Origin: Candidatus Parcubacteria bacterium
GTDB taxonomy: Bacteria; Patescibacteriota; Patescibacteriia; PEXW01
Reading direction: 5' to 3'
Length of the DNA: 64,000 bases
NCBI GenBank assembly: GCA_003597955.1
Contig: QZJU01000021.1
Location: forward strand, 47,952-111,951
Shown: in pieces, positions 1 through 64,000 of the stretch
How the letters are laid out: each line of letters begins with the position of its first letter
Position numbering within the stretch: the first letter of the stretch is position 1
Notes under the pieces: generated by a model
The model's input: only the letters and a program-made list of their open reading frames with translations
Database searches by the model: none
What the model was told of the DNA's origin: nothing
Program-made: the position numbers and the translations under genes

Positions 1-1
1 A

Positions 2-451
2 ATTCTGGTTGAGGATTTGAACTTTTATGCAAAGAAGTTAAATTTTGAAATTTTAGGTTATTGCGTGATGCCGGAACACCTTCATTTAATTGTGCAGTGG
101 GATGCGGAGAAACATCCGAAATTAACAATTTCGAAAATAATGCAAGCGATAAAAAACCATTCTGCAAAAGAAATCGCTTTTTATTTAAAAACGGGTAGGC
201 GAAAGCCCTCGCTTTCGCCATATTCAAAAGACGCGAGCGAGGGCTCGCGTCTACCCGCGAACTATAAATGGCTTGATCGTGGTTTAGTCCATACTAATTC
301 GCTTGTAAAAATCTGGCAAGCCTCATTCTACGACTTCAACATTTATTCGGAAAGAATTCTTAACCAAAAATACACCTACATTTATTACAACCCGGTCCGC
401 GCGGGCTTGTGTGAAAAGCCCGAGGATTGGCCGTGGACTTCCATCAAATAA
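2..451 (+). CDS. REP-associated tyrosine transposase (RAYT), 5'-truncated by window edge
   Basis: This is a Y1/IS200-like single-strand transposase of the domesticated REP-associated type, which processes palindromic REP hairpins. The histidine motif HLHLIV lies near residue 23. The family C-terminal block reads YIYYNPVRAGLCEKPEDWPW. The reading frame is open to the window edge, so the true start lies upstream; a TTG at 17 is only the first start codon seen. Residues ~60-85 (Arg/Lys/Ser-rich) are encoded by a double-hairpin palindrome, probably a REP unit inserted in frame into the transposase gene. It converges on the YdcF-like gene across a shared terminator. Family call is firm; activity is not known. 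Confidence 0.85.
   Translation: MLVEDLNFYAKKLNFEILGYCVMPEHLHLIVQWDAEKHPKLTISKIMQAIKNHSAKEIAFYLKTGRRKPSLSPYSKDASEGSRLPANYKWLDRGLVHTNSLVKIWQASFYDFNIYSERILNQKYTYIYYNPVRAGLCEKPEDWPWTSIK
193..256. repeat. REP/BIME-like double hairpin inside the transposase gene
   Basis: Two perfect 8-bp stems, each with a 6-nt loop, lie side by side at 198-219 (GGCGAAAG/CTTTCGCC) and 230-251 (GACGCGAG/CTCGCGTC). Their loops, CCCTCG and CGAGGG, are exact reverse complements, so they could kiss or let the unit cruciform as a whole. GGGTA at 193-197 and TACCC at 252-256 close the outside. The unit keeps the transposase frame open. Confidence 0.75.
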
Positions 452-453
452 AA

Positions 454-479
454 AACCAGTCCCATAAATGAGACTGGTT
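454..479. terminator. Bidirectional terminator between convergent genes
   Basis: A perfect 8-bp stem AACCAGTC/GACTGGTT is preceded by an A-run that serves as the T-run for the minus-strand gene. It lies between the transposase stop and the YdcF-like stop. The plus-strand T-tract is poor, so it is better suited to minus-strand transcripts. Confidence 0.65.
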
Positions 480-495
480 AATGAGCGATTTTTCA

Positions 496-1122
496 TTATG
501 CAAACTGGAGTTTTGGTAAGTATGGCTCTGGGATTTCCACCAGGTCGCCCGCTTCAATGTACTTAAGAATACGCTCGATTTCTCCTTCAATCGTCTTGTC
601 CGAAACCACGAAGTTGTTAGGTGGCTGCGGCGAGTACACCCAATAGCGCAGGTTTTCATTCGCCGGCGCATTTTTAGGTATTGTCCTGGCCACCCGGGCC
701 ATGTGATACCAACTGGTGATGACCACAACATTACCTTGGCTGTTGAGAATGCGCGGTTCGGTGTTAAGAACCGTGAATTGGGACTTGGTGTTTCCATGAG
801 GCCTGGCCCCGCAATCGACGCAAGCAATGCGTCCAGCTGGAATGTCACATTCGAGCGCTGTTTTTAGCATCATGGGGAGCTGATTACGCTCGCCGTTAAG
901 CATGATCCAGGGATTCCGAGAACCCATTGTAAAGTCGAGAACTGCGGCCGAGTAAATTCTGTCAATATTTTCCTCGCTCCATTCGGCAATGATTCTTCCG
1001 CCACGCATCGCCGGTGGCCCTGAAAGCACCATTATGCCAATTGGCGATTCAAGCGGCAGTATGCGACCGTCCGTTTTGGCAAGCAGGATTTCCCCGCGCA
1101 AAGTTTCTGCAGAGATTTTCAA
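496..1122 (-). CDS. YdcF-like (DUF218) cytoplasmic protein
   Basis: About 208 aa in the DUF218/YdcF fold. The family pattern is visible: a hydrophobic strand IGIMVLSG then ARG-rich helix, a middle MLNGERNQLPMML segment where the family usually reads SGG..EA..M, and a late VVVITSWYHMAR motif. No membrane segment is present, unlike ElyC/SanA relatives. TTG at 1122 is preferred as start because GGAGG (complement of 1129-1133) sits 6 nt upstream; a TTG at 1143 has no SD. It is a single-gene cassette with its own promoter and terminator. Substrate is unknown for most of this family. Confidence 0.65.
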   Translation of the reverse strand: MKISAETLRGEILLAKTDGRILPLESPIGIMVLSGPPAMRGGRIIAEWSEENIDRIYSAAVLDFTMGSRNPWIMLNGERNQLPMMLKTALECDIPAGRIACVDCGARPHGNTKSQFTVLNTEPRILNSQGNVVVITSWYHMARVARTIPKNAPANENLRYWVYSPQPPNNFVVSDKTIEGEIERILKYIEAGDLVEIPEPYLPKLQFA

Positions 1123-1163
1123 TGTATACCTCCAATATCTCAATTTGTTTTTTTGAACCGGTT

Positions 1164-1192
1164 ACATTACCATAATTAATATAGCCTGTCAA
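1164..1192 (-). promoter_or_regulatory. Promoter of YdcF-like gene
   Basis: On the minus strand TTGACA (1192-1187) is followed after 17 bp by TAATGT (1169-1164). A TG one base before the -10 gives an extended -10. It lies 42 nt from the chosen start. Confidence 0.55.
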
Positions 1193-1198
1193 TGCTTT

Positions 1199-1570
1199 AT
1201 GCCCAAACACCCTAAAAAAGTTTTTCAGAACAAAATGTCCTGGGGCGACAAAATCGCGATTAAGATCGCGGATTTCACCGGGAACATGGTTTTTGTCTGG
1301 CTGCATGTCTGGTTGTTTACGCTCTGGATCGGCGTGAATTTAATCGCTCGGGAATTCGCTTGGGATCCCTACCCGTTCAATTTTTTGACCATGGTGGTTT
1401 CTCTGGAAGCCATTTTTCTTTCCACCTTTGTTTTGATCGCCCAAAACCGGGAAGCAAAAAGGAATGAAATTCGGGAACAGCTGGATTTTGAGGTAAATGT
1501 TAAGGCGGAAAAGGAAATTCTGGAAATTAAAGGCTTGTTAGCGAGGCTGGAGAGAAAGCTAAAGAAATAA
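1199..1570 (+). CDS. DUF1003 membrane protein
   Basis: A 123-aa inner-membrane protein of the DUF1003 family. It has two hydrophobic segments (about residues 29-48 and 63-83). The family hallmark DPYPFNFLTMVVS, followed by IAQNREAKR and an acidic/basic coiled tail with LDFEVNVKAEKEI, is clear. No function is established for the family. No SD precedes the ATG. The 5' region overlaps the divergent promoter of the YdcF-like gene, so the two may be transcribed back to back. Length matches the compact members of the family. Confidence 0.8.
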   Translation: MPKHPKKVFQNKMSWGDKIAIKIADFTGNMVFVWLHVWLFTLWIGVNLIAREFAWDPYPFNFLTMVVSLEAIFLSTFVLIAQNREAKRNEIREQLDFEVNVKAEKEILEIKGLLARLERKLKK

Positions 1571-1602
1571 TTAATAAAACAAGAAAAAGCCAATTGTCTT
1601 GA

Positions 1603-1704
1603 CCCCGTTAGAGTTTTTAACTTATTTTTCTAAGAAATAATAATATCTTTATCATCAAGATGTTAATATATTTAAAATTACGGGAATTTAAAACTCTAAC
1701 GGGG
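1603..1704. repeat. 15-bp inverted repeat, ccccgttaga family
   Basis: CCCCGTTAGAGTTTT at 1603-1617 has its exact reverse complement at 1690-1704, separated by 72 bp of AT-rich sequence. Both arms are bordered on the outside by TTGAC/TTGACA-type sequence. The 1571-1906 gap otherwise holds a candidate promoter and the short gene at 1753. Confidence 0.6.
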
Positions 1705-1705
1705 A

Positions 1706-1734
1706 TTGACAGATGCTGGCCGATTTGTTAATGC
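1706..1734 (+). promoter_or_regulatory. Candidate promoter for 1753/1907 genes
   Basis: TTGACA at 1706-1711 is followed after 17 bp by TAATGC at 1729-1734, a weak -10. The -35 overlaps the border of the inverted repeat just upstream. The same TTGACA-17-TAATG arrangement precedes the YdcF-like gene. Confidence 0.35.
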
Positions 1735-1752
1735 AAAGATAAGTTCTTTGAA

Positions 1753-1914
1753 ATGAAAAAATTCTTCGGTCAAAACCGACTGCGTTCAAGCGGCATTTTA
1801 GCCGATTTAGCGCGGGCAATTACGCCTGAAGAAAACCTTCGGCTCTTAGGCTCCGGCCCGTTTGCGATAGAATTGGGAAGGAGGGAAAGAGAAGGAGAGC
1901 ATAGTCATGTCTGA
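1753..1914 (+). CDS. Small 53-aa protein overlapping the next gene
   Basis: An ATG-started frame of 53 codons whose product starts MKKFFGQNRLRSSGIL and ends in an Arg/Glu/His-rich tail. It ends TGA at 1912-1914, overlapping the ATG at 1907 by 8 bp, so the SD of the downstream gene is read by ribosomes finishing this frame. That layout suggests translational coupling. No family is recognised. It could be a leader ORF rather than a functional protein. Confidence 0.4.
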   Translation: MKKFFGQNRLRSSGILADLARAITPEENLRLLGSGPFAIELGRREREGEHSHV

Positions 1915-2740
1915 TTTAGTTGAAACCGTCGCGGTTAAGGCCAATTGTTGCAAATGCGACAACCCTAAAAATTTTTGGGTTTTTGGCAATTTAACCCAAT
2001 GCGCAGTTGTCGCCAGCCAAAACAAATTAATTCTGCGGAAAGATTTTGGTAGAAGAATCGGTATTAATCATGCCGTAATGATTGAGTGTAAGAATTGCCA
2101 TCGGCTGACCGTGCATTTGCCGGTTAGACAGAAAGATATTTGGAATTTTTCTTTGGTCGCACCATACAAAGACAATTGGAAGACGATTAAACCAAGAGGT
2201 TGGCGGAGAAATGTTCGTTTTATCTGGCCTGATGAAGAGTTTTTGGACATTAGTAAGCGCGATCTCATGAATTGTATTGCAATCAAAATTTCCTTACCAA
2301 AACAGGCGTCATCATTTTGGACAATTCGGTTTTTGCACTCGCCCCGTAATAATTTTCGACGGTCATATCTATGTGGCACAGCCTTCGATATGTTTAGTAG
2401 TTATATCAAGGGTGATTACAAAGAATTTAGAAATGGTTTTAGTGAGTACAAAAACAGAGCTGCGGGTGAATTAATCGAAGATGTCCAGCTCGAATTGAAT
2501 CGACTTCACAACCTTAAGCAAGAAAAGGAAGTGCTGTCGTTAGCGGTCGAGCGAGCCATTATTGCTCTGTATCAAGCCCGGCACATTTCAAAGTCCGTCA
2601 AACTGAAAGAAATTCGCGAAAATCTACAACAGGCCCTGACCCAAGTTGGCATGCCATTGCTCAAGCTGGAGGAGTCTGAACCAATTAAGAAGGCTGATGT
2701 ACTTATCGCTGAAACTTCTGGTTCGGGCACTGGCGAATAG
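1907..2740 (+). CDS. Unknown protein with two N-terminal CxxC pairs
   Basis: 277 aa, not recognised. A CCKC at residues ~14-17 and a CKNC at ~61-64 could form a zinc ribbon. The middle is rich in aromatic and basic residues (FIWPDEEF, RFLHSPRNNFRR). The C-terminal third (about 175-250) is a long helical, charged region. No signal peptide or membrane segment is present. Purine-rich SD-like blocks (AAGGAGGG at ~1889, AAGGAG at ~1897) precede the ATG. It is followed directly by a strong terminator, so it forms a self-contained cassette with the 53-aa frame. Nucleic-acid binding is possible but not shown. Confidence 0.6.
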   Translation: MSDLVETVAVKANCCKCDNPKNFWVFGNLTQCAVVASQNKLILRKDFGRRIGINHAVMIECKNCHRLTVHLPVRQKDIWNFSLVAPYKDNWKTIKPRGWRRNVRFIWPDEEFLDISKRDLMNCIAIKISLPKQASSFWTIRFLHSPRNNFRRSYLCGTAFDMFSSYIKGDYKEFRNGFSEYKNRAAGELIEDVQLELNRLHNLKQEKEVLSLAVERAIIALYQARHISKSVKLKEIRENLQQALTQVGMPLLKLEESEPIKKADVLIAETSGSGTGE

Positions 2741-2749
2741 TTATTTTTT

Positions 2750-2777
2750 AACCCACTCAATTTTTATTGAGTGGGTT
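2750..2777 (+). terminator. Intrinsic terminator
   Basis: An 11-bp perfect stem AACCCACTCAA/TTGAGTGGGTT with a T-rich loop, followed by TCTTGATTTTT. It lies 10 nt after the stop of the 1907 gene. The -35 of the next gene begins immediately after. Confidence 0.85.
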
Positions 2778-2778
2778 C

Positions 2779-2807
2779 TTGATTTTTAGGTCAATTTTTG
2801 CTATACT
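2779..2807 (+). promoter_or_regulatory. Strong promoter of DUF3048 gene
   Basis: TTGATT at 2779-2784 is followed after exactly 17 bp by TATACT at 2802-2807. Predicted start of transcription is near 2814, giving a ~22-nt leader to ATG 2836. Confidence 0.75.
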
Positions 2808-2835
2808 ATCCATACTGAAAATAAAAATAAATACC

Positions 2836-4125
2836 ATGCTACAATTACAGCCAATGAAAAGACTTTTTTTATTGCCAGCCGTAGTTTTATGTGCCGCTGG
2901 TTTTTTGGTTCTGGCTAAACCAGCTGCGGCTTTAGACCGCGCTCTTGTTTACGGACCCAAAGCCGATGCCAATATTCTGGACCAGCCTTTAAAGATCGCG
3001 GGCATTATTCCGGTCAACAGTCGAGTATTTTTTGTGCTCAATGGCAGAGTCATTGGTTCTGCTGGTGCGCAGAAAACGAAGAACAAGAAAGCCACAACTT
3101 CGGCTTTCTCATTTACTTATAAAAAAACTTTGAAGGCGGGAACCTACGCTTTGGAAACCCAGGTCTACAAATCCGGGGAGTGGAGCGACAAAACTTCACA
3201 AAGTATAACTGTACCGGCAAAGTGGCAGCGGAAAATCGACGGTATGCAGGTCAAGACCTCAGAATGGAATAAATTGCCAATCGGCATAATGATTGAAAAT
3301 ACACCCGACGCTCGGCCTCAAGCTGGATTGGGCCAAGCCAGCGTGGTTTATGAAACTTTGGCTGAAGGCGGAGTCACCCGCTTCTTGGCTATTTTCCCCC
3401 AGGCAACCAAACCGAAATTAGTAGGGCCAGTACGATCCAGTCGGCCGTACTATGTGGACTGGGCCAAAGAATACGACGCGATCTATCTTCACGCCGGCGG
3501 CAGCCGTGACGCTTTGAATGAAATTGGCAAATTAAAAGTCCGGTCTTTTGACGCGCTGACAAAAAGAGCTTACAGTTTTACTTTCCGCAAGTGCGTGGGC
3601 GTGCACTGCTTGTTCACGGACAAAGCCCGCTTGCAGGGCTTGGTTAACAAATACAAATTAACCACCCAAAATGCCATTTCCCAAGGCTGGATATTCAAAA
3701 ATGATGTGCCCTTAAAAAATCGGCCAAAGCACTCCAAAAAAATTACCATTGATTTCAACGGCCGGACTTATCGCGTGGACTGGCAATACGATCGCAAAAC
3801 CAATCGCTACAAAAGGTGGAACGGCGGGGTGATAGCCAAAGATCGGAACACGGGCAAGCAGTTAACCGCGGCAAATATAGTGGTTATGCGCGTGCCCAAA
3901 GAAAAAGTTTTGGATCGGAAGCTCCGGATTTCGTTGAAATTAACGGGCAAAGGCAGTGCGACATTGTATCGCGACGGCAATGCCATCAATGTTCAGTGGC
4001 GAAAAGCCTCTGCCTCGGCCCGAACGAAATTCTATTCCAAAGCCACTGGTAAAGAAATTGAATTCAATCGCGGCCAGACTTGGATAGAAGTCGTGCCCGG
4101 CACTCGCAAAGTCACTTATCGCTAA
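2836..4125 (+). CDS. Exported DUF3048 (YerB-like) protein
   Basis: About 429 aa. A signal peptide (basic MKRLF, then a hydrophobic core ending AKPAAA) is followed by an Ig-like N-terminal region (~30-130). The DUF3048 domain follows, shown by IGIMIENTPDARPQAGL, VVYETLAEGGVTRFLAI and LVGPVRSSRPYYVDW. The C-terminal DUF3048_C part ends with RGQTWIEVVP. Family members are surface proteins of unknown role. ATG 2836 is chosen from the promoter position; ATG 2854, just before the basic signal-peptide start, is equally possible. A lipoprotein gene follows 4 bp after the stop, implying an operon. Confidence 0.8.
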   Translation: MLQLQPMKRLFLLPAVVLCAAGFLVLAKPAAALDRALVYGPKADANILDQPLKIAGIIPVNSRVFFVLNGRVIGSAGAQKTKNKKATTSAFSFTYKKTLKAGTYALETQVYKSGEWSDKTSQSITVPAKWQRKIDGMQVKTSEWNKLPIGIMIENTPDARPQAGLGQASVVYETLAEGGVTRFLAIFPQATKPKLVGPVRSSRPYYVDWAKEYDAIYLHAGGSRDALNEIGKLKVRSFDALTKRAYSFTFRKCVGVHCLFTDKARLQGLVNKYKLTTQNAISQGWIFKNDVPLKNRPKHSKKITIDFNGRTYRVDWQYDRKTNRYKRWNGGVIAKDRNTGKQLTAANIVVMRVPKEKVLDRKLRISLKLTGKGSATLYRDGNAINVQWRKASASARTKFYSKATGKEIEFNRGQTWIEVVPGTRKVTYR

Positions 4126-4129
4126 AAAA

Positions 4130-4543
4130 ATGAAGAACCCATTTTCCATCGCGTTTGTTATCGTGGCCGTTTTGATTTTTTCCGGTTGCACTTTTGGCAA
4201 GAAAATCACCAACACCGCAGGCGAATTAACCAATGATGCCGGCAAGTTGGTCAACAAGGCTACCGGTATTACCGATATCGGCATTAAGCAAGCTGCGGAT
4301 TTAAGCTTTGCTAAAGCGCGGGCTAAAGAATTTTACAGTTCTTTCATCGCCCAAGGCGAAGACTTAAGTTCGGGTCCTTGCCTTTCGGATAATTTAACTA
4401 CGGGTTGGGTGGCGGATTTGGTGCATAACCCCCGGCAGCCGATTGATGACGATCCAAAAAACCAGTGTCCAAGTTTTGTGAACGGTCAAAAGCAGCATTT
4501 TGTAGAACTGGATTTAAATGGAAATTTTGTTAGAGGGCAATAG
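4130..4543 (+). CDS. Small lipoprotein
   Basis: 137 aa. The N-terminus is a classical lipoprotein signal: MKNPF, a hydrophobic run, and lipobox FSGC with the acylated Cys at about residue 20. The following helix is Thr/Asn/Gly-rich (TNTAGELTNDAGKLVNKATG). Two more cysteines (~84 and ~113) could form a disulfide. No family is recognised. It lies 4 bp downstream of the DUF3048 gene, so both are probably made together for the cell surface. Confidence 0.65.
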   Translation: MKNPFSIAFVIVAVLIFSGCTFGKKITNTAGELTNDAGKLVNKATGITDIGIKQAADLSFAKARAKEFYSSFIAQGEDLSSGPCLSDNLTTGWVADLVHNPRQPIDDDPKNQCPSFVNGQKQHFVELDLNGNFVRGQ

Positions 4544-4567
4544 CTAATTTTAAAGAGAAAATAAAAA

Positions 4568-4597
4568 AAGTCGTGGGTCTTACTTGACTCACGACTT
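4568..4597. terminator. Bidirectional terminator overlapping ParB-like stop
   Basis: A 12-bp stem AAGTCGTGGGTC/GACTCACGACTT with one G-T pair, with an A-run on the left and TTGTTT on the right. It ends the lipoprotein operon and overlaps the last codons of the minus-strand ParB-like gene. Confidence 0.75.
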
Positions 4598-5869
4598 GTT
4601 TAATGATGAGCGTTTAAGTTTTGAATGGTGATTCTCGAATTTGGGTAGAGCAGCGAGCAGTTGCTGCGTGATGGCATCGGCTTTGAAAATCTGTTTTTGG
4701 GCCTTTTGCCACGATTTTTGTTTTAGAATTTTTTGCAAATGGCCGTGCAAAATTTCCAATTGTGCGATGAGCGCTTCAAAAACCCGGAGCGGGCTTCTTT
4801 CGGAAAAAGGCGAATCCGGTAAGCCCAGCAGGCCTTGTTGAAAAAGCTTGATAACATTCCGGATATAGTGCAGTTCCACCCACAGCGCGCGGATGCAGTT
4901 TTTTTCAACCGTGGCGCGGATTCGGGCTTTTTGTCGGGCCTTCAATTGTTCGGCCTCGAATATTCCCAAAAGTTCAATCTGACCGGAGTTCAGGTTTCGC
5001 AAATGCTTGCTGACCAGTCCGTGGAAATCGGTCACTTTGTAGTTTTTCACTAAGGCGTTTTTAAACCACCAACTTTTGATTTGCGCCAGCGTTTCTCCGT
5101 TTTGTTGCAACCGGGCCAGCTCAATCGCAATGCCATAGGGGATTAAGCCCGTTTTGACCGCCCGCTGTATGGAAGCGGGCAACCGGCAGTAACGTAAAGC
5201 GTTGCTGACAGTTTGGGGACTGCGGCCCACCTGCAAGGCAAAATGTTTGAGCGTATAAGTGGTGTTGATGCCTTTAATCAGTCGAAAAAGCATATCGTAA
5301 ACATAAGCTTCGTCCTCGGGCGGAATGGCCATATGCGTGTTTTCCGAAAGCTGCAAAAACAAAGCGGGCAAAGCGGAAATGCCTCGACACAGGTTAATCC
5401 GGATTTTTTCTTTTCGAAAATGTTTCCGAAAGCACTCGCCCGGCTTAAGCTTAAAGTTGGTTTCCCGGCAAACTTCACAGCCGGTTTCCCACAAGTATTT
5501 GCATGCCCGCAAGCGCCTTTCTCCAGCCAGCAAAACATAGTAGCGATTTCGGCCTTTTATGGTTTGGGATCGAAATTGCTTGAGGCGAAACCGGGTGCCC
5601 CACAACTGGTTAATGGTTCTTAAGTACTGCCAAAAGCCATTTTCGGTGAATTCCGCGATGGTTGGCGGATGCAAAAGGCCTTTTTGGGCTAAGTCATTGC
5701 CCAGTTCGGGAATATTTTCGAATTTTTGCCTGGGTTGCGGCAGCACGATGATCGAAAAAATCTCAATTTCGCTGGGAATATATTTATAGGGCTGGGAGCC
5801 GTTGCCCAAAAGATTCGCGAAAGCGTCCAACCGGTTTGGGGTTTTTGAGGTGGGCGGGATTTTCGCCAA
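4589..5869 (-). CDS. ParB-like partition/regulatory protein
   Basis: 426 aa. A ParB/Srx domain is visible at about residues 35-125: PRQKF, PELGNDLAQKGLLHPP, then the GERRLRACKYL box that binds CTP in ParB. An unusual Cys-containing insertion (CEVCRETNF...GECF) follows. ENTHMAIPPEDEA and a helix-turn-helix (VGRSPQTVSNALRYCRLP) follow at ~175-235. The long helical C-terminus is not the standard ParB dimer domain. No parA is adjacent. TTG at 5869 is supported by AAGGAGG 5 nt upstream. It could be a nucleoid-occlusion or plasmid-type ParB relative rather than the chromosomal partition protein. Confidence 0.7.
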   Translation of the reverse strand: MAKIPPTSKTPNRLDAFANLLGNGSQPYKYIPSEIEIFSIIVLPQPRQKFENIPELGNDLAQKGLLHPPTIAEFTENGFWQYLRTINQLWGTRFRLKQFRSQTIKGRNRYYVLLAGERRLRACKYLWETGCEVCRETNFKLKPGECFRKHFRKEKIRINLCRGISALPALFLQLSENTHMAIPPEDEAYVYDMLFRLIKGINTTYTLKHFALQVGRSPQTVSNALRYCRLPASIQRAVKTGLIPYGIAIELARLQQNGETLAQIKSWWFKNALVKNYKVTDFHGLVSKHLRNLNSGQIELLGIFEAEQLKARQKARIRATVEKNCIRALWVELHYIRNVIKLFQQGLLGLPDSPFSERSPLRVFEALIAQLEILHGHLQKILKQKSWQKAQKQIFKADAITQQLLAALPKFENHHSKLKRSSLNKS

Positions 5870-5913
5870 AACTGCCTCCTTTCTTAATTTTTTTAAAGTA
5901 CGATTTTGGTTAT

Positions 5914-5942
5914 TTTTTACACCCCGTGTGGCGGTAAGTCAA
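5914..5942 (-). promoter_or_regulatory. Promoter of ParB-like gene
   Basis: On the minus strand TTGACT (5942-5937) is followed after 17 bp by TAAAAA (5919-5914). The rest of the 5870-6126 gap shows no further clear signal. Confidence 0.5.
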
Positions 5943-6126
5943 CCCCGGATTCCTTTTAAAAGAAGGCGTCGTTTTGGTTGTGGTTAAAGCTTAATTAAAA
6001 ACTATACCCTTAAAACGGTACCGATATCAATACCTAAGACCTCTAACCTCAACCATTTATCGGAAAGGGCGTGGGTTAAGAAAATTCCAGCTGTTTTTTT
6101 GCAAAAAATGTGCTAGGTTTTTACAT

Positions 6127-6726
6127 ATGCCCCATCCCGTGCCCGTAATGTTAAAAATTGCCCGATTAGCTTTTGGATTTTGGCTCTTTGTAGAAATTTT
6201 AAGTTGGGTCAAAATTTTGCCTTTGACTTTAGAATTTACCTGGCTGGGCTTGGTGGTGACCGCAAGTTTCGCCTGGGGGATTTTAGAAATTATTTCTTGG
6301 CGCTTGCGGAGAGTCGGTGCCCGCAACCTTTGGGGTCTGACTTATTTCGCGGCCTTATTCAGTCAATGCGTTGACGCTTTTGGCGATATCTCTAGATTCT
6401 ATGGCAAGTTCGGTTGGTATGATCAATTTGCGCATTTTGTTGGCGGCGCCGTAGTAGCCTTGGTGATTTTTGATTTGCTCTTGGCCTTGCAGGACTCGGG
6501 CAGATTAAATTTACCGGCCAAGGGCCGGGCCATTATTGCCATTTGCGTTTCAATGGCAGCCGGCAGTCTTTATGAGCTAGAAGAATATGGCGAAGATGTG
6601 TTTTTCAACAGCAACCGTCTGGGCAATGCCTTTGATACGGGCAATGATATGTTCCTGAATACTTTGGGCGCCGCGGTTTTAATCTGGTTGATATATTTTA
6701 TCAGGCGCCGGCGCAAACTATTATGA
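6127..6726 (+). CDS. DUF2238 (YjdF-like) membrane protein
   Basis: 199 aa with about five hydrophobic segments. The DUF2238 signature is clear in order: WYDQFAHFVGGAV near the middle, SLYELEEYGED, then GNAFDTGNDMFLNTLGA before the last membrane span and a basic tail. Function of the family is not established. Its stop overlaps the start of murE by 4 bp (ATGA), so the two are translationally coupled. Confidence 0.75.
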   Translation: MPHPVPVMLKIARLAFGFWLFVEILSWVKILPLTLEFTWLGLVVTASFAWGILEIISWRLRRVGARNLWGLTYFAALFSQCVDAFGDISRFYGKFGWYDQFAHFVGGAVVALVIFDLLLALQDSGRLNLPAKGRAIIAICVSMAAGSLYELEEYGEDVFFNSNRLGNAFDTGNDMFLNTLGAAVLIWLIYFIRRRRKLL

Positions 6727-8045
6727 TTAAACAAATAGTAAAAAAATTTTTGCCTAGGCCGTTAATAAAAATTTACCACAGCTTGGTTGCCCGCCTGGCG
6801 GCGGGTTGGTACGGCCTGCCCTCTCGCAGGCTTTTGGTTATTGGTGTAACCGGAACCAAAGGCAAGTCGACGACCGTGAATATGATTGCCCATTTGCTGG
6901 AAGCCTTGGGTGAGCGCGTGGCTTTTTTTTCCACGGTACAAAGAGGGATTATGAGCGCGCGCTTGACGAATCGCAGTAAAATGACCATGCCTGGCCGGGG
7001 TGAACTGCAGAGATTTTTAAGGGAGGCGGTGCGGGCAGGGTGCACGGCAGCCGTGTTGGAAGTTTCCTCCGAAGGTTTGGCTCAAGGCCGACATTTAGGC
7101 ATTGCCTTTGATGGCGCCGTGCTTTTGAATCTAACGTCGGAGCATATCGAAGCGCATCAGGGTTTTCGGAATTACCGGCAGGCCAAAGAAAGGTTGTTCG
7201 CCGGCTTAAATCGGCCGTGGCGAAAGATTTTGCATGACAAAGAAATTCCAACCGTTATCGCTGTGAACGCCGATGAAAAATTTGCTTTTAATTATTTGCG
7301 TCATGCCGCAGACCGGCGTTTGGCCTGGACAATGACTAAAAACGGTGTCAAAGATATTCCGGGTTTGCAAATTTTTAGAGCGCAAGAAATTGAATTATCA
7401 CCAGCCGGTTCCAAATTCAAAGTAAACGGCATTTTGGTTAAACTTCCACTCGTCGGCGAATTTAATGTTCAAAACGCCTTAGCCGCAATGACGACATTAA
7501 CCGGCTTTGGTTATGAAGTAAAAAAATTAATATACGCCTTGGCTTCAGTACCGAAAACTCCTGGCCGACTGGAAGAAGTGAAATTAAATTCCGCATTCAA
7601 GGTTTTTGTGGATTACGCGCATGAGCCGGCGAGCTTGCAAGCCGTTTACAATGCAGTCAAATTGTTTCAACCCAAGCGCTTGTTAACTTTGTTGGGCAGC
7701 CAAGGCGGTGGCCGTGATATTGCCAAGCGGAGCGTGATGGGCGCGCTCGCCGCAAATTCCGCGAACATTGTTTTTGTCACCAACGAAGATCCCTATGATG
7801 AGCCGCCGGAAAAAATCGTGGCTGATGTCGCCCAGGCGGCCGACAGCGTCGGCAAAGCAAAAGTTTTCGCAATTCCGGATCGACGCTTGGCGATTCGAAA
7901 AATGTTGAGCTTGGCCCAACCGGGCGATGTTCTGCTTTTAACCGGGAAGGGCGGGGAAGAAGTCATGGCCATTTCCAAGGGCAGATTGATTCCCTGGGAT
8001 GACCGTCAGGTTTTGCAGGAAGAATACTTAAAAAATACCCAGTAA
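6723..8045 (+). CDS. murE: Mur ligase, UDP-MurNAc-tripeptide synthetase (MurE) type
   Basis: 440 aa, a cytoplasmic ATP-dependent peptidoglycan ligase. The P-loop GTKGKSTT is at ~43-50, with the central domain LEVSSEGL and NLTSEHIEAH, and the C-terminal domain GSQGGGRDIAKR. The N-terminal UDP-binding domain is shortened to about 30 residues, so the enzyme is shorter than typical MurE (~490). The segment matching the diaminopimelate-selecting DNPR motif reads EDPY here, so the amino acid added is uncertain. CapB-like or other Mur-family specificity is the alternative. Confidence 0.75.
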   Translation: MIKQIVKKFLPRPLIKIYHSLVARLAAGWYGLPSRRLLVIGVTGTKGKSTTVNMIAHLLEALGERVAFFSTVQRGIMSARLTNRSKMTMPGRGELQRFLREAVRAGCTAAVLEVSSEGLAQGRHLGIAFDGAVLLNLTSEHIEAHQGFRNYRQAKERLFAGLNRPWRKILHDKEIPTVIAVNADEKFAFNYLRHAADRRLAWTMTKNGVKDIPGLQIFRAQEIELSPAGSKFKVNGILVKLPLVGEFNVQNALAAMTTLTGFGYEVKKLIYALASVPKTPGRLEEVKLNSAFKVFVDYAHEPASLQAVYNAVKLFQPKRLLTLLGSQGGGRDIAKRSVMGALAANSANIVFVTNEDPYDEPPEKIVADVAQAADSVGKAKVFAIPDRRLAIRKMLSLAQPGDVLLLTGKGGEEVMAISKGRLIPWDDRQVLQEEYLKNTQ

Positions 8046-8408
8046 ATACAGGCGGATAATACATTATTTAAGTTATCCACAGGTTGTTGATGCTTCTGCC
8101 TTGACAGGGGGTGAAGTTTATATTACTTTCAATTCATATATTTAAAAGGCTTTGCCTAAGAAATTTTAAGCTTGGGCTCCATAAAGCTCCCCTAAGATAA
8201 TACTCGGGGAAATCCATTAAGGAAATTCATGTTAAATTCATAAAGCAAGAACAGGGCTTGTAAACTCTTTCCGTTTTATTTGTGCACGGGTGGAGAGCTT
8301 TTGATTCTGTCTTGGAAAATTTCAATTGCGCTTGACAGCGATTAAAAAATTCACTAGCCAGAGAAATTATTTAAGAAAATTTAAAACAATTCCTTCAATA
8401 ATTTTCCT
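8046..8408. other. rpoB leader region
   Basis: A 363-bp gap without a convincing gene. It holds a GGATAA/TTATCC hairpin (8054-8078), a lone DnaA-box-like TTATCCACA (8073-8081), and two perfect TTGACA hexamers (8101-8106 and 8332-8337) with only weak -10 partners. A long untranslated rpoB leader is likely. No riboswitch or ribosomal-protein site is recognised. Confidence 0.4.
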
Positions 8409-11400
8409 ATGCAAAAAAAGCGACATACCGTACATCACGAAGGGGCAATTGCCGGCTATAACCGAAAGTCTTTTACTAAGATTCGGGAAGCCACGGCTTT
8501 GCCGGATTTGATAGAAATTCAAAAACGCAGTTACCAATGGTTTTTTGAAGAGGGCTTAAAAGAACTTTTTGATGAAATTTCACCAATCCGGGATTTTATC
8601 GGGCGAGATTTGGAATTGTATTTTTTAAATTACTATCTGGACGAACCCCGCTTTGACGAGCTGACGGCTAAGGCTAAGAATGTCACTTTTGAAGCGCCGT
8701 TGCGGGTGGCAACAAAATTAGTTAACAAAAAAACCGGGGAAATTAAGGAACAGGAGATTTATTTGGGTGATTTTCCATTGATGACCGATCGCGGAACTTT
8801 CATTGTCAACGGCATCGAAAGAGTTGTGGTCAGCCAGCTGATTCGAAGCGCTGGCGTTTTTTTCACTTCGGAACTAATACGCGGCCGGAAATACTACGGC
8901 GCCAAAATTATTCCCAACCGAGGCGCTTGGCTAGAAATCGAAACCGATGCTCAAGATGTCATGTGGGTGAAAATTGATCGTAAACGTAAAGCGCCGATCA
9001 CGGCTTTGCTGCGGGCTTTTGGTTATGGCACAAACGAAGAGATCATTGAACTTTTTAAAACCATTGATACCCATTCCGAGCGCCGGTTTATTGATGCAAC
9101 TTTTAAAAAAGACCCCAGCCGTTCCGAAGCCGAAGGCTTGAAAGAAGTCTATAAAAGAATCCGGCCGGGTGATTTGGCAACCACGGATAATGCGCGAGAA
9201 TTAATTACCAAAATGTTTTTTAGTTTTGATCGGTACGACTTTGGACGCGTTGGTCGCTATAAACTAAACCAGCGTTTCAATTTTAATTTCCCCAACGATC
9301 CCAGTCACCGGGTTTTACAAAAGGAAGACCTCCTGTCAATCTTGCAGATGATCATTAAATTAAATCTAAGCCAAAAAGACGCAGATGACATTGACCATTT
9401 GGGAAATCGTCGCGTTAGAGCCATCGGCGAATTAGTTCAGAATAAATTCCGGGTTGGGCTTTCGCGCATGGAAAGAATAATTAAAGATCGGATGTCGACT
9501 TTGGACATTACCACAATTACGCCTAATCAATTAATTAACGCCCGGCCGATCATTGGTGCCATCAAAGAATTTTTCATGTCATCCCAGCTTTCGCAATTTA
9601 TGGACCAGACTAATCCGTTGGCCGAGCTGGAACACAAGCGGCGTTTGTCGGCCATGGGGCCGGGCGGCTTATCGCGTGAACGGGCGGGCTTTGATGTTCG
9701 GGATGTGCATCGTACCCACTACGGCCGCATTTGCCCGATCGCCACGCCTGAAGGTCCAAACATCGGTTTGGTCGGTCATTTGGCAAGTTATGCGCGAGTG
9801 AATGATTTTGGTTTTATTGAAACGCCTTTCCGAAAAGTTGTCCATGACGTGCCCAATGACGGTAAAGCCGCAGTGGGTGAAATTGCCCGAGAGGATATCG
9901 GCGACATTATCAAAGCAGGTCAGGATATTTCCGAAGTCCAAGCCAAGGCTTTAGCAAAATTGGAAATCGAAACCGTGCCGGTTAAAGCCAGGGTGACCAA
10001 AGAGGTTGTTTATCTCGATGCTTTTACCGAAGAGCGACACGTTACAACCGCCGCCACCACGCCAACCGACGAAAACGGGTATTTTTTGGTAAATCGCACG
10101 GAAATTCGAATGCATGGGGAACCGACCACCGGCCCAACAGACAAAATTGACTATATGGATGTTTCACCTAACCAGATTATTTCCATTGCCACATCTTTAA
10201 TTCCTTTTGTGGAACATGATGATGCGGCGCGGGCTTTGATGGGCACGAATATGCAGCGGCAGGCTGTTTCTTTGGTCCGGCCCGAATCGCCGGTAATCGG
10301 TACGGGCGTGGAAGCCCGCGCCGCCCAGGATTCGGGGCAAGTTATTTTGGCCAAACAAGCAGGTGTAGTCACTTCGGTCGATGCTAGCCATATTGAAGTT
10401 TTGGAAGATGACGGTAATTTACGAACTTATCGTTTGGGTAAATTCGTCAGATCTAACGCCTCGACCTGTATGAACCAGAAGCCAATTGTGGAAAAACATC
10501 AAAAAGTGAAGGCCGGCGAAGTTTTAGCTGATGGCGCGGCCACGGACCATGGCGAATTAGCATTGGGCCAAAATGTAATAGTCGCTTTCATTCCCTGGGA
10601 AGGCGGAAATTACGAGGACGCGATTTTAATTTCTGAAAGATTGGTGCAAAAGGATCGTTATACCTCCATTCACATTGAAGATTTTGTCATTGATGTGCGC
10701 GACACGAAATTGGGACCGGAAGTGGTTACGCGCGATATTCCGAACATCGGCGAAGAGAAGTTGCGCAATCTAGACGAAGAAGGCATTGTCAGAATCGGCG
10801 CGCAGGTTTCGTCTGGCGACATATTGGTCGGTAAAATCACACCCAAAGGCGAAACCGAGCTTTCTGCGGAAGAAAAATTACTTCGAGCGATTTTTGGCGA
10901 AAAAGCCAAAGACGTAAAAGACAGCTCTTTATATTTGGAGCATGGCGAGCATGGCAAGGTCGTGGATATTAAAATTTTTTCTCGCGAAAAAGGCGATAAG
11001 CTGCCTTCCGGAGTTATAAAGAGCATTCAGGTTTCGGTGGCGCAATTACGAAAAATTCAAGTTGGCGATAAAATGGCCGGTCGGCACGGTAACAAAGGCG
11101 TGATTTCCAGAGTGGTCGCGGCGGAAGATTTGCCGTACCTGCCAGACGGCACGCCCGTGGATATTGTTTTGAATCCTTTGGGCGTGGCCTCGCGTATGAA
11201 TTTGGGGCAGATTTTAGAAGTTCACTTGGGCCTAGCCGCCAAGACCTTAGGTTATAAATTAGTCAGCCCAGGTTTGAACGGCGTTCCCGAAGACATAATC
11301 CGGCAAGAATTGAAAAAAGCGGGCTTTCCAGAGAATGGAAAAATGCGGCTGATTGACGGGCGCACGGGCGTGCCTTTTGATCAACCCGTCACCGTCGGCG

Positions 11401-11837
11401 TTATGTATATGATGAAGCTCATTCACATGGTGGAAGATAAAATTCATCAACGCTCCATCGGTCCATACTCGCTAGTGACCCAACAGCCACTTGGTGGCAA
11501 AGCCCAATTTGGCGGCCAAAGATTTGGTGAAATGGAAGTTTGGGCTCTGGAGGCTTATGGTGCGGCCCATACACTGCAAGAAATGCTAACCATAAAATCT
11601 GATGATGTGGTGGGCCGGAGCAAGGCCTACGAGTCCATCATCAAAGGCGAGGCTATTCAAAGGCTGAATATTCCGGAATCCTTTAATGTTTTGGTGCGGG
11701 AACTAAAAGGCCTGTGTTTGGATGTGGAATTGATTGGTGCGCAAACCGAACCCGTGGAAGAGCTACGGGCCAAACCCGCCGCCGAAAATCTCAAGCCAAC
11801 CTTGCCCGAAGAGGCGGTCAAGGATTCCGATAATTAA
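8409..11837 (+). CDS. rpoB: RNA polymerase beta subunit
   Basis: 1142 aa, the catalytic beta subunit. The rifampicin-binding region is intact at ~390-433 (FMDQTNPLAELEHKRR, then LSAMGPGGLSRERAG). VVGRSKAYESIIKGE and the C-terminal clamp block are also present. GDKMAGRHGNKG near ~885 carries the catalytic-cleft lysines. The subunit is short, lacking the large lineage-specific insertions of proteobacterial RpoB. The start is ATG 8409 with no SD. rpoC follows 8 bp downstream. The rplJ-rplL genes that usually precede rpoB are absent here; murE lies upstream instead. Confidence 0.98.
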   Translation: MQKKRHTVHHEGAIAGYNRKSFTKIREATALPDLIEIQKRSYQWFFEEGLKELFDEISPIRDFIGRDLELYFLNYYLDEPRFDELTAKAKNVTFEAPLRVATKLVNKKTGEIKEQEIYLGDFPLMTDRGTFIVNGIERVVVSQLIRSAGVFFTSELIRGRKYYGAKIIPNRGAWLEIETDAQDVMWVKIDRKRKAPITALLRAFGYGTNEEIIELFKTIDTHSERRFIDATFKKDPSRSEAEGLKEVYKRIRPGDLATTDNARELITKMFFSFDRYDFGRVGRYKLNQRFNFNFPNDPSHRVLQKEDLLSILQMIIKLNLSQKDADDIDHLGNRRVRAIGELVQNKFRVGLSRMERIIKDRMSTLDITTITPNQLINARPIIGAIKEFFMSSQLSQFMDQTNPLAELEHKRRLSAMGPGGLSRERAGFDVRDVHRTHYGRICPIATPEGPNIGLVGHLASYARVNDFGFIETPFRKVVHDVPNDGKAAVGEIAREDIGDIIKAGQDISEVQAKALAKLEIETVPVKARVTKEVVYLDAFTEERHVTTAATTPTDENGYFLVNRTEIRMHGEPTTGPTDKIDYMDVSPNQIISIATSLIPFVEHDDAARALMGTNMQRQAVSLVRPESPVIGTGVEARAAQDSGQVILAKQAGVVTSVDASHIEVLEDDGNLRTYRLGKFVRSNASTCMNQKPIVEKHQKVKAGEVLADGAATDHGELALGQNVIVAFIPWEGGNYEDAILISERLVQKDRYTSIHIEDFVIDVRDTKLGPEVVTRDIPNIGEEKLRNLDEEGIVRIGAQVSSGDILVGKITPKGETELSAEEKLLRAIFGEKAKDVKDSSLYLEHGEHGKVVDIKIFSREKGDKLPSGVIKSIQVSVAQLRKIQVGDKMAGRHGNKGVISRVVAAEDLPYLPDGTPVDIVLNPLGVASRMNLGQILEVHLGLAAKTLGYKLVSPGLNGVPEDIIRQELKKAGFPENGKMRLIDGRTGVPFDQPVTVGVMYMMKLIHMVEDKIHQRSIGPYSLVTQQPLGGKAQFGGQRFGEMEVWALEAYGAAHTLQEMLTIKSDDVVGRSKAYESIIKGEAIQRLNIPESFNVLVRELKGLCLDVELIGAQTEPVEELRAKPAAENLKPTLPEEAVKDSDN

Positions 11838-11845
11838 TTATTTTT

Positions 11846-14800
11846 ATGCCTGAAGACAACCAAGCTTTAAAAGACTTTTCCGCCATTCGTTTGAAATTAG
11901 CTTCGCCTGACGCCATCAAGCATTGGTCGTATGGCGAGGTGACCAAACCCGAAACCATTAATTACCGAACGCAAAAACCGGAAAAGTCCGGACTTTTTGC
12001 CGAAGAGATTTTCGGCCCCACTAAAGATTGGGAATGTTATTGTGGCAAATACAAAAGAATCCGTTATAAAGGTATTGTCTGCGATAAATGCGGAGTTGAA
12101 GTGACGCGCGCTTTAGTCAGGCGGGAAAGGATGGGACATATAGAATTATCCGCACCAGTTTCGCACATCTGGTTTTTACGTGGCGTACCTTCGAAAATCG
12201 GCTTGATTTTAGATCTCTCTATTCAAGATTTGGAAAAAGTTATTTATTTTGCTTCTTTTGTTATTACCGGCGTGGATGAAAATTTGCGAAAAGAAACATT
12301 AGCGCAGATTGAAGCGGAATTGGAAGCCAAGCGAAAAAGCATTGAGGCGGACGCGCAAAGAGTCGGTAACGAAATTCAGGCTAAGAAATTAAAAGATTTG
12401 GAAACAATTAAAAATAGCCCTGAAAAATTGAAGAAGATTGAAAATCAAGTGACCGATGCTTTGGCGGCCAACGCCGCGCGCAAAAACGAACGCCTGGAAG
12501 CCTTGAACGCGGCCGCGGCCGTCGCCCGGAAAGAACTGGCAAATTTGCAGGTAAAACAAATTATTTCCGAAAGCCAGTATCACGATTTGTCTTTGAAATA
12601 CGGTCACGTCTTTGAAGCTGGTATTGGCGCTGAAGCCATCCACCAACTTTTAAAGCGGGTGGAGTTAGATCAGGAAATAAAAGGCTTGGAAAAAGACCGT
12701 CGTTCTGGTTCGGAAGTTAAACAGAAAAAGGCCGTAAGGCGATTAAAGCTTTTTCGGAATTTGAAAACTAACAATTTGCGGCCCGAGTGGACGATTCTGA
12801 CGGTCATTCCAGTAATCCCGCCGGATTTACGGCCTATGGTTCAGCTGGACGGCGGTCGTTTTGCCGCCTCGGATCTTAATGATTTGTATCGGCGGGTAAT
12901 CAATCGCAATAACCGCTTGAAGCGGCTTTTGGAATTGAACGCGCCCGAGGTCATTACTCGCAATGAGAAACGGATGCTCCAAGAAGCCGTAGACGCTTTG
13001 ATTGACAACGGCGCCCGACACGGCAAAACGGTCACGGCAGCCACGGGCCAAAAAAGGCAATTAAAATCCATCGCTGATATGTTAAAAGGTAAGCAAGGGC
13101 GCTTTCGGCAGAACCTATTGGGTAAGCGCGTGGATTACTCTGGTCGTTCGGTCATCGTGGTGGGTCCCCATTTGAAGCTTCACCAATGCGGTTTACCCAA
13201 ACGCATGGCATTGGAATTGTTTAAACCCTTTGTTATCGCTCAGTTGATCAAGCGGGAATATGTTCACAATGTCCGCAGCGCGAATCGGTTTATTGAAAGT
13301 GATCGCAGCGAGGTCTGGGATATTTTGGAAGAAATCACCAAAACCTCGCACGTTCTTTTAAATCGCGCGCCAACTCTTCACCGCCTGGGCATCCAAGCGT
13401 TTCAGCCGGTTTTAATTGAAGGTAAGGCCATTCAAATTCACCCTATGGTCTGCACGGCTTTTAATGCGGATTTTGACGGGGATCAAATGGCCGTCCACGT
13501 TCCGTTGACCGAAAGCGCCAAAAAAGAAGCAGCCGAACTAATGCTTTCGGCCAAGAATTTATTGAAGCCCGCGACCGGCGCGCCTGTGGTCACACCTTCT
13601 CAAGATATTGTTTTGGGCTGCTTTTATCTAACCATGTTGCGGCCCCAGGAAAAGCCTTTTGCCTTTGTAGGCGCTGATGAGGCGCAATTAGCCTTCGCCA
13701 TGGGCCGGATAAAACTACATGATGAAATCATCGTTCGGCAAGGAAAAGAGAAACTTAAAACCACTGTGGGGCGACTGGTTTTTAACGCTAAGTTGCCCGA
13801 GGGCTGGGAATTCATAAACCAACATTTAGACAAAAAATCTTTGTCAAAATTAGTGGGCCGTTTTATTCAAAAGGTGGGTGTGGAAAAAACGGTTGCTTGC
13901 ATAGATGCTTTGAAGAATTTAGCTTTTGAATATCTGACCAAGTCCGGCATTAGTTGGGGTATGGATGATTTGATTATCCCCAAGGAAAAGGCGGAGATTT
14001 TGGCGGCAGCGGATAAAAAGGTTGACGAACTGAATCATAATTATGAGATGGGCCTATTGACCGATGAGGAAAGGCACAACCGAATTATTGAAGTCTGGGA
14101 TCAAGCCAAAATTAACATTCAAAAAGCCTGCAAAATTACATTGGATAAATTCGGTCCGGTTTTCAGCATGATTGAGTCAGGCGCGCGGGGCAGCTGGGGC
14201 CAAACCACGCAAATGATGGGTATGAAGGGCTTGGTGACCAATCCGGCCGGAGACATTATCGAATTGCCCGTGCGTGGCAGTTTCAAAGAGGGCTTTGAGG
14301 TCTTGGAATATTTTATTTCCACTCACGGCGCTCGCAAAGGTTTGTCGGATACGGCCTTAAGAACTGCGAATGCCGGCTATTTAACTCGGAGATTGATTGA
14401 TGTGGCTCAAGATATTGTCATTAGCGAAGAAATGTGTGAAGACGCCGAGGGCGTAGTGCTTTCCAAAACCGATTCCGAAGTTTTCGGGGAAACTTTAGCG
14501 CAAAGAGCCTTGGGTCGGACGAGTCTGCAGAAAATTCTTGATCCCAAAACCAAGAAGATTATAGTTGCGAAAAATGGTTTAATTTCTGAAGAAATTTTAC
14601 CGGCTTTGGAATCTTTGGATTTGGATGAAATTCGGATTCGTTCGGTTTTAACTTGCCGATCGAGTCGCGGATTATGCGCCGCCTGTTACGGTTATGATCT
14701 TGGTCATAATCGGCCTGTGAAATTAGGCACTGCGGTTGGTATCATTGCCGCGCAATCCATTGGCGAACCAGGCACGCAGTTGACCATGCGGACTTTCCAT

Positions 14801-15733
14801 ACTGGCGGTGTGGCCGGCCAAGACATCACCCAAGGTTTACCCAGGGTTGAAGAATTATTCGAAGCCCGGCCTGTTAAAAAACCCGCAATTTTGTCGGCCG
14901 TGTCAGGCACCCTGTCCATTCAGGAGGGCGAAAAAGGCGAAAAGCTTCTGCGCATAAACTATCGGGGCAGCACCGATGACCTGTATCCGCTTAAGCGGGG
15001 CTTCAAGCCAGTGGTCAAAGACGGTGAAATAGTGAAGGCCGGAGAAAAATTAGCTGAGGCCAAAGGCAAGGACCCGATCTCGGCTATTAAAGGCGGCCGC
15101 GTGGTAATTCAGGACGACCAACTTTCAGTTAAGCGCGAAGAGGATAAAATCCAAGAATACTCAGTTCACCCCGGCGACACGCTTTTGGTCAAAGACGGTG
15201 ATTTGGTGAATATCGGAGATCAGTTGACGGAAGGCAGTCTGGATCTGCATCAGCTTTACCACATGAAAGGCGAACGCGCCGTGCAGAATTATCTGATTCA
15301 GGAGATTCAGTATATTTATTCTTCCCAGGGACAGAAATTAAACAGCAAACATCTCGAAGTCATTGTTCGCCAAATGTTCTCCCGGGTGTATGTGCATGAA
15401 GCTAATGAGACAGAGCTGATTTCGGGTGAAATAATTGAACGCACCCAGTTTGACGCGGCCAATGTCAAAGCCGAGACAAAAGGCAAAAAGCCAGCCAAGG
15501 GTGAAATTTTGCTGTTTGGCATTACCAAGGCCTCCTTATCCATTGACAGTTTCCTTTCCGCCGCCTCTTTCCAAGAAACCGCCCGAGTTTTAATTGACGC
15601 GGCAGTTTCAGGCAAAGTCGACAGACTACGCGGTTTAAAAGAGAATGTTATTATCGGCAAATTGATACCAGCGGGGACTGGCTATAAACCCGTTGAAAGT
15701 CCCGTAGACAAGGACCAAAAAGCGAAAAGCTAA
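11846..15733 (+). CDS. rpoC: RNA polymerase beta' subunit
   Basis: 1295 aa. The N-terminal zinc site is CYCGKYKRIRYKGIVCDKC near ~63-80. The active-site loop NADFDGDQMAVH near ~540 binds the catalytic magnesium. The second zinc site (CRSSRGLCAACYG) and GEPGTQLTMRTFHTGG (trigger-loop region, ~970) are intact. An Ala/Lys/Glu-rich coiled-coil segment at ~150-270 is inserted after the zinc domain. The start has no SD and is probably coupled to rpoB. Confidence 0.98.
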   Translation: MPEDNQALKDFSAIRLKLASPDAIKHWSYGEVTKPETINYRTQKPEKSGLFAEEIFGPTKDWECYCGKYKRIRYKGIVCDKCGVEVTRALVRRERMGHIELSAPVSHIWFLRGVPSKIGLILDLSIQDLEKVIYFASFVITGVDENLRKETLAQIEAELEAKRKSIEADAQRVGNEIQAKKLKDLETIKNSPEKLKKIENQVTDALAANAARKNERLEALNAAAAVARKELANLQVKQIISESQYHDLSLKYGHVFEAGIGAEAIHQLLKRVELDQEIKGLEKDRRSGSEVKQKKAVRRLKLFRNLKTNNLRPEWTILTVIPVIPPDLRPMVQLDGGRFAASDLNDLYRRVINRNNRLKRLLELNAPEVITRNEKRMLQEAVDALIDNGARHGKTVTAATGQKRQLKSIADMLKGKQGRFRQNLLGKRVDYSGRSVIVVGPHLKLHQCGLPKRMALELFKPFVIAQLIKREYVHNVRSANRFIESDRSEVWDILEEITKTSHVLLNRAPTLHRLGIQAFQPVLIEGKAIQIHPMVCTAFNADFDGDQMAVHVPLTESAKKEAAELMLSAKNLLKPATGAPVVTPSQDIVLGCFYLTMLRPQEKPFAFVGADEAQLAFAMGRIKLHDEIIVRQGKEKLKTTVGRLVFNAKLPEGWEFINQHLDKKSLSKLVGRFIQKVGVEKTVACIDALKNLAFEYLTKSGISWGMDDLIIPKEKAEILAAADKKVDELNHNYEMGLLTDEERHNRIIEVWDQAKINIQKACKITLDKFGPVFSMIESGARGSWGQTTQMMGMKGLVTNPAGDIIELPVRGSFKEGFEVLEYFISTHGARKGLSDTALRTANAGYLTRRLIDVAQDIVISEEMCEDAEGVVLSKTDSEVFGETLAQRALGRTSLQKILDPKTKKIIVAKNGLISEEILPALESLDLDEIRIRSVLTCRSSRGLCAACYGYDLGHNRPVKLGTAVGIIAAQSIGEPGTQLTMRTFHTGGVAGQDITQGLPRVEELFEARPVKKPAILSAVSGTLSIQEGEKGEKLLRINYRGSTDDLYPLKRGFKPVVKDGEIVKAGEKLAEAKGKDPISAIKGGRVVIQDDQLSVKREEDKIQEYSVHPGDTLLVKDGDLVNIGDQLTEGSLDLHQLYHMKGERAVQNYLIQEIQYIYSSQGQKLNSKHLEVIVRQMFSRVYVHEANETELISGEIIERTQFDAANVKAETKGKKPAKGEILLFGITKASLSIDSFLSAASFQETARVLIDAAVSGKVDRLRGLKENVIIGKLIPAGTGYKPVESPVDKDQKAKS

Positions 15734-15882
15734 AAAGCGCGGTAAAATCAGGTAAAAAATCGCAAAAAATTTTAGCGATGGTTGGGGGTTGCTTACAACT
15801 GAATTCTTTGGCTTGAACAGGGGATTTTTATGCAAAAAACCTAGCTTTTTTGTTTAAAAACTGATAATCTTAATAACACTTT

Positions 15883-18189
15883 ATGGCACAACGACTCAAG
15901 AAAAGCGAAAAAACCGGTACCCCGCAAAAATCAATCGAGCTCCCAAATGGCCGCAGTCGTTTAAATAAGACCGAAGGCCAAACGACAAAAAAATTAAAAC
16001 CCGAAACCCGTCAAGGTGTTGTGATTACGGTTTTAATCGCTCTGGCCTTTTTGAGCGTTTTAAGTTTATTCGGTTGGGCCGGTGGTTTTGGTCGCGGGTT
16101 GGATAAAGCTTTAGGCTGGCTTTTTGGCTGGGCGCGCTTCGTCTTCCCAGTAGTACTTTTGGTTTGGTCGAATTTTTTGTACAAACCTCAAAAATTTTCT
16201 TTGCGTAGCGCCAATTATTTTGGTTTGTTGATTGGCTGGCTCGGACTTTCCGGCCTACTAGAACTGTTTGTGCCTGTCAGCCTGATGACAGAAAAACTTG
16301 GCGACGGCACCGGGGGCGGAGTCTTTGGGTTAATTTCGGCCTGGCCATTAATGCGGGCCATGGGTTATGTGGCCAGCATTGTGGTTTTGTTGGCGATGTT
16401 CATAATTGGTTTGTTGATAATGTTTGATACTTCTTTAAACACCTTGGCAGATCAGGGCAATATCTTTAAGCGTTTGAAATTCCGGTGGTTGGCAATGACC
16501 GATAAACTTCGCGCGAACAAGCACATTGAGGAAATCGAACCGCCGCCGGCAGAGCCGGATTTAGAAGCGGAAGACGAACTGGAATTTGACACAAAAGAGT
16601 TGGCTGAAACCGAAATAGCCCAGTCCGAACAGCAACGCCTGCCAAAAAAGCCAGAATATCTAAAGCCAAAAGTCCGTCGGAAGATCGCTTACTCATTAGA
16701 CTTACTAGATTTCGCCACCAGCAAACCGACCAGTGGTGATATTGCCGCCAACCAGGAACGAATCCAAAAAACTTTGGCGAACTTCGGTTTGGAGGTGGAA
16801 ATGGGCGAAGTGAATGTCGGACCGACCGTCACGCAATTTACGCTTAAACCGGCGGATGGCGTGAAGCTTAATTCTATAACCGCTTTAAGTAATGATCTGG
16901 CATTAGCGTTGGCAGCCCACCCCATTCGGATTGAAGCCCCGATTCCAGGAAAGTCCTTGGTGGGGATTGAGGTGCCAAATCAAGCCGCGGCCCTAGTCAG
17001 ACTGGTCGATATTTTAAAGTCCAAGAATTTTGAAGAGCGAAAGTCGGTGCTGACCGTGGCGGTCGGGAAGAGCGTTACGGGAGAAGCCTGGGTCGCGGAT
17101 GTGGATCGTATGCCGCATTTGCTGATCGCCGGCGCCACGGGTTCAGGCAAATCCGTCTGCATAAACGCGATTTTGCTTTCTTTGCTTTTTGAAAACGGTC
17201 CGGACGATCTGAAACTTATTCTCGTTGACCCAAAGCGGGTCGAATTAACCATATATAACGGCATTCCACACTTACTTACGCCAGTTATTACCGAGGTTCC
17301 AAAAATCATCAATGCCTTGCGCTGGGTGGTAAATGAAATGGATCGACGTTTTCAGGTTTTGTCCCAGGCCGGCAAGCGGAACATTCAAGCCTACAACCAA
17401 AATAGCCCCGACCCCTTGCCGTTCCTAGTTGTGGTTATTGATGAATTGGCCGACCTGATGGCTGTGGCGGCTCGGGAAGTGGAGGCGGCGATAATTCGTT
17501 TGGCGCAGATGGCGCGAGCCGTCGGTATTCATTTGATTGTCGCCACCCAAAGACCTTCCGTGGATGTCATCACTGGCCTAATTAAGGCCAACATTACCCA
17601 TCGCATGGCTTTTACCGTCGCTTCAGCAATTGATTCGCGAACCATTTTAGATTCGCCCGGCGCGGAAAAATTGTTGGGTCGTGGCGATATGCTTTACAGT
17701 TCGCCGGAACTCTCCAAACCCAAGCGCCTGCAGGGCTGTTTTGTTTCGGATAAAGAAATTGAAAAAGTTGTGACAATGCTTAAAGAGCAAGCCCAGCCGG
17801 AATATCTTGAGGAGATCGTGGAAAAGCCCCAAGGTTTGGTCGGTTTGAACAACGGTGTGATGGCCGGCGAATTTTTAGGCGACGAAAGTGATGATGAGCT
17901 TCTGGTTGAAGCAAAAAATGTAATTTTACGGGCTCAAAAAGCTTCAGCCTCGCTTTTGCAAAGACGCTTACGAATCGGCTATGCGCGCGCCGCCCGTTTG
18001 CTGGATCTTTTGGAAGAACAGGGCGTGATCGGCCCGGGTGAAGGTGCCAAACCCAGAGAAATATTAATAAGTTCCGATCCTGATGCTGACATTCCTGTGC
18101 CTGCTAAAGCCGATGGGCCTGAAGGCGGAGCCGATGCGGAAGCAGAGAATTTAGCAGAAGACACTTCGAAAATTCAAGAACGACTTTAA
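15883..18189 (+). CDS. ftsK: DNA translocase FtsK/SpoIIIE
   Basis: 768 aa. About four N-terminal membrane spans (~45-175) anchor it at the septum. A short acidic linker (~210-260) leads to the motor. Walker A is GATGSGKS at ~416-423, and Walker B is VVVIDELADLM at ~513-523. The C-terminal winged-helix gamma domain at ~670-730 (RRLRIGYARAARLLDLLEEQG) normally reads polar DNA motifs (KOPS in E. coli). The protein moves chromosome ends through the closing septum. It starts a likely ftsK-rodZ-recA cluster. Confidence 0.95.
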   Translation: MAQRLKKSEKTGTPQKSIELPNGRSRLNKTEGQTTKKLKPETRQGVVITVLIALAFLSVLSLFGWAGGFGRGLDKALGWLFGWARFVFPVVLLVWSNFLYKPQKFSLRSANYFGLLIGWLGLSGLLELFVPVSLMTEKLGDGTGGGVFGLISAWPLMRAMGYVASIVVLLAMFIIGLLIMFDTSLNTLADQGNIFKRLKFRWLAMTDKLRANKHIEEIEPPPAEPDLEAEDELEFDTKELAETEIAQSEQQRLPKKPEYLKPKVRRKIAYSLDLLDFATSKPTSGDIAANQERIQKTLANFGLEVEMGEVNVGPTVTQFTLKPADGVKLNSITALSNDLALALAAHPIRIEAPIPGKSLVGIEVPNQAAALVRLVDILKSKNFEERKSVLTVAVGKSVTGEAWVADVDRMPHLLIAGATGSGKSVCINAILLSLLFENGPDDLKLILVDPKRVELTIYNGIPHLLTPVITEVPKIINALRWVVNEMDRRFQVLSQAGKRNIQAYNQNSPDPLPFLVVVIDELADLMAVAAREVEAAIIRLAQMARAVGIHLIVATQRPSVDVITGLIKANITHRMAFTVASAIDSRTILDSPGAEKLLGRGDMLYSSPELSKPKRLQGCFVSDKEIEKVVTMLKEQAQPEYLEEIVEKPQGLVGLNNGVMAGEFLGDESDDELLVEAKNVILRAQKASASLLQRRLRIGYARAARLLDLLEEQGVIGPGEGAKPREILISSDPDADIPVPAKADGPEGGADAEAENLAEDTSKIQERL

Positions 18190-18194
18190 TTAAA

Positions 18195-18890
18195 ATGCTA
18201 ACCCCAGGTTTTGAGAAAGAACTAAGCGGAAGTTTCGCCAGGAGAACGTTGCCTCAAAATACTCTTGGCGAAGCTCTAAGAATCGTTAGGGAAGAGGCGG
18301 GTTTGAGTTTGGCTGAACTAGCCATTAGATCGAAGGTTCAGGAAAAATATATCGCCGCCATTGAGGCCGGCCGTTATGACCAAACTCCCGGTTCGGTTTA
18401 TGTAAAAGGTTTTTTAAAGGAAATCGCCAAGGTTTTGGAACTTTCACCCAATTCGGTAATCGCCCGTTTTGAAACCGAACCCTATGTTGTGCCCGCCCGC
18501 CAACCCAAACCCCTGGACCAGCCAAAATTTTTCTTCGGCCATTACACCTGGCGCCTGTTGGTTTTTTTGGGCTTCCTGCTCATATTTCTTATTTACTTCG
18601 GCATACAAATCCAAAAAATCATTTTGCCTCCGGAACTTAGCGTTAGCTACCCAGCCACAGATATAATCATGAATTCACCGCAGATCACTTTGACCGGCAA
18701 GACCGAACCCGAAGTTTTAGTGGAGATTAATGATCAGGCGGTCACCGTCGACGCTGTCGGGAATTTCCAAGAAACCATTGATTTGCAGCCAGGGGTAAAC
18801 ACCCTGGTCATTAGTGCCAAGAAGAAACGCAGCCGTTCAACCGTCATTACTCGTCGAGTTTTGGTAGAATTGAACGAAGTGCTAAAATAG
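18195..18890 (+). CDS. RodZ-like HTH membrane protein
   Basis: 231 aa. An Xre-type helix-turn-helix (HTH_25) at ~25-95 (LGEALRIVREEAGLSLAELAIRSKV, then YIAAIEAGRYDQTPG and YVKGFLKEIAKVL) is followed by one membrane span (~120-140). An external Ig-like domain ends the protein (PQITLTGKTEPEVLVEIN, GVNTLVISAK). This is the RodZ layout, a cytoskeleton-linked shape factor that binds MreB. No mreB is in the window. The gene follows ftsK by 5 bp. Confidence 0.8.
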   Translation: MLTPGFEKELSGSFARRTLPQNTLGEALRIVREEAGLSLAELAIRSKVQEKYIAAIEAGRYDQTPGSVYVKGFLKEIAKVLELSPNSVIARFETEPYVVPARQPKPLDQPKFFFGHYTWRLLVFLGFLLIFLIYFGIQIQKIILPPELSVSYPATDIIMNSPQITLTGKTEPEVLVEINDQAVTVDAVGNFQETIDLQPGVNTLVISAKKKRSRSTVITRRVLVELNEVLK

Positions 18891-18980
18891 AATGACCCGG
18901 GAAAATCCTTTGAAATCCTTGAGGTTTTTAAAAGGCGAAAATCCAGGCAAGACAAGAGGCTAAGCTAACTAATTTTTTAT

Positions 18981-20030
18981 ATGCCCAAGCAAAAAAATCC
19001 TGAACCCAAAGTGCAGTTTAAATCTGAAGACGCCAAGCACAAAGCCGCCTTGCAGGCGATAGCCAATATCCAAGACCGTTTTGGCGAAGGCGCGATCATG
19101 ACCTTAAATAAGCAGACGGTGCAAAAAGTTGAAGCCGTGCCCACGGGTTGCCTGTCTTTAGATTTGGCCTTAGGCGTGGGTGGCGTGCCGCGCGGCCGGG
19201 TCGTGGAGATATTCGGGCCCGAAGCCGGAGGTAAAACCACCCTGGCTTTGCATGTCGTCGCCCAGATCCAAAAGTCAGGTGGGATCGCCGCGTTCGTCGA
19301 TGCCGAACACGCTTTAGATCCAGACTACGCTCGGAAAATCGGCGTGAATGTCGACGAGCTTTTAATTTCCCAGCCGGATAACGGCGAACAAGCCTTGGAA
19401 ATCGTGGAAACCCTGGTGCGGTCAAACGGCGTGGACATCATCGTGGTTGACTCGGTGGCGGCCTTAACGCCCAGGGCGGAAATTGAAGGCGAGATGGGAG
19501 ATTCGCACATGGGTTTGCAAGCCCGTTTGATGAGCCAGGCTCTGCGGAAACTAACCGCCATCGTTTCCAAGACCAAAACCGTGGTGATTTTTATAAATCA
19601 GACGCGGATGAAAATTGGCATTATGTTCGGCAATCCTGAAACCACCACTGGCGGTATGGCATTGAAATTTTACGCTTCGGTGCGGATTGACATTCGACGA
19701 CTGGCCCAGCTGAAAAGCGGCGAAGCCATTGTTGGCAATCGAGTCAAGGCTAAAGTGGTCAAAAATAAAGTCGCCCCGCCATTCCGTTCGGCGGAATTCG
19801 ATATTATGTATGGCGAAGGTATTTCCGCCACAGCCGACTTGATCGATCTGGGTTTGGCCAATGGGGTTTTGGAAAAAACCGGCAATACGATAAGTTTTGG
19901 CGAAATTAAATTGGGCGTGGGCCGCGAACAGGCCAAAGCCTATTTAAAATCGAATCCTAAAACCGCCAAGGAACTGCGGGATAGCATTATTAAGGCGGTG
20001 AAGGAGAAGGAGGCAGAAGAAAAGAAATAG
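18981..20030 (+). CDS. recA: RecA recombinase
   Basis: 349 aa, near normal length. The core is intact: [10 protein letters not shown], the Walker B region [19 protein letters not shown], loop L1 around [20 protein letters not shown], and L2 region [20 protein letters not shown]. Walker A reads GPEAGGKTT, where most RecA proteins have GPESSGKTT, so the two serines are Ala-Gly. The Lys and Thr that bind nucleotide are kept. The start has no SD. It catalyses homologous strand exchange and normally triggers LexA cleavage; no lexA is seen here. Confidence 0.97.
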
Positions 20031-20062
20031 AATGACGAACCGAAAACAAGATACAAAGAACC

Positions 20063-20090
20063 AGAGAGCCCTGTCGATGCGGGGCTCTCT
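20063..20090 (+). terminator. Terminator after recA
   Basis: A 9-bp stem AGAGAGCCC/GGGCTCTCT 33 nt after the recA stop. The following T-tract is weak (TGGTGTT). Confidence 0.6.
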
Positions 20091-20175
20091 TGGTGTTGAC
20101 CGCCTCGGTTAGTCGGATAGGTTCAGTGAGTCGGTGCGCACTTTAAACCCCAGATATTCCGCTTTAATTAAAAAA

Positions 20176-20216
20176 ACCCGCTCAACTCGATTCGTAATTT
20201 TTTGAGAGGAGCGGGT
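20176..20216 (-). terminator. Terminator of radical SAM gene
   Basis: Stem ACCCGCTC/GAGCGGGT, with an inner CTCAA/TTGAG pair. The A-run to its left is the T-run of the minus-strand transcript. Confidence 0.75.
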
Positions 20217-20222
20217 GCGTAG

Positions 20223-21353
20223 TCAAGGGTTAGCCATCTTTCCTACCATTCGCGTAACATATTCATGGAATGGCTGGAAGAGTGTGTGGGTCCGGGCCGA
20301 ACCGCAATCTTGGAGGCCGTTTGGGTATATATCTTTCGTGGCCATGTAGTCGGCGAGCTTCTTATCCAAAGTCCCGTCGCTCACCAGCCCGCGCCGGATT
20401 TCCCATAATTTTGCGACGATCGCCGGCAATCCCTCCTTTCGAACATTGCCGATTATTGGAAGCTTTTCGGGGAAGCTCTCGCCATCCGGTTCGGTAAAGT
20501 CGCAACTTCCGCCATATGCGGTAACCCACACATCCCCGCTGTGGCCGATGTGCAGACCGCACACCCCGACACAGTAAGGAGCGGGCTGGGCATGCCAGTA
20601 GTTGATTCCCGTTTGTTGTGAGCACCACTCAATGAAGTCAATGATCTTTTGAGAATCTTTGATTCTGAATCGGTCCCACATGTCACTGACTGCTCGGCCA
20701 CCTTTTTCCAGGCGGGCCGCACAGAAGAAGAGGCCGTTTCTCCAGGAGAATTGCGCCACTTCTTTGACCACCTCAATGTCGGCAGTGTTCAGGGACGTCA
20801 GGGTGCACACAAGTCCTAAACGAGTATATAACTTTTCGTTTTTTCTGAACGGTTTGTTATAGCCAACATTAAGGAGATTTCTGATTCCGCCGTACACCGC
20901 TTCTGCCCCCCGGCCGCCGAGCATCTTATTGAAAATATCAGGACGCAAGCTATCGCAATGAACTCCCAGACAAACGCCTATGGAGTACAGTTCACTAGCG
21001 ATGTCAGGGGTGATGTCCGCGGCGGTCGTATAGATGAATGTCTCCATTCCCAATTTCGACGCTTCACGAATCATCGGAAGCGTCGTGGAATCAATGAACG
21101 GTTCGCCTTCGTGGCAAATCTGAAGAGTTTTTGCGCCCATGTCCGCGGCTTGCCGGAGAATTTCCAGCTTCTCGTCCAACGTCAAAGTTGCCGGGTCAAC
21201 GAATTTTTCCACTGACACTGATCCGTAAATGCAATGCGGACAGCGGAACATGCACGCAGGCGCGCACGCGATCGAGATTGAAGGCAACAGAGAATCCGTA
21301 GCTTTCAAAAATTCGTTTACGCCGCGGTCATATAACCATACGAATTCTCGCAT
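20223..21353 (-). CDS. Radical SAM protein with C-terminal Cys cluster
   Basis: 376 aa. CMFRCPHC near residue ~35 is the CX3CX2C motif that holds the SAM-cleaving 4Fe-4S cluster. ICHEGEPFID matches the family's GGEP-type motif. A later CVGVC...GSC group (~275-300) resembles the start of a SPASM/twitch auxiliary cluster, as in peptide- or sugar-modifying enzymes. No substrate peptide or partner gene is adjacent. It has a strong SD (GAAGGAG, 6 nt before ATG), its own promoter and its own terminator. The precise reaction cannot be inferred. Confidence 0.75.
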   Translation of the reverse strand: MREFVWLYDRGVNEFLKATDSLLPSISIACAPACMFRCPHCIYGSVSVEKFVDPATLTLDEKLEILRQAADMGAKTLQICHEGEPFIDSTTLPMIREASKLGMETFIYTTAADITPDIASELYSIGVCLGVHCDSLRPDIFNKMLGGRGAEAVYGGIRNLLNVGYNKPFRKNEKLYTRLGLVCTLTSLNTADIEVVKEVAQFSWRNGLFFCAARLEKGGRAVSDMWDRFRIKDSQKIIDFIEWCSQQTGINYWHAQPAPYCVGVCGLHIGHSGDVWVTAYGGSCDFTEPDGESFPEKLPIIGNVRKEGLPAIVAKLWEIRRGLVSDGTLDKKLADYMATKDIYPNGLQDCGSARTHTLFQPFHEYVTRMVGKMANP

Positions 21354-21404
21354 GACTTTCTCCTTCTTTTTAAAGTACTTTTATTTTCAGAATTCAGTAG
21401 TTCG

Positions 21405-21433
21405 ATGGTAATGCGCTGTATATACTTTGTCAA
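21405..21433 (-). promoter_or_regulatory. Promoter of radical SAM gene
   Basis: On the minus strand TTGACA (21433-21428), a 17-bp spacer, then TACCAT (21410-21405). It lies ~50 nt before the start codon. The remaining bases to 21683 hold no clear gene. Confidence 0.6.
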
Positions 21434-21589
21434 GGGAGCAGCTCGCTCACAGTTTTCTCAATCAAAACGCCATAAGTCATTGCGGAAAGGTATGTGAATA
21501 ATAGATGGTGTTTGTCAGATCCAGTGCCATGTCTGCCTCAGCGAGATTCGAGCGGTCAGGTTGGCACTCGGCACATACCTCGCGCAGGG

Positions 21590-21618
21590 TTGACAATATT
21601 TTTTATTCGAGTTAGGGT
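21590..21618 (+). promoter_or_regulatory. Candidate promoter of 21684 gene
   Basis: TTGACA at 21590-21595 followed after 17 bp by TAGGGT. The -35 is perfect and the -10 is weak. Confidence 0.4.
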
Positions 21619-21683
21619 TAGTTATTCCCAATAACGGGAATGTTCACTACGGTCGGCAGACCTAAAATGCGAAGGAGGATTGC

Positions 21684-22199
21684 GTGAGTAATCTAGAGAA
21701 CGCTCTTAACAGATTGCAGAGAGTTGGTGACCAGTATTCTGGGACCAACCAAAAGCTCATTCAGGCGGTGATGGAAGTGGCCCAAGCAATTTTAACGGCA
21801 CTACCCCCAATTCCTACCGGGTATAACGGCATGGAATTACCGCGAGGATACAGTCTGGTCAGGCTGGATCCCAATATCGGCAATGGCTTGGGAAAAGGCT
21901 TGGGATGTCAGGTGAAGCGGTCTAGGTTCGTCATGTACGCGGTTGATGCAGAATGGCAAAAAGCCGTTGAGCTAAGATGGAGCAGGCTTGAGGACATCTG
22001 CGCTCCTAAGGAAGTAATAAATACCGAAAAGAGCCGCTTCTTGCCAAACCTGGATCTTAAGCTTGCGCGTAAGTTCGCGGACGATGTTGCGGCTGGCCTG
22101 GTTGATGAAATCCACAGTTGCCTGGATAAGCACAATCGGAAAAACGAAGCCCAAATCCAATTGCTCGAGAAAGCCAAAGAGAATATCAGCAGAAAATAG
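21684..22199 (+). CDS. Unknown soluble protein
   Basis: 171 aa, no family recognised. It is mostly helical at both ends, with a central segment rich in Gly and Pro (ALPPIPTGYNGMELPRGY). A Lys/Glu-rich C-terminal helix ends the protein. No signal or membrane segment is present. The start is GTG with AAGGAGG 5 nt upstream. A 15-codon mini-frame (21640-21687) ends over this start codon (GTGA). It is a single-gene cassette closed by its own terminator. Confidence 0.6.
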   Translation: MSNLENALNRLQRVGDQYSGTNQKLIQAVMEVAQAILTALPPIPTGYNGMELPRGYSLVRLDPNIGNGLGKGLGCQVKRSRFVMYAVDAEWQKAVELRWSRLEDICAPKEVINTEKSRFLPNLDLKLARKFADDVAAGLVDEIHSCLDKHNRKNEAQIQLLEKAKENISRK

Positions 22200-22209
22200 C
22201 ACCTCACCC

Positions 22210-22239
22210 GCCGCACACCGTCCAAGTGTGCGGCATTTT
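22210..22239 (+). terminator. Terminator of 21684 gene
   Basis: Perfect 9-bp stem GCCGCACAC/GTGTGCGGC followed by ATTTTT. It abuts the convergent efp stop. Confidence 0.85.
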
Positions 22240-22802
22240 TAATTGGCCGCTCGCGTGCTGTACTCGCCGGTTTCGGTGTTAATGATGATTTTTTCCCCCG
22301 GCTTAATAAACAGCGGCACCTTTAATTCCAAGCCGTTTTCGAGTTTGGCAACTTTGGAGGCATTGGTGGCAGTATCGCCCTTCACCGCTTCAGGCGCTTC
22401 CACGACCTTGTATTCGATTTTTTTTGGCAATTGTATGGAAACCGGCCGGTTCTCAAAATTCAGCACATCAACTTCCAGCCCCTCTTTTAAATACCTGACC
22501 TGGTCGCCAAGCTGTTCAGCCAAAAGAAAGAATTGGTCGTATGAAGTTTGGTCCATGAAATAGTGTTCGTTGCCCTGAGCGTACAAATAGCTGGCGCGGT
22601 TGCGGGCCAGATCCGCTTCGGGAATTTTGTCGCCGGGTTTGAAAGTTAATTCCAAAATCCGGCCGGAAATCAGATTGCGCAGCTTGGTGCGCATAACTGG
22701 TTTGCGCATGGCCGTGCGCATGAAATCCGACCACACGACAATGTAGGGCTCATTTTCGTGAGTGATGGCCACGCCAATTCGAAGGTCATTCATAGTCAGC
22801 AT
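22239..22802 (-). CDS. efp: Translation elongation factor P with altered tip loop
   Basis: 187 aa, full-length EF-P with the three beta-barrel domains. RTKLRNLISGRILELTFKPGD marks domain I and KGDTATNASKVA plus VKVPLF-like VPLFIKPGE mark domain III. EF-P enters the ribosomal E site and relieves polyproline stalling. The domain I tip that is PGKGQ in E. coli, with the lysylated K34, aligns without gaps to TAMRK, placing Met at position 34. No canonical modification site is therefore present, though an Arg and Lys follow at once. ATG 22793 is an alternative start. Confidence 0.93.
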   Translation of the reverse strand: MLTMNDLRIGVAITHENEPYIVVWSDFMRTAMRKPVMRTKLRNLISGRILELTFKPGDKIPEADLARNRASYLYAQGNEHYFMDQTSYDQFFLLAEQLGDQVRYLKEGLEVDVLNFENRPVSIQLPKKIEYKVVEAPEAVKGDTATNASKVAKLENGLELKVPLFIKPGEKIIINTETGEYSTRAAN

Positions 22803-22999
22803 ACGAAATACGAATTAGGATACGAATATACGAATTACGAATAATGTACGCCACCGCCCCGCGGCCGCGGGGCGGGGTCCCGCCTTCTTACAAAAGTATA
22901 TTAAAGTGGCGGGAAATATACGAAATACGAATTGGGTTGCTGCGAGGGAATGTCAAAAATAGTATTCCTACATTCGGACCGATTCGTAATTTCGTAGTC
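22801..22999. repeat. tacgaat-type repeats plus GC-rich palindrome
   Basis: 22801-22845 and 22918-22933 contain runs of TACGAAT/TACGAAA units, and 22981-22999 holds them in inverse orientation. Between them lies a perfect 22-bp GC palindrome (22854-22875, centre CGCGGCCGCG) and a TCCCGCC/GGCGGGA hairpin (22878-22914). It separates efp from rpsR. Confidence 0.7.
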
Positions 23000-23242
23000 T
23001 TATTTAGGCGTGTAAGGCTCGAGCGCCATGAAACGCGCCCGCTTAACGGCCTCTGCCGTCAGGCGTTGATGCCGCATGCACAAACCCGTCCGCCGGCGAG
23101 GCAGGATTTTGAAATAGGAAGAAATGTATTTTTGGTACACGCGCGTGTCTTTGTAATCCAAAGCCTTGACGCCCAGAACGCAAAAATTGCAGTGCGTGGG
23201 CGGAGCTTGGATTTGAGTCTTTTGCTTGTTTTTATTCAGCAT
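23000..23242 (-). CDS. rpsR: Ribosomal protein bS18
   Basis: 80 aa, normal length. The small-subunit protein binds the 16S platform next to bS6. HCNFCVLGVKALDYKD and the conserved LPRRRTGLCMRHQR block identify it. The CxxC plus later Cys/His hint at a zinc-binding bS18 variant. It is the last gene of rpsF-ssb-rpsR, a conserved bacterial order. Confidence 0.95.
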   Translation of the reverse strand: MLNKNKQKTQIQAPPTHCNFCVLGVKALDYKDTRVYQKYISSYFKILPRRRTGLCMRHQRLTAEAVKRARFMALEPYTPK

Positions 23243-23259
23243 AAGCTAGCGGATGTTTT

Positions 23260-23685
23260 TTAAAAAGGAATATCCTCGACATTAATTTCGGGTTCTGCGG
23301 CGGCCGGCGCTTCTTGCGGCGCGGGCGCCTCTTCGCTGACTTTGTCAGCCGCGGGCTTTCGGTCCAACATAATGATGTTTTCCGCCACGATTTCGGTTCG
23401 ATATTTTTTTTGGCCCGAGGGGTCATCCCAAGAACGGGTCTGCAGCCGGCCTTCCACAAAGATTTTTGCGCCCTTCTTTACATACTGGCTGACAATTTCT
23501 GCCAGTTTTCGCCAGGCCACGACGCTGTGAAATTCAACTTGTTCTTTTTTAGCGCCGCTGGGATCGGTCCAGGCACGATTGGTCGCCACGCTAAAGAGGG
23601 CCACGGTTTGGCCGCCGCTTGTGGTTCGGGAATCCGGATCGCGGGTCACATTGCCAATTATCATTGCTTTATTTAAGTTCATCAT
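23260..23685 (-). CDS. ssb: Single-stranded DNA-binding protein
   Basis: 141 aa. The OB fold covers ~1-105 (NKAMIIGNVTRDPDSR, QVEFHSVVAWRKLAEIVSQYVKKGAKIFVEG). A Pro/Ala/Glu-rich linker leads to the acidic tail DIPF, the docking tip for repair and replication partners. It lies between the two ribosomal protein genes as in many bacteria. Confidence 0.96.
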   Translation of the reverse strand: MMNLNKAMIIGNVTRDPDSRTTSGGQTVALFSVATNRAWTDPSGAKKEQVEFHSVVAWRKLAEIVSQYVKKGAKIFVEGRLQTRSWDDPSGQKKYRTEIVAENIIMLDRKPAADKVSEEAPAPQEAPAAAEPEINVEDIPF

Positions 23686-23717
23686 AAAAATTTACGTTTA
23701 AGAAATATTAAAAATTT

Positions 23718-24197
23718 TTATTTGGCGATGTCTTCTTCCAAAATTTCCTCGATTTTCTTATCAATATCTTCCAACGACAACGGCTTTTCCGGCTTGGGGG
23801 CAACCGCGGAAGTTTTTTCAAATTTTTCTTGGGCTTCGGTGCGGGCTTGGCGGGCCTGAATTTTCTCTTGAATCCGCGCTTCCTCTTCCAATTCCTTGGC
23901 GGATTTAGCCCGGATTTTAACGCTTAAAAATCTGACGATCTCGTCTTTTAGGCGCCAATCTCGCTCCAATTTAAGCAGGGCCGCCGGCGGCAAATTGAAA
24001 TTTAGATTTACATAAATTCCAAATTTCTGTTTTTTGACCGGATAGGCCAATTTGCGCTTACCCAAAACTTCCGTCTTCACAATTTCTCCGCCCGATGCGG
24101 TTATTGAGTTTTTTATTGATTCCAGAATTTTTTCGGTTCCGGCGCCTTCGGTTTGGCTGTTTAGAATCGCTAAAAAGTCGTAAAGTTGGACTGACAT
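23718..24197 (-). CDS. rpsF: Ribosomal protein bS6 with extended C-terminus
   Basis: 159 aa, longer than typical bS6 (~100-135). The ferredoxin-like core is at 1-95 (LGKRKLAYPVKKQKFGIYV). A charged, helical tail rich in Glu/Lys/Ala follows (~100-159), ending in IDKKIEEILEEDIAK. It partners bS18. No SD precedes the ATG. Confidence 0.92.
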   Translation of the reverse strand: MSVQLYDFLAILNSQTEGAGTEKILESIKNSITASGGEIVKTEVLGKRKLAYPVKKQKFGIYVNLNFNLPPAALLKLERDWRLKDEIVRFLSVKIRAKSAKELEEEARIQEKIQARQARTEAQEKFEKTSAVAPKPEKPLSLEDIDKKIEEILEEDIAK

Positions 24198-24227
24198 TAG
24201 TGAAATTTTAACAAAAAATGTAGATGG

Positions 24228-24256
24228 AGCGTATCATGTCCTAATGCTAGCGTCAA
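24228..24256 (-). promoter_or_regulatory. Promoter of rpsF-ssb-rpsR
   Basis: Minus strand TTGACG (24256-24251), 17-bp spacer, TACGCT (24233-24228) with an extended -10 TG. It lies ~35 nt before the rpsF start. Confidence 0.5.
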
Positions 24257-24306
24257 GCCTAATTTAGGGGCCAGATGAGCCTTTTTAATCGTGGTAAACT
24301 TAAAAC

Positions 24307-25548
24307 ATGGAAGTTGGTCAGCTTATCGCGATTTTTGGCCGGGAGCCTAGCCTCTCATTGTGGGAATTAAGTCGCAATTTGGGATGTGCCGATTTTGAAG
24401 TCGCTACCCGGGATTTGGCAGTTTTTGACTCGCCACAAAATTTAGAAGTTGCTGAATTGCAAAGTCGAAGTGGGGGTTTGGTGAAAGTCGGTCGAATCAT
24501 GGGTGTGGTTGATGCTTTGTCCGGTTTGGCGGCGATTTTGGAGAAAAATTGGCCGGATTTAATTCCGGCCGGGAGCACGGCGCGGGTTAATTTTGGCGTT
24601 AGCGCTTATGATGCGGGTCAAACTCCAGATCGTCATTTTCGAACGGCGCTTAAACGGCAGGCTCAGAGATTCAAAAAGTATTTGACCGCCAATCACCGAT
24701 CAGCACGACTGGTTGAATCCAAAGAGTCGACTTTGCCGGCCAGCGCCTTGGTTCAAGGCAAAATTTTGCAACAGGGCTTTGAGATCCTGGTTTTAGTCAG
24801 TCCCCAAAAGCTTTATTGGGGCGTCACTTTGACTGTTCAGGACATCTCTAGGTACGGCCGACGGGATTTTGGTCGGCCAGCCCGAGATTCGCATTCAGGC
24901 ATGCTGCCGCCTAAAGTGGCGCAGATCCTAATTAACCTAACTCAACCAAAATCGGAGGAAGTTTTTCTGGATCCTTTTTGCGGGTCAGGCACGATTTTAC
25001 AAGAAGCGGCGTTGATGGGCTTGAAGAAAATTTTGGGTTCGGACCTTAGCCAAAAAGCCGTAAGTGATTCGCTTAGGAATCTGGATTGGCTAAAACAGAA
25101 ATACGAACCCGTGGACTTGGCGGATTTACAGATTTTTGAAAGTGACATTAAGGAGCTGCCGGCCAAATTAAAATCCGAAAGCATTGATCTAATAGCCACT
25201 GAACCGTATTTGGGACCGCCGCAAAAAGGCCGGGCGATTGTTGGCAACATCTTGCCGTTAGTTTCAGCCTTAAGCCGGCAGTACATTCCTTGGCTGGAAA
25301 TTTTAGGCAAACTCTTAAAACCCGCCGGCCGGATGGCTATGGTTTGGCCGTTTTTTAAGGTTGAAAACCACGGCTATTTTTTGCAGCTGCAGCAAGCTCT
25401 GCCACAGACCAAATTAAAGATTATCCCGCCCTCAAAGCATTTCCTGACTTTGCCGTGGTTTCGCTCAACGCCACGCGGCACGGTTCTTTACAGCCGGCCC
25501 GATCAAGTAGTGGGCCGGGAAATCGTTTTACTTGGAAAAAATGTTTAA
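24307..25548 (+). CDS. Trm11/TrmG10-like RNA methyltransferase
   Basis: 413 aa. The C-terminal half is a class I SAM methyltransferase of the UPF0020/Trm11 group: VFLDPFCGSGTILQEAALMG near 220 binds SAM, and TEPYLGPP replaces the usual catalytic DPPYG-type motif. The N-terminal half (~1-170) is THUMP-like. Archaeal and eukaryotic relatives methylate guanosine 10 of tRNA. The next gene starts 8 bp before this stop, so they are co-transcribed. Confidence 0.7.
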   Translation: MEVGQLIAIFGREPSLSLWELSRNLGCADFEVATRDLAVFDSPQNLEVAELQSRSGGLVKVGRIMGVVDALSGLAAILEKNWPDLIPAGSTARVNFGVSAYDAGQTPDRHFRTALKRQAQRFKKYLTANHRSARLVESKESTLPASALVQGKILQQGFEILVLVSPQKLYWGVTLTVQDISRYGRRDFGRPARDSHSGMLPPKVAQILINLTQPKSEEVFLDPFCGSGTILQEAALMGLKKILGSDLSQKAVSDSLRNLDWLKQKYEPVDLADLQIFESDIKELPAKLKSESIDLIATEPYLGPPQKGRAIVGNILPLVSALSRQYIPWLEILGKLLKPAGRMAMVWPFFKVENHGYFLQLQQALPQTKLKIIPPSKHFLTLPWFRSTPRGTVLYSRPDQVVGREIVLLGKNV

Positions 25549-26530
25549 AAAATTTTTTGGTTTTTTTATTTTGTGTCTGGGCTTGTGGCTACTGCCTGGC
25601 CGAGCCTTAGCCCAAAGCGAGTCAGAGTTAAATTTAATATTTGGCGGCGATGTTATGCTTGGCCGGGCTGTCCGCGATCAAATTGCCAAACGCGGCGGAA
25701 ATGACGGAGCCTGGGTTATGCAAAACCTGGCTCCGGAGTTCAAAGCTGCGAATTTTGCATTCGTAAATCTGGAATCGCCTTTTGCGCCAGGCGCAGCTTT
25801 GGGGTACAGCTTGATTTTCAGGGCTGACCCAAAACATGTTTCCGCTTTAACTTCCGCCGGCATTGACGCCGTGTCTTTGGCCAATAATCACGCAAAAAAT
25901 CAGGGCCGTTTGGGCTTGCAGACCAGCTTAAGCTTATTAACGCAAAAGGGGATTGGCGTAGCGGGCGCTGGTTTAACTTTAAAGTCAGGGTATAAACCCG
26001 CCCAAGTTCAAGTAAAAAAAACTAAGGTTTCAGTTTTAGCCTATACCTACAATGAACATTTGCCGCTCAAAAACAGCACGCCAACCGTGGCCGGCATGCT
26101 CACCTATGTTATGCAGGCGGAAGTAAAGAAAGCCAAAGCCAAAGGCGGTCTGGTGATTGTCTCCATGCACGCCGGCAATGAATATACTTTAAGAATAACC
26201 AATCAGCAGCGAAATTTTGCTCGTGCCGCTGTTGACGCTGGCGCGGATCTGGTAATCGGCCATCATCCGCATTGGGTCCAGCCCATTGAGATTTATAAAA
26301 CCAAACCGATTTTTTATTCTTTGGGCAATTTGGTATTTGATCAGCCGTGGTCTTTGGAAACTCAGCTGGGCTTGGTGGCCAAGGTAAAGTTAGTCGACGG
26401 CCAAATCAAGCAAATCAAATTATTGCCAATCAAAATTGACCTGGCGGCAAAGCCCAGATGGATGAACGAAGTTGAGGCGAGAAAAGTTTTAAATCGGATT
26501 GATCGGCCAAGCGGGGTAATTAATTTTTAA
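25541..26530 (+). CDS. CapA-family exported metallophosphatase-like protein
   Basis: About 329 aa. A signal peptide (MFKKFFGFFILCLGLWLLPG, cleavage after RALA) leads to the PGA_cap domain. Family motifs are FGGDVMLGR, FVNLESPF, SLANNHAKNQGR, SMHAGNEYT and GHHPHWVQPIE, with the Asp/Asn/His residues typical of the calcineurin-like metal site. CapA proteins take part in poly-glutamate capsule handling in some bacteria, but most CPR members have no known substrate. ATG 25541 is preferred over TTG 25532 because it gives a clean signal peptide. Confidence 0.82.
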   Translation: MFKKFFGFFILCLGLWLLPGRALAQSESELNLIFGGDVMLGRAVRDQIAKRGGNDGAWVMQNLAPEFKAANFAFVNLESPFAPGAALGYSLIFRADPKHVSALTSAGIDAVSLANNHAKNQGRLGLQTSLSLLTQKGIGVAGAGLTLKSGYKPAQVQVKKTKVSVLAYTYNEHLPLKNSTPTVAGMLTYVMQAEVKKAKAKGGLVIVSMHAGNEYTLRITNQQRNFARAAVDAGADLVIGHHPHWVQPIEIYKTKPIFYSLGNLVFDQPWSLETQLGLVAKVKLVDGQIKQIKLLPIKIDLAAKPRWMNEVEARKVLNRIDRPSGVINF

Positions 26531-26535
26531 AAAAT

Positions 26536-27627
26536 TTATACGCCCACTCGAAAATGGGCCACATCCCCAGGCCGCATAACATAGTCCCGGCCTTCAATGC
26601 GCAGTAAACCCTTTTCTTTGCACCCGGCCTCACCGTATTTTATGAAATCCTGGCAATCGATAATTTCCGCCCGGATGAAATTTTTTTCAAAGTCGCTGTG
26701 GATCACGCCTGCGGCTTGGGGTGCGGTCATGCCTTGTTTAATGGTCCAAGCCTTGGATTCCATCTCACCCGAAGTATAAAAAGTCTGCAAACCCAGGATA
26801 GTAAATGCTTGGTGGATGAGCCGGTGCAAGCCCGGTTCTTTGAGGCCAAGGCTTTGCATATAGGTCAAACCTTCTTCGTCGGAAAGCTCGGCCAGCTCGG
26901 CTTCAATCTTTGCTGAAATTACAACAAAGTCTTTGGCCGGCTGGTTAAGCGACTTTGCCAATTCGGTTTGGATTTGCTCGGCTTTAGCGATTTCGGATTC
27001 GGCCACATTCGCCACATAAATAACCGGCTTGCCAGTCAGTAAATTCATTTCTTTAATCAGTTTTGCCGGTTCTTCCAAATCCAGCAAAGTCAAAAGATTT
27101 TTGCCCTGGGCCAGCTGGGATTCGATATCGGCCAAAATCGGCAATTGCGCCAAAGCCGCCTTGTCGCCGGACTTGGCTTTACCGCTCAAATTCTCAATTC
27201 TTTTTTTCACCACTTCCAAATCAGCCAAGGCCAGCTCGGCCTCGATAATTTCCACATCCGCCTTGGGATCCACCCGATTTTCCACATGAATGACTTTGGT
27301 GTCCACAAAAACCCTGACCACATGAGCAATGGCCGCCACATCGCGGATGTTAGCCAAGAATTTGTTGCCTAAGCCTTCGCCCTGGTGTGCGTTTTTAACT
27401 AAGCCGGCGATATCCACGAATTCCACGATTGCCGGCACGATTTTTTTTGCTTGGCTGACTTTGGCTAATTTAGGCAGGATCGAGTCCGGCACTTCCACCA
27501 CGCCGACATTGGGATCGATGGTGGTAAAAGGGTAATTTTCCGCAGGGACGGCTTTTTTGGTGAGCGCCCGAAAGAGCGTGGATTTGCCCACGTTAGGCAG
27601 GCCGATAATGCCGATTTTTAGAGACAT
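26536..27627 (-). CDS. ychF: Ribosome-associated GTPase/ATPase YchF
   Basis: 363 aa, the usual length. [11 protein letters not shown] is the P-loop. [19 protein letters not shown] is the switch II region. The base-recognition motif is NVAE rather than NKxD, as expected for YchF/OLA1, which prefers ATP. A coiled insertion (~130-190) and the C-terminal TGS domain ([23 protein letters not shown]) are intact. Its stop lies 6 bp from the convergent capA-like stop. Confidence 0.96.
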
Positions 27628-27670
27628 ATTTCAAAAGTTAACAGACTTTCGCGAAAACTCAAAGTCAGGT

Positions 27671-27676
27671 TATAAT
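27671..27676 (+). promoter_or_regulatory. TATAAT box directly before ATG
   Basis: A consensus TATAAT ends 6 nt before ATG 27683, so transcription would begin at or next to the start codon (leaderless mRNA). No good -35 is seen. It overlaps the 5' flank of the divergent ychF gene. Confidence 0.5.
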
Positions 27677-27682
27677 TTAAGT

Positions 27683-28411
27683 ATGTTAGAGCCAAATCAA
27701 AACCCTGGAAATTTTTCAGCCGGCCAAATTCCGCCTTGGAAAAATCCAAATAGACCGGAAAACCAACCAACCCAGAATCCGCCCGGGGAATCGAATTTGC
27801 CGTCTCGAAGCGATCAAACTCCAGCTGCCCCGCGCTATCCCGGTCCGGTGCCGGCCGCGCCAACGCGGCCTAACCCGAACTTTCACGAGGTCCAAACTCC
27901 GCCGGGTGTTGAAAAAGATTGGGGACCTTTGCGGCCGATCCGGAAATTGCCCAAACCCAGCCAGGAAAAAGTGACTTATGTCTTAACCAAAGCCCAACGC
28001 GTGGACATCCCCGGAGAGGCCTCAAGCCGTCGCCGTTGGACCATCGCCGGGTCGATTATCGCGATCTTAGTGATTGGCGGAGGCACCACGGCGTTTATTT
28101 TTTTCGGCCGGCAAGAACAAGGCGTAGTGGTCAGTAATCAGCCTATAATTTTCAGTAATACGAACACCAACACAAACGCCAATACCAATTCCACGGAAAA
28201 TGTTTTTCCTTTGGCTAATGCTAATACGAACCAGGCGAACATCAATATAAATTTGGATTCCGATGCAGACGGTTTAACCGACGCTCAAGAAAAAATTTAC
28301 AGTACTAACGCAAATAATCCCGACACCGACGGTGATGGTTTCTTGGACGGGGCTGAAGTAAGCGGCGGTTATGATCCGCTCAAAGGTGGCGGCGCAAAAT
28401 TAGCCAAGTAA
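27683..28411 (+). CDS. Membrane-anchored protein with EF-hand-like calcium repeats
   Basis: 242 aa. The N-terminal ~115 residues are Pro/Asn-rich and would be cytoplasmic. One membrane span follows (WTIAGSIIAILVIGGGTTAF, ~130-150). An Asn/Thr-rich linker with NTNTNANTN runs (~165-195) leads to two calcium-type loops, DSDADGLTDAQE and DTDGDGFLDGAE, of the thrombospondin type-3/dockerin style. ATG 27683 is the only sensible start, since upstream sequence belongs to ychF. Similar anchored proteins are common in CPR; the role is unknown. Its last 12 bp overlap the convergent NUDIX gene. Confidence 0.72.
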   Translation: MLEPNQNPGNFSAGQIPPWKNPNRPENQPTQNPPGESNLPSRSDQTPAAPRYPGPVPAAPTRPNPNFHEVQTPPGVEKDWGPLRPIRKLPKPSQEKVTYVLTKAQRVDIPGEASSRRRWTIAGSIIAILVIGGGTTAFIFFGRQEQGVVVSNQPIIFSNTNTNTNANTNSTENVFPLANANTNQANININLDSDADGLTDAQEKIYSTNANNPDTDGDGFLDGAEVSGGYDPLKGGGAKLAK

Positions 28412-28930
28412 TTTTTTCAAGTCGCGCAAAGCTCGCCGGTTGTTCGCAAAGGCGATTTTCTTTGGCAACTCATTTAATTTAAACCAAGCGCAAGCCGAAA
28501 TATCGTCAGCCGGTTTTAACTGTCCGAACCAATTTTTTATTAAAAAATACAGATTAAAAGTTGATTGGGGGAGATCGCTGAAGTATTCACCCAAATATAT
28601 GCCCAAAAACCTTGGTTGGCGGATTTGTATACCCAGTTCCTCCCGCAATTCTCTGGCCAAACCCTTTTCCGCAGATTCGTGAAAATCCAAAAATCCGCCA
28701 GGCGCATCCCAATAGCCTTTTAAAGGCTTAACCCGCCTTTTGACCAATAAAACTTGGCGGCCTTTGCTTAAAAAACACGAGGCCGTAGGCTTGGAATTCT
28801 GCCAAAAAATAAATTGGCAATTTCGGCAGAACAGCTCGGCTCGGCCGTGGATTTTCTTAAAAACGAATTTTTTGCCGCAACGCGGGCAAAATTTAAAATG
28901 GCTTTGGATTTTTTGTTTAAAGTTTGGCAT
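28400..28930 (-). CDS. NUDIX hydrolase with zinc ribbon
   Basis: About 176 aa. An N-terminal zinc ribbon (CPRCGKKF...CRNC) precedes the Nudix box GGFLDFHESAEKGLARELRE followed by ELGI. The layout resembles NudC-type pyrophosphatases, but substrate cannot be read from sequence. ATG 28930 overlaps the end of folD by 14 bp, giving coupling; an upstream TTG at 28948 is less likely. Confidence 0.82.
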   Translation of the reverse strand: MPNFKQKIQSHFKFCPRCGKKFVFKKIHGRAELFCRNCQFIFWQNSKPTASCFLSKGRQVLLVKRRVKPLKGYWDAPGGFLDFHESAEKGLARELREELGIQIRQPRFLGIYLGEYFSDLPQSTFNLYFLIKNWFGQLKPADDISACAWFKLNELPKKIAFANNRRALRDLKKLLG

Positions 28931-29753
28931 TTTTTTCGTATAAAGCAAGCACTCGCTGCATAAGCATGGCTACGGTCATGGGGCCGACGCCCCCCGGCAC
29001 GGGCGTGAGCCAACCCGGCAGATTTTTTACTGATGCCGAGTCGACATCGCCGACTACTTTGCCATCAACCCGATTAAACCCTACGTCAATAACAATAACT
29101 CCAGGGGCAAGATGCTCGGCTTTTAAGAAATTCGCTTGGCCAATGGCTATGACCACAACCTTGGCCGCCTTGGTCAAGGTTTGGAAATTTTGAAACGGGG
29201 GATAAAGCGGAATTACATCCAAACCTTGGCGCGCAAGCATGATTGACATGGGTTCGCCAAAAGCGGTGCTGTTGGCCAGGATTGCGGCCTTGGCTAGGTT
29301 TAAATTTTGATCCGCGCTTTGGATTAACCGCCAGACGCCCTGGCAGAGCGCCGGGGCGAGCACATTGGGATCAGAGCGGAAGTTTTTTAGACTTTCAAAC
29401 TGAAAACCGTCAGCGTCTTTTTTTGGTCCAATCGCGGAGATAATCTGATCAGCGCTTAAAGGCCTTGGCAGTGGCAGCTGAACCAAGACCCCGTGAATTT
29501 GCGGGTTTTGATTTAAAGCCCGGATGCGGTTAATAATATCCGCCTGGCTGGTATTTTCCGGAAAGACAAATCTCTCAAAATGCATGCCGATTTCTTGGGC
29601 GGCTTGAGCCTTAAGCCGGACATAAGTGTGGGAGGCCTGGTCTTTGCCGACCAAAATAATTGCTAAACCCGGCTTAATTTTAAAACCCGCGATTTTTTGT
29701 TTTAAATCTTGGCGGATTTGGAGCGCGAGTTTTCGGCTATCGAGGAGCTGCAT
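28917..29753 (-). CDS. folD: Methylene-THF dehydrogenase/cyclohydrolase FolD
   Basis: 278 aa. YVRLKAQAAQEIGM carries the catalytic Lys. GVLVQLPLPRPL and the C-terminal TPVPGGVGPMTVAMLM motif are intact. It interconverts methylene-, methenyl- and formyl-THF. It sits in a run with folC and glyA, which together make and use polyglutamylated folate for one-carbon transfer. The NAD(P) site segment reads ANSTAFGEPM, where many FolD enzymes have GRSxxVGxP. Confidence 0.94.
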   Translation of the reverse strand: MQLLDSRKLALQIRQDLKQKIAGFKIKPGLAIILVGKDQASHTYVRLKAQAAQEIGMHFERFVFPENTSQADIINRIRALNQNPQIHGVLVQLPLPRPLSADQIISAIGPKKDADGFQFESLKNFRSDPNVLAPALCQGVWRLIQSADQNLNLAKAAILANSTAFGEPMSIMLARQGLDVIPLYPPFQNFQTLTKAAKVVVIAIGQANFLKAEHLAPGVIVIDVGFNRVDGKVVGDVDSASVKNLPGWLTPVPGGVGPMTVAMLMQRVLALYEKNAKL

Positions 29754-29757
29754 TTTT

Positions 29758-31089
29758 TTAAAGATTTGAACGCTTAGATAAGATCAACCTTTCCGAATAC
29801 CAATTCTGTCTTAGCTCGCCGGCCAAATACAAAGAACCGGTTATGAGAATGGGCAAGTGATTAGGTGGCCGCAAAAGGTTTTGCAAGGCTCGGCGGCAAT
29901 TTGGCCAGACCGTGAATTTTTCTTTAGGCAGGGTTTGGCGGAAAATTCGGCCCAGATTTTTGGCGGGCAGGGGTTTTGGGTAGGGCAGGCTGGCTTGGGT
30001 GATTAACCACCGCGCCACCACGGGTCGTAAGGTTTTTAGAATGGTCTTTGCGGCTTTTTTCTCACCAATGCCCAGCAGGCAGTTAACCTGATTATAGCCC
30101 AGAGTTTTTAAGGTTTCTACTAAGGCTCGGATTTTATCCGGATTGTGCGCGCCATCCAGAATGACCAGCGGAGAATCAGGCCGGATTTCAATTCGGGCTG
30201 GCAAAAAGGTTTTTTGCAAACCAGCTTTAATGGCGGCACGGGAAATTTTTAATTCCTCGGCAACCGCAATGGCCAGATTGGCGTTGTTTTGTTGATGCGG
30301 GCCGAGCATTTTTTGGCGGATTCGGCTGAGTCGAGGATGTTGCCAGGCCATCCAACCGGTCTGGTAAGTAATATTGGCTTTTGGCCGGGGGATAAAAACT
30401 CTTGGAATCCGCAAGTGTTTGGCTTGGTCAAAAATAATTTTTTGAATCCTTGGACTTGTCTCGCCGGTGAATAACTTGGTGCCAGGTTTCAAAATTCCGG
30501 CCTTGTTTCGGGCGATCCGCGCCCGGGTTCGACCCAAAAGCTGCTGGTGATCCAAGCCGACATTGGTAATGACGGCAATTTTCGGCGCTGGAATGACATT
30601 GGTCGGGTCGAATTTTCCGCCGCAGCCGACTTCAATGACAGCCCATTCAATTTTGTGTTTTTTAAAAATCAGCAAACTCATGGCAAACAGCGTTTCAAAG
30701 TGCGACGGAATGAATTTTTTGTTGAATTTCTTGGTTTGGTTAAGGTAGGGCCGGGCTTTCTCAAATGCCCACAGGAAATCTGCGACTGAAACTAGCTGGC
30801 CATTAACCATGATTCTTTCGGTGGTGGTTACGACATGCGGGGAAAAGTACGAGCCCACTTTTTTGCCCGCCGCCTTCAAGATGTTATGCAAGTACAGAAC
30901 CACGGAACCCTTGCCCGAGGTGCCAGTGACGTGGATGTATTTTAAGAGTTTTTCGGGATTGCCCAAAGCATCCAGGAGTTTTTGCGTGCGCGCCAGAGAA
31001 AGTTGGGGATTTTCGCGACGCGTGGCAAAAACTTGGGCCGGCAAAGCTTCCAAGATTTTTTGGACTTTTTTGTAGGCCGAATAACGCAT
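29758..31089 (-). CDS. folC: Folylpolyglutamate synthase / dihydrofolate synthase
   Basis: 443 aa. The P-loop VTGTSGKGSV is at ~48-57, with SPHVVTTTERI, VIEVGCGGKFDPTN, ITNVGLDH and ILDGAHNPDKI as FolC/Mur ligase motifs. It adds glutamates to folates so they stay in the cell. ATG 31089 is used; a longer frame upstream would run into the NlpC/P60 gene. folD starts 4 bp after the stop. Confidence 0.92.
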   Translation of the reverse strand: MRYSAYKKVQKILEALPAQVFATRRENPQLSLARTQKLLDALGNPEKLLKYIHVTGTSGKGSVVLYLHNILKAAGKKVGSYFSPHVVTTTERIMVNGQLVSVADFLWAFEKARPYLNQTKKFNKKFIPSHFETLFAMSLLIFKKHKIEWAVIEVGCGGKFDPTNVIPAPKIAVITNVGLDHQQLLGRTRARIARNKAGILKPGTKLFTGETSPRIQKIIFDQAKHLRIPRVFIPRPKANITYQTGWMAWQHPRLSRIRQKMLGPHQQNNANLAIAVAEELKISRAAIKAGLQKTFLPARIEIRPDSPLVILDGAHNPDKIRALVETLKTLGYNQVNCLLGIGEKKAAKTILKTLRPVVARWLITQASLPYPKPLPAKNLGRIFRQTLPKEKFTVWPNCRRALQNLLRPPNHLPILITGSLYLAGELRQNWYSERLILSKRSNL

Positions 31090-31133
31090 AAATTTCACTT
31101 TAATGGTTTTATCGGAAAAATTAAAGCCGTTTG

Positions 31134-31754
31134 CTATTGCAAACGGCTGGAAGTTTTGACTTGACTGCGGATGACGCATTCAAGTTCGGCGGGTGAGTTT
31201 AAATACCAAAGCTCCTTTGGTAACTGGACCACGGCAACATTCTCAGGGCGGGCATGAATGCGTCGGTAAGCCACTACGCCGGCCTTAGTGGTTTCTAAAC
31301 AATTTTTGACAACCCGTTGGGTTTGGCTGGTAGTATGTACATATTCATGCGGGTTCAGCATAAAGCCAACATGGCCGACTCCCGGAGGGTATTTGGGGTG
31401 CGCCCAAGGGCTTTTGCCCTTGAAAAAAATCAAATCGCCGGTGCTTAGGTTGGCAGCTTTAATTTCTTGTCCGCAATCCGCCTGCAAAACCGTGTAACGA
31501 GGTAGCCAAATTCCGGCGCAGGCAAAAATAGTTTTTACCAAACCGGCGCAGTCCAAAGTCTTTGGGGGGTATGCTAGCTCGGCTCGCAGTTCGTAAGGAA
31601 CGCCAATGAAGCTTTCTGCCAACTCAACCAGATTCCAGACGATTAAGCGGCAATACAAATCGGTTAAAATTTCCTCGAGTCTTTTTTGCGAAAGATTGAG
31701 GTTTTGGCAGGCCCGAAACGGGTCAAATGCTAAAAAGCCAAAAGTCGGATGCAT
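31134..31754 (-). CDS. NlpC/P60 cysteine peptidase
   Basis: 206 aa. The catalytic Cys is in TLDCAGLVKTIF (~75), with the His region in GVGHVGFML (~130) and a third polar residue near YVHTT. Such enzymes cut peptidoglycan stem peptides. No signal peptide is visible, so it may act inside the cell or be exported another way. ATG 31754 is chosen because AAGGGAG lies just upstream. It sits between a NUDIX gene and folC in the same direction. Confidence 0.78.
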   Translation of the reverse strand: MHPTFGFLAFDPFRACQNLNLSQKRLEEILTDLYCRLIVWNLVELAESFIGVPYELRAELAYPPKTLDCAGLVKTIFACAGIWLPRYTVLQADCGQEIKAANLSTGDLIFFKGKSPWAHPKYPPGVGHVGFMLNPHEYVHTTSQTQRVVKNCLETTKAGVVAYRRIHARPENVAVVQLPKELWYLNSPAELECVIRSQVKTSSRLQ

Positions 31755-31872
31755 ATTCTCCCTTTCAATGAGCAAGGTTTTGTATTGTGAGCACTTTAAC
31801 ACATACATAAAAAACCACAACTGCGGTGGGGCAGTTAAAGTTTTTAGTTTTTTTGGGAAAGTAGTTTACGAA

Positions 31873-32430
31873 TTAAAGCAGCGCTTGCCAGCCTTTGGTT
31901 CTGACTAAATAGGCTGCTTTAGCCACCAGATAAGCCAAAAAAGGATCGTCTAGTTTGCCGGTTAGAGCAAGCTGTTCCGCTTTTTTAAGTGAGGTAGGAA
32001 CAGGCCGAATATCTTCACCCGGATCGCCCGGAAGACGTGAAGGAATCAACCCACTGGCAATAAAGCCGAAGAGCGGCCAAGCGAAATGTTGGGGAGTTTG
32101 GTGAAATAGCCAAAGTTTTTTAGCTTTAAAACCCGCTTCTTCCCGGAGTTCTTTTTGTGCCGCGGCTTTGGCGGTGTGCCCTTTTTCAATTTTCCCGACA
32201 GGCAAATGCCAGACAAAACCCCGGCGCATTTCTTTGTATTCCCGCGTCAGTATTAACCGGCGTTTGGCATCAAAAGCCAAAATCACAACCGTGGGTACGC
32301 GATGAACATATTCGAAAGTCATCTTTCGGCCGTCGGGCAGATGCGCCGGTACTTCTGTGATAGTGTAAATCCGGCCGTGGTATGCAATTCGGGGCTTGCC
32401 CAAGATTGTGTGTTTTCTTTTCATACCCAT
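31873..32430 (-). CDS. NUDIX hydrolase, ADP-ribose pyrophosphatase type
   Basis: 185 aa. The Nudix box is GKIEKGHTAKAAAQKELREE followed by AGF, preceded by HLPVGK, which is the usual site arrangement of ADP-ribose/nucleotide-sugar pyrophosphatases. Substrate remains uncertain. ATG 32430 or 32424 could be used; upstream sequence is tacgaat repeat without SD. Confidence 0.82.
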   Translation of the reverse strand: MGMKRKHTILGKPRIAYHGRIYTITEVPAHLPDGRKMTFEYVHRVPTVVILAFDAKRRLILTREYKEMRRGFVWHLPVGKIEKGHTAKAAAQKELREEAGFKAKKLWLFHQTPQHFAWPLFGFIASGLIPSRLPGDPGEDIRPVPTSLKKAEQLALTGKLDDPFLAYLVAKAAYLVRTKGWQALL

Positions 32431-32464
32431 ACGAATTACGAATATAGTCTACGAAATACGAATA
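32428..32464. repeat. tacgaat-type intergenic repeat
   Basis: Repeated ACGAATTACGAAT and TACGAAATACGAAT units between glyA and the NUDIX gene, matching those at 22801, 49763 and 51722. Confidence 0.65.
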
Positions 32465-32531
32465 AGGGAATAGAAACTTCAGTCTCTATAACTAATGCAA
32501 GTTGTGTAAATAAACGAATTGACAGAGTGCG

Positions 32532-33824
32532 TTAATTAGAGGATTTGTAAAAAAGCGGATGTGTCTTGGTTAAGCTCCTGACTCTTTCTTTAACTTCAAT
32601 GTGCGTGGCAGAATCATTTGGATTTTTTAAAACTCTGGCGATCAACAAGCCGATTTCGCGCATTGCATCGGTTTTAAACCCTCGGGTGGTTAGGGCTGGC
32701 GTGCCCAGCCTAATGCCCGAAGGATCCAAGGGCTTTCTGCGATCAAAGGGAATCAGGTTTTTGTTTACGGTAATGCCGACCGAATCCAGGAGCGTTTCCG
32801 CCTGCTTGCCGGATAAGCCAAGATTTGTCAGATCAATTAGTAATAAATGGTTATCAGTTCCACCAGTGATTAGATCCAAGCCCTGTGCGCTCAAGGTTTC
32901 TGACAAAGCTTTGGCATTTAGTACGATTTGACGGCCGTAAATTTTAAATTCCGGAGCGTCGGCTTCTTTTAGGGCAACCGCAATGGCCGCGGTTTGGTGG
33001 TTATGCGGTCCACCCTGCAGACCGGGAATGATCGCGGCGTCAATCAACTCGGCTAGATTCCGTTTTGAAGTTGGATGATACAGATCATGGAAGCGGTCTT
33101 CGACTTTGGGCAGTAAAATTATGGCGCCGCGCGGTCCGCGCAGGGTTTTATGCGTGGTGGTCATCACTATATCCGCGTAAGGCACGGGCGAAGGGTGCTC
33201 GCCGGCTATGATTAAGCCCGTGATGTGTGAAATATCAGCCAGCAAATAGGCATTTACTTCATCGGCGATTTCACGGAATTTTTGGAAATCAATTATTCGC
33301 GGATAAGCCGACGCCCCGCAAATCAGCATTTTAGGCTTTTCCGCAAGCGCGATTTTTCGAATCTCTTCATAGTTGAGCAAATGCGTTTTGGAATCGACCC
33401 CGTAAGTCGCCGCTTGGTAGAATTTTCCGGAAAAATTCAGCTTATAACCGTGGGTCAAATGCCCGCCCATGGTCAAACTTTGGCCCAGTACTTTGTCGCC
33501 CGGATTGAGCAAAGCGAAATAGATGGCTAAATTCGCCGGGGAACCGGAGTAAGGCTGGACATTAGCGTGCGCCACTTGGAAAAGCGCTTTCGCCCTTTCC
33601 CGGGCCAGATTTTCCACCTGGTCGATAAATTCGTTGCCACCATAATAGCGTGCGCCTGGATAGCCTTCGGAATATTTATTAGTTAAAACCGAACCTAAAG
33701 CTTCCAGGACCGCGGGGCTGGTAAAATTTTCCGAGGGGATCATTTCCAGACCCTCTTGTTGGCGATGTTTTTCCGCCTGGATCAGTTCGTAAATTTCCGA
33801 ATCAGACTCTTTGAGTTTGGACAT
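32532..33824 (-). CDS. glyA: Serine hydroxymethyltransferase
   Basis: 430 aa, complete. It converts serine and THF to glycine and methylene-THF using PLP. NKYSEGYPGARYYGG and the PLP lysine motif TTTHKTLRGPRG (~225) are intact. It heads a minus-strand run leading to folC and folD, so folate supply and use are linked. No SD is present. Confidence 0.97.
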   Translation of the reverse strand: MSKLKESDSEIYELIQAEKHRQQEGLEMIPSENFTSPAVLEALGSVLTNKYSEGYPGARYYGGNEFIDQVENLARERAKALFQVAHANVQPYSGSPANLAIYFALLNPGDKVLGQSLTMGGHLTHGYKLNFSGKFYQAATYGVDSKTHLLNYEEIRKIALAEKPKMLICGASAYPRIIDFQKFREIADEVNAYLLADISHITGLIIAGEHPSPVPYADIVMTTTHKTLRGPRGAIILLPKVEDRFHDLYHPTSKRNLAELIDAAIIPGLQGGPHNHQTAAIAVALKEADAPEFKIYGRQIVLNAKALSETLSAQGLDLITGGTDNHLLLIDLTNLGLSGKQAETLLDSVGITVNKNLIPFDRRKPLDPSGIRLGTPALTTRGFKTDAMREIGLLIARVLKNPNDSATHIEVKERVRSLTKTHPLFYKSSN

Positions 33825-33852
33825 GCAGTTAATTTACGGCTTTCTTAGAGCC

Positions 33853-33881
33853 TTGACAAGTTCGGAAATTTCTGTTAAGTT
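33853..33881 (+). promoter_or_regulatory. Promoter of 33960 gene
   Basis: TTGACA at 33853-33858, 17-bp spacer, TAAGTT at 33876-33881. The -35 is perfect and the -10 weak. It lies 30 bp from the divergent glyA start. Confidence 0.45.
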
Positions 33882-33959
33882 TTCGAGTCAGATTAAAAAA
33901 GACATTGGAAATTGAAAAAATGGACTTTTTGCTTTACACCCTTTGCTTAAGGAGGAGAC

Positions 33960-34448
33960 ATGCCCTTATTCAGGAAGTATATCGGGGCAGATCCTAGCGG
34001 TCTACTGAAAGACCATCAAAATTCGATTTTGACTTCCCCGGAGAAAAAGGATTTCCCAGTCAAAATCGATTACGACGCCGAGTTGGCGTCTTTCGGCCCG
34101 TACAGATGGCTTTCGTGGCCAATGAATCATGGCTTGGGTTTGGTTTTCGGATCACCCGAAGCTACGATTCGGCTGGTTCGGTTTAACGGCTATTTTTCCA
34201 CAAAACAGATTAAAACCCAGCTTAAGGAGATTGGCCAGCCTGCGAATCTTTTTGAAATTGCCGCGCTCAAAGGCCTGGCCGTGCCTCTGCCAGTTGTCGG
34301 TCTGGGTACGGAAATCACTGACCCAGCCGGCCAGATTTGGTACCCGCGTTTATACAGAAGCGGATCCAAGGTTTACCTGGGCATTGAAGCCGTACAGCCC
34401 GGTAAGCAGTGGCACGACGGCATGTGGTTTGCCATAATGCCTTTTTAA
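33960..34448 (+). CDS. Unknown soluble protein
   Basis: 162 aa, no family recognised. It is mixed alpha/beta with several Trp/Tyr/Gly-rich stretches (YRWLSWPMNHGLGLVFG, WHDGMWFAIMPF). No signal or membrane segment is present. ATG follows AAGGAGG closely, one of the best SDs in the window. A 25-codon out-of-frame ORF (33920-33997) covers the start. Private promoter and terminator make it a cassette. Confidence 0.6.
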   Translation: MPLFRKYIGADPSGLLKDHQNSILTSPEKKDFPVKIDYDAELASFGPYRWLSWPMNHGLGLVFGSPEATIRLVRFNGYFSTKQIKTQLKEIGQPANLFEIAALKGLAVPLPVVGLGTEITDPAGQIWYPRLYRSGSKVYLGIEAVQPGKQWHDGMWFAIMPF

Positions 34449-34466
34449 GAAGACCGCCGTTTTTTT

Positions 34467-34494
34467 AAGCCTCGAATTTAATGGTTCGGGGCTT
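34467..34494 (+). terminator. Terminator of 33960 gene
   Basis: 10-bp stem AAGCCTCGAA/TTCGGGGCTT with one G-T pair, followed by TTATTATT. Confidence 0.7.
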
Positions 34495-34504
34495 TTATTA
34501 TTAA

Positions 34505-34534
34505 AAAACGTCTTTCCAATTAGAAAGACGTTTT
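34505..34534. terminator. Bidirectional terminator
   Basis: Perfect 12-bp stem AAAACGTCTTTC/GAAAGACGTTTT with a 6-nt loop. It ends the plus cassette and touches the stop of the minus-strand acyltransferase. Confidence 0.8.
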
Positions 34535-35285
34535 AATGAACGGCCTGGCGGTTAGTCGCCAAAGCTTGCAAAGCCATGATGGAGCTGATGATTTTTTTGT
34601 TGATGGCCAGAATTCTTTTTTTCATTTCCGGATTTTGCATTTCTTGAGAGAAATTAATTGCCGGGCCGAAAATTACCAAAGGTTTTCGAAAAAAATTTCT
34701 GGGCAGCCAACGCCAAGTCCCGTGGGTTTTGGGCCCGCCGCGGGAAAAAATCCGCTCGATGCCCTGGTGAAATACCGGAATAACTGTGATTTTTTCCGCC
34801 GCACTGGCAATTAGGTAGCCGGGCCCGTTTTTAATTAAATTCAGATCATAGCTTCGGGTGCCCTGGTAAAAAATCAGCAAGTTGTTGTTCTCAATCAAGT
34901 CCTTATAGCGCCTTAAGAGCTTAGGGTCTTTGCGGCTTTCCACCGGCACAGTTCTTAAAAGTTTCAAAAACAACTTAATGTACCAGGTCGTGAAGTAATT
35001 TTTTTTGTCCGCGAAATTCAGAGGCGGCCGGCCGGGTCGCGTGAAAATTGAAGGAAAAGAAGCGCTGACTCCAATTAAAAAAGAATCAAACATACTTATG
35101 TGATTGCAAACGAATAAGACTCTCCGGCCTTTTTTGGGAATGTTTTCGCGTCCGAAGACCCGGGTAAAATTCAGGGGAAAACGGAAGAAGCAGAATCCCA
35201 AAAGGCTGGTTAGCACCAAGGCCAGATATGAAAGCCATAAGCCTGGTCGAGCTTTTAACCACTTGAAAATGCGAGAGATTTTCAA
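34533..35285 (-). CDS. 1-acyl-glycerol-3-phosphate acyltransferase-like (PlsC family)
   Basis: 250 aa. Catalytic NHISMFD is the HX4D motif (~82-88). Block III reads YQGTRS instead of the common FPEGTRS, and VIPVFHQG is block IV. An N-terminal membrane span (~17-37) anchors it. It would acylate lysophosphatidate or a related lipid. No other lipid genes are nearby, so the acceptor is uncertain. Confidence 0.82.
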   Translation of the reverse strand: MKISRIFKWLKARPGLWLSYLALVLTSLLGFCFFRFPLNFTRVFGRENIPKKGRRVLFVCNHISMFDSFLIGVSASFPSIFTRPGRPPLNFADKKNYFTTWYIKLFLKLLRTVPVESRKDPKLLRRYKDLIENNNLLIFYQGTRSYDLNLIKNGPGYLIASAAEKITVIPVFHQGIERIFSRGGPKTHGTWRWLPRNFFRKPLVIFGPAINFSQEMQNPEMKKRILAINKKIISSIMALQALATNRQAVH

Positions 35286-35351
35286 AGAGCCTCCTTGTTT
35301 TTATTTGTTGGTCCTACTTTAACAAATTAATTCTTTTTTGCAAGTTTTATC

Positions 35352-35425
35352 CGCGCACCATCCCGCCTGCGGCGGCGGGGGTGCGGGATTTCCCGCCTCC
35401 TCCCGCGGCCGCAGGAGGAGGCGGG
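35352..35425. repeat. GC-rich palindromic repeats
   Basis: TCCCGCCTGCGGCGGCGGG at ~35361-35379, then a 12-bp inverted repeat CCCGCCTCCTCC (35392-35403) / GGAGGAGGCGGG (35414-35425). The latter's centre shares CCCGCGGCCGC with the palindrome at 22854. Confidence 0.7.
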
Positions 35426-35493
35426 CAGGCGCTCCGCACCGTATCCTTTCAGATACCGCTAGGTCCTACTGGCGGAGCTTCATTTAAAAAACC

Positions 35494-35521
35494 AAACCCC
35501 CGCCCGTATGGGCGGGGGTTT
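35494..35521. terminator. Strong terminator downstream of 1390-aa gene
   Basis: Perfect 12-bp stem AAACCCCCGCCC/GGGCGGGGGTTT with loop GTAT, flanked by an A-run on the left and T-run on the right, so it can act in both directions. Confidence 0.85.
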
Positions 35522-35544
35522 TCTTAAGGCTTTCGAAATAAAAC

Positions 35545-38500
35545 TTAACGAACCGTTACCGAGCTTGTCCCCACGCCACCATCAAGGTTCACCACCTTAA
35601 TAGTCTTCTTGCCTTTGGTAAGCTGAGTGCCATCTATGGTCAGCTGGATTTCCTTGCTGTTCTTGTATTTCACGGTTGTAGCTTTGCCGCCGACGGTGAC
35701 CACAATGCCCGAAGCGAAGTTTTCGCCTTTAAGCGTTAGTTTGGCTGTGGCATTGGCAGTAGAAAGCGTGCCGGTCACTTTGCTGACCTTAGGTTTTAGT
35801 ACGACCAAGCTGACATTCGAGCCGGAGATCTTGATCCGCGGGCTGTTTTCTGACAAGGCCAGGTCTTCTTGAAAGCCTTTTTTGCCGAATTTAAAGACTT
35901 TGACATCGTTGCGGTTGCGAGTTTGGGTCAAGATGGCCAAACTGGCCAAACCCGCCTGATGAGCCTCCAAAGTCGTGACTTTCACCGAGCTGCTGCGCGT
36001 GGCGCCTGTGGCGATTTTATAACTCGCGAATTTTTTAGCCGCGTTATAAACTTTCACTTCAGTATTCGGCGCTTCTTTGCCCACCGTCAAGTCAGATTTG
36101 CCGTCTTTGGTCAAATCAGCCAAAAGCAGGCTGATCGAACCCTTATAGTTTTTGTACGGCTCCAAGGTTTTAACCAGTTTGCCTGAAGTGCTATAAACCT
36201 TAATTACGCTTTTGCCGGATTTAAGTTTTTCCGCCGGCGAAACAAAGATCCATTGCCCGGTTTTACTGCCGTAATTCGCCGTTGCCACATTTATGTTTGT
36301 GCCAGGGAAGGCTTTTATGGTTTTTTTATTGACCGTAAAGCTGCCTTTATTTTTGCCCGTGCCCTTAGTGACGGCTTTTAAGGCTTTGGCGCTGGCATTG
36401 GTCACCAAACTATGCTTGGAGAAGTGGTCGCTTAAGACTGTTATGGTGTTATTCTCCAAATCTTGGGTGACATTAGACGGGGACTTCCAGGTGTTTGAGG
36501 TTTCATCAAAGTATTTTGGCAACAAGGCGCTTTCGTCCACGCCCGCGCCCTCCAACATTTTATCCGTGTACTTGAAAGTAATGGTTACGTTGGAATTGAA
36601 CTTGGTAATCTCCGCGCCACTGCTGTTTAACGCTTTAAATTCGTAGCCGTACCAAGCCGGTTTGGCGGTTGACATGCTCATCAGGTTGGCAGTTGGCGTA
36701 GCTGTCAAAGTTATATTACCCTGGGTAGCAAAAGCCGAAGCGCCGGCTGTAATTGAAGTACCATCTTCCAAAATTATTGATTGCGCCTGTGTGGCATCGA
36801 AGGTGGTTGAGAAGGGTGCGGGCAAGCGGAAATTACTGTTGGCATCCAATCTGAAGTCCTGGGTGATGGTTTTTTGCGAACCGTCGACCACGATTGTGAT
36901 TTCTTCGCTCCGCGCGAAATTATTGTCCCAGGCCGAATCGCAGCCAATGTGCCAAACGCCTTTGGAAACATTTATTTCATAGGCGCCATTGCGAACCTCG
37001 CCACCCGAGAAATTCCCGGTTTCTTCCCAGCCATGACAGAAGCCAAATGGTCCGCCGCCCGCAACGCGGCCTTTTATCTTAGCGTCGGCTTGGCGGAAGG
37101 CCAAGGTCACATTTGCCGTTTTTGCGCTGGTCAGATCGATTATCTGTGATTTTGCTGGCATATCAGGCGATCCGGGTTGGGGATTAGCCCGCACTTCATA
37201 CTTGTGTCCGGTTAAGACCGTGATGCTTGCATTCCCGTTCCGATCGGTTTGGCCACCAACATGCAAGATATTTTTCATGTCTTGCGCGTTCGCCGGTCCG
37301 CCCATGGCTTGATTGGCTTTATCCGTGGATTCGCCTTTAACCTTGCCTTTGAAAAACGACGCTCCGGTCATTTGGCCTTCGGGTGGGCCGAATTTCATGC
37401 ACTCTTGTTCGTTTTCAGGCTTGGAACAAAAGGCTTTGCATTCCGTCTCGGTTTTGCATCCCCCTGGCCCAACCTGCACTTTGCCTGGAGCCGTGGAGGG
37501 GCCTTTAAACTTACCGCATTCGGCTTGGTTGGCCTTCTTTGAGCAGAAGTCAACGCAAGCCATGACATTTTTACATCCGCCAGGACCTTGAGCGATGCCA
37601 GGTAAGGCGGTTTTTTTGCACAATTCAATCTGCTTTTTGTCATTCTTTTTTCTGGCCGTCTGGCAGATTTGGAACGGATCGCCCTTTTTGCCGTTTTTGT
37701 CTTTAAATTCCTGGCTTTGCAGGTTCTTAGGACCTTCGGGTCCAGGTCCGCCAGCCCGGTTAAAGACCTCAATTTCGTTGCCGATATCAACCCAGGCATT
37801 GGGGATGGGGGCGCCATTTGAGCCCAGAACTTGGACATTCACCTTGCCGTCGCCGATTAAAGCCGTGATGTTCTTAACGATGCTCTGTCCGGCCTTGACT
37901 TCAATTGGGTCTGGTGCGGGATTGCTATTCAAGAGGCCGCTGCCGTCGGCAAAATGGTAATTGAAATAGTATTTACCCGCCACCACGGAAATTCGGTAAC
38001 TGCAGTCTTCCTTAAACATGGTGTTACGGCCACCTTTGGCCGGGTTGTGTACAAAGACTTCACCAAAAGAAAATTGTCCAGCCGGGGGCGTGCATTTGGT
38101 CAAAGGGATGCCGTTTACATCCACCAAAGAACCATATATAGAAGAATTATTTTTCACTAAAGTAAGTGTGGCGTCCGTGGTGCTGTTAGCGGCGATAGCG
38201 ACGGTAGCGCCGACATCGCTAACTGAATATTCTGATTCCGGCGGCATGTGCATGCCTAATTGCACTAAGGAGAAAACCGAAGAAGGAAGTTTAATGATAG
38301 CAATGCCATCCGGATTTAAAGAGCCGCCGTAATTCTGTCCCGGACCGAACTCTTGGGCTCCGGCCTTTTGCGCCCAAACCCAACCATTAATTCCGTTTAC
38401 GGTGTTGCCGGCCTCGTCTTTGACAGTCACGCGGATGGTGGCGTCAGCTTTCACGACAACCACATTGCCGATTGCGGCTGAGGATGTATCGGTTTCAAGA

Positions 38501-39717
38501 ATTACCTCAGGAATCATTGCGCTGGACACATACATTGGCGCGCTTGGGTTATTCGGGTCAACCCAATTGTCGATATTGACATTGCACCGACCAGCCAAGA
38601 CTGCGATATCAAAAGTACCGTTGCTGGCAGAGGTGGCATTACCATTAACGCCAGGTTGCGGGCCCATATTGTTGGTGGAACCCAAAGGCATACACCAAGC
38701 GTTAATCCTGACATTGCCAACAGGCGTGCCGCTGCCGTCAACTAGCGTGCCGGTGATGTGCGCGGTTTTTTCTTTTACGGCAAAGTTGGCAGTAGCCGTT
38801 TGTCCGTCTGTAACGCTCACAATAGCGGAGGTGGCGGTTAAGTTCTGATTTTCATTATTCCAGTAACTGACATTAAAGGTTCCGGCAGGCACGCGCATGG
38901 AATAAGAACCGCCCACAACTTGAGCGTTGCCGCCACCGCCCGGGCCCATGGTTGACCACGCATTCATGTTTCCACTGGTAACCGGCGCGCCAGTACTGGC
39001 GTAGGTCACTGTGCCGGTGATAGTGGCCGTGGCTTTAGTGACTTGGAAATTCACGGTCCGAGTTTCAGCGGAATTGTCATTCGTGAATGTTACATCATAA
39101 GGTGGTTCGTTGTAGGACCAATCAGCCCCTGCGGGCGGCGTAAGATTAAGACCGTATTTGGAACTGGCCGCGAGAGTGAGCGTGTAATTGCCGTTTGCGT
39201 CAGTTGTAGCGTTGCCGCCCCCGGGATTAAAGTATGACCAGCTATTTACGATTGCGCCGACTACGGGCGTGGAAGTGCCCCGGTAGGTAATCGTGCCGGT
39301 AATAGTTTTGGGCGGTACGGTTAAATTCAGATTTTTATTAGTGACGTCCGTGTTAACCGTGAACGGCGCTGAAACCGCGCGCGTGAGACCGGATTGGGAA
39401 TAATCCGGCATGGCTTCTAAAATGTAGGTTCCGGGAAAGACGCCAGCGATTGAGTAATTACCGTTTTCCCCAGGGTTTATCCATCGGCCGTAGTGGTAAA
39501 GGTGGTCGGTTGTGTATAAATCGACCTGAACATTGACGGCCGGCGTGACACCGTCAGGGCGATATATTGTGCCGCTGACCGTGTAAGTGTCTTGAGCTAA
39601 AGCCTTAAGAGGGTTAAAAAGTGAGCTTATGCCAGAACCGAAAGGCAAACCGGTTATGGCCAAAATAGTCAATATGCCAAATAAGCGTTTGATTATTTTG
39701 AAAGGTTTTTTACGCAT
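35545..39717 (-). CDS. Giant secreted protein with carboxypeptidase-regulatory-like repeats and GPGGC motifs
   Basis: 1390 aa. A signal peptide (basic MRKKPFKIIKR then hydrophobic, ending LKALAQ) is followed by about eight beta-sandwich CarboxypepD_reg-like repeats. Each has a TITGTV..G.P..G..V start and a TDANGNYTL-like end. Residues ~700-780 hold two Cys-rich motifs of form GPGGCKxxxxCxxFCSK...EC. A ZU5-like region (ILEDGTSITAGASAF, ~1000) follows. The end is a repeat-like propeller segment and a TIG/IPT-like domain (ATAKLTLKGENFASGIVVTVGG). No membrane anchor is seen at the C-terminus. It is probably a surface or shed adhesin-like protein; partners unknown. Confidence 0.75.
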   Translation of the reverse strand: MRKKPFKIIKRLFGILTILAITGLPFGSGISSLFNPLKALAQDTYTVSGTIYRPDGVTPAVNVQVDLYTTDHLYHYGRWINPGENGNYSIAGVFPGTYILEAMPDYSQSGLTRAVSAPFTVNTDVTNKNLNLTVPPKTITGTITYRGTSTPVVGAIVNSWSYFNPGGGNATTDANGNYTLTLAASSKYGLNLTPPAGADWSYNEPPYDVTFTNDNSAETRTVNFQVTKATATITGTVTYASTGAPVTSGNMNAWSTMGPGGGGNAQVVGGSYSMRVPAGTFNVSYWNNENQNLTATSAIVSVTDGQTATANFAVKEKTAHITGTLVDGSGTPVGNVRINAWCMPLGSTNNMGPQPGVNGNATSASNGTFDIAVLAGRCNVNIDNWVDPNNPSAPMYVSSAMIPEVILETDTSSAAIGNVVVVKADATIRVTVKDEAGNTVNGINGWVWAQKAGAQEFGPGQNYGGSLNPDGIAIIKLPSSVFSLVQLGMHMPPESEYSVSDVGATVAIAANSTTDATLTLVKNNSSIYGSLVDVNGIPLTKCTPPAGQFSFGEVFVHNPAKGGRNTMFKEDCSYRISVVAGKYYFNYHFADGSGLLNSNPAPDPIEVKAGQSIVKNITALIGDGKVNVQVLGSNGAPIPNAWVDIGNEIEVFNRAGGPGPEGPKNLQSQEFKDKNGKKGDPFQICQTARKKNDKKQIELCKKTALPGIAQGPGGCKNVMACVDFCSKKANQAECGKFKGPSTAPGKVQVGPGGCKTETECKAFCSKPENEQECMKFGPPEGQMTGASFFKGKVKGESTDKANQAMGGPANAQDMKNILHVGGQTDRNGNASITVLTGHKYEVRANPQPGSPDMPAKSQIIDLTSAKTANVTLAFRQADAKIKGRVAGGGPFGFCHGWEETGNFSGGEVRNGAYEINVSKGVWHIGCDSAWDNNFARSEEITIVVDGSQKTITQDFRLDANSNFRLPAPFSTTFDATQAQSIILEDGTSITAGASAFATQGNITLTATPTANLMSMSTAKPAWYGYEFKALNSSGAEITKFNSNVTITFKYTDKMLEGAGVDESALLPKYFDETSNTWKSPSNVTQDLENNTITVLSDHFSKHSLVTNASAKALKAVTKGTGKNKGSFTVNKKTIKAFPGTNINVATANYGSKTGQWIFVSPAEKLKSGKSVIKVYSTSGKLVKTLEPYKNYKGSISLLLADLTKDGKSDLTVGKEAPNTEVKVYNAAKKFASYKIATGATRSSSVKVTTLEAHQAGLASLAILTQTRNRNDVKVFKFGKKGFQEDLALSENSPRIKISGSNVSLVVLKPKVSKVTGTLSTANATAKLTLKGENFASGIVVTVGGKATTVKYKNSKEIQLTIDGTQLTKGKKTIKVVNLDGGVGTSSVTVR

Positions 39718-39862
39718 ATTTTATTCGTTAATAAAAAATAACCCAACGCCGCCGACAAACGGCGCGAGGAAAATTAAAGAAAAAGCTTGATGAATTTTTA
39801 GGTTTTTTATCGCTCATTTAATAAGCCGAAGCTGGCTTAAACTGAGGATTAACTTAAAATTA

Positions 39863-39892
39863 ACTATAACAAACTAAGCCCAGCCTTGACAA
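39863..39892 (-). promoter_or_regulatory. Promoter of 1390-aa gene
   Basis: Minus strand TTGTCA (39892-39887), 18-bp spacer, TATAGT (39868-39863). The leader would be ~140 nt. Confidence 0.5.
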
Positions 39893-39948
39893 GTTAAGCC
39901 AGAAATCAATTATTTTGGACAATTAATCTGTAGGCGCCTGAATTTTTT

Positions 39949-39972
39949 AACATCGATCACCACCGGCAAAAT
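39949..39972 (-). pseudogene. Remnant of an RNase J gene 3' end
   Basis: On the minus strand this 24-bp block encodes ILPVVIDV, the same eight residues that end the intact RNase J gene ~77 bp away. The two copies differ at four bases, all third codon positions. Translation then runs on for KKFRRLQINCPK to a stop. A palindromic repeat abuts the 5' side of the block. It looks like the leftover end of a diverged rnj copy. Confidence 0.5.
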
Positions 39973-39998
39973 CACCCTGTACCATTAAAGGGTACGGG
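39973..39998. repeat. caccctgtacc palindromic element, short copy
   Basis: CACCCTGTACCATT at 39973-39986 and GGTACGGG at 39991-39998 form an imperfect palindrome. The same CACCCTGTACCATT starts the left half of the larger palindrome at 60406. The 39718-40048 gap otherwise holds the promoter and RNase J remnant. Confidence 0.55.
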
Positions 39999-40048
39999 AT
40001 GAGAATAGTCGAAAAGCCTGTTTAGACAAGCGTAAAAACTTAATTTAA

Positions 40049-41767
40049 TTAAACATCAATTACCACTGGCAAGATCATTGGGCGTCGGTTGGTTTTATTA
40101 AAGAAGTATTGGCCCAATTCATCACGGATTTTATTACCGATATAGGCGTCATTTGCCTCGGTATGGCTTTTTTTATCTTTAAAAAAGGTTTTGACGCGTT
40201 TTCTAGTTTCTTCAATCAAGGCCTTGCTGGTTTTGATGTGCACAAAACCGCGAGTAATGATGTCAGGCTCGCCAATGATATTGCCCGTGTGCCGATCAAC
40301 ATTAACAATCACTACGACCATACCGTCAGCGGCCAGCATTTGTCGGTCGCGCAAGACCACATTGGAAACATCGCCGACGCCTAAGCCGTCGACAAAGACA
40401 TAATCAGTTACAGCTTTTTGGTTAAGGAGTTTGGGCTGGCCATGGGTGAATTCCAGAATCGCACCGTTGTCCAGCACAAAAATTTTTTCCCGGGGGAAGC
40501 CTTCGCGAACCGCTAATTTTTCCGCTTCTTTGTGGAAATAGTGGTTGGCGTAAACCGGCAAAAAATAAGTCGGCCGGATTTGCTTGAGCACGGTTTTCAT
40601 GTCTTCGGCCGTGCTGTGACCGCTGGAATGAATATCCATAATATCGCTGTGGATGACGTTATCGCTGACGCGATAAAGATTGTCTTTCAACCTTTGGATG
40701 GTGCGTTCATTGCCTGGAATGATTGAAGACGAAAAAACAATAGTGTCGGTTTTTTGAATGCGGACGAAGCGATGGTTTCGGTTGATGATGCGGGAAAGCA
40801 CGGCATTGCTTTCGCCCTGCGCGCCCGTGCATATGATGACGATTTTCCGGTCCGGATAATCGCGGATTCTTTCGATGGGAATTAAGGTTTCTTTTTTGAT
40901 TTTTATGTAACCCAAGCGTTTAGCGGTTTCCACATTCATTTTCATACTAAAGCCGTCCAAGGCCACTCTTTTGCCGATTTTTTCACAAAACTCCAGGACG
41001 TATTTGATTCTTGCCACCTGGGAAGAAAAAGTGCCGATGATGATGCGGCCGGGCGCTTCACGAATCAGCTTTTCCAAATTGCCGTACATGGTTTTTTCCG
41101 TCACGCGATTATGGGTATGGGTCGCGCCCAGGCTCTCCAGCATTAAAATTGTGGGCTTGGGCAAGCGTGCCAGCTTGGAATATTCCACCGATTGCCGGCC
41201 CACCGGATCTTTTTCATAAGTCCAGTCGCCCGGGTGTATGACCGTGCCGTGGGGGGTGTTAAGAATAACGCCCATGGCATCCATTATTGAATGATCAACT
41301 GGGAAAAACCCAACCGAAAAATTTCCCAGGCGCAGGCGATCGTTGACTGATTTTACCGTAATAGTTTTTAGCCTCTGACTTGAGCCTTTTTTGTAATCTT
41401 CCTGCCGGTTTTTAATCAAGGCTAAAGTTAAAGGCCGGCCAATTATGCTCGGATTGCCCAGTTTTTCCAGCAGAATCGGTGCCGCACCAATATGGTCTAA
41501 ATGGCCGTGGGTGAAGATTACACCCCGCACCTTGGCTTCCTTGCCCTTTAAATAACTGATGTTAGGAATTATGTAATCAATTCCCAGCATGTCTTCTTCG
41601 GGGAATTGCACGCCCATATCCACAACAACAATATCGTCCTTATATTCAAAGATGGTCATGTTGCGGCCAACTTCCTCTTGGCCGCCGACAGGAATAATTC
41701 TTAAACTGTCAGCCGGTTTGAGGCCTTGGAAGCTCTTGAATTTTTTAGGATTTTTATATTTTTTCAT
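40049..41767 (-). CDS. rnj: Ribonuclease J
   Basis: 572 aa. A metallo-beta-lactamase/beta-CASP nuclease that processes and degrades RNA (5'-exo and endo). HGHLDHIGA carries the zinc ligands. The beta-CASP part has GTFSSQVARI, ICTGAQGESNA and SGHSTAEDM. The C-terminal domain ends ILPVVIDV. A Lys-rich N-terminal tail (KKYKNPKKFK) precedes the core. ATG 41767 is chosen because the NUDIX gene ends 4 bp before. Confidence 0.95.
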   Translation of the reverse strand: MKKYKNPKKFKSFQGLKPADSLRIIPVGGQEEVGRNMTIFEYKDDIVVVDMGVQFPEEDMLGIDYIIPNISYLKGKEAKVRGVIFTHGHLDHIGAAPILLEKLGNPSIIGRPLTLALIKNRQEDYKKGSSQRLKTITVKSVNDRLRLGNFSVGFFPVDHSIMDAMGVILNTPHGTVIHPGDWTYEKDPVGRQSVEYSKLARLPKPTILMLESLGATHTHNRVTEKTMYGNLEKLIREAPGRIIIGTFSSQVARIKYVLEFCEKIGKRVALDGFSMKMNVETAKRLGYIKIKKETLIPIERIRDYPDRKIVIICTGAQGESNAVLSRIINRNHRFVRIQKTDTIVFSSSIIPGNERTIQRLKDNLYRVSDNVIHSDIMDIHSSGHSTAEDMKTVLKQIRPTYFLPVYANHYFHKEAEKLAVREGFPREKIFVLDNGAILEFTHGQPKLLNQKAVTDYVFVDGLGVGDVSNVVLRDRQMLAADGMVVVIVNVDRHTGNIIGEPDIITRGFVHIKTSKALIEETRKRVKTFFKDKKSHTEANDAYIGNKIRDELGQYFFNKTNRRPMILPVVIDV

Positions 41768-41771
41768 ATTT

Positions 41772-42212
41772 TTATTTTTGATTTTTCTTGAAACGGATAA
41801 AAGCTTTAATGGTTTTGTCATAAGTTTCGGCAAGATTTTTCTTTAGAGCTTGATCCGGCGCCACCCATAAATATTTGTTTAATTCACGGGTTTCCAACCT
41901 TATTCGTCCGCCTTTGGTGCGGCAGTAAATATCAAAATAAATAAAATGGGCCGGACGGTAAAAGTCCTTAGAATTTATCAGTTCGCCCCAGGCGACAATC
42001 GCAATCGCTTTTAACTTTAAACCCGTTTCTTCTTGGGCTTCCCGAATTTGAGAGGTCAGAATGTTTTCACCGGGTTCCAGGTGTCCGCCCGGCAGAGTCC
42101 ATTTGTTATGCCATTTTTGGGAGCGCACCAGAAGAATTTGTCCTTTTGGATTCTCAATAATTGCTGAACCGACAACTTCAATACCTTTAGTAAACTTGAG
42201 GTTTTTTTTCAT
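41772..42212 (-). CDS. NUDIX hydrolase
   Basis: 146 aa. The Nudix box is GGHLEPGENILTSQIREAQE then ETGL. VVGSAII...ILLVRSQKWHNKWTLPGG is the usual lead-in strand, similar to MutT-type enzymes. Substrate unknown. ATG 42212 is used; TTG 42221 is an alternative. rnj starts 4 bp after, so they form an operon. A tRNA-like element lies immediately upstream. Confidence 0.82.
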   Translation of the reverse strand: MKKNLKFTKGIEVVGSAIIENPKGQILLVRSQKWHNKWTLPGGHLEPGENILTSQIREAQEETGLKLKAIAIVAWGELINSKDFYRPAHFIYFDIYCRTKGGRIRLETRELNKYLWVAPDQALKKNLAETYDKTIKAFIRFKKNQK

Positions 42213-42233
42213 TGCTGACAAATAATTTTAAAA

Positions 42234-42322
42234 TGGTGTCCTAGGTAGGTGGGACTCGTACTCCCATGACCTTGCGGTCATCCGCCTAGGCGGGACGCGT
42301 CAGTTGGTGCACTCTACTGGAC
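42234..42322 (-). pseudogene. Degenerate class II tRNA-like element (tRNA-Leu-like)
   Basis: 89 nt on the minus strand ending in ACCA. It shares a GCAA-capped variable arm (TGACCGCAAGGTCA) and T-arm order with the intact tRNA-Leu at 47276, matching 20 of 29 aligned bases there. A 17-nt arm before it can pair four bases with CTA in the anticodon position. However the T-loop (TACGAGT), the D-loop without GG, and a poorly paired acceptor are all abnormal. It may be a decayed tRNA at an old attachment site or a non-canonical tRNA. Confidence 0.4.
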
Positions 42323-42440
42323 AAGTTTAGAACCCTGAAATGGGAGGATTATTACCGCTTTCCAGAAGTAGCGCTACAGCAAATGAAATCTTTATTGCAA
42401 ATGTACCCTGCTCCAATTTCCTAATACTAGCTTAAAAGCG

Positions 42441-42469
42441 TTTAAAAATCAAGGGAAAAGTGGTAAAAT
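42441..42469 (+). promoter_or_regulatory. Candidate promoter at left of element
   Basis: TTTAAA at 42441-42446, 17-bp spacer, TAAAAT at 42464-42469, 31 nt before ATG 42501. Confidence 0.4.
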
Positions 42470-42500
42470 AGAAGACAAGTAAAGATGTAACGAAGAAGTA

Positions 42501-43055
42501 ATGAAAAAAGAGCAAAATCATCCACAAACTAGGGAGCGTATCGCACGGTTGTTGATAGACAAGGGGTTTTTAGAAATGCTGGAAAAAGGGCGTACAAAAA
42601 AGAATGAGGAGTTAGATAAGTGGATTTGTGAGATACGAAAAAACTTCAATCTTTCAAAGTATTATCACAGAGTGTTGCAGACAATAATTTCTATTCCTGA
42701 CATTCAATATCAAAAGTTCTTAGCTGGCACAGCGTGTATCATCGCATTACCTGATGAGTGTCGTAAGAAAAATTATTTTGCAATAGAAGTATTCCCTGAA
42801 ACATCAGAAAAAGACGTGGTAAGAGCATTTTCGGCAATACGCAAGAAATATCACGAATCAGATGAAATACCAAAACGGCTTCGAACCTCACCAAGTTTTT
42901 CCAAACAACAGTATGCCTTACAGAGGAGCGAAGATGGAGCAACGTATAAGAAAATTGCAGAAGAATTGAAGCAAATGGGTTATTCTACGACCTATTTTGA
43001 GGTTTCAGATTTAATAAGAAAAATCAAAAACAAGGCTAAGTCGGTTTCTGGTTGA
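42501..43055 (+). CDS. Unknown element protein
   Basis: 184 aa, not recognised. It is strongly charged and mostly helical. The C-terminal part (about 135-175, GATYKKIAEELKQMGYSTTYFEVSDLIRK) looks like a helix-turn-helix. Two Cys residues lie mid-protein (AGTACIIALPDECRK). It is the first gene of the island and could be a regulator; no family assignment is possible. Confidence 0.55.
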   Translation: MKKEQNHPQTRERIARLLIDKGFLEMLEKGRTKKNEELDKWICEIRKNFNLSKYYHRVLQTIISIPDIQYQKFLAGTACIIALPDECRKKNYFAIEVFPETSEKDVVRAFSAIRKKYHESDEIPKRLRTSPSFSKQQYALQRSEDGATYKKIAEELKQMGYSTTYFEVSDLIRKIKNKAKSVSG

Positions 43056-43128
43056 TAACGATATAGTTATCGGCCTTATACGTGATTTTGATAGGTAGAT
43101 AGACTGTGGGTAGAAAGCTCACAGTCTT

Positions 43129-43305
43129 ATGAAACTAAGTAGCCAAAAATTATCTGAATTAAAGCAAATCATACAGGATGATTTTGGTGTCAAGCTTGAT
43201 GACCAATTCGTTTTTGTTATTGGCAGTGAACTTATTGCACTATTTGACCATTTGTACTCTTACGATTTTCAACAAAAAAATGAGCAACCTAACGAGCGTA
43301 ACTGA
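43129..43305 (+). CDS. Small 58-aa element protein
   Basis: ATG-started frame of 58 codons, MKLSSQKLSELKQIIQDDF then GVKLDDQFVFVIGSEL. It has a regular amphipathic start and acidic middle, and its end overlaps the start of the SpoVG-like gene by 26 bp in another frame. The overlap and coding-like composition argue it is real. No function is known. Confidence 0.5.
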   Translation: MKLSSQKLSELKQIIQDDFGVKLDDQFVFVIGSELIALFDHLYSYDFQQKNEQPNERN

Positions 43306-43573
43306 AATATCAATCACGCCTATTAGACCACGAGATGGTCTTACCGCTTTTGCCTCTTTTGTCCTTGACGATAAGTATTTCGTTGCAGGCGTAGCAATTT
43401 TTACAAAATTGAGCGGTGGCTTCCGCTTGGTTTTCCCGACCCGCAAAATTGGTCAAACCAATCTCAATTTGTTTAATCCAATCAAGCGTGAAGTTGGCGA
43501 GATAATTGAGAGAAAAGTTAGTGAAGAATTAACAAAACTGTATGATAGACAACTTACGGAATATAAAACTTAG
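43280..43573 (+). CDS. SpoVG-like protein
   Basis: 97 aa. The SpoVG fold pattern is visible: VTEISITPIRPRDGLTAFASFVLDD, then FRLVFPTRKIG, then NPIKREVGEIIERKVSEEL, matching the family's PS/P-[ST]-K block and I.HPI..... end. SpoVG proteins bind nucleic acid, act as regulators in Firmicutes, and occur on phages and plasmids. ATG 43280 is chosen because only sequence from here matches the family. Confidence 0.65.
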   Translation: MSNLTSVTEISITPIRPRDGLTAFASFVLDDKYFVAGVAIFTKLSGGFRLVFPTRKIGQTNLNLFNPIKREVGEIIERKVSEELTKLYDRQLTEYKT

Positions 43574-43961
43574 AGTCCCTAAATGTTGGCAGGATAAAAG
43601 GATAATGCGTTTTTTGAGAAAACATTATTCGGGGAAAAAACGTACAACCGCCATAGCAATTTATGTAACTCTAAGCGAGATGGCAAGTAATGCTAATTCA
43701 GAAACCTTTAAGTCCTATTACAGTCAAATTGGTGAGATGGCTGGTAAATCATCATCAACCATCAAGCGTTATTGCAATGATTTTATCAAGCTGACTATTT
43801 TAGAAAAAAAGAATCATAAGAAGGGGAAGCACAACTTAGCTAATCAGTGGTCGTTACTAGCATACTCTCCAATGAGATTACAGTCGGGTCGTAATAATGA
43901 CCTGACCCCTAATAAAATTAGTCTCAACCAAGGCCAAAATAATAACCCCGACTCCATTTAA
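43542..43961 (+). CDS. Winged-helix element protein (replication/regulation type)
   Basis: 139 aa. Residues ~20-95 form a helix-turn-helix typical of plasmid or phage initiator-like proteins: TTAIAIYVTLSEMAS, YYSQIGEMAGKSSSTIKRYCNDFIKLTILEKK. The Asn/Gln-rich tail is probably unstructured. The start overlaps the SpoVG-like gene by 32 bp. It may be the element's replication or copy control factor, but a specific role is not shown. Confidence 0.5.
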   Translation: MIDNLRNIKLRVPKCWQDKRIMRFLRKHYSGKKRTTAIAIYVTLSEMASNANSETFKSYYSQIGEMAGKSSSTIKRYCNDFIKLTILEKKNHKKGKHNLANQWSLLAYSPMRLQSGRNNDLTPNKISLNQGQNNNPDSI

Positions 43962-44060
43962 TATACTGACCACATCTCTACTTACCTAATGACCCACTAA
44001 TAGAATATATTACTTAGAATTATTTACTAAGAAGGATACCCCCCATAAGCTAATCCTTAT

Positions 44061-44429
44061 ATGAAGTGTCAATTTACAAAACAAGACGGCCAACAATGTG
44101 AGGGAAATGCAATATATGATAGCCAGTATTGTTTTTCGCATAACCCTGACAGTCGGCAGGCAAAGAATGAGGCAGTCTTAAACGGCGGGCTTGCCCTCAA
44201 AAAAATAAAGTTTGAATTAGAAGAAGTCGAAATAAAATCTATTCAGGACATCACTGCACTTTTGGCCAAAACAATAAATGAACTTAGGACTAACAAAATC
44301 CCACCCAAAATCGCCGTTAATATAGGTTATTTATCAAACATCATGATTACATCTCTTAAGGAGGGTGAGATTGAAAAAAGATTGGAGGTGATAGAAAATG
44401 CAATCAAACTACATAAGTCGAATGAATAA
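44061..44429 (+). CDS. Small zinc-finger protein
   Basis: 122 aa. The N-terminus CQFTKQDGQQCEGNAIYDSQ followed by YCFSH is a C-x8-C-x9-C-x3-H finger seen in many phage and mobile-element proteins. A helical region (~45-120) follows. DNA or RNA binding is plausible. The next gene overlaps its end. Confidence 0.6.
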   Translation: MKCQFTKQDGQQCEGNAIYDSQYCFSHNPDSRQAKNEAVLNGGLALKKIKFELEEVEIKSIQDITALLAKTINELRTNKIPPKIAVNIGYLSNIMITSLKEGEIEKRLEVIENAIKLHKSNE

Positions 44430-44979
44430 AATTATTTCCGAAATGGATTTACCAGCGATGGATGAGCATTTTTTCAATAGTGGAGGTTTAAGTTTTTTAA
44501 ATGGGCTACCAAAAGGCAAAGTGACGTCGTTACTTTTGTATGGGACATACCAATCCTCAAGGTTTTATCTTGTCACGGTAGCGTTTAATAAAATTAAACT
44601 CTTGACGTATATCAGCGAGCTGATTGCAGAAGAGTTTGAAAACCTAATTTTGTTATCATACCTCTTTAGTGTTTCAGGCGATGAGAAAACTGTGAGGATG
44701 AGAAAATTATTCTCTGATAAGAACCCCGATGACACACTAAAGCAAATCTCCCAGTTAGTAGAGAGGCAATCGGTTTTACTAGAGGAATTATCGAAGTTGA
44801 AACCACTAATAAAGGAAAACCACAACACACCTTATGTTAGCGAGCAATTTGACGGCTGCAACTTGAAGGATTTGGAAAATAAAATCCTTAATGAGTCATT
44901 TTCAGTTGGTTTGGAGACAGCCAATTTAATAGCAAAAAAACTCTTAATTTCGTTGACAAATAGCCTATATGAGGCATAA
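44398..44979 (+). CDS. Unknown element protein
   Basis: 193 aa, mostly helical, no recognised family. A Leu/Ser/Glu-rich middle (LVERQSVLLEELSKLKPLIKE) suggests a coiled coil. ATG 44422 (MNKIISEMD) is an alternative start; 44398 overlaps the zinc-finger gene. It sits just before a strong inverted repeat. Confidence 0.5.
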   Translation: MQSNYISRMNKIISEMDLPAMDEHFFNSGGLSFLNGLPKGKVTSLLLYGTYQSSRFYLVTVAFNKIKLLTYISELIAEEFENLILLSYLFSVSGDEKTVRMRKLFSDKNPDDTLKQISQLVERQSVLLEELSKLKPLIKENHNTPYVSEQFDGCNLKDLENKILNESFSVGLETANLIAKKLLISLTNSLYEA

Positions 44980-44998
44980 TTAAGGCACAATCTAAATA

Positions 44999-45075
44999 GC
45001 GGTGACACGCATTCAAGCCCCCGTAAGGGTGGGTCGAAGCGTGTCACCGCATTAAGCCCATACCTGCGGGGGCTT
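44999..45075. repeat. 12-bp inverted repeat and adjacent hairpin
   Basis: GCGGTGACACGC (44999-45010) pairs perfectly with GCGTGTCACCGC (45039-45050). A second hairpin AAGCCC/GGGCTT follows at 45054-45075. No T-tract follows, so a terminator is unlikely. It is the only strong palindrome within the element. Confidence 0.65.
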
Positions 45076-45143
45076 CAATTTCCAGACAAATATGCAGGTC
45101 ATTAACAGTCAATTCTTTAAGAAAATAATTAACCAAAAGAAGT

Positions 45144-45743
45144 ATGGACAACCAACCTTCTCAAGAGCAAAAACCAAAAAGTAAGTTAAAAAGATTGGGT
45201 AAAAGAGTTTTAGCCGTAATAGTTGGGCTAGTGGCTTTGTTTGTCATTCTGATAATTGTTGCAGTTGCCACAGATAACAAAAATAGTAATAGTAACAGTG
45301 CTGGTAGTGAAAATAATAACGCAAGCAGCGTGGAGATGACCTATGAGAGTAAACTTGAAAAAGCAATCACTGATGAGATTGGCGCAAAAAATAATATGGA
45401 TAAACCAAAAGTCAGGAGCGTTAAGGTGATGAATCCTAATGAAACGTTGGTTGAAATCAACGGCGACGAGAACCTGACAAGTGGGATGACTAAAAAAGGA
45501 ATTGATAAGGACATCCTCAACACGTTCAAGGCTATATTCGCCACTGATACAAACCCCAATCTCCTTGCGTCTGTTGATGTTTATTTCCCGACAGTGGACA
45601 AATACGGCAATGAATCCGATAACCGTGTTATCCGTGCTCTCCTTAAACGGGAAACTGCTAACAAGATACAGTGGGATAATATCTTGTTAGAAAATATCCC
45701 AGCCGTGTTCGATGATTACGATGAGTATGTAAAGTTTGAGTAA
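45144..45743 (+). CDS. Membrane-anchored unknown protein
   Basis: 199 aa. A basic cytoplasmic start (KPKSKLKRLGKR) leads to one membrane span (VLAVIVGLVALFVILIIVAV, ~22-42), an Asn/Ser linker, and an outer alpha/beta domain with the ending NILLENIPAVFDDYDEYVKFE. No family is recognised. The recombinase starts 2 bp after its stop. Confidence 0.6.
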   Translation: MDNQPSQEQKPKSKLKRLGKRVLAVIVGLVALFVILIIVAVATDNKNSNSNSAGSENNNASSVEMTYESKLEKAITDEIGAKNNMDKPKVRSVKVMNPNETLVEINGDENLTSGMTKKGIDKDILNTFKAIFATDTNPNLLASVDVYFPTVDKYGNESDNRVIRALLKRETANKIQWDNILLENIPAVFDDYDEYVKFE

Positions 45744-45745
45744 CC

Positions 45746-47329
45746 ATGAATGCCGTCCTATTCGCCAGAGTGTCCAGTAAAGAGCAGGAGGAGTCAGGGT
45801 ACTCCCTCCCCGCTCAAGAAAAACTCCTTAAAGAATACAGCGAGAGGAAAAGTTTTAGCATTGCTAAGATATTTTCCATTTCAGAGTCAGCAACTGGCAA
45901 AAAGCAACGGGAGACATTCAACGAGATGATTGAGTATGTGACCAAAGGCAATATCAAGCACATCATCTGCGAGAAAGCCGACAGGCTGACCCGAAACTTC
46001 AAGGATATGGTGATGATTGATGACTGGCTGGGTAAGGACGCAGAACGGCAGGTGCACCTTGTTAAAGACTCTCTCGTCTTGCACCAAAACTCCCGCTCCC
46101 AAGAAAAGCTTAACTGGGGTATCCGTGTGCTGTTCGCAAAAAATTACGTTGATAATCTGGCCGAGGAGGTCAAGAAAGGCAAGCGTGAAAAAGTAGCGCA
46201 AGGATGGTATCCGACACGGCCACCTTTAGGGTATATTTCCGTGGGTGAAAGAAGCCACAGGATTTGCGTACCTGACGAACATAAAGCCCCTCTTATCAGG
46301 AAAATGTTTGAGTGGTACGCAACAGGCAATTACTCCCTAAAGAAGGTGGTGGAAATGATGTATGAAACGGGCTTAAGGACAATCCACAATACCAAGGTAC
46401 AAAAAAGTCGGCTTCACCAGATTTTGTCTGACCCCTTTTACTGCGGAAAAATTGTCTGGAAGGGTGAAGAATATCAGGGGAAACAAGAAAAAATCGTGTC
46501 AGAGGAGTTGTTTCAGCAAGTCCAAGCAATCCTTAAGCAAAAAACGACCCCGCACTACCGCAAACACCTCTCGCTGTTTAAGGGGTTAATCAGGTGCAGT
46601 GAATGTGGCGGGTTAATCACTTGGGAAACGCACAAAGGGCATTGGTACGGTCACTGCAACCATTACCGTAACTGCTCCAAAAAGGAGTATGTGAGGCAAG
46701 AAAAACTTGAGGAACAACTACTCAACCAATTTGTAGCTATAGCGCCTAAAAGCGATAGGTTGGTCAAATGGATACAGGAAGCGCTCAAGGAAAGCCACGC
46801 AGACGAGATTACGTTCAATACCCAAGCCCGTGATGAGCTTAACCGTCGCTATGAACACGCCCAGAAGCGCCTAGAAGTCCTCTACGACGACAAAATTGAC
46901 GGTAAGATAACTACGGAGTTCTACGAGGCCAAGTTCAAACAGTACAGCGCAGAGCAGAAGGCTGTTTTGAAATCACTTAATGACCACGATGACGCCAAGT
47001 CCAAGTATTACGAGCTTGGTGTTAATGTGCTCGAGCTGGCTCATAGGGCAAAAGAAATCTACGAGCACCCCAAAATGCTGGTTGAGCAGAGACGGACGCT
47101 ACTTAACCATATTTTTTCGAACCTGCGCTTAAATGGCGATAGATTAGAGGTTTCTTACACGCCAGTAGTTGAGGTTTTAGCGCAATTGACTCCCGCCCTC
47201 AATAAAACTTTCGAACTCCAGAAAAGTACCGCAAACACAACACTAACCCTTCAAAGTATGAACGGTTCTAGTGTTTGGTGCCGGAGAGAGGACTTGAACC
47301 TCCAAGGGCTTGCGCCCACACGGCTCTGA
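45746..47329 (+). CDS. Large serine recombinase (site-specific integrase)
   Basis: 527 aa. The resolvase domain (1-150) has the catalytic Ser in LFARVSSKEQEESGYSLPAQ, and EKADRLTRN. The Recombinase domain has PPLGYI and a zinc ribbon (CSECGG...CNHYRNC) at ~283-310. A coiled-coil (~355-415) follows. The last ~19 residues (WCRREDLNLQGLAPTRL) are encoded by the antisense of tRNA-Leu, so the native C-terminus probably ended differently before insertion or uses chromosomal sequence. It would integrate and excise the island. Confidence 0.9.
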   Translation: MNAVLFARVSSKEQEESGYSLPAQEKLLKEYSERKSFSIAKIFSISESATGKKQRETFNEMIEYVTKGNIKHIICEKADRLTRNFKDMVMIDDWLGKDAERQVHLVKDSLVLHQNSRSQEKLNWGIRVLFAKNYVDNLAEEVKKGKREKVAQGWYPTRPPLGYISVGERSHRICVPDEHKAPLIRKMFEWYATGNYSLKKVVEMMYETGLRTIHNTKVQKSRLHQILSDPFYCGKIVWKGEEYQGKQEKIVSEELFQQVQAILKQKTTPHYRKHLSLFKGLIRCSECGGLITWETHKGHWYGHCNHYRNCSKKEYVRQEKLEEQLLNQFVAIAPKSDRLVKWIQEALKESHADEITFNTQARDELNRRYEHAQKRLEVLYDDKIDGKITTEFYEAKFKQYSAEQKAVLKSLNDHDDAKSKYYELGVNVLELAHRAKEIYEHPKMLVEQRRTLLNHIFSNLRLNGDRLEVSYTPVVEVLAQLTPALNKTFELQKSTANTTLTLQSMNGSSVWCRREDLNLQGLAPTRL

Positions 47330-47362
47330 ACCGTGCGTGTATACCAGTTTCACCACTCCGGC
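47276..47362 (-). tRNA. tRNA-Leu (CAG)
   Basis: 87 nt with encoded CCA. Acceptor GCCGGAG/CTCCGGC, discriminator A, anticodon loop TTCAGAG (CAG at 47328-47326), variable arm GGGC-GCAA-GCCC, and T-arm GGAGG-TTCAAGT-CCTCT. It reads CUG. The 3' half overlaps the end of the serine recombinase frame. Confidence 0.95.
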
Positions 47363-47390
47363 AATAGACCATGCGCTCGTATTATCCCTT

Positions 47391-47414
47391 GTTTGCCAGT
47401 TCCGCCACTAGGGC
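47391..47414 (-). pseudogene. tRNA-Leu 5' fragment
   Basis: On the minus strand GCCCTAGTGGCGGAACTGG plus CAAAC matches the acceptor 5' strand and D-arm of class II tRNA-Leu, then stops matching. Its acceptor GCCCTAG could pair 6 of 7 with CTAGGAC of the tRNA-like element at 42234. It lies 28 nt upstream of the intact tRNA-Leu. Confidence 0.55.
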
Positions 47415-47509
47415 AGTATTTAAGGATTCCACCCCGCCACAGGACATACTGAAGTGCGTCGGCGGGATGTCGTCCCTAGCAGGCTTAAATTTTTATACAG
47501 CCTGGGCGC

Positions 47510-49327
47510 TTAGGGACTCCATTTCCAGAAGCGTTTGGTTTTAGTGTACCAGTTTGTAGCATCCAGAAAATAGTTGTTGGCAGTGAGCAAAGTGCCCGGA
47601 GAAGTTGAGCGCAAATTAACCGTGTTTACAATTAAGGCTGAAGGTTGGTACAAAAATACGGCGGGCAAGTCTTTTTGAATTAGATTCTGAATTTTTTGGT
47701 TAAGCTCGGCTTTGGCTTCGGGCGTGAGATTGGGTTTCTGGGTGTCGGTTAGCGCTTGGTCCAAGTCTTTATTGTAATAACTTGTCAGATTCAAGCCCGG
47801 ATCAAAACTTTGGGTGGAATGCCAAAAAGGAAACAAGCTTAAAGTATTATCATAGCGGTCAGCATACAGCAAGGCTTCAAAATTTCGATTCTTTATCACA
47901 TCTTTGGCCAAAGCCCCGGGATCGATTTTTCGGATTTCCACTTTGACGCCCAATTTTTGCCAGGCTTCGGCAACCAAGCTGGCAACATCTGTGTATTCTT
48001 TTATGTCCGGTACGGTTAAAACCAAAGACAGTTCAGCCGTTCCCTTGGTGAAAAATTCCGCATCCTTTTTCCAGCCTGCGTCAGTTAAAAGTTTAGTCGC
48101 GGTTTCCAATTCTGTCTTCCGCCCGCTTGAAATACTTTCCCCGCCCGGCATGCCGTCTAGGACTGGACCGTTAATAAACCTTGCGTCAGGCCGGATTTTT
48201 TTAACAATCTCTTCAGTGTCGATGGCCGCGCTTAGAGCCAGGCGGATATTTTTTTCAGCCAGAAGCTTGTTTTTAAAGTTGAAAAAAATTGCAACAATTT
48301 GGGGCAAAGGTTGGTAATTTGCTTTTGCGCCCCGAAGCTTTACGGCTTTGCTAAAAAAATCATTGGCTACCAAACGCAAGCCGTCGGCCTGGCCTGAAGC
48401 GATTAGATCCAATTCGGCTTGGACGTCGGTCGCGAATCTGATTTTCAGTGTTTTTAAAAGCGCCGGCGTGGCTGCTTGGGCAAAGCGCTCCAAGGTCAAA
48501 CCCCGTACATCTCCGGATTTTTCCATCTTGCGAATTTCCTTGAACATAAACGGTCCGCTACCCACAGGTTTAAGATTGAACTCCGTGGCGCTCATGGCGG
48601 CAGCTGGAATCTCCGCCCAAATATGGGCGGGCGCAATACCCAAACCTAAATTCATTATGAAATTTGCATCTGCTTTTTCTAGTTTAAAAATTATTCTTTT
48701 ATCGTCCGGAATTTCAATTTTAACATCGCGGAATTTGGCATATTGCGGGCTGCCGACATTTGGATTTTGGATAGTTTCAAAAGTGAAACGAACATCTTCA
48801 CTAGTAAGCGACTGGCCATCGTGCCAACTTAGGCTTGGTTTTAACCACGCCGTAAAGGTTTTGCTGTCAGCGCTGGCCTCAATTTTTTCGGCCAAATCGT
48901 TTTCATATTTGCCCTCGGGCGTTAGGCGAACCAACCCGCTAAAAAACAGGGAAGTCAAGTTCGTGTCAACTTCGCTGCTGGCGAGAATTGGGTTAATAAA
49001 CCTGGGCGCGCCCACCACCGCCACGGTGTATGTCCCGCCAACCGCGGGTTCGGGGATCCAATGGCGGTTTATGTATCGCGCCACCAAAAGCATTGCTGAA
49101 ATAAAAAGCAAAAGTAAGGCCAAACGAAAAATCCAACCCTCGGTTCGGTTGAGGTATCGGAAAAGGTATGTAAATTGGGTTAGGCTGGGCCATCGGGTTT
49201 CATTGAGATTTTGCACGACCGCTTGATCCGTGGCGAGAGGCACGGCCGGACCCACTTCGGTTCGGCTGAAGAATTTTTGGAAAAGTTTTTTTAGCCCAGC
49301 GAAAAAGGAAGAAAAATTTATACGCAC
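47510..49327 (-). CDS. Membrane-anchored peptide-binding protein (SBP_bac_5)
   Basis: 605 aa. A cytoplasmic tail (~1-65) precedes one membrane span (RLALLLLFISAMLLVARYI, ~68-87). The family 5 substrate-binding fold (OppA/DppA type) follows: GAPRFINPIL, SWHDGQSLTSEDVRFTFE, and FNFKNKLLAEKNIRLALSAAID. No permease or ATPase gene is in the window. Anchoring by a tail plus span rather than a lipobox is unusual. It could deliver peptides to a transporter encoded elsewhere or be a sensor. Confidence 0.85.
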   Translation of the reverse strand: MRINFSSFFAGLKKLFQKFFSRTEVGPAVPLATDQAVVQNLNETRWPSLTQFTYLFRYLNRTEGWIFRLALLLLFISAMLLVARYINRHWIPEPAVGGTYTVAVVGAPRFINPILASSEVDTNLTSLFFSGLVRLTPEGKYENDLAEKIEASADSKTFTAWLKPSLSWHDGQSLTSEDVRFTFETIQNPNVGSPQYAKFRDVKIEIPDDKRIIFKLEKADANFIMNLGLGIAPAHIWAEIPAAAMSATEFNLKPVGSGPFMFKEIRKMEKSGDVRGLTLERFAQAATPALLKTLKIRFATDVQAELDLIASGQADGLRLVANDFFSKAVKLRGAKANYQPLPQIVAIFFNFKNKLLAEKNIRLALSAAIDTEEIVKKIRPDARFINGPVLDGMPGGESISSGRKTELETATKLLTDAGWKKDAEFFTKGTAELSLVLTVPDIKEYTDVASLVAEAWQKLGVKVEIRKIDPGALAKDVIKNRNFEALLYADRYDNTLSLFPFWHSTQSFDPGLNLTSYYNKDLDQALTDTQKPNLTPEAKAELNQKIQNLIQKDLPAVFLYQPSALIVNTVNLRSTSPGTLLTANNYFLDATNWYTKTKRFWKWSP

Positions 49328-49334
49328 AAATTTA

Positions 49335-49568
49335 TTAGACCGATCGAGTTTGAATGATCAAAATGGCCGCCGCCGTTCCGGCAAAAATCACACCCAGTAC
49401 GATAGTGGTCATAAATAAAACTTTTTCCGCGCCGCGCTTGGTCCGGTAAACATTGCCTTCGCCACCAAAGACCGCGCCCAAACCCGCGCCTTTGGCTTGC
49501 ATTAATATTGTCGCTGTCAGTAGAACCGCCGTGACAATCTCCACAATTGAAAGTATTTTTATTAACAT
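49335..49568 (-). CDS. secG: Preprotein translocase subunit SecG
   Basis: 77 aa. Two membrane spans (~5-22 and ~50-71) flank the conserved LMQAKGAGLGAVFGGEG loop. It is the accessory subunit of the SecYEG channel. The peptide-binding protein gene follows 7 bp later, so they are co-transcribed. Confidence 0.92.
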   Translation of the reverse strand: MLIKILSIVEIVTAVLLTATILMQAKGAGLGAVFGGEGNVYRTKRGAEKVLFMTTIVLGVIFAGTAAAILIIQTRSV

Positions 49569-49617
49569 AATATTTTTATGAATGCGAAATTCAGACTACA
49601 ATTTTCAGGGTTTTTTG

Positions 49618-49758
49618 TCAACCCCTTTTGGTTTTCTTTCTTTTGGCGTGAAGCTTGAGAATCTGAAAAACCCTTTTGCCATGCACGGCCATCCTAGGTT
49701 TTCGCTTTTTGTCACGGCGCTTAGTTTTTAATTCCAGGCGTTTGATGGTGTCAGTCAT
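49618..49758 (-). CDS. Small, very basic 46-aa protein
   Basis: ATG-started frame of 46 codons (MTDTIKRLELKTKRRDKKRK, then PRMAVHGKRVFQILKL). About half the residues are Lys or Arg. No family is recognised. It could be a ribosome- or nucleic-acid-binding peptide. It lies between uvrC and secG in the same direction. Confidence 0.5.
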   Translation of the reverse strand: MTDTIKRLELKTKRRDKKRKPRMAVHGKRVFQILKLHAKRKKTKRG

Positions 49759-49762
49759 AATT

Positions 49763-49819
49763 CTACGAATTACGAATAAAGTACGAATTTACGAATTAGA
49801 GATAAGGGTATACGAATTA
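49763..49819. repeat. tacgaat-type intergenic repeat
   Basis: Repeated TACGAATTACGAAT units between uvrC and the 46-aa gene. Another short copy (CTACGAATTACGAATA) lies at 51721-51736, upstream of uvrC. Confidence 0.7.
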
Positions 49820-49830
49820 GGCAGTTGGCG

Positions 49831-51690
49831 TCAGAGATTCTCCAGGAGTTTTTCGGTTAATTTCGGACCTACCGCATTTGTCAGTTCTTTTTCGGAAGCC
49901 TGGCGGATCTTTTTTACTGAACCGAAACGACTTAATAATAATTTTTTGTGCTTTGGGCCCAGACCATGGATTTCGTCCAAAGCTGATTCAACAGCGGCCT
50001 TTTGGTGTTTGCGTCGGAAACCGGCAATGGAAAAACGGTGGGCCTCGTCGCGGATCCTTTCAATTAAAAACAAACCATCCGAGGGATTTGGCAATTTTAC
50101 CGGCGGTCTGCCAGGCAAGAAGATTTTTTCGCGATCCGCTTGTTGGGGCAGGTTTTGGTGGCCGCCTTTGGCGATGGCTACGATTGGAACAGAAAATTTA
50201 TTTCCGAGTTTTTGTTTGACAATGTTAAGCTGACCCAGGCCGCCGTCAAGAATAATTAAGTCGGGTAGAGGCAAGTGGGAAGACTTGGGATTAGGAACCA
50301 AGAACTTTGAACCGCGCCCTCCTGGTTTATTGTCTGCTGTCCCTCGTTCTTGGTTTGCGTGCGTGAAGCGTCTCGCAAGCATTTCTGCTAGCATGGCCGG
50401 GTCATTGGCGACGGTAACGGTTTTAATATTAAACCGGCGGTAAAACTTTTTTTCTGGCCTGCCATTAACGAAAACCACCATGCTGCCGCTCGAATGCTGG
50501 CCCATGAGGTTAGCCACATCAAAAGCCTCGATTCTTTTTGGCGGGTTCGGCAGCCTTAAAGCATCGCTTAATTCCTTTAGGCCTTTCCTAAGACGCAAAT
50601 CATCTTTTTCAAAACTGGCTTTTTGCTGCCGCAGGAATTCGGCCGCGTTCAAATTACTGACCGCAAGCAGTTTTTTCAGCCGGCCTCTTTGCGGAACCAA
50701 GATTTTTGCGTTTAAGATGCTTTTCAAGACTTTGGAGACCTTCAGCATAAAAGGCAGAATGAGTTTCTTGGGTAAATCCGTGGCTTGGGCGTAAAATTGT
50801 TCGATAAAACTGATTAAAATCCCGTTGGGGTTTTCATTCTTAATATGTTGCAAAAGTACGGTTTGTTTATCCAGCAGTTTGCCGGCGCGAATGACCAAGC
50901 GATTGACCGCAGCCAAGCTGCCCGAAACCGCATAGCCGATAATGTCCAAATTTTGTTCCTGACCTAAGATGACATTTTGTCTTTGCATCAGCCGGCTTAT
51001 GGCATGCAAGCGATCGCGTAGCAAGGCGGCGCGTTCAAACTGTTTTTGCTCGCTGGCTTTGCGCATTTTTTCGGTCAGGTCTTTTTCGATTACTCGGCTG
51101 TCGCCGCTAAGGAATTTGGTTAAGCCGTTGATGATTTCGCGGTAATTTTTCTGGCTTTGCTCATCCACGCCGTGGCCCAGACAGCGGTTTAAATGAAATT
51201 CAAAACAGGGTTTTTCCGGCGGGTTGGCGCAATTTTTGTAGGGGAAGATTTTTTTCAACAACCTTAAAGTTTCGTAAACTGCTGCCGATGAAACAAAAGG
51301 GCCAAAGTATCGAGAGCCGTCTTTGGCCAGACGGCGGACCGCGCTGACTGAAGGGTAAGTCTCGGCTAGCGCAATTTTTATGTATAGGAAATTCTTATCG
51401 TCTCGCATGACAATGTTGTAGGGTGGGTGGAATTTTTTAATCAGGGTGGTTTCCAACAGCAGGGCTTCCAATTCACTGGCTGTCACAATGGTTTCGATTT
51501 TGGCGATTTTGGCAACCATGTTTTTCTTGGCCGCCGAAAGTTGGGTATTTTTATTAAAATACGAACTGACCCGCGATTTTAATTTTATGGCCTTGCCTAC
51601 ATACAAAATTTCCCCGGTTTGGGAAAAGAATTGATAAACCCCGGGTTTTTTAGGCAGCACGGAAATTTGGTTTTTTAGACTAGGATTCAT
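49831..51690 (-). CDS. uvrC: UvrABC excinuclease subunit C
   Basis: 619 aa. It makes both incisions in nucleotide excision repair. The GIY-YIG domain is N-terminal (PGVYQFF...ILYVGKA). A UVR motif is near 200-240. The RNase H-like domain has EAFDVANLMGQHSSGSMVVF and LIILDGGLGQL, and a helix-hairpin-helix pair (IHGLGPKHKKLLLSRFGS) ends the protein. It is divergent from uvrA, 243 bp away. Confidence 0.96.
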   Translation of the reverse strand: MNPSLKNQISVLPKKPGVYQFFSQTGEILYVGKAIKLKSRVSSYFNKNTQLSAAKKNMVAKIAKIETIVTASELEALLLETTLIKKFHPPYNIVMRDDKNFLYIKIALAETYPSVSAVRRLAKDGSRYFGPFVSSAAVYETLRLLKKIFPYKNCANPPEKPCFEFHLNRCLGHGVDEQSQKNYREIINGLTKFLSGDSRVIEKDLTEKMRKASEQKQFERAALLRDRLHAISRLMQRQNVILGQEQNLDIIGYAVSGSLAAVNRLVIRAGKLLDKQTVLLQHIKNENPNGILISFIEQFYAQATDLPKKLILPFMLKVSKVLKSILNAKILVPQRGRLKKLLAVSNLNAAEFLRQQKASFEKDDLRLRKGLKELSDALRLPNPPKRIEAFDVANLMGQHSSGSMVVFVNGRPEKKFYRRFNIKTVTVANDPAMLAEMLARRFTHANQERGTADNKPGGRGSKFLVPNPKSSHLPLPDLIILDGGLGQLNIVKQKLGNKFSVPIVAIAKGGHQNLPQQADREKIFLPGRPPVKLPNPSDGLFLIERIRDEAHRFSIAGFRRKHQKAAVESALDEIHGLGPKHKKLLLSRFGSVKKIRQASEKELTNAVGPKLTEKLLENL

Positions 51691-51815
51691 GGCAGCTAAA
51701 GTATATCAAGGATGATAGAACTACGAATTACGAATACTGTGATTTTAGTTTTTTCAAATCACGCCCACAAACTATACGGCCAACCACACCTAAGCCCAAA
51801 ACCACCCTATACCCC

Positions 51816-51845
51816 TTGACCCACTCTTGACACATCTGCTACACT
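51816..51845 (+). promoter_or_regulatory. Candidate uvrA promoter
   Basis: TTGACC at 51816-51821, 18-bp spacer, TACACT at 51840-51845. A GC-rich CCCGC/GCGGG hairpin lies between it and the start. Confidence 0.45.
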
Positions 51846-51932
51846 ATTTCCACTTTCTGCCGCTTTGGCAGACCCGCTTCTGGCGGGCTGGCATGAAACT
51901 CGCATTATTTTTTAATTGAAATATCGAAAAAA

Positions 51933-54803
51933 ATGGCAGAACTTATTAGGATCCGTGGCGCCCGGGTCCACAATCTAAAGAATGTTTCGCTGGATATCCC
52001 CCGGAATAAATTTGTGGTCTTCACCGGCCTTTCTGGTTCAGGCAAGTCGTCTTTGGCTTTTGACACGATTTACGCCGAAGGCCAAAGGCGTTATGTGGAG
52101 TCCCTGTCGGCATACGCGCGGCAGTTTTTAGGTTTGATGGACAAGCCCGATGTGGACCAAATCGACGGCCTTTCCCCGGCCATAGCCATTGATCAAAAAT
52201 CCGTTTCTCACAATCCGCGTTCCACCGTGGGCACCGTGACGGAAATTTACGATTACCTTCGTTTGCTTTACGCTCGCATCGGAATTCCGCATTGCCCCAA
52301 GTGCGGCCGGGAAGTGCAAAGACAAACCATTGAACAAATTCGTAAGCAAATCTTGGCTTGGCCGATTGGCACGCAAATAATGGTATTGGCGCCCATGGTC
52401 AGGGACCAAAAAGGTGAGCACAAGCACATTTTTCAGAATATCCGTAAAGCCGGCTTTGTGCGCGTCAGGCTTGATGGAATCGTCACGGCTCTGGAGGAGG
52501 CCGAAAGGCTGGAATTGGACAAGCAAAAAAGACACTCGATTGAAATCGTGATCGACCGTTTGACTTTGGCCAAGGATTTGGAAAAACAAAGGCTGACCGA
52601 GTCTTTGGAAACCGCCGGTCGGTTGGGCAATGGCTTGATTCTCGTCACCCGTCAGGCGCAAAACGGCAAAGCCATCAACATTGACACTTTGTTCAGTCAG
52701 AACTTCGCTTGCCCGCACGACGGCACGAATCTGCCACCGATTGAACCCAGGAATTTTTCTTTCAATTCCCCGCACGGCGCTTGCCCGGACTGCACGGGTT
52801 TGGGCACCAAGCTAGAAATCGACCCCAAGCTGGTGATTCCCAATCCTAAACTGACCATTGCTCAAGGCGCGATCCGGCCTTGGTCGCGTTCGGCCTCCAG
52901 CCAGACTTGGTATATGCGGATTATCGAGGCCGTGGCCCGGGAACTGAAGTTTTCTTTGAATACACCCGTAAAAGATTTGCCAAAAAAAGCTCTGGACGCG
53001 GTGCTTTACGGCACCGGCGAAAAGCAGTTTGATGTGAACAACACTTCGGGCGAAGGCAAGGTGCGCTCGTTTATGACCACTTACGAAGGCGTGATTCCGA
53101 ATCTGATGCGGCGCTACAAAGAAACTGATTCTGACTATATCCGCTCGGAAATTGAAAGGTATATGCGCGTTTGGCCCTGCCCGACCTGCGAGGGCCGGCG
53201 CTTGAAGCCGGAGATTTTGGGCGTAACCGTGGCCGGCCAAAATATCGCCAAGCTCACAGCCTGCACCGTGGAAAAAGCCGGCAAATTTTTTGCGGATTTG
53301 GCAAAGCCCAAAAGTTTGAGCGAGAAAGAAGAAAAGATCGCTAGGCAAATATTAAAAGAGATTCGTTCGCGTCTGGGCTTTTTGCAGAATGTCGGCTTGG
53401 ACTACCTGACCTTGGATCGCGCGGCCTCCACGCTTTCTGGTGGGGAGTCGCAGAGAATCAGCCTGGCCACGCAAATCGGCTCTTCTTTGGTCGGGGTTTT
53501 ATACATTTTAGATGAGCCCTCAATCGGCCTGCACCAAAGAGACAATGCCAAATTAGTCACGACTTTGAAGACCCTGCGGGATCTGGGCAACACAGTAATT
53601 GTGGTCGAACATGATGAAGAAACGATTTTGGCGGCTGATCATGTGGTGGATATCGGACCCGGGGCCGGGGAGCACGGCGGGCAGGTGGTGGCCGCGGGCT
53701 CGCCCAAGCAGATTGAAAAAAGTCGGCATTCCCTGACCGGCCAGTATCTTTCCGGCCGAAAACGCATTGAGATCCCCGCGCGAGCCCGCAAGGGCAATGG
53801 TAAGGCCATCATAATCAAAGGCGCTCAGGAATTTAATTTGCAAAATCTGACCGTTAAAATTCCTTTGGGCATGTTTGTTTGCGTCACCGGCGTTTCCGGT
53901 TCGGGCAAGTCGACTTTAGTCACCGACATTCTTTCGCGAGCATTGGCGCAGAAATTTTACAACGCCAAAGATTTGCCGGGTAAACACCAAGAGATAAAAG
54001 GCCTGGAAAATTTAGACAAGGTCATAACTATTGATCAGTCGCCGATCGGCCGGACACCCCGTTCCAACCCGGCTACTTACACCGGAGTGTTTACGCCCAT
54101 CCGGGATTTGTTCACCCAAATTCCTGAAGCCAAAGCTCGGGGCTTTGGGCCCGGCCGGTTCTCATTTAATGTGCCGGGCGGCCGCTGCGAAGCCTGCGAG
54201 GGCGACGGCCTGGTTAGGATTGAAATGCATTTTCTGCCGGATGTGTATGTGGAGTGCGAAGAGTGTCATGGCCGCCGTTATTCTTCCCAGGTTCTGGAGA
54301 TTATGTACAAAGGCAAAAACATCGCGGATGTCTTAAATATGACCGTGGAGGAGGCATTGCAATTTTTCCGCAACATTCCAGCCATTAAAACCAAACTTCA
54401 GACCTTGCTGGATGTGGGTTTGGGCTATATTCATTTGGGCCAAAGCGCCACCACACTTTCCGGCGGCGAAGCTCAGCGGGTGAAATTGGCCACCGAGCTC
54501 TCGCGGCGCGCCACTGGCCGGACTTTATATATTTTGGACGAACCGACCACGGGCCTGCATATGGACGATGTCAAAAGATTGCTGAATGTTTTGAGCCAAT
54601 TGGTGGATAAAGGCAATACGGTGATCGTTATCGAGCATAATCTGGATGTTATTAAGTGCGCGGATTGGGTGATTGACCTGGGCCCGGGCGGGGGCGACAA
54701 AGGCGGTAAGCTGATTGCCGAAGGCCGGCCGACTGAAGTCGCTAAGACTAAAATCAGCTATACCGGGCAGTATCTGAAGAAATTATTTGCTCACAAAAAA
54801 TAA
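51933..54803 (+). CDS. uvrA: UvrABC excinuclease subunit A
   Basis: 956 aa, full length. Two ABC modules find DNA damage. Walker A motifs are GLSGSGKSS (~31) and GVSGSGKST (~656); signatures are LSGGESQR and LSGGEAQR. Zinc sites appear as CPKC...CPHDGT, CPTCEG, and CEACEGDG...CEECHGRRY. No SD. csrA converges on its end. Confidence 0.98.
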
Positions 54804-54828
54804 ACCCCTGGTCAATGACCTGGGGTTT
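54802..54828. terminator. Terminator shared by uvrA and csrA
   Basis: 12-bp stem AAACCCCTGGTC/GACCTGGGGTTT with one mismatch, A-rich on the left and T-rich on the right. It overlaps the last codons of csrA. Confidence 0.8.
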
Positions 54829-55030
54829 TATGCTTGCCGAGTAACCTTTTTATAAAGCCCGGGGTTTTTTCAGCTTCGATCTTGGCTTTAATTTCCTCGC
54901 GGTGGATTATGACATTGGCGGGAGCGTCAATACCGATACGGACTTGCCTGCCTTGAATTCCGAGAACCGTGAGAATTATATCGTCTCCGATGATTATTCT
55001 TTCCCCCGATTTCCGCGTCAGAATCAGCAT
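54812..55030 (-). CDS. csrA: Carbon storage regulator CsrA
   Basis: 72 aa. [18 protein letters not shown] and the C-terminal [18 protein letters not shown] motif are intact. CsrA dimers bind GGA motifs in mRNA leaders, often over the SD. Its own leader has AGGAGG just before ATG, a typical self-repression target. CsrA is patchy in CPR, so its presence is worth noting. Confidence 0.95.
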
Positions 55031-55096
55031 AAGGCCTCCTATGGCCTGGGAATAAGCGATTTTTGTGGTATTTTTTAAGGTTTACAAGTTTAAGCG

Positions 55097-55124
55097 AGTA
55101 TAACAGGCTAACTTTTCTTGTCAA
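55097..55124 (-). promoter_or_regulatory. csrA promoter
   Basis: Minus strand TTGACA (55124-55119), 16-bp spacer, TATACT (55102-55097) with extended -10 TG. It is among the strongest promoters in the window. The leader is ~60 nt. Confidence 0.75.
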
Positions 55125-55180
55125 GAATCTTAGCATTTTTAGCGATTGAGCTTTTGGTTCTTGGACGGTAGCATATAGTC

Positions 55181-56098
55181 ATGAACGAGTTGGAATCGGC
55201 AATTTTAAAAACCCTGGTTTATTTTGACATTTTCGCCTACCCTTTAACGGCGTGGGAAATTTGGAAGTGGTTGTACGGTCAGAAAGCCGAATTCTTCGAA
55301 GTTGAAAAAGCTCTGCAAAACAGCCAGGCTTTGCGCGGCCAGCTTGAAATGACTTCGGGTTTTTACCATTTGGCGAGTCGGGGGGGGACGGTAAGGTCGC
55401 GTCAGGATAGGTACGAATTGGCTTTGCAGAAATTTCAAATCGCCCAACCTTTTATTAAAAAGTTGTCTCGTTTGCCTTACGTAAAATTCGTCGCCATTTG
55501 TAATTCATTAGGACTGTTTAACGCCCAAGGCCCCAGCGACATCGACCTTTTCATTGTGGTTAAGCCCGGTCACATTTGGACCGCGCGTTTGCTGGCCGCG
55601 GGTTATGCCAAACTCCGAAAATTGCGGCCGACCCAGAAATTCCGACAAAACAAATTTTGTCTGTCTTTTTACCTGACCGAAGATGCCTTGAATGTACAAC
55701 CGTTGTTATTTCCCGTAGACCCGTATTTCGCATTTTGGTTAGCTACTTTGGTTCCCGTCTTTGACCCAGAAAAAATCCTGGAAAGACTCTACGCTTCGAA
55801 TGCCTGGCTGTTCCAAATTTTGCCAAACTTGCTGCCGCGCAACATCGCCCGCCAGCGCGAGATCGCTCGGTCTAACTTGCAAACCCTGGGCGAGAAGTTT
55901 TTTAACTTTGGTTTTTGGGAAAAACTTGCCGAAAAGCTTGAGCAGAAATGGCTGCCCTCCAACCTGAAAAAACTAGCGAATCTTGATTCGAGAGTCGTGC
56001 TAAACGACCAAGTGCTGAAATTTCACGATAATGACCGACGCCAGGAATACGCCCGGCTTTTTCAAGCCAAACTTCAAACTTTGGGGCTGAATGTATGA
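55181..56098 (+). CDS. Nucleotidyltransferase-like protein
   Basis: 305 aa. An N-terminal winged-helix region (~1-65) precedes a nucleotidyltransferase core with GPSDIDLFIVV (~115-130), the G-S-D-x-D metal motif. The C-terminal half is helical with many Phe/Trp. A start over the next gene (ATGA) couples it to the O-antigen-ligase-like gene, so a role in surface polysaccharide is possible. Substrate unknown. Confidence 0.55.
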   Translation: MNELESAILKTLVYFDIFAYPLTAWEIWKWLYGQKAEFFEVEKALQNSQALRGQLEMTSGFYHLASRGGTVRSRQDRYELALQKFQIAQPFIKKLSRLPYVKFVAICNSLGLFNAQGPSDIDLFIVVKPGHIWTARLLAAGYAKLRKLRPTQKFRQNKFCLSFYLTEDALNVQPLLFPVDPYFAFWLATLVPVFDPEKILERLYASNAWLFQILPNLLPRNIARQREIARSNLQTLGEKFFNFGFWEKLAEKLEQKWLPSNLKKLANLDSRVVLNDQVLKFHDNDRRQEYARLFQAKLQTLGLNV

Positions 56099-57477
56099 CA
56101 AAGCCTGAAAAATGGTTGAATTGGGCATTAGCTGCATATGCGTTTTTATTGCCCTGGCAGACTCGCTTGCTTGTGGATTTTTCCAGCCTAGGCGGAAAAA
56201 TTTCCGAATACGCAAGCTTTAGTATTTACGCCACGGATTTTCTGCTTTTGGGGATTTTCTTGGCCAGCTTGCTGGCGCCGGGCGTCTATACCGTGGGTAA
56301 TAAAAAGCTGGGCTTTGGCATGCTGGCGTTTTATATCGTGGTTCTGGGTTCAATGCTTTCGGCCAACCGAGTTGAGGTGTCGATTTTTAGCCTGCGCAAT
56401 TTACTACTCATCGGCATGCTGTATTTGCTGATTCAGCAAAAATGGGCCCGGCGGGAATTTTTGCTAGCGGGTTTCTTGGCCGGGGGAGCGGGTCAAGCCT
56501 TATTTGCGATTGCGCAATTTATTTTTCAAACCTCGCCTGCGATGTCGTGGCTGGGTTTGGCTAGCCACGATCCAGCCCAGGCCGGCACTTCGGTGGTTGA
56601 AGCCGGGGGCATGCGCTGGTTAAGAGCTTATGGCAGCCTGCCACACCCCAACATTTTGGGGGGCTATCTGGCCGTCAGTCTGTTTATCGCTTTTGGTTTT
56701 TACCTTAAGCTCTATGAAAAAGTCAGGGCGGGTTTTGGGGTCTGGACTCGGGAAAATCTGAAACGCCATATTGAGGGCCGGCAGTGGTATTTCAAAATGT
56801 CGTGGCAGATAGCCATTTTGGTTTTGACCTCGATGCTTTTAAGCCTGGGCCTGTTTTTAAGTTTTTCCCGGTCAGCCTGGCTGGGTTTTTCCATTGCCTG
56901 GCTGGCGATAATGGCGGTTCTAATTTTTAAAAGAATTCCTTGGGGCTGGGCTTTGTGGCTGAAATGGTCGGGCTTTATTTTGGCGGTTCTGGTGCTGGTT
57001 TTTGCGGTTCTGCCCCAAACTTTTTTAACCCGATCTTCAACCCAAAGTCGTTTGGAAAATCAGTCGGTGACGACTCGCCAGGGCCTGTATCAAGACGCTT
57101 GGGCCTTGTTAAAACAAGCGCCTTTCCGGGGCGTGGGGTATGGCAACATGGTCGCGGCAGTTTATGACCAACTCGATTCTAACCGCGAAACCGTTCATGA
57201 CTACCAGCCCGTGCACAATATTTATATTTTAAGCGCCGTGGAGCTGGGCATAATTGGCGGGCTGGTTTTTGTGATTTTTCTAATTCTGGTTTTACAAAAG
57301 GCTTTTCAAAATTTGCTTAAAGTCTTCACGCCGGAAAAAACAGCGCTTTTTGGTATGCTGGTTTGTTTACTGGCTATCGGGTTTTTTGATCATTATTTTT
57401 GGACTTTAAGCGCGGGCGTGAGTCTGTTGTGGTTTTGTATTGCTATAATCAGCAACGACGTTTCCGAAAGACAATAG
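56095..57477 (+). CDS. O-antigen ligase-like membrane protein (Wzy_C)
   Basis: 460 aa with about ten or more membrane spans. The Wzy_C/WaaL-type region includes LGLFLSFSRSAWLGF and, after a large loop, RGVGYGN-like FRGVGYGNM...HDYQPVHNIYILSAVELGIIGG with the conserved His-Asn. Such proteins transfer or polymerise lipid-linked glycans outside the membrane. No glycosyltransferase cluster is adjacent. Confidence 0.75.
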   Translation: MTKPEKWLNWALAAYAFLLPWQTRLLVDFSSLGGKISEYASFSIYATDFLLLGIFLASLLAPGVYTVGNKKLGFGMLAFYIVVLGSMLSANRVEVSIFSLRNLLLIGMLYLLIQQKWARREFLLAGFLAGGAGQALFAIAQFIFQTSPAMSWLGLASHDPAQAGTSVVEAGGMRWLRAYGSLPHPNILGGYLAVSLFIAFGFYLKLYEKVRAGFGVWTRENLKRHIEGRQWYFKMSWQIAILVLTSMLLSLGLFLSFSRSAWLGFSIAWLAIMAVLIFKRIPWGWALWLKWSGFILAVLVLVFAVLPQTFLTRSSTQSRLENQSVTTRQGLYQDAWALLKQAPFRGVGYGNMVAAVYDQLDSNRETVHDYQPVHNIYILSAVELGIIGGLVFVIFLILVLQKAFQNLLKVFTPEKTALFGMLVCLLAIGFFDHYFWTLSAGVSLLWFCIAIISNDVSERQ

Positions 57478-57504
57478 GCTTTTAAAGACCCGATTTTCGC
57501 CCTC

Positions 57505-57533
57505 TTGACGGCTTTTTTCAGCTTGTTTAATAT
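57505..57533 (+). promoter_or_regulatory. groESL promoter
   Basis: TTGACG at 57505-57510, 17-bp spacer, TAATAT at 57528-57533, just before the CIRCE operator. Confidence 0.65.
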
Positions 57534-57549
57534 AGTTCTGCGGGATAAA

Positions 57550-57576
57550 TTAGCACTCTTTAATTGAAAGTGCTAA
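57550..57576 (+). promoter_or_regulatory. CIRCE operator
   Basis: TTAGCACTC, 9-bp spacer, AAGTGCTAA. This matches the CIRCE consensus (TTAGCACTC-N9-GAGTGCTAA) except one base. It binds the heat-shock repressor HrcA, which is not encoded in the window. Confidence 0.92.
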
Positions 57577-57625
57577 ATTATCATCAATGCTTAGATTTTT
57601 TAATTAAATTAACCTTTAATAAAAT

Positions 57626-57904
57626 ATGCAGCTCAAACCCCTGGGCGATAGAATTGTGGTCAAGCCCGCCACACAAGAAGAAGTCACTAAGTCCGGCATT
57701 GTTTTGCCAGACACCGTGGACAAAGAAAAAAAAGAGCAAGGCGAAGTTATTGCCATTGGCTCTGGCGAAAAAATCCAGAAGCTTGGGCTAAAAACCGGCG
57801 ATCTGGTTTTATTCGGCAAATACTCCGGCGACGAAGTCAAAGTTGAAAACGAGGAGTACAAAATCCTCAAAGACGAGGATATTTTAGCGATTTTAGAAAA
57901 GTAA
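57626..57904 (+). CDS. groES: Co-chaperonin GroES
   Basis: 92 aa. MQLKPLGDRIVVKPATQEEV and the mobile-loop and roof regions are present. It caps the GroEL folding chamber. groEL starts 19 bp after the stop. The start has no SD; the CIRCE site upstream gives heat-shock control. Confidence 0.97.
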   Translation: MQLKPLGDRIVVKPATQEEVTKSGIVLPDTVDKEKKEQGEVIAIGSGEKIQKLGLKTGDLVLFGKYSGDEVKVENEEYKILKDEDILAILEK

Positions 57905-57908
57905 TTAA

Positions 57909-59570
<1,662 letters not shown>

Positions 59571-59576
59571 AAGATT

Positions 59577-59608
59577 CAGAAGAGGAACCCCTAGGGGTTC
59601 CTCTTCTG
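59577..59608. terminator. Perfect 32-bp palindrome after groEL
   Basis: CAGAAGAGGAACCCCT and its exact reverse complement meet without a loop. No T-tract follows (TGCATCTC), so it may be an mRNA 3' stabiliser rather than a standard terminator. Confidence 0.6.
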
Positions 59609-59628
59609 TGCATCTCCTCCTCTTCTGG

Positions 59629-59693
59629 TGTCGCGTCGTCAGGGCTCGGTTTGGGTACCCACGAGACCCTAAACCTCGCCCTTCCTTGCGACA
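59629..59693. other. Folded 65-nt element after groEL
   Basis: TGTCGC/GCGACA closes an imperfect hairpin GGGCTCGGTTTGGGT / ACCCTAAACCTCGCCC. It could be a small RNA or a 3'-UTR fold. No family recognised. Confidence 0.35.
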
Positions 59694-59710
59694 GTTTAAA
59701 GAAAAATTAT

Positions 59711-59739
59711 AAAACCCGTCAGTTTACCTGGCGGGTTTT
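59711..59739. terminator. Terminator between groEL and convergent gene
   Basis: 12-bp stem AAAACCCGTCAG/CTGGCGGGTTTT with one G-T pair and T-rich flank. Confidence 0.8.
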
Positions 59740-59760
59740 TGGATTTTAGGAAATGAGCTT

Positions 59761-60315
59761 TTAGATTGTGGTTGAAGGGTTTCTTAAGATCTCAATGGCG
59801 TTTTCAAGAATTTGCCAGAGCTGATCTGGCATGGGAATTTTGTGGCTGCAGGTTTGCAGAGGGAGGGTCAAGAATTTAAAGATCCGCTTTTGGGAAAACT
59901 GGTGGGTTTGTTCAAATTCCTTCGGCGCAATTCGGCTGATGCACACTCGGGTTTTGTGGCACAGCGGGCAGAAATTGGCGAAAATTTTACTTTGGCCCTT
60001 AACCAAACCCACGTAAATTACCAGCCTTTGATTCTTTAGCGGATTGAGGACGACATATTCCTCCAAATGCATTTTAACGGCATAGCCAAGCCAGCGCAGC
60101 TGCTCTTCGACGGCATCCTGCCAGCACGCGTAAGCTTGCGGGTTGTTGGGAAAATTTTTTACCAGCCAGGCTTTTGACATCGTGGCCAAAAGCTGCGGCT
60201 CATTCAGAATGCTCTGAATGTGAGTGCTTGCCAGAATTTCCAAAGCGGTTTTAAAGTCTTTGCCGCCATGGCTGATGGGGATCCTGGCCTGACCACCAAA
60301 AAAGTTTTCCTCCAT
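59761..60315 (-). CDS. Unknown protein with CPLCH motif
   Basis: 184 aa from ATG 60315, chosen because GGAGG lies 11 nt upstream; a TTG at 60375 would add 20 residues. A CPLCHKTRVC segment (~115-125) could bind zinc. The rest is mixed helix and strand without a known family. It converges on the groESL operon. Confidence 0.55.
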   Translation of the reverse strand: MEENFFGGQARIPISHGGKDFKTALEILASTHIQSILNEPQLLATMSKAWLVKNFPNNPQAYACWQDAVEEQLRWLGYAVKMHLEEYVVLNPLKNQRLVIYVGLVKGQSKIFANFCPLCHKTRVCISRIAPKEFEQTHQFSQKRIFKFLTLPLQTCSHKIPMPDQLWQILENAIEILRNPSTTI

Positions 60316-60405
60316 TTTTAATCTGACCTCCGAGTTGCTTTTAGGTGCATTGTTGAAGTTAGTTTTGATTTTCAAATTGGTATATTAGCAAATCCATGTC
60401 TTTTG

Positions 60406-60455
60406 TCAACCCCGTACCACCCTGTACCATTTCGGTGCAGGGTGGTACGGGGTCA
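60406..60455. repeat. Large imperfect palindrome, ccccgtaccacc family
   Basis: CCCCGTACCACCCTG and CAGGGTGGTACGGGG are exact reverse complements around an imperfect centre that includes TACCATTTCGGTG; borders are GTCAA and TCAAG. It shares CACCCTGTACCATT with 39973 and the TTGACCCCG-type border with 1603. Confidence 0.75.
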
Positions 60456-60461
60456 AGCGAA

Positions 60462-60489
60462 TGTACATATTTTACAAGAGAGGTATAAT
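60462..60489 (+). promoter_or_regulatory. Promoter with very short leader
   Basis: TGTACA, 16 bp, TATAAT at 60484-60489. ATG 60498 starts only 8 nt later, so the transcript is nearly or fully leaderless. Confidence 0.55.
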
Positions 60490-60497
60490 TTAAACAT

Positions 60498-60803
60498 ATG
60501 CAAGACCCAATTACTCAAAAAACCCAGAATACGGGTTTTAACAACACCCGCAATTTGATAGCCGCCTTGGGCTATGTTTGGTTTGTGTGCGTGGTTATTT
60601 TGCTCTGGAAGCGGGATGACCCTTTCATTGTGAATCACGCCAAAAACGGCACGGCCCTTTTCGTCCTTTCAATCTTGTGGTTTATTCCGATCTTGGGTTT
60701 TATAATCCTGATTTTTGAAGTTTACGGTTTGTATCAGGCTTTTGTGGGGAACCCCTACAAACTCCCGTTGATCGGAGATTGGCTGGAAAAATACAAGATA
60801 TGA
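60498..60803 (+). CDS. DUF4870-like membrane protein
   Basis: 101 aa with about three spans. LIAALGYVWF, IVNHAKNGTALFV and ILIFEVYGLYQAF fit the DUF4870/Tic20-like small membrane family. Function unknown. No SD. Confidence 0.65.
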   Translation: MQDPITQKTQNTGFNNTRNLIAALGYVWFVCVVILLWKRDDPFIVNHAKNGTALFVLSILWFIPILGFIILIFEVYGLYQAFVGNPYKLPLIGDWLEKYKI

Positions 60804-60874
60804 TTGGGCGGGTTAAACCGCAGGGCGGCTAAGGAAACGCTTTCGTTTATTCAGAAATAATTTTGTCAAAAAGA

Positions 60875-60903
60875 TGGACAAAAGTCGTTTTTTGTGTTAA
60901 AAT
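60875..60903 (+). promoter_or_regulatory. ppsA promoter
   Basis: TGGACA at 60875-60880, 17-bp spacer, TAAAAT at 60898-60903. Confidence 0.6.
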
Positions 60904-60938
60904 TAGAATACATTTCTCGAATTTAAAACACACACCAT

Positions 60939-63380
60939 ATGCCAAAAAAAATGTTGAGCCAGGCTGAAAAACGCAAGCGCTTTATTTTGTGGTTTGACGA
61001 AATCACCATTAAAGACATTCCATTTGTGGGCGGCAAGAACGCTTCATTGGGAGAAATGTACCGGGAGCTAACCGGCAAAGGCGTAAAAATTCCAAATGGC
61101 TTTGCCATTACGGCTTATGCTTACCAGTATTTATTAAAAGCCGCAGGCATAAAAGACGACATTCGGGAAATTTTAAAAGGCTTGGATGTCAACAATTTAA
61201 ATAATCTTTACGAACGCGGTCGCCGGGTGCGGGAAACGATATTGCGTGCGGAATTTCCTTTGCAGCTTAGAGAAGAGATTATCGTGGCGTACCACAAACT
61301 TTCCCAAAATTACCGCGTTCGCAATGTGGACACGGCTGTCCGCTCCAGCGCCACGGCCGAAGACTTGCCGGACGCCAGTTTCGCGGGCCAGCAGGAAACC
61401 TATTTGAATGTTTCCGGCGATCACGCTTTGATTGAGGCATGCAAAGCCTGCTTTGCTTCGCTTTTCACAAACCGCGCCATTTCTTACCGCGAAGCCAAAA
61501 AGTTCGACCATTTTTCCATTTCACTTTCCATCGCCGTGCAAAAAATGGTCAGGTCGGATTTGGCCGCTTCGGGCGTGATGTTCTCCATAGACACCGAATC
61601 CGGCTTTAAAGACGCGGTTATGATCAACGCCTCCTACGGGTTAGGTGAAAATATCGTGCAAGGCGCGGTGACGCCAGACGAATATTATGTGCACAAGCCG
61701 ACTTTGGCCTTGGGGTATAAGCCGATTATCGGTAAAAAGATCGGTAGCAAAGAAATAAAAATGGTGTATTCCTTCGGCACGACCAAGCCCGTGAAGAATA
61801 TCCGGGTGCCATTGCCTGAAAGGCAGAAGTACGCCCTGGCCGACCCGGAAATTTTAAAATTAGCCAAGTGGGGCGTGATCATCGAAGAGCATTATTCGCA
61901 AAGAGCCGGGAAGTTTAAGCCCATGGATATGGAATGGGCCAAAGACGGCGAAACCCAAGAATTGTTCATTGTCCAAGCGCGGCCCGAAACCGTCACCAGC
62001 CAAAGAAATCCGAATGTTTTACAGACCTATGTTTTGTTAAAGCGCGGCCGGGTTTTAACCGAAGGCGGTTCCATCGGCTCAAAAATCGGCACGGGTAGTG
62101 TGCATGTGATTGAGGATGTTAAAGATATCGGTAAATTCAAAGCCGGTGAAGTTTTGGTGACGGAAATGACAGATCCGGACTGGGAACCGATTATGAAAAA
62201 GGCGGCGGCCATCGTGACCAATGCGGGCGGTCGCACCTGCCACGCGGCCATTATTTCACGGGAACTCGGCGTGCCCTGCATTGTGGGCACGGGCACGGGT
62301 ACGGCCGATTTGAAAAATGCCGGCCAAGTCACAGTGTCCTGCGCGGAGGGCGATAAAGGTTTTGTCTACGCCGGCAAACTGCCGTTCACAATCAAGAAGA
62401 CCGACCTTAAAACTTTAAAGCGCCCCAAAACCAAAGTCATGATGAATGTCGGCAATCCCGAATCCGCTTTTGCTGATTCTTTTATTCCCAATGACGGCGT
62501 GGGTCTGGCGCGGGAGGAATTCGTCATTAACGACTATATCAAAATTCACCCCATGGCCCTGCTGAATTTCAAAAAATTGAAGGATTCAAAAGTTATCTCT
62601 GAGATTCAGAATTTAACCGCCAGCTACGCGAACAAAGCGCAGTTCTTTGTGGACAAGTTGGCCGAAGGTGTGGCCCGTATTGCCGCGGCGTTTTATCCCA
62701 AAGATGTGATTGTCCGTTTATCAGATTTTAAAACCAACGAATACGCCAATTTGATCGGCGGCAAAGAGTTCGAGCCCATTGAAGATAACCCCATGATCGG
62801 CTGGCGCGGCGCTTCTCGCTATTATGATCCCAAATACGAACCGGCTTTCAAGTTGGAGTGTCTGGCTTTGCGGAAAGTGCGGGATGTCATGGGCTTGAAA
62901 AACTTAAAAGTCATGGTGCCTTTTTGTCGAACTGTCAAAGAAGGGCAATTAGTCATCGAAACCATGAAAAAATATGGCCTGGTTCAGCACAAGGATGGGT
63001 TAGAGGTTTATGTGATGTGTGAAATCCCGGCAAATGTGATTTTGGTCAAGGAATTTTCCAAAATTTTTGACGGCTTCTCCATCGGCTCCAACGACTTGAC
63101 GCAATTGACCTTGGGCGTGGATCGGGACTCGGCGCTGGTTGCGCATGTATATGACGAAAGAAACGCGGCAGTCAAGAATTTCATCCGCCAGGTTATTCGG
63201 GGCGCCAAGGAAGCTAAAAGAAAAATCGGCATTTGCGGCCAAGCGCCCTCGGACTTTCCGGATTTTGCTCAGTTTTTGGCGCAGGAGGGGATTGACAGCA
63301 TTTCCTTGAACCCAGACACGGTCATTAAAACCACCGTGGCGATTTACCAGGCCGAGCAGAAAGCGCGAAAGAAAAAATAA
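60939..63380 (+). CDS. ppsA: Phosphoenolpyruvate synthase
   Basis: 813 aa. It converts pyruvate and ATP to PEP, AMP and phosphate. The N-terminal ATP-grasp domain (VGGKNASLGEMY, VRSSATAEDLPDASFAGQQ) precedes the phosphohistidine domain (GGRTCHAAIISRELGVP, catalytic His ~434) and the PEP-binding C-terminal domain (GSNDLTQLTLGVDRD, GICGQAPSD). It links pyruvate to gluconeogenesis. No SD. Confidence 0.96.
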   Translation: MPKKMLSQAEKRKRFILWFDEITIKDIPFVGGKNASLGEMYRELTGKGVKIPNGFAITAYAYQYLLKAAGIKDDIREILKGLDVNNLNNLYERGRRVRETILRAEFPLQLREEIIVAYHKLSQNYRVRNVDTAVRSSATAEDLPDASFAGQQETYLNVSGDHALIEACKACFASLFTNRAISYREAKKFDHFSISLSIAVQKMVRSDLAASGVMFSIDTESGFKDAVMINASYGLGENIVQGAVTPDEYYVHKPTLALGYKPIIGKKIGSKEIKMVYSFGTTKPVKNIRVPLPERQKYALADPEILKLAKWGVIIEEHYSQRAGKFKPMDMEWAKDGETQELFIVQARPETVTSQRNPNVLQTYVLLKRGRVLTEGGSIGSKIGTGSVHVIEDVKDIGKFKAGEVLVTEMTDPDWEPIMKKAAAIVTNAGGRTCHAAIISRELGVPCIVGTGTGTADLKNAGQVTVSCAEGDKGFVYAGKLPFTIKKTDLKTLKRPKTKVMMNVGNPESAFADSFIPNDGVGLAREEFVINDYIKIHPMALLNFKKLKDSKVISEIQNLTASYANKAQFFVDKLAEGVARIAAAFYPKDVIVRLSDFKTNEYANLIGGKEFEPIEDNPMIGWRGASRYYDPKYEPAFKLECLALRKVRDVMGLKNLKVMVPFCRTVKEGQLVIETMKKYGLVQHKDGLEVYVMCEIPANVILVKEFSKIFDGFSIGSNDLTQLTLGVDRDSALVAHVYDERNAAVKNFIRQVIRGAKEAKRKIGICGQAPSDFPDFAQFLAQEGIDSISLNPDTVIKTTVAIYQAEQKARKKK

Positions 63381-63394
63381 TAAATTTAAACAAA

Positions 63395-63422
63395 AAAGAG
63401 CGAGTCATAAGATTCGCTCTTT
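63395..63422. terminator. ppsA terminator
   Basis: 12-bp stem AAAGAGCGAGTC/GATTCGCTCTTT with one G-T pair. Confidence 0.8.
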
Positions 63423-63438
63423 GTAATGAAAAATTTTT

Positions 63439-63664
63439 TGCCGGATGCCCAGCCAGACCCTGAAAGCCAGGGAATTCACCGCTGGATATTTCTACCAATA
63501 TCCATTCTTTCGACCCCTCTTATAAAAGAGCGGGGAGGATAGGGGTTTGTCGAGCTCAGACCCTGAAATAGCTTTTTTCAGCGCGGTCTCTTCTAAAAGA
63601 GCTTTGCTGGGACGGAAAAAACATAACGATAACTCGAGCTTTCATATTCGTGCTTCATCCGGCA
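63439..63664. ncRNA. Putative structured RNA, family not recognised
   Basis: A 226-nt region with no coding frame. TGCCGGATG (63439-63447) and CATCCGGCA (63656-63664) close it. Inside are CCCAGC/GCTGGG, CCCTG/CAGGG (63458-63472), TGGATATT/AATATCCA (63483-63504), CCCCTCTT/AAGAG-GGGG (63514-63535), AGACC-CTGAAA/TTTCAG-GGTCT and CTCTT/AAGAG helices. CAGACCCTGAAA occurs twice (63454, 63557). T-rich sequence flanks both ends, so either strand could be the RNA. No tmRNA, RNase P, SRP or 6S core motif is seen. Confidence 0.55.
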
Positions 63665-63817
63665 TTTTTATTTTGTGTTTCTGACTTTAACACAAATATT
63701 TGTTTTGTAAAAGTTATTTATTCACTTGCGGAATTTGGGATCGCCATAGGTCCTTCCCTTTTTTAATCAAACAAGTTATGGTATTTTTAGTTTCCAATTT
63801 CGGAAAGTCCGTAATAA

Positions 63818-63907
63818 GGAAGGGTCGCATAGTGGCCGAGTGCGTCTGCTTGGAGAGCAGATAGACCTTCACGGGTCTCGGGAGTTCGAATCTCCCCCCT
63901 TCCGCCA
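63818..63907 (+). tRNA. tRNA-Ser (GGA)
   Basis: 90 nt with encoded CCA. Acceptor GGAAGGG/CCCTTCC, discriminator G, anticodon loop TTGGAGA (GGA at 63852-63854), long class II variable arm, and T-arm with GTTCGAATC. It reads UCC/UCU. A small GGCGC/GCGCC hairpin (63944-63956) lies downstream; nothing else is seen to the window end. Confidence 0.96.
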
Positions 63908-64000
63908 AGAATCACATTTCGAAAAATCAAGGTTGGAAGCCTCGGCGCAAAGCGCCTCGGCATGGTATTTTTCCGCAATTTTGAAGGCATTTTTGAAATC

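Follow-up and report, generated by a model that had tools for sequence, protein, structure and literature searches.

The tRNA genomic islands of Islander/TIGER use tyrosine integrases (Hudson et al., 2015, PMC4383910). The element described here resembles them in that an intact tRNA stands at one end, a direct repeat of the tRNA 3′-end, although a short one, marks the far boundary, and the integrase gene adjoins the tRNA. It differs from them in its enzyme, which is a serine recombinase and not the tyrosine integrase of the Islander definition, and in its shared core of just 7 bp. A serine integrase, DsiB, operates in the ssrA islands of Dehalococcoides, which target tmRNA and have a 20-bp repeat and a six-gene module with a second recombinase (McMurdie et al., 2011, PMC3146451). 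These islands share with our element the serine integrase, the 3′-end of an RNA gene as target and serial insertion, and in a deep-sea relative the integrase gene contains an ssrA repeat. However, they are defined by integration at the tmRNA gene, whereas the present element targets tRNA-Leu, tRNAs of many isotypes serve its relatives, a second recombinase is absent and a swap of the integrase tail can be traced. No tmRNA was found as a target. SSV-type, or suicidal, archaeal integrases belong to the tyrosine recombinases, are split when they integrate and have been described as exclusive to archaea (PMC8371274). There, as here, attP lies within the integrase gene, so that integration alters this gene; here, in contrast, the enzyme is bacterial, a serine recombinase by Pfam and not a tyrosine recombinase split by its own attP, and the exchange concerns just some 39 residues of C-terminal tail. 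In the open-access library searched, no paper combining tRNA, serine integrase and Candidate Phyla Radiation was found.

The window analysed is the whole stretch of 64,000 nt, and all coordinates are positions within it, not contig numbering. A sequence-only reading had proposed a small integrative element with a serine recombinase at tRNA-Leu, and this is borne out. Resolvase, Recombinase and zinc-ribbon domains were found, all over cut-off (PF00239, 72.7 bits; PF07508, 69.4; PF13408, 32.8), so that the protein is by its domains a large serine recombinase (LSR), with predicted recombination activity. TTGGTGC is common to both ends, and the positions of its two copies (Table 1) therefore give the element a length of 4,971 bp (42304-47275). 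The island of about 5 kb stands, but its left edge, earlier placed at 42330, was 20-26 bases too far in. The crossover is placed within the core, not to a single base, and a repeat search revealed no long direct repeats at the element ends, only this core. A symmetric attP with GGTTCTA/TAGAACC arms is also visible; its centre lies outside the shared core, so it was not used to fix the crossover.

Table 1. Features of the element and of the nested tRNA-Leu genes, in positions of the 64,000-nt window
Feature	Position	Strand	Basis
Outer tRNA-Leu, 3′ half	42234..42299	-	20.3 bits, 3′-half tRNA-Leu model
attL, left copy of recombination core TTGGTGC	42304..42310	+	7-bp direct repeat of tRNA 3′-end
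Displaced integrase C-terminal tail, WCTLLDKFRTLKWEDYYRFPEVALQQMKSLLQMYPAPIS*	42305..42424	+	homologous left-end tails in related elements
ORF, 184 aa, weak HTH_23 signal below cut-off	42501..43055	+	Pfam
ORF, 58 aa, small conserved element gene	43129..43305	+	profile search
SpoVG-family protein	43178..43573	+	PF04026, 31.1 bits (cut-off 29.6)
Winged-helix protein resembling DnaD-like helicase loaders and replication initiators	43542..43961	+	PHROG 186, E 6.5e-6
ORF, 122 aa, no family assigned (Pfam, PHROGs)	44061..44429	+	
ORF, 193 aa, no family assigned (Pfam, PHROGs)	44398..44979	+	
199-aa protein, putative N-terminal membrane segment, PHROG 8263 family	45144..45743	+	E 2.1e-15
LSR; last residues (after SSVW) encoded by opposing tRNA-Leu	45746..47329	+	Pfam; frame and stop
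attR, right copy of core TTGGTGC	47275..47281	+	within integrase gene and at tRNA 3′-end
Intact host tRNA-Leu(CAG), inner tRNA, integration target	47276..47362	-	ARAGORN; conserved beside SBP_bac_5 in class
Outer tRNA-Leu, 5′ half (acceptor GCCCTAG, D arm)	47391..47415	-	18.5 bits, 5′-half tRNA-Leu model

The LSR gene contains the att site. Its reading frame continues into the tRNA at the right end of the element (WCRREDLNLQ...), and at the left end stands a displaced tail (WCTLLDKFRTLKW...), which the circular junction would join in frame to the integrase. This tail is recovered, weakly, by a model from which the window was left out (E 0.011; the next-best match in the window has E 10). Relatives carry homologous tails at their own left ends, in frame and beside a copy of their own tRNA 3′-end, reading WGDLVDDFRTLDW (His), WLPYKNVFRTLDW (Asn), WLALVEDFRTANW (Gln) and KLPLADIFRTKYY (Asn); a convincing left end was not found for every relative (e.g. 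L224, L233). The boundaries, the tail and the conservation of both in relatives can be read directly from the DNA. With the att site within the LSR gene and the tails displaced, integration therefore swaps the integrase C-terminus. The circular form is expected to carry the gene as ...SSVW-CTLLDKFRTLKWEDYYRFPEV...*, with a predicted junction ...SSVWCTLLDKFRT... / ...AGTGTTTGGTGCACTCTACTGG...; integration would move this tail to the far end and put antisense-tRNA residues in its stead, ...SSVW-CRREDLNLQGLAPTRL*, while the tRNA would remain intact. On contig C16 of genome G000, where one recombinase is integrated at tRNA-Lys, another that lies one element away reads ...LWCSLFEKIRTEF..., which by its sequence is the junction expected of tandem integration. 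The recombinase probably catalyses the integration, and the tail swap may have a regulatory effect; such an exchange would be a possible built-in switch, akin to the archaeal suicidal integrases but bacterial and from another enzyme family.

The cargo is mostly unrecognised by Pfam and PHROGs, as had been noticed before, and the same searches gave no relaxase or conjugation gene, the mark of integrative conjugative or mobilizable elements, among the eight element ORFs, and no capsid, portal or terminase, the mark of a prophage, in the element. Solved structures gave no match at E 1e-5. The 58-aa ORF has relatives in about 20 other loci with a related recombinase (profile search) and is a candidate directionality factor or regulator, and SpoVG and the replication-like genes may maintain the circle. 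A decayed prophage or phage satellite that retained its integrase and early genes would agree with the PHROG matches to helicase-loader and integrase families and with a distant relative encoded on a short phage-like faecal contig. This origin is nevertheless unlikely, given the lack of any capsid, terminase or portal match, a viral contig collection that yielded no match to the element, and a small gene common to the related elements, accompanied by SpoVG in three cases. The suggestion that the cargo sets up a new class of element could not be upheld either, since related elements, and also a Legionella plasmid, again have the small gene, SpoVG and integrase. In this plasmid of Legionella adelaidensis (NZ_LR134433.1), a small ORF, SpoVG and a helix-turn-helix gene are followed by a serine recombinase, the C-terminus of which (...WLPGQDLNL) runs into tRNA-like sequence; it differs in also having a tyrosine recombinase and AbiE-like genes, and identity is 29%.

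The insertion point is the 3′-end (TGG/CCA) of a tRNA-Leu(CAG) that belongs to the host. An intact tRNA-Leu(CAG) had rightly been seen at the element edge, but the idea that it was brought in as a spare fails: among the 129 loci read in relatives, 86 have tRNA-Leu(CAG) immediately past SBP_bac_5, and by this conservation across the class it is a host gene. Of 48 LSR loci, 28 have a recombinase frame whose stop lies within an opposing tRNA, covering seven isotypes (Leu, Asn, Asp, Arg, His, Gln and Trp), and five further loci of the 48 abut a group I intron. In the source genome, two more recombinases terminate in tRNA-Lys and tRNA-Gln; a comparable recombinase was found in none of the three other family genomes. 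These enzymes form a clade of serine integrases targeting the 3′-ends of many tRNA genes, a habit that a reference database in 2015 called unknown for the enzyme family. As the integrase gene itself contains the att site, attP and attB pairs become available for the clade; this can be tested directly and is useful in practice for DNA insertion.

Together, the two tRNA pieces outside the element make up an older, broken tRNA-Leu that encloses the intact one, as the sequence-only reading had recognised in joining them into one gene. They were scored, with the element left out, by half models built from relatives' intact tRNA-Leu, and antisense and block-shuffled controls gave none at 8 bits or above. 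The 3′ half retains an anticodon-arm remnant with a short palindrome, the variable arm, the T arm, the acceptor strand CTAGGAC and CCA. This strand does pair with GCCCTAG at six of seven positions, and the GTCCTAG of a homologous 5′ piece in a same-genus genome would pair at all seven. Since the halves flank the whole interval and pair in this way, with an intact tRNA-Leu at the edge, the element had been thought to have split a tRNA-Leu by inserting into it and to have supplied tRNA-Leu(CAG) in its place. This is highly improbable: the intact tRNA is a conserved host gene, and the core and the integrase tail put the right end of the element at the CCA of the inner tRNA, not at the break of the outer one. 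Nesting at this locus also occurs in genomes without a recombinase beside tRNA-Leu, and at L051 and L112 both halves are present, with acceptors fully paired and no recombinase between them. One genome (G001) comes close to an element-free relative with the inner tRNA already inside the outer halves. The same gene order in relatives without recombinase had been named in advance as what would refute the proposal, and outer halves around an intact tRNA-Leu at the same locus, with no recombinase beside them, come near to it.

Very probably, the locus has two layers. In the older, tRNA-Leu(CAG) of this lineage lies inside a tRNA-Leu broken in its D-loop/anticodon region (halves 47415-47391 and 42299-42234); in the younger, the LSR element, with attP in its recombinase gene, inserted at the CCA end of the already nested inner tRNA, before the outer 3′ half. 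The predicted empty site, where the inner tRNA-Leu directly joins the outer 3′ half, reads ...CCGGCACCAACTGACGCG... / CGTCAGTTGGTGCCGGAGAG, and a near-identical one was not found among the four genomes at genus, family and order level. RNase J and the outer 3′ half have a Nudix gene between them that is not seen there in the loci read from the same family, so that the left flank has changed in other ways too.

Decay of tandem tRNA-Leu copies, with the element inserted among the debris by chance and no nesting process, could also leave such pieces; tRNA genes duplicate in tandem, some loci have extra fragments, and a control alphaproteobacterium also has a few tandem copies. However, across 87 loci, at a threshold of 8 bits, every 5′ half lay upstream (14 loci) and every 3′ half downstream (16 loci), with 0 on the control sides. 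This polarity test replaced one of acceptor complementarity at nine loci, which alone was marginal and underpowered (3 full pairings against a shuffled mean of 1.0, P 0.04). Inverted-repeat arms abut the inner tRNA, with a score of at least 9, at 6 of 83 loci (shuffled mean 0.3, maximum 2), and a score of at least 8 was reached by 12 of 66 tRNAs in two class genomes versus 0 of 30 in the control alphaproteobacterium (P 0.016). Chance debris is accordingly quite unlikely. As for an intron-containing tRNA, Rfam detected no group I intron between the tRNA-Leu halves in the window. A functional split or spliced outer tRNA was considered and rejected: many outer copies have mutations or extra palindromes, so decay is likelier than splicing.

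For the nesting itself we tentatively suggest, as a reading that has perhaps slightly less in its favour than against it, that in these bacteria the D-loop or anticodon loop of a tRNA receives a hairpin unit tipped with a complete tRNA of the same isotype. This so far undescribed small-scale process would break the old copy and at once replace it, renewing an essential tRNA as the old copy decays, and the serine-integrase element would then exploit the fresh tRNA end. No published description of nested tRNA genes was found in the open-access library searched. If they are confirmed, essential tRNA genes in these reduced genomes are repeatedly overwritten by their own copies, which would matter for the annotation and evolution of tRNAs and for how integration sites are chosen. 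Same-isotype nesting in the source genome extends to tRNAs for Tyr, Ala and Trp and, in part, to those for Thr, Phe, Pro and Ser.

As the sequence-only reading had proposed, a 5-kb serine-recombinase island, bordered by an intact tRNA-Leu(CAG), lies between a 5′ and a 3′ piece of tRNA-Leu; every one of these parts is present in the sequence. The intact copy is the sole tRNA-Leu called here by ARAGORN. The recombinase contains Resolvase, Recombinase and zinc ribbon domains and matches a PHROG integrase family at 4.9e-76. Read in the opposite direction to the tRNA-Leu, its frame extends into that gene as far as a stop in the anticodon-arm region. Recombinase relatives were collected at 48 loci from GTDB genomes and the phylum, and at 28 of them the stop lies within an opposing tRNA gene (Leu, Asn, Asp, Arg, His, Gln or Trp); such an ending is a habit of this recombinase family. 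At five of the other loci (L009, L013, L192, L194, and L215), the recombinase end abuts a group I intron (Rfam), as expected if intron-bearing tRNA genes are integration targets. The window's own genome carries two further relatives, whose ends lie in tRNA-Lys and tRNA-Gln.

Features of the element and its surroundings (window positions)
Feature	Position	Strand	Remark
Nudix gene	41772-42221		between RNase J and outer tRNA half
Outer tRNA-Leu 3′ piece	42234-42280		
Element	42304-47275		4,971 bp
Core, left copy	42304-42310		
Tail profile, top match	42305		E 0.011 (next, E 10)
Hairpin	44998-45052 (about)		GCGGTGACACGC...GCGTGTCACCGC, between two cargo genes
Recombinase	45746-47329		
Core, right copy	47275-47281		
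Intact tRNA-Leu(CAG)	47276-47362	minus	
Outer tRNA-Leu 5′ piece	47391-47414		
GC-rich palindromic repeat	47424-47480		GACATCCCGCC..GGCGGGGTGGAATCC
58-aa gene			cargo; related genes by profile at about 20 further loci that have a related recombinase
SpoVG-family protein gene			cargo
Winged-helix protein gene			cargo; resembles helicase loaders
Putative membrane protein gene			cargo; PHROG 8263
Three further ORFs			cargo; no recognised family

The ends of the element can be read directly from the DNA. Both carry the core TTGGTGC, which is antisense of the tRNA 3′ end, and the positions of the two copies give the element its length. At the left end, an open frame starting from the TGG of the core reads WCTLLDKFRTLKWEDYYRFPEVALQQMKSLLQMYPAPIS and then stops, while the recombinase at the right end reads ...SSVWCRREDLNLQGLAPTRL before its stop. 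The two frames join at the W codon, so that the recombinase of the circular form would end in the left-end tail, which places attP within the integrase gene. Tails of related elements are WGDLVDDFRTLDWPTVHR (His), WLPYKNVFRTLDWEKIAE (Asn), WLALVEDFRTANWTEIIK (Gln), and KLPLADIFRTKYYDIIV (Asn), each adjoining a copy of the 3′ end of its own tRNA. A profile built from these four, with the window excluded, has its top match in the window at the left end and also picks up tails at L231, L232, and L226; convincing left ends were not found for every relative in which they were sought. On contig C16 of the window's own genome (G000), a tRNA-Lys-integrated recombinase has another recombinase one element upstream of it, and the latter ends ...LWCSLFEKIRTEF..., as would be predicted for serial integration at a single tRNA. 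The apparently tandem elements at tRNA-Lys occupy about 50872-56031 of this contig (L002, L003), and the outer recombinase has an FRT-type tail restored from the next element.

The sequence itself shows where the element ends, the two tails, their conservation in relatives, that the tRNA belongs to the host, and that the nesting is older. Integration would be catalyzed by the recombinase, and the swap of the recombinase tail may have a regulatory effect. The tRNA contains TTCGAAC in antisense, and attP has a counterpart (TTTAGAACC, TTCGAAC) about 6 bases further out, which suggests that the T-arm of the tRNA would be recognized. Among known systems, a partial precedent is found in the ssrA islands of Dehalococcoides, which use a serine integrase and target tmRNA; a deep-sea relative has an ssrA repeat lying within its integrase gene (PMC3146451). 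In archaeal suicidal integrases, too, attP lies within the gene, but these enzymes are tyrosine recombinases and have been described as confined to archaea (PMC8371274).

As for the cargo, SpoVG is also found in two other elements, and a Legionella plasmid has SpoVG, a small ORF and a helix-turn-helix gene beside a related recombinase. The 58-aa protein may also have a role in the mechanism. The strong inverted repeat is a candidate origin or terminator, and the whole is probably a small integrative element, possibly replicating.

The gene to the right of the intact tRNA-Leu encodes an SBP_bac_5 protein, which was searched across the genus, family, order, and class. tRNA-Leu(CAG) lies beyond its end in 86 of the 129 loci where the DNA past this end was read, and a comparable recombinase is absent from the three other genomes in the family. 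The intact tRNA-Leu therefore belongs to the host and was not brought in by the element. The palindromic repeat between tRNA-Leu and the SBP_bac_5 gene also occurs in the family relative L007. At the place of the Nudix gene, the same-family loci read (L006, L007, and L008) have no such gene.

The outer tRNA-Leu pieces, as comparison of sequences shows, predate the element. Separate models for the 5′ half and the 3′ half were derived from relatives' intact tRNA-Leu genes; with the element left out of the window, the 5′ piece scored 18.5 bits and the 3′ piece 20.3 bits, and none of the antisense and block-shuffled controls reached 8 bits. Their acceptor strands (GCCCTAG and CTAGGAC) do pair at 6 of 7 positions, as had been noticed, and the homologous 5′ piece in the one other genome of the genus, GTCCTAG, allows 7 of 7. 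Without the element, the outer 5′ half is followed by the intact tRNA and then by ACTGACGCGTCCCGCCTAGGCGGATGACC... as the outer 3′ half. Several relatives with no recombinase here show the same form, two halves of another tRNA-Leu enclosing an intact one. The order at L112 is GGGCGAGTGGTGAAACTGGCAGA-TTCACCCCGTTAGAAA-tRNA-Leu-TTCTAACGGGGCAG-GCGTAGCGTTCAGAGCGCTATGG...CTCGCCCACCA; apart from the insertion the outer tRNA is whole, and inverted arms directly abut the inner tRNA. L051, L006, L039, L127, L094, L138, and others are alike, with different arms and varying decay of the outer copy. Halves of at least 8 bits were sought at 87 loci (the window plus 86 relatives). A 5′ half lay upstream at 14 loci, a 3′ half downstream at 16, and neither kind ever on the wrong side, a polarity that would not be expected from decay of tandem copies. 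Inverted arms scoring at least 9 surround the inner tRNA-Leu more often than by chance, at 6/83 loci versus a mean of 0.3 and a maximum of 2 in 300 shuffles. Acceptor pairing on its own gave a marginal result in an underpowered test. Iterated nesting is seen at L129, where the 5′ half and arm occur in three tandem copies, and at L138, where units of arm and 3′ half are repeated.

Nesting is not limited to tRNA-Leu. In the window's genome, halves of the same isotype lie on both sides of tRNA-Tyr (L086, 1501-1584), tRNA-Ala(TGC) (L061), and tRNA-Trp (L242). In the case of tRNA-Thr, Phe, Pro, and Ser, the tRNA is set within inverted arms and has at least one half of its own isotype alongside; the loci with these nested tRNAs also include L241, L243, and L246. 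No description of nested same-isotype tRNAs was found in the open-access literature searched. Arms scoring at least 8 were found at 12/66 tRNAs of this genome and a second genome of the class, versus 0/30 in a control alphaproteobacterium (P 0.016); the second genome was picked for its Leu nesting, and this rate is not a class-wide estimate. Second tRNA copies at L243, L245, L008, L038, and L097 carry palindrome-only inserts (e.g., CCGGCAAAGCCGG, CCCGCC..GGCGGG) in their T-loop or D-loop. From these, one might guess that small hairpins target tRNA loops and that nested units arise by hairpin-based insertion.
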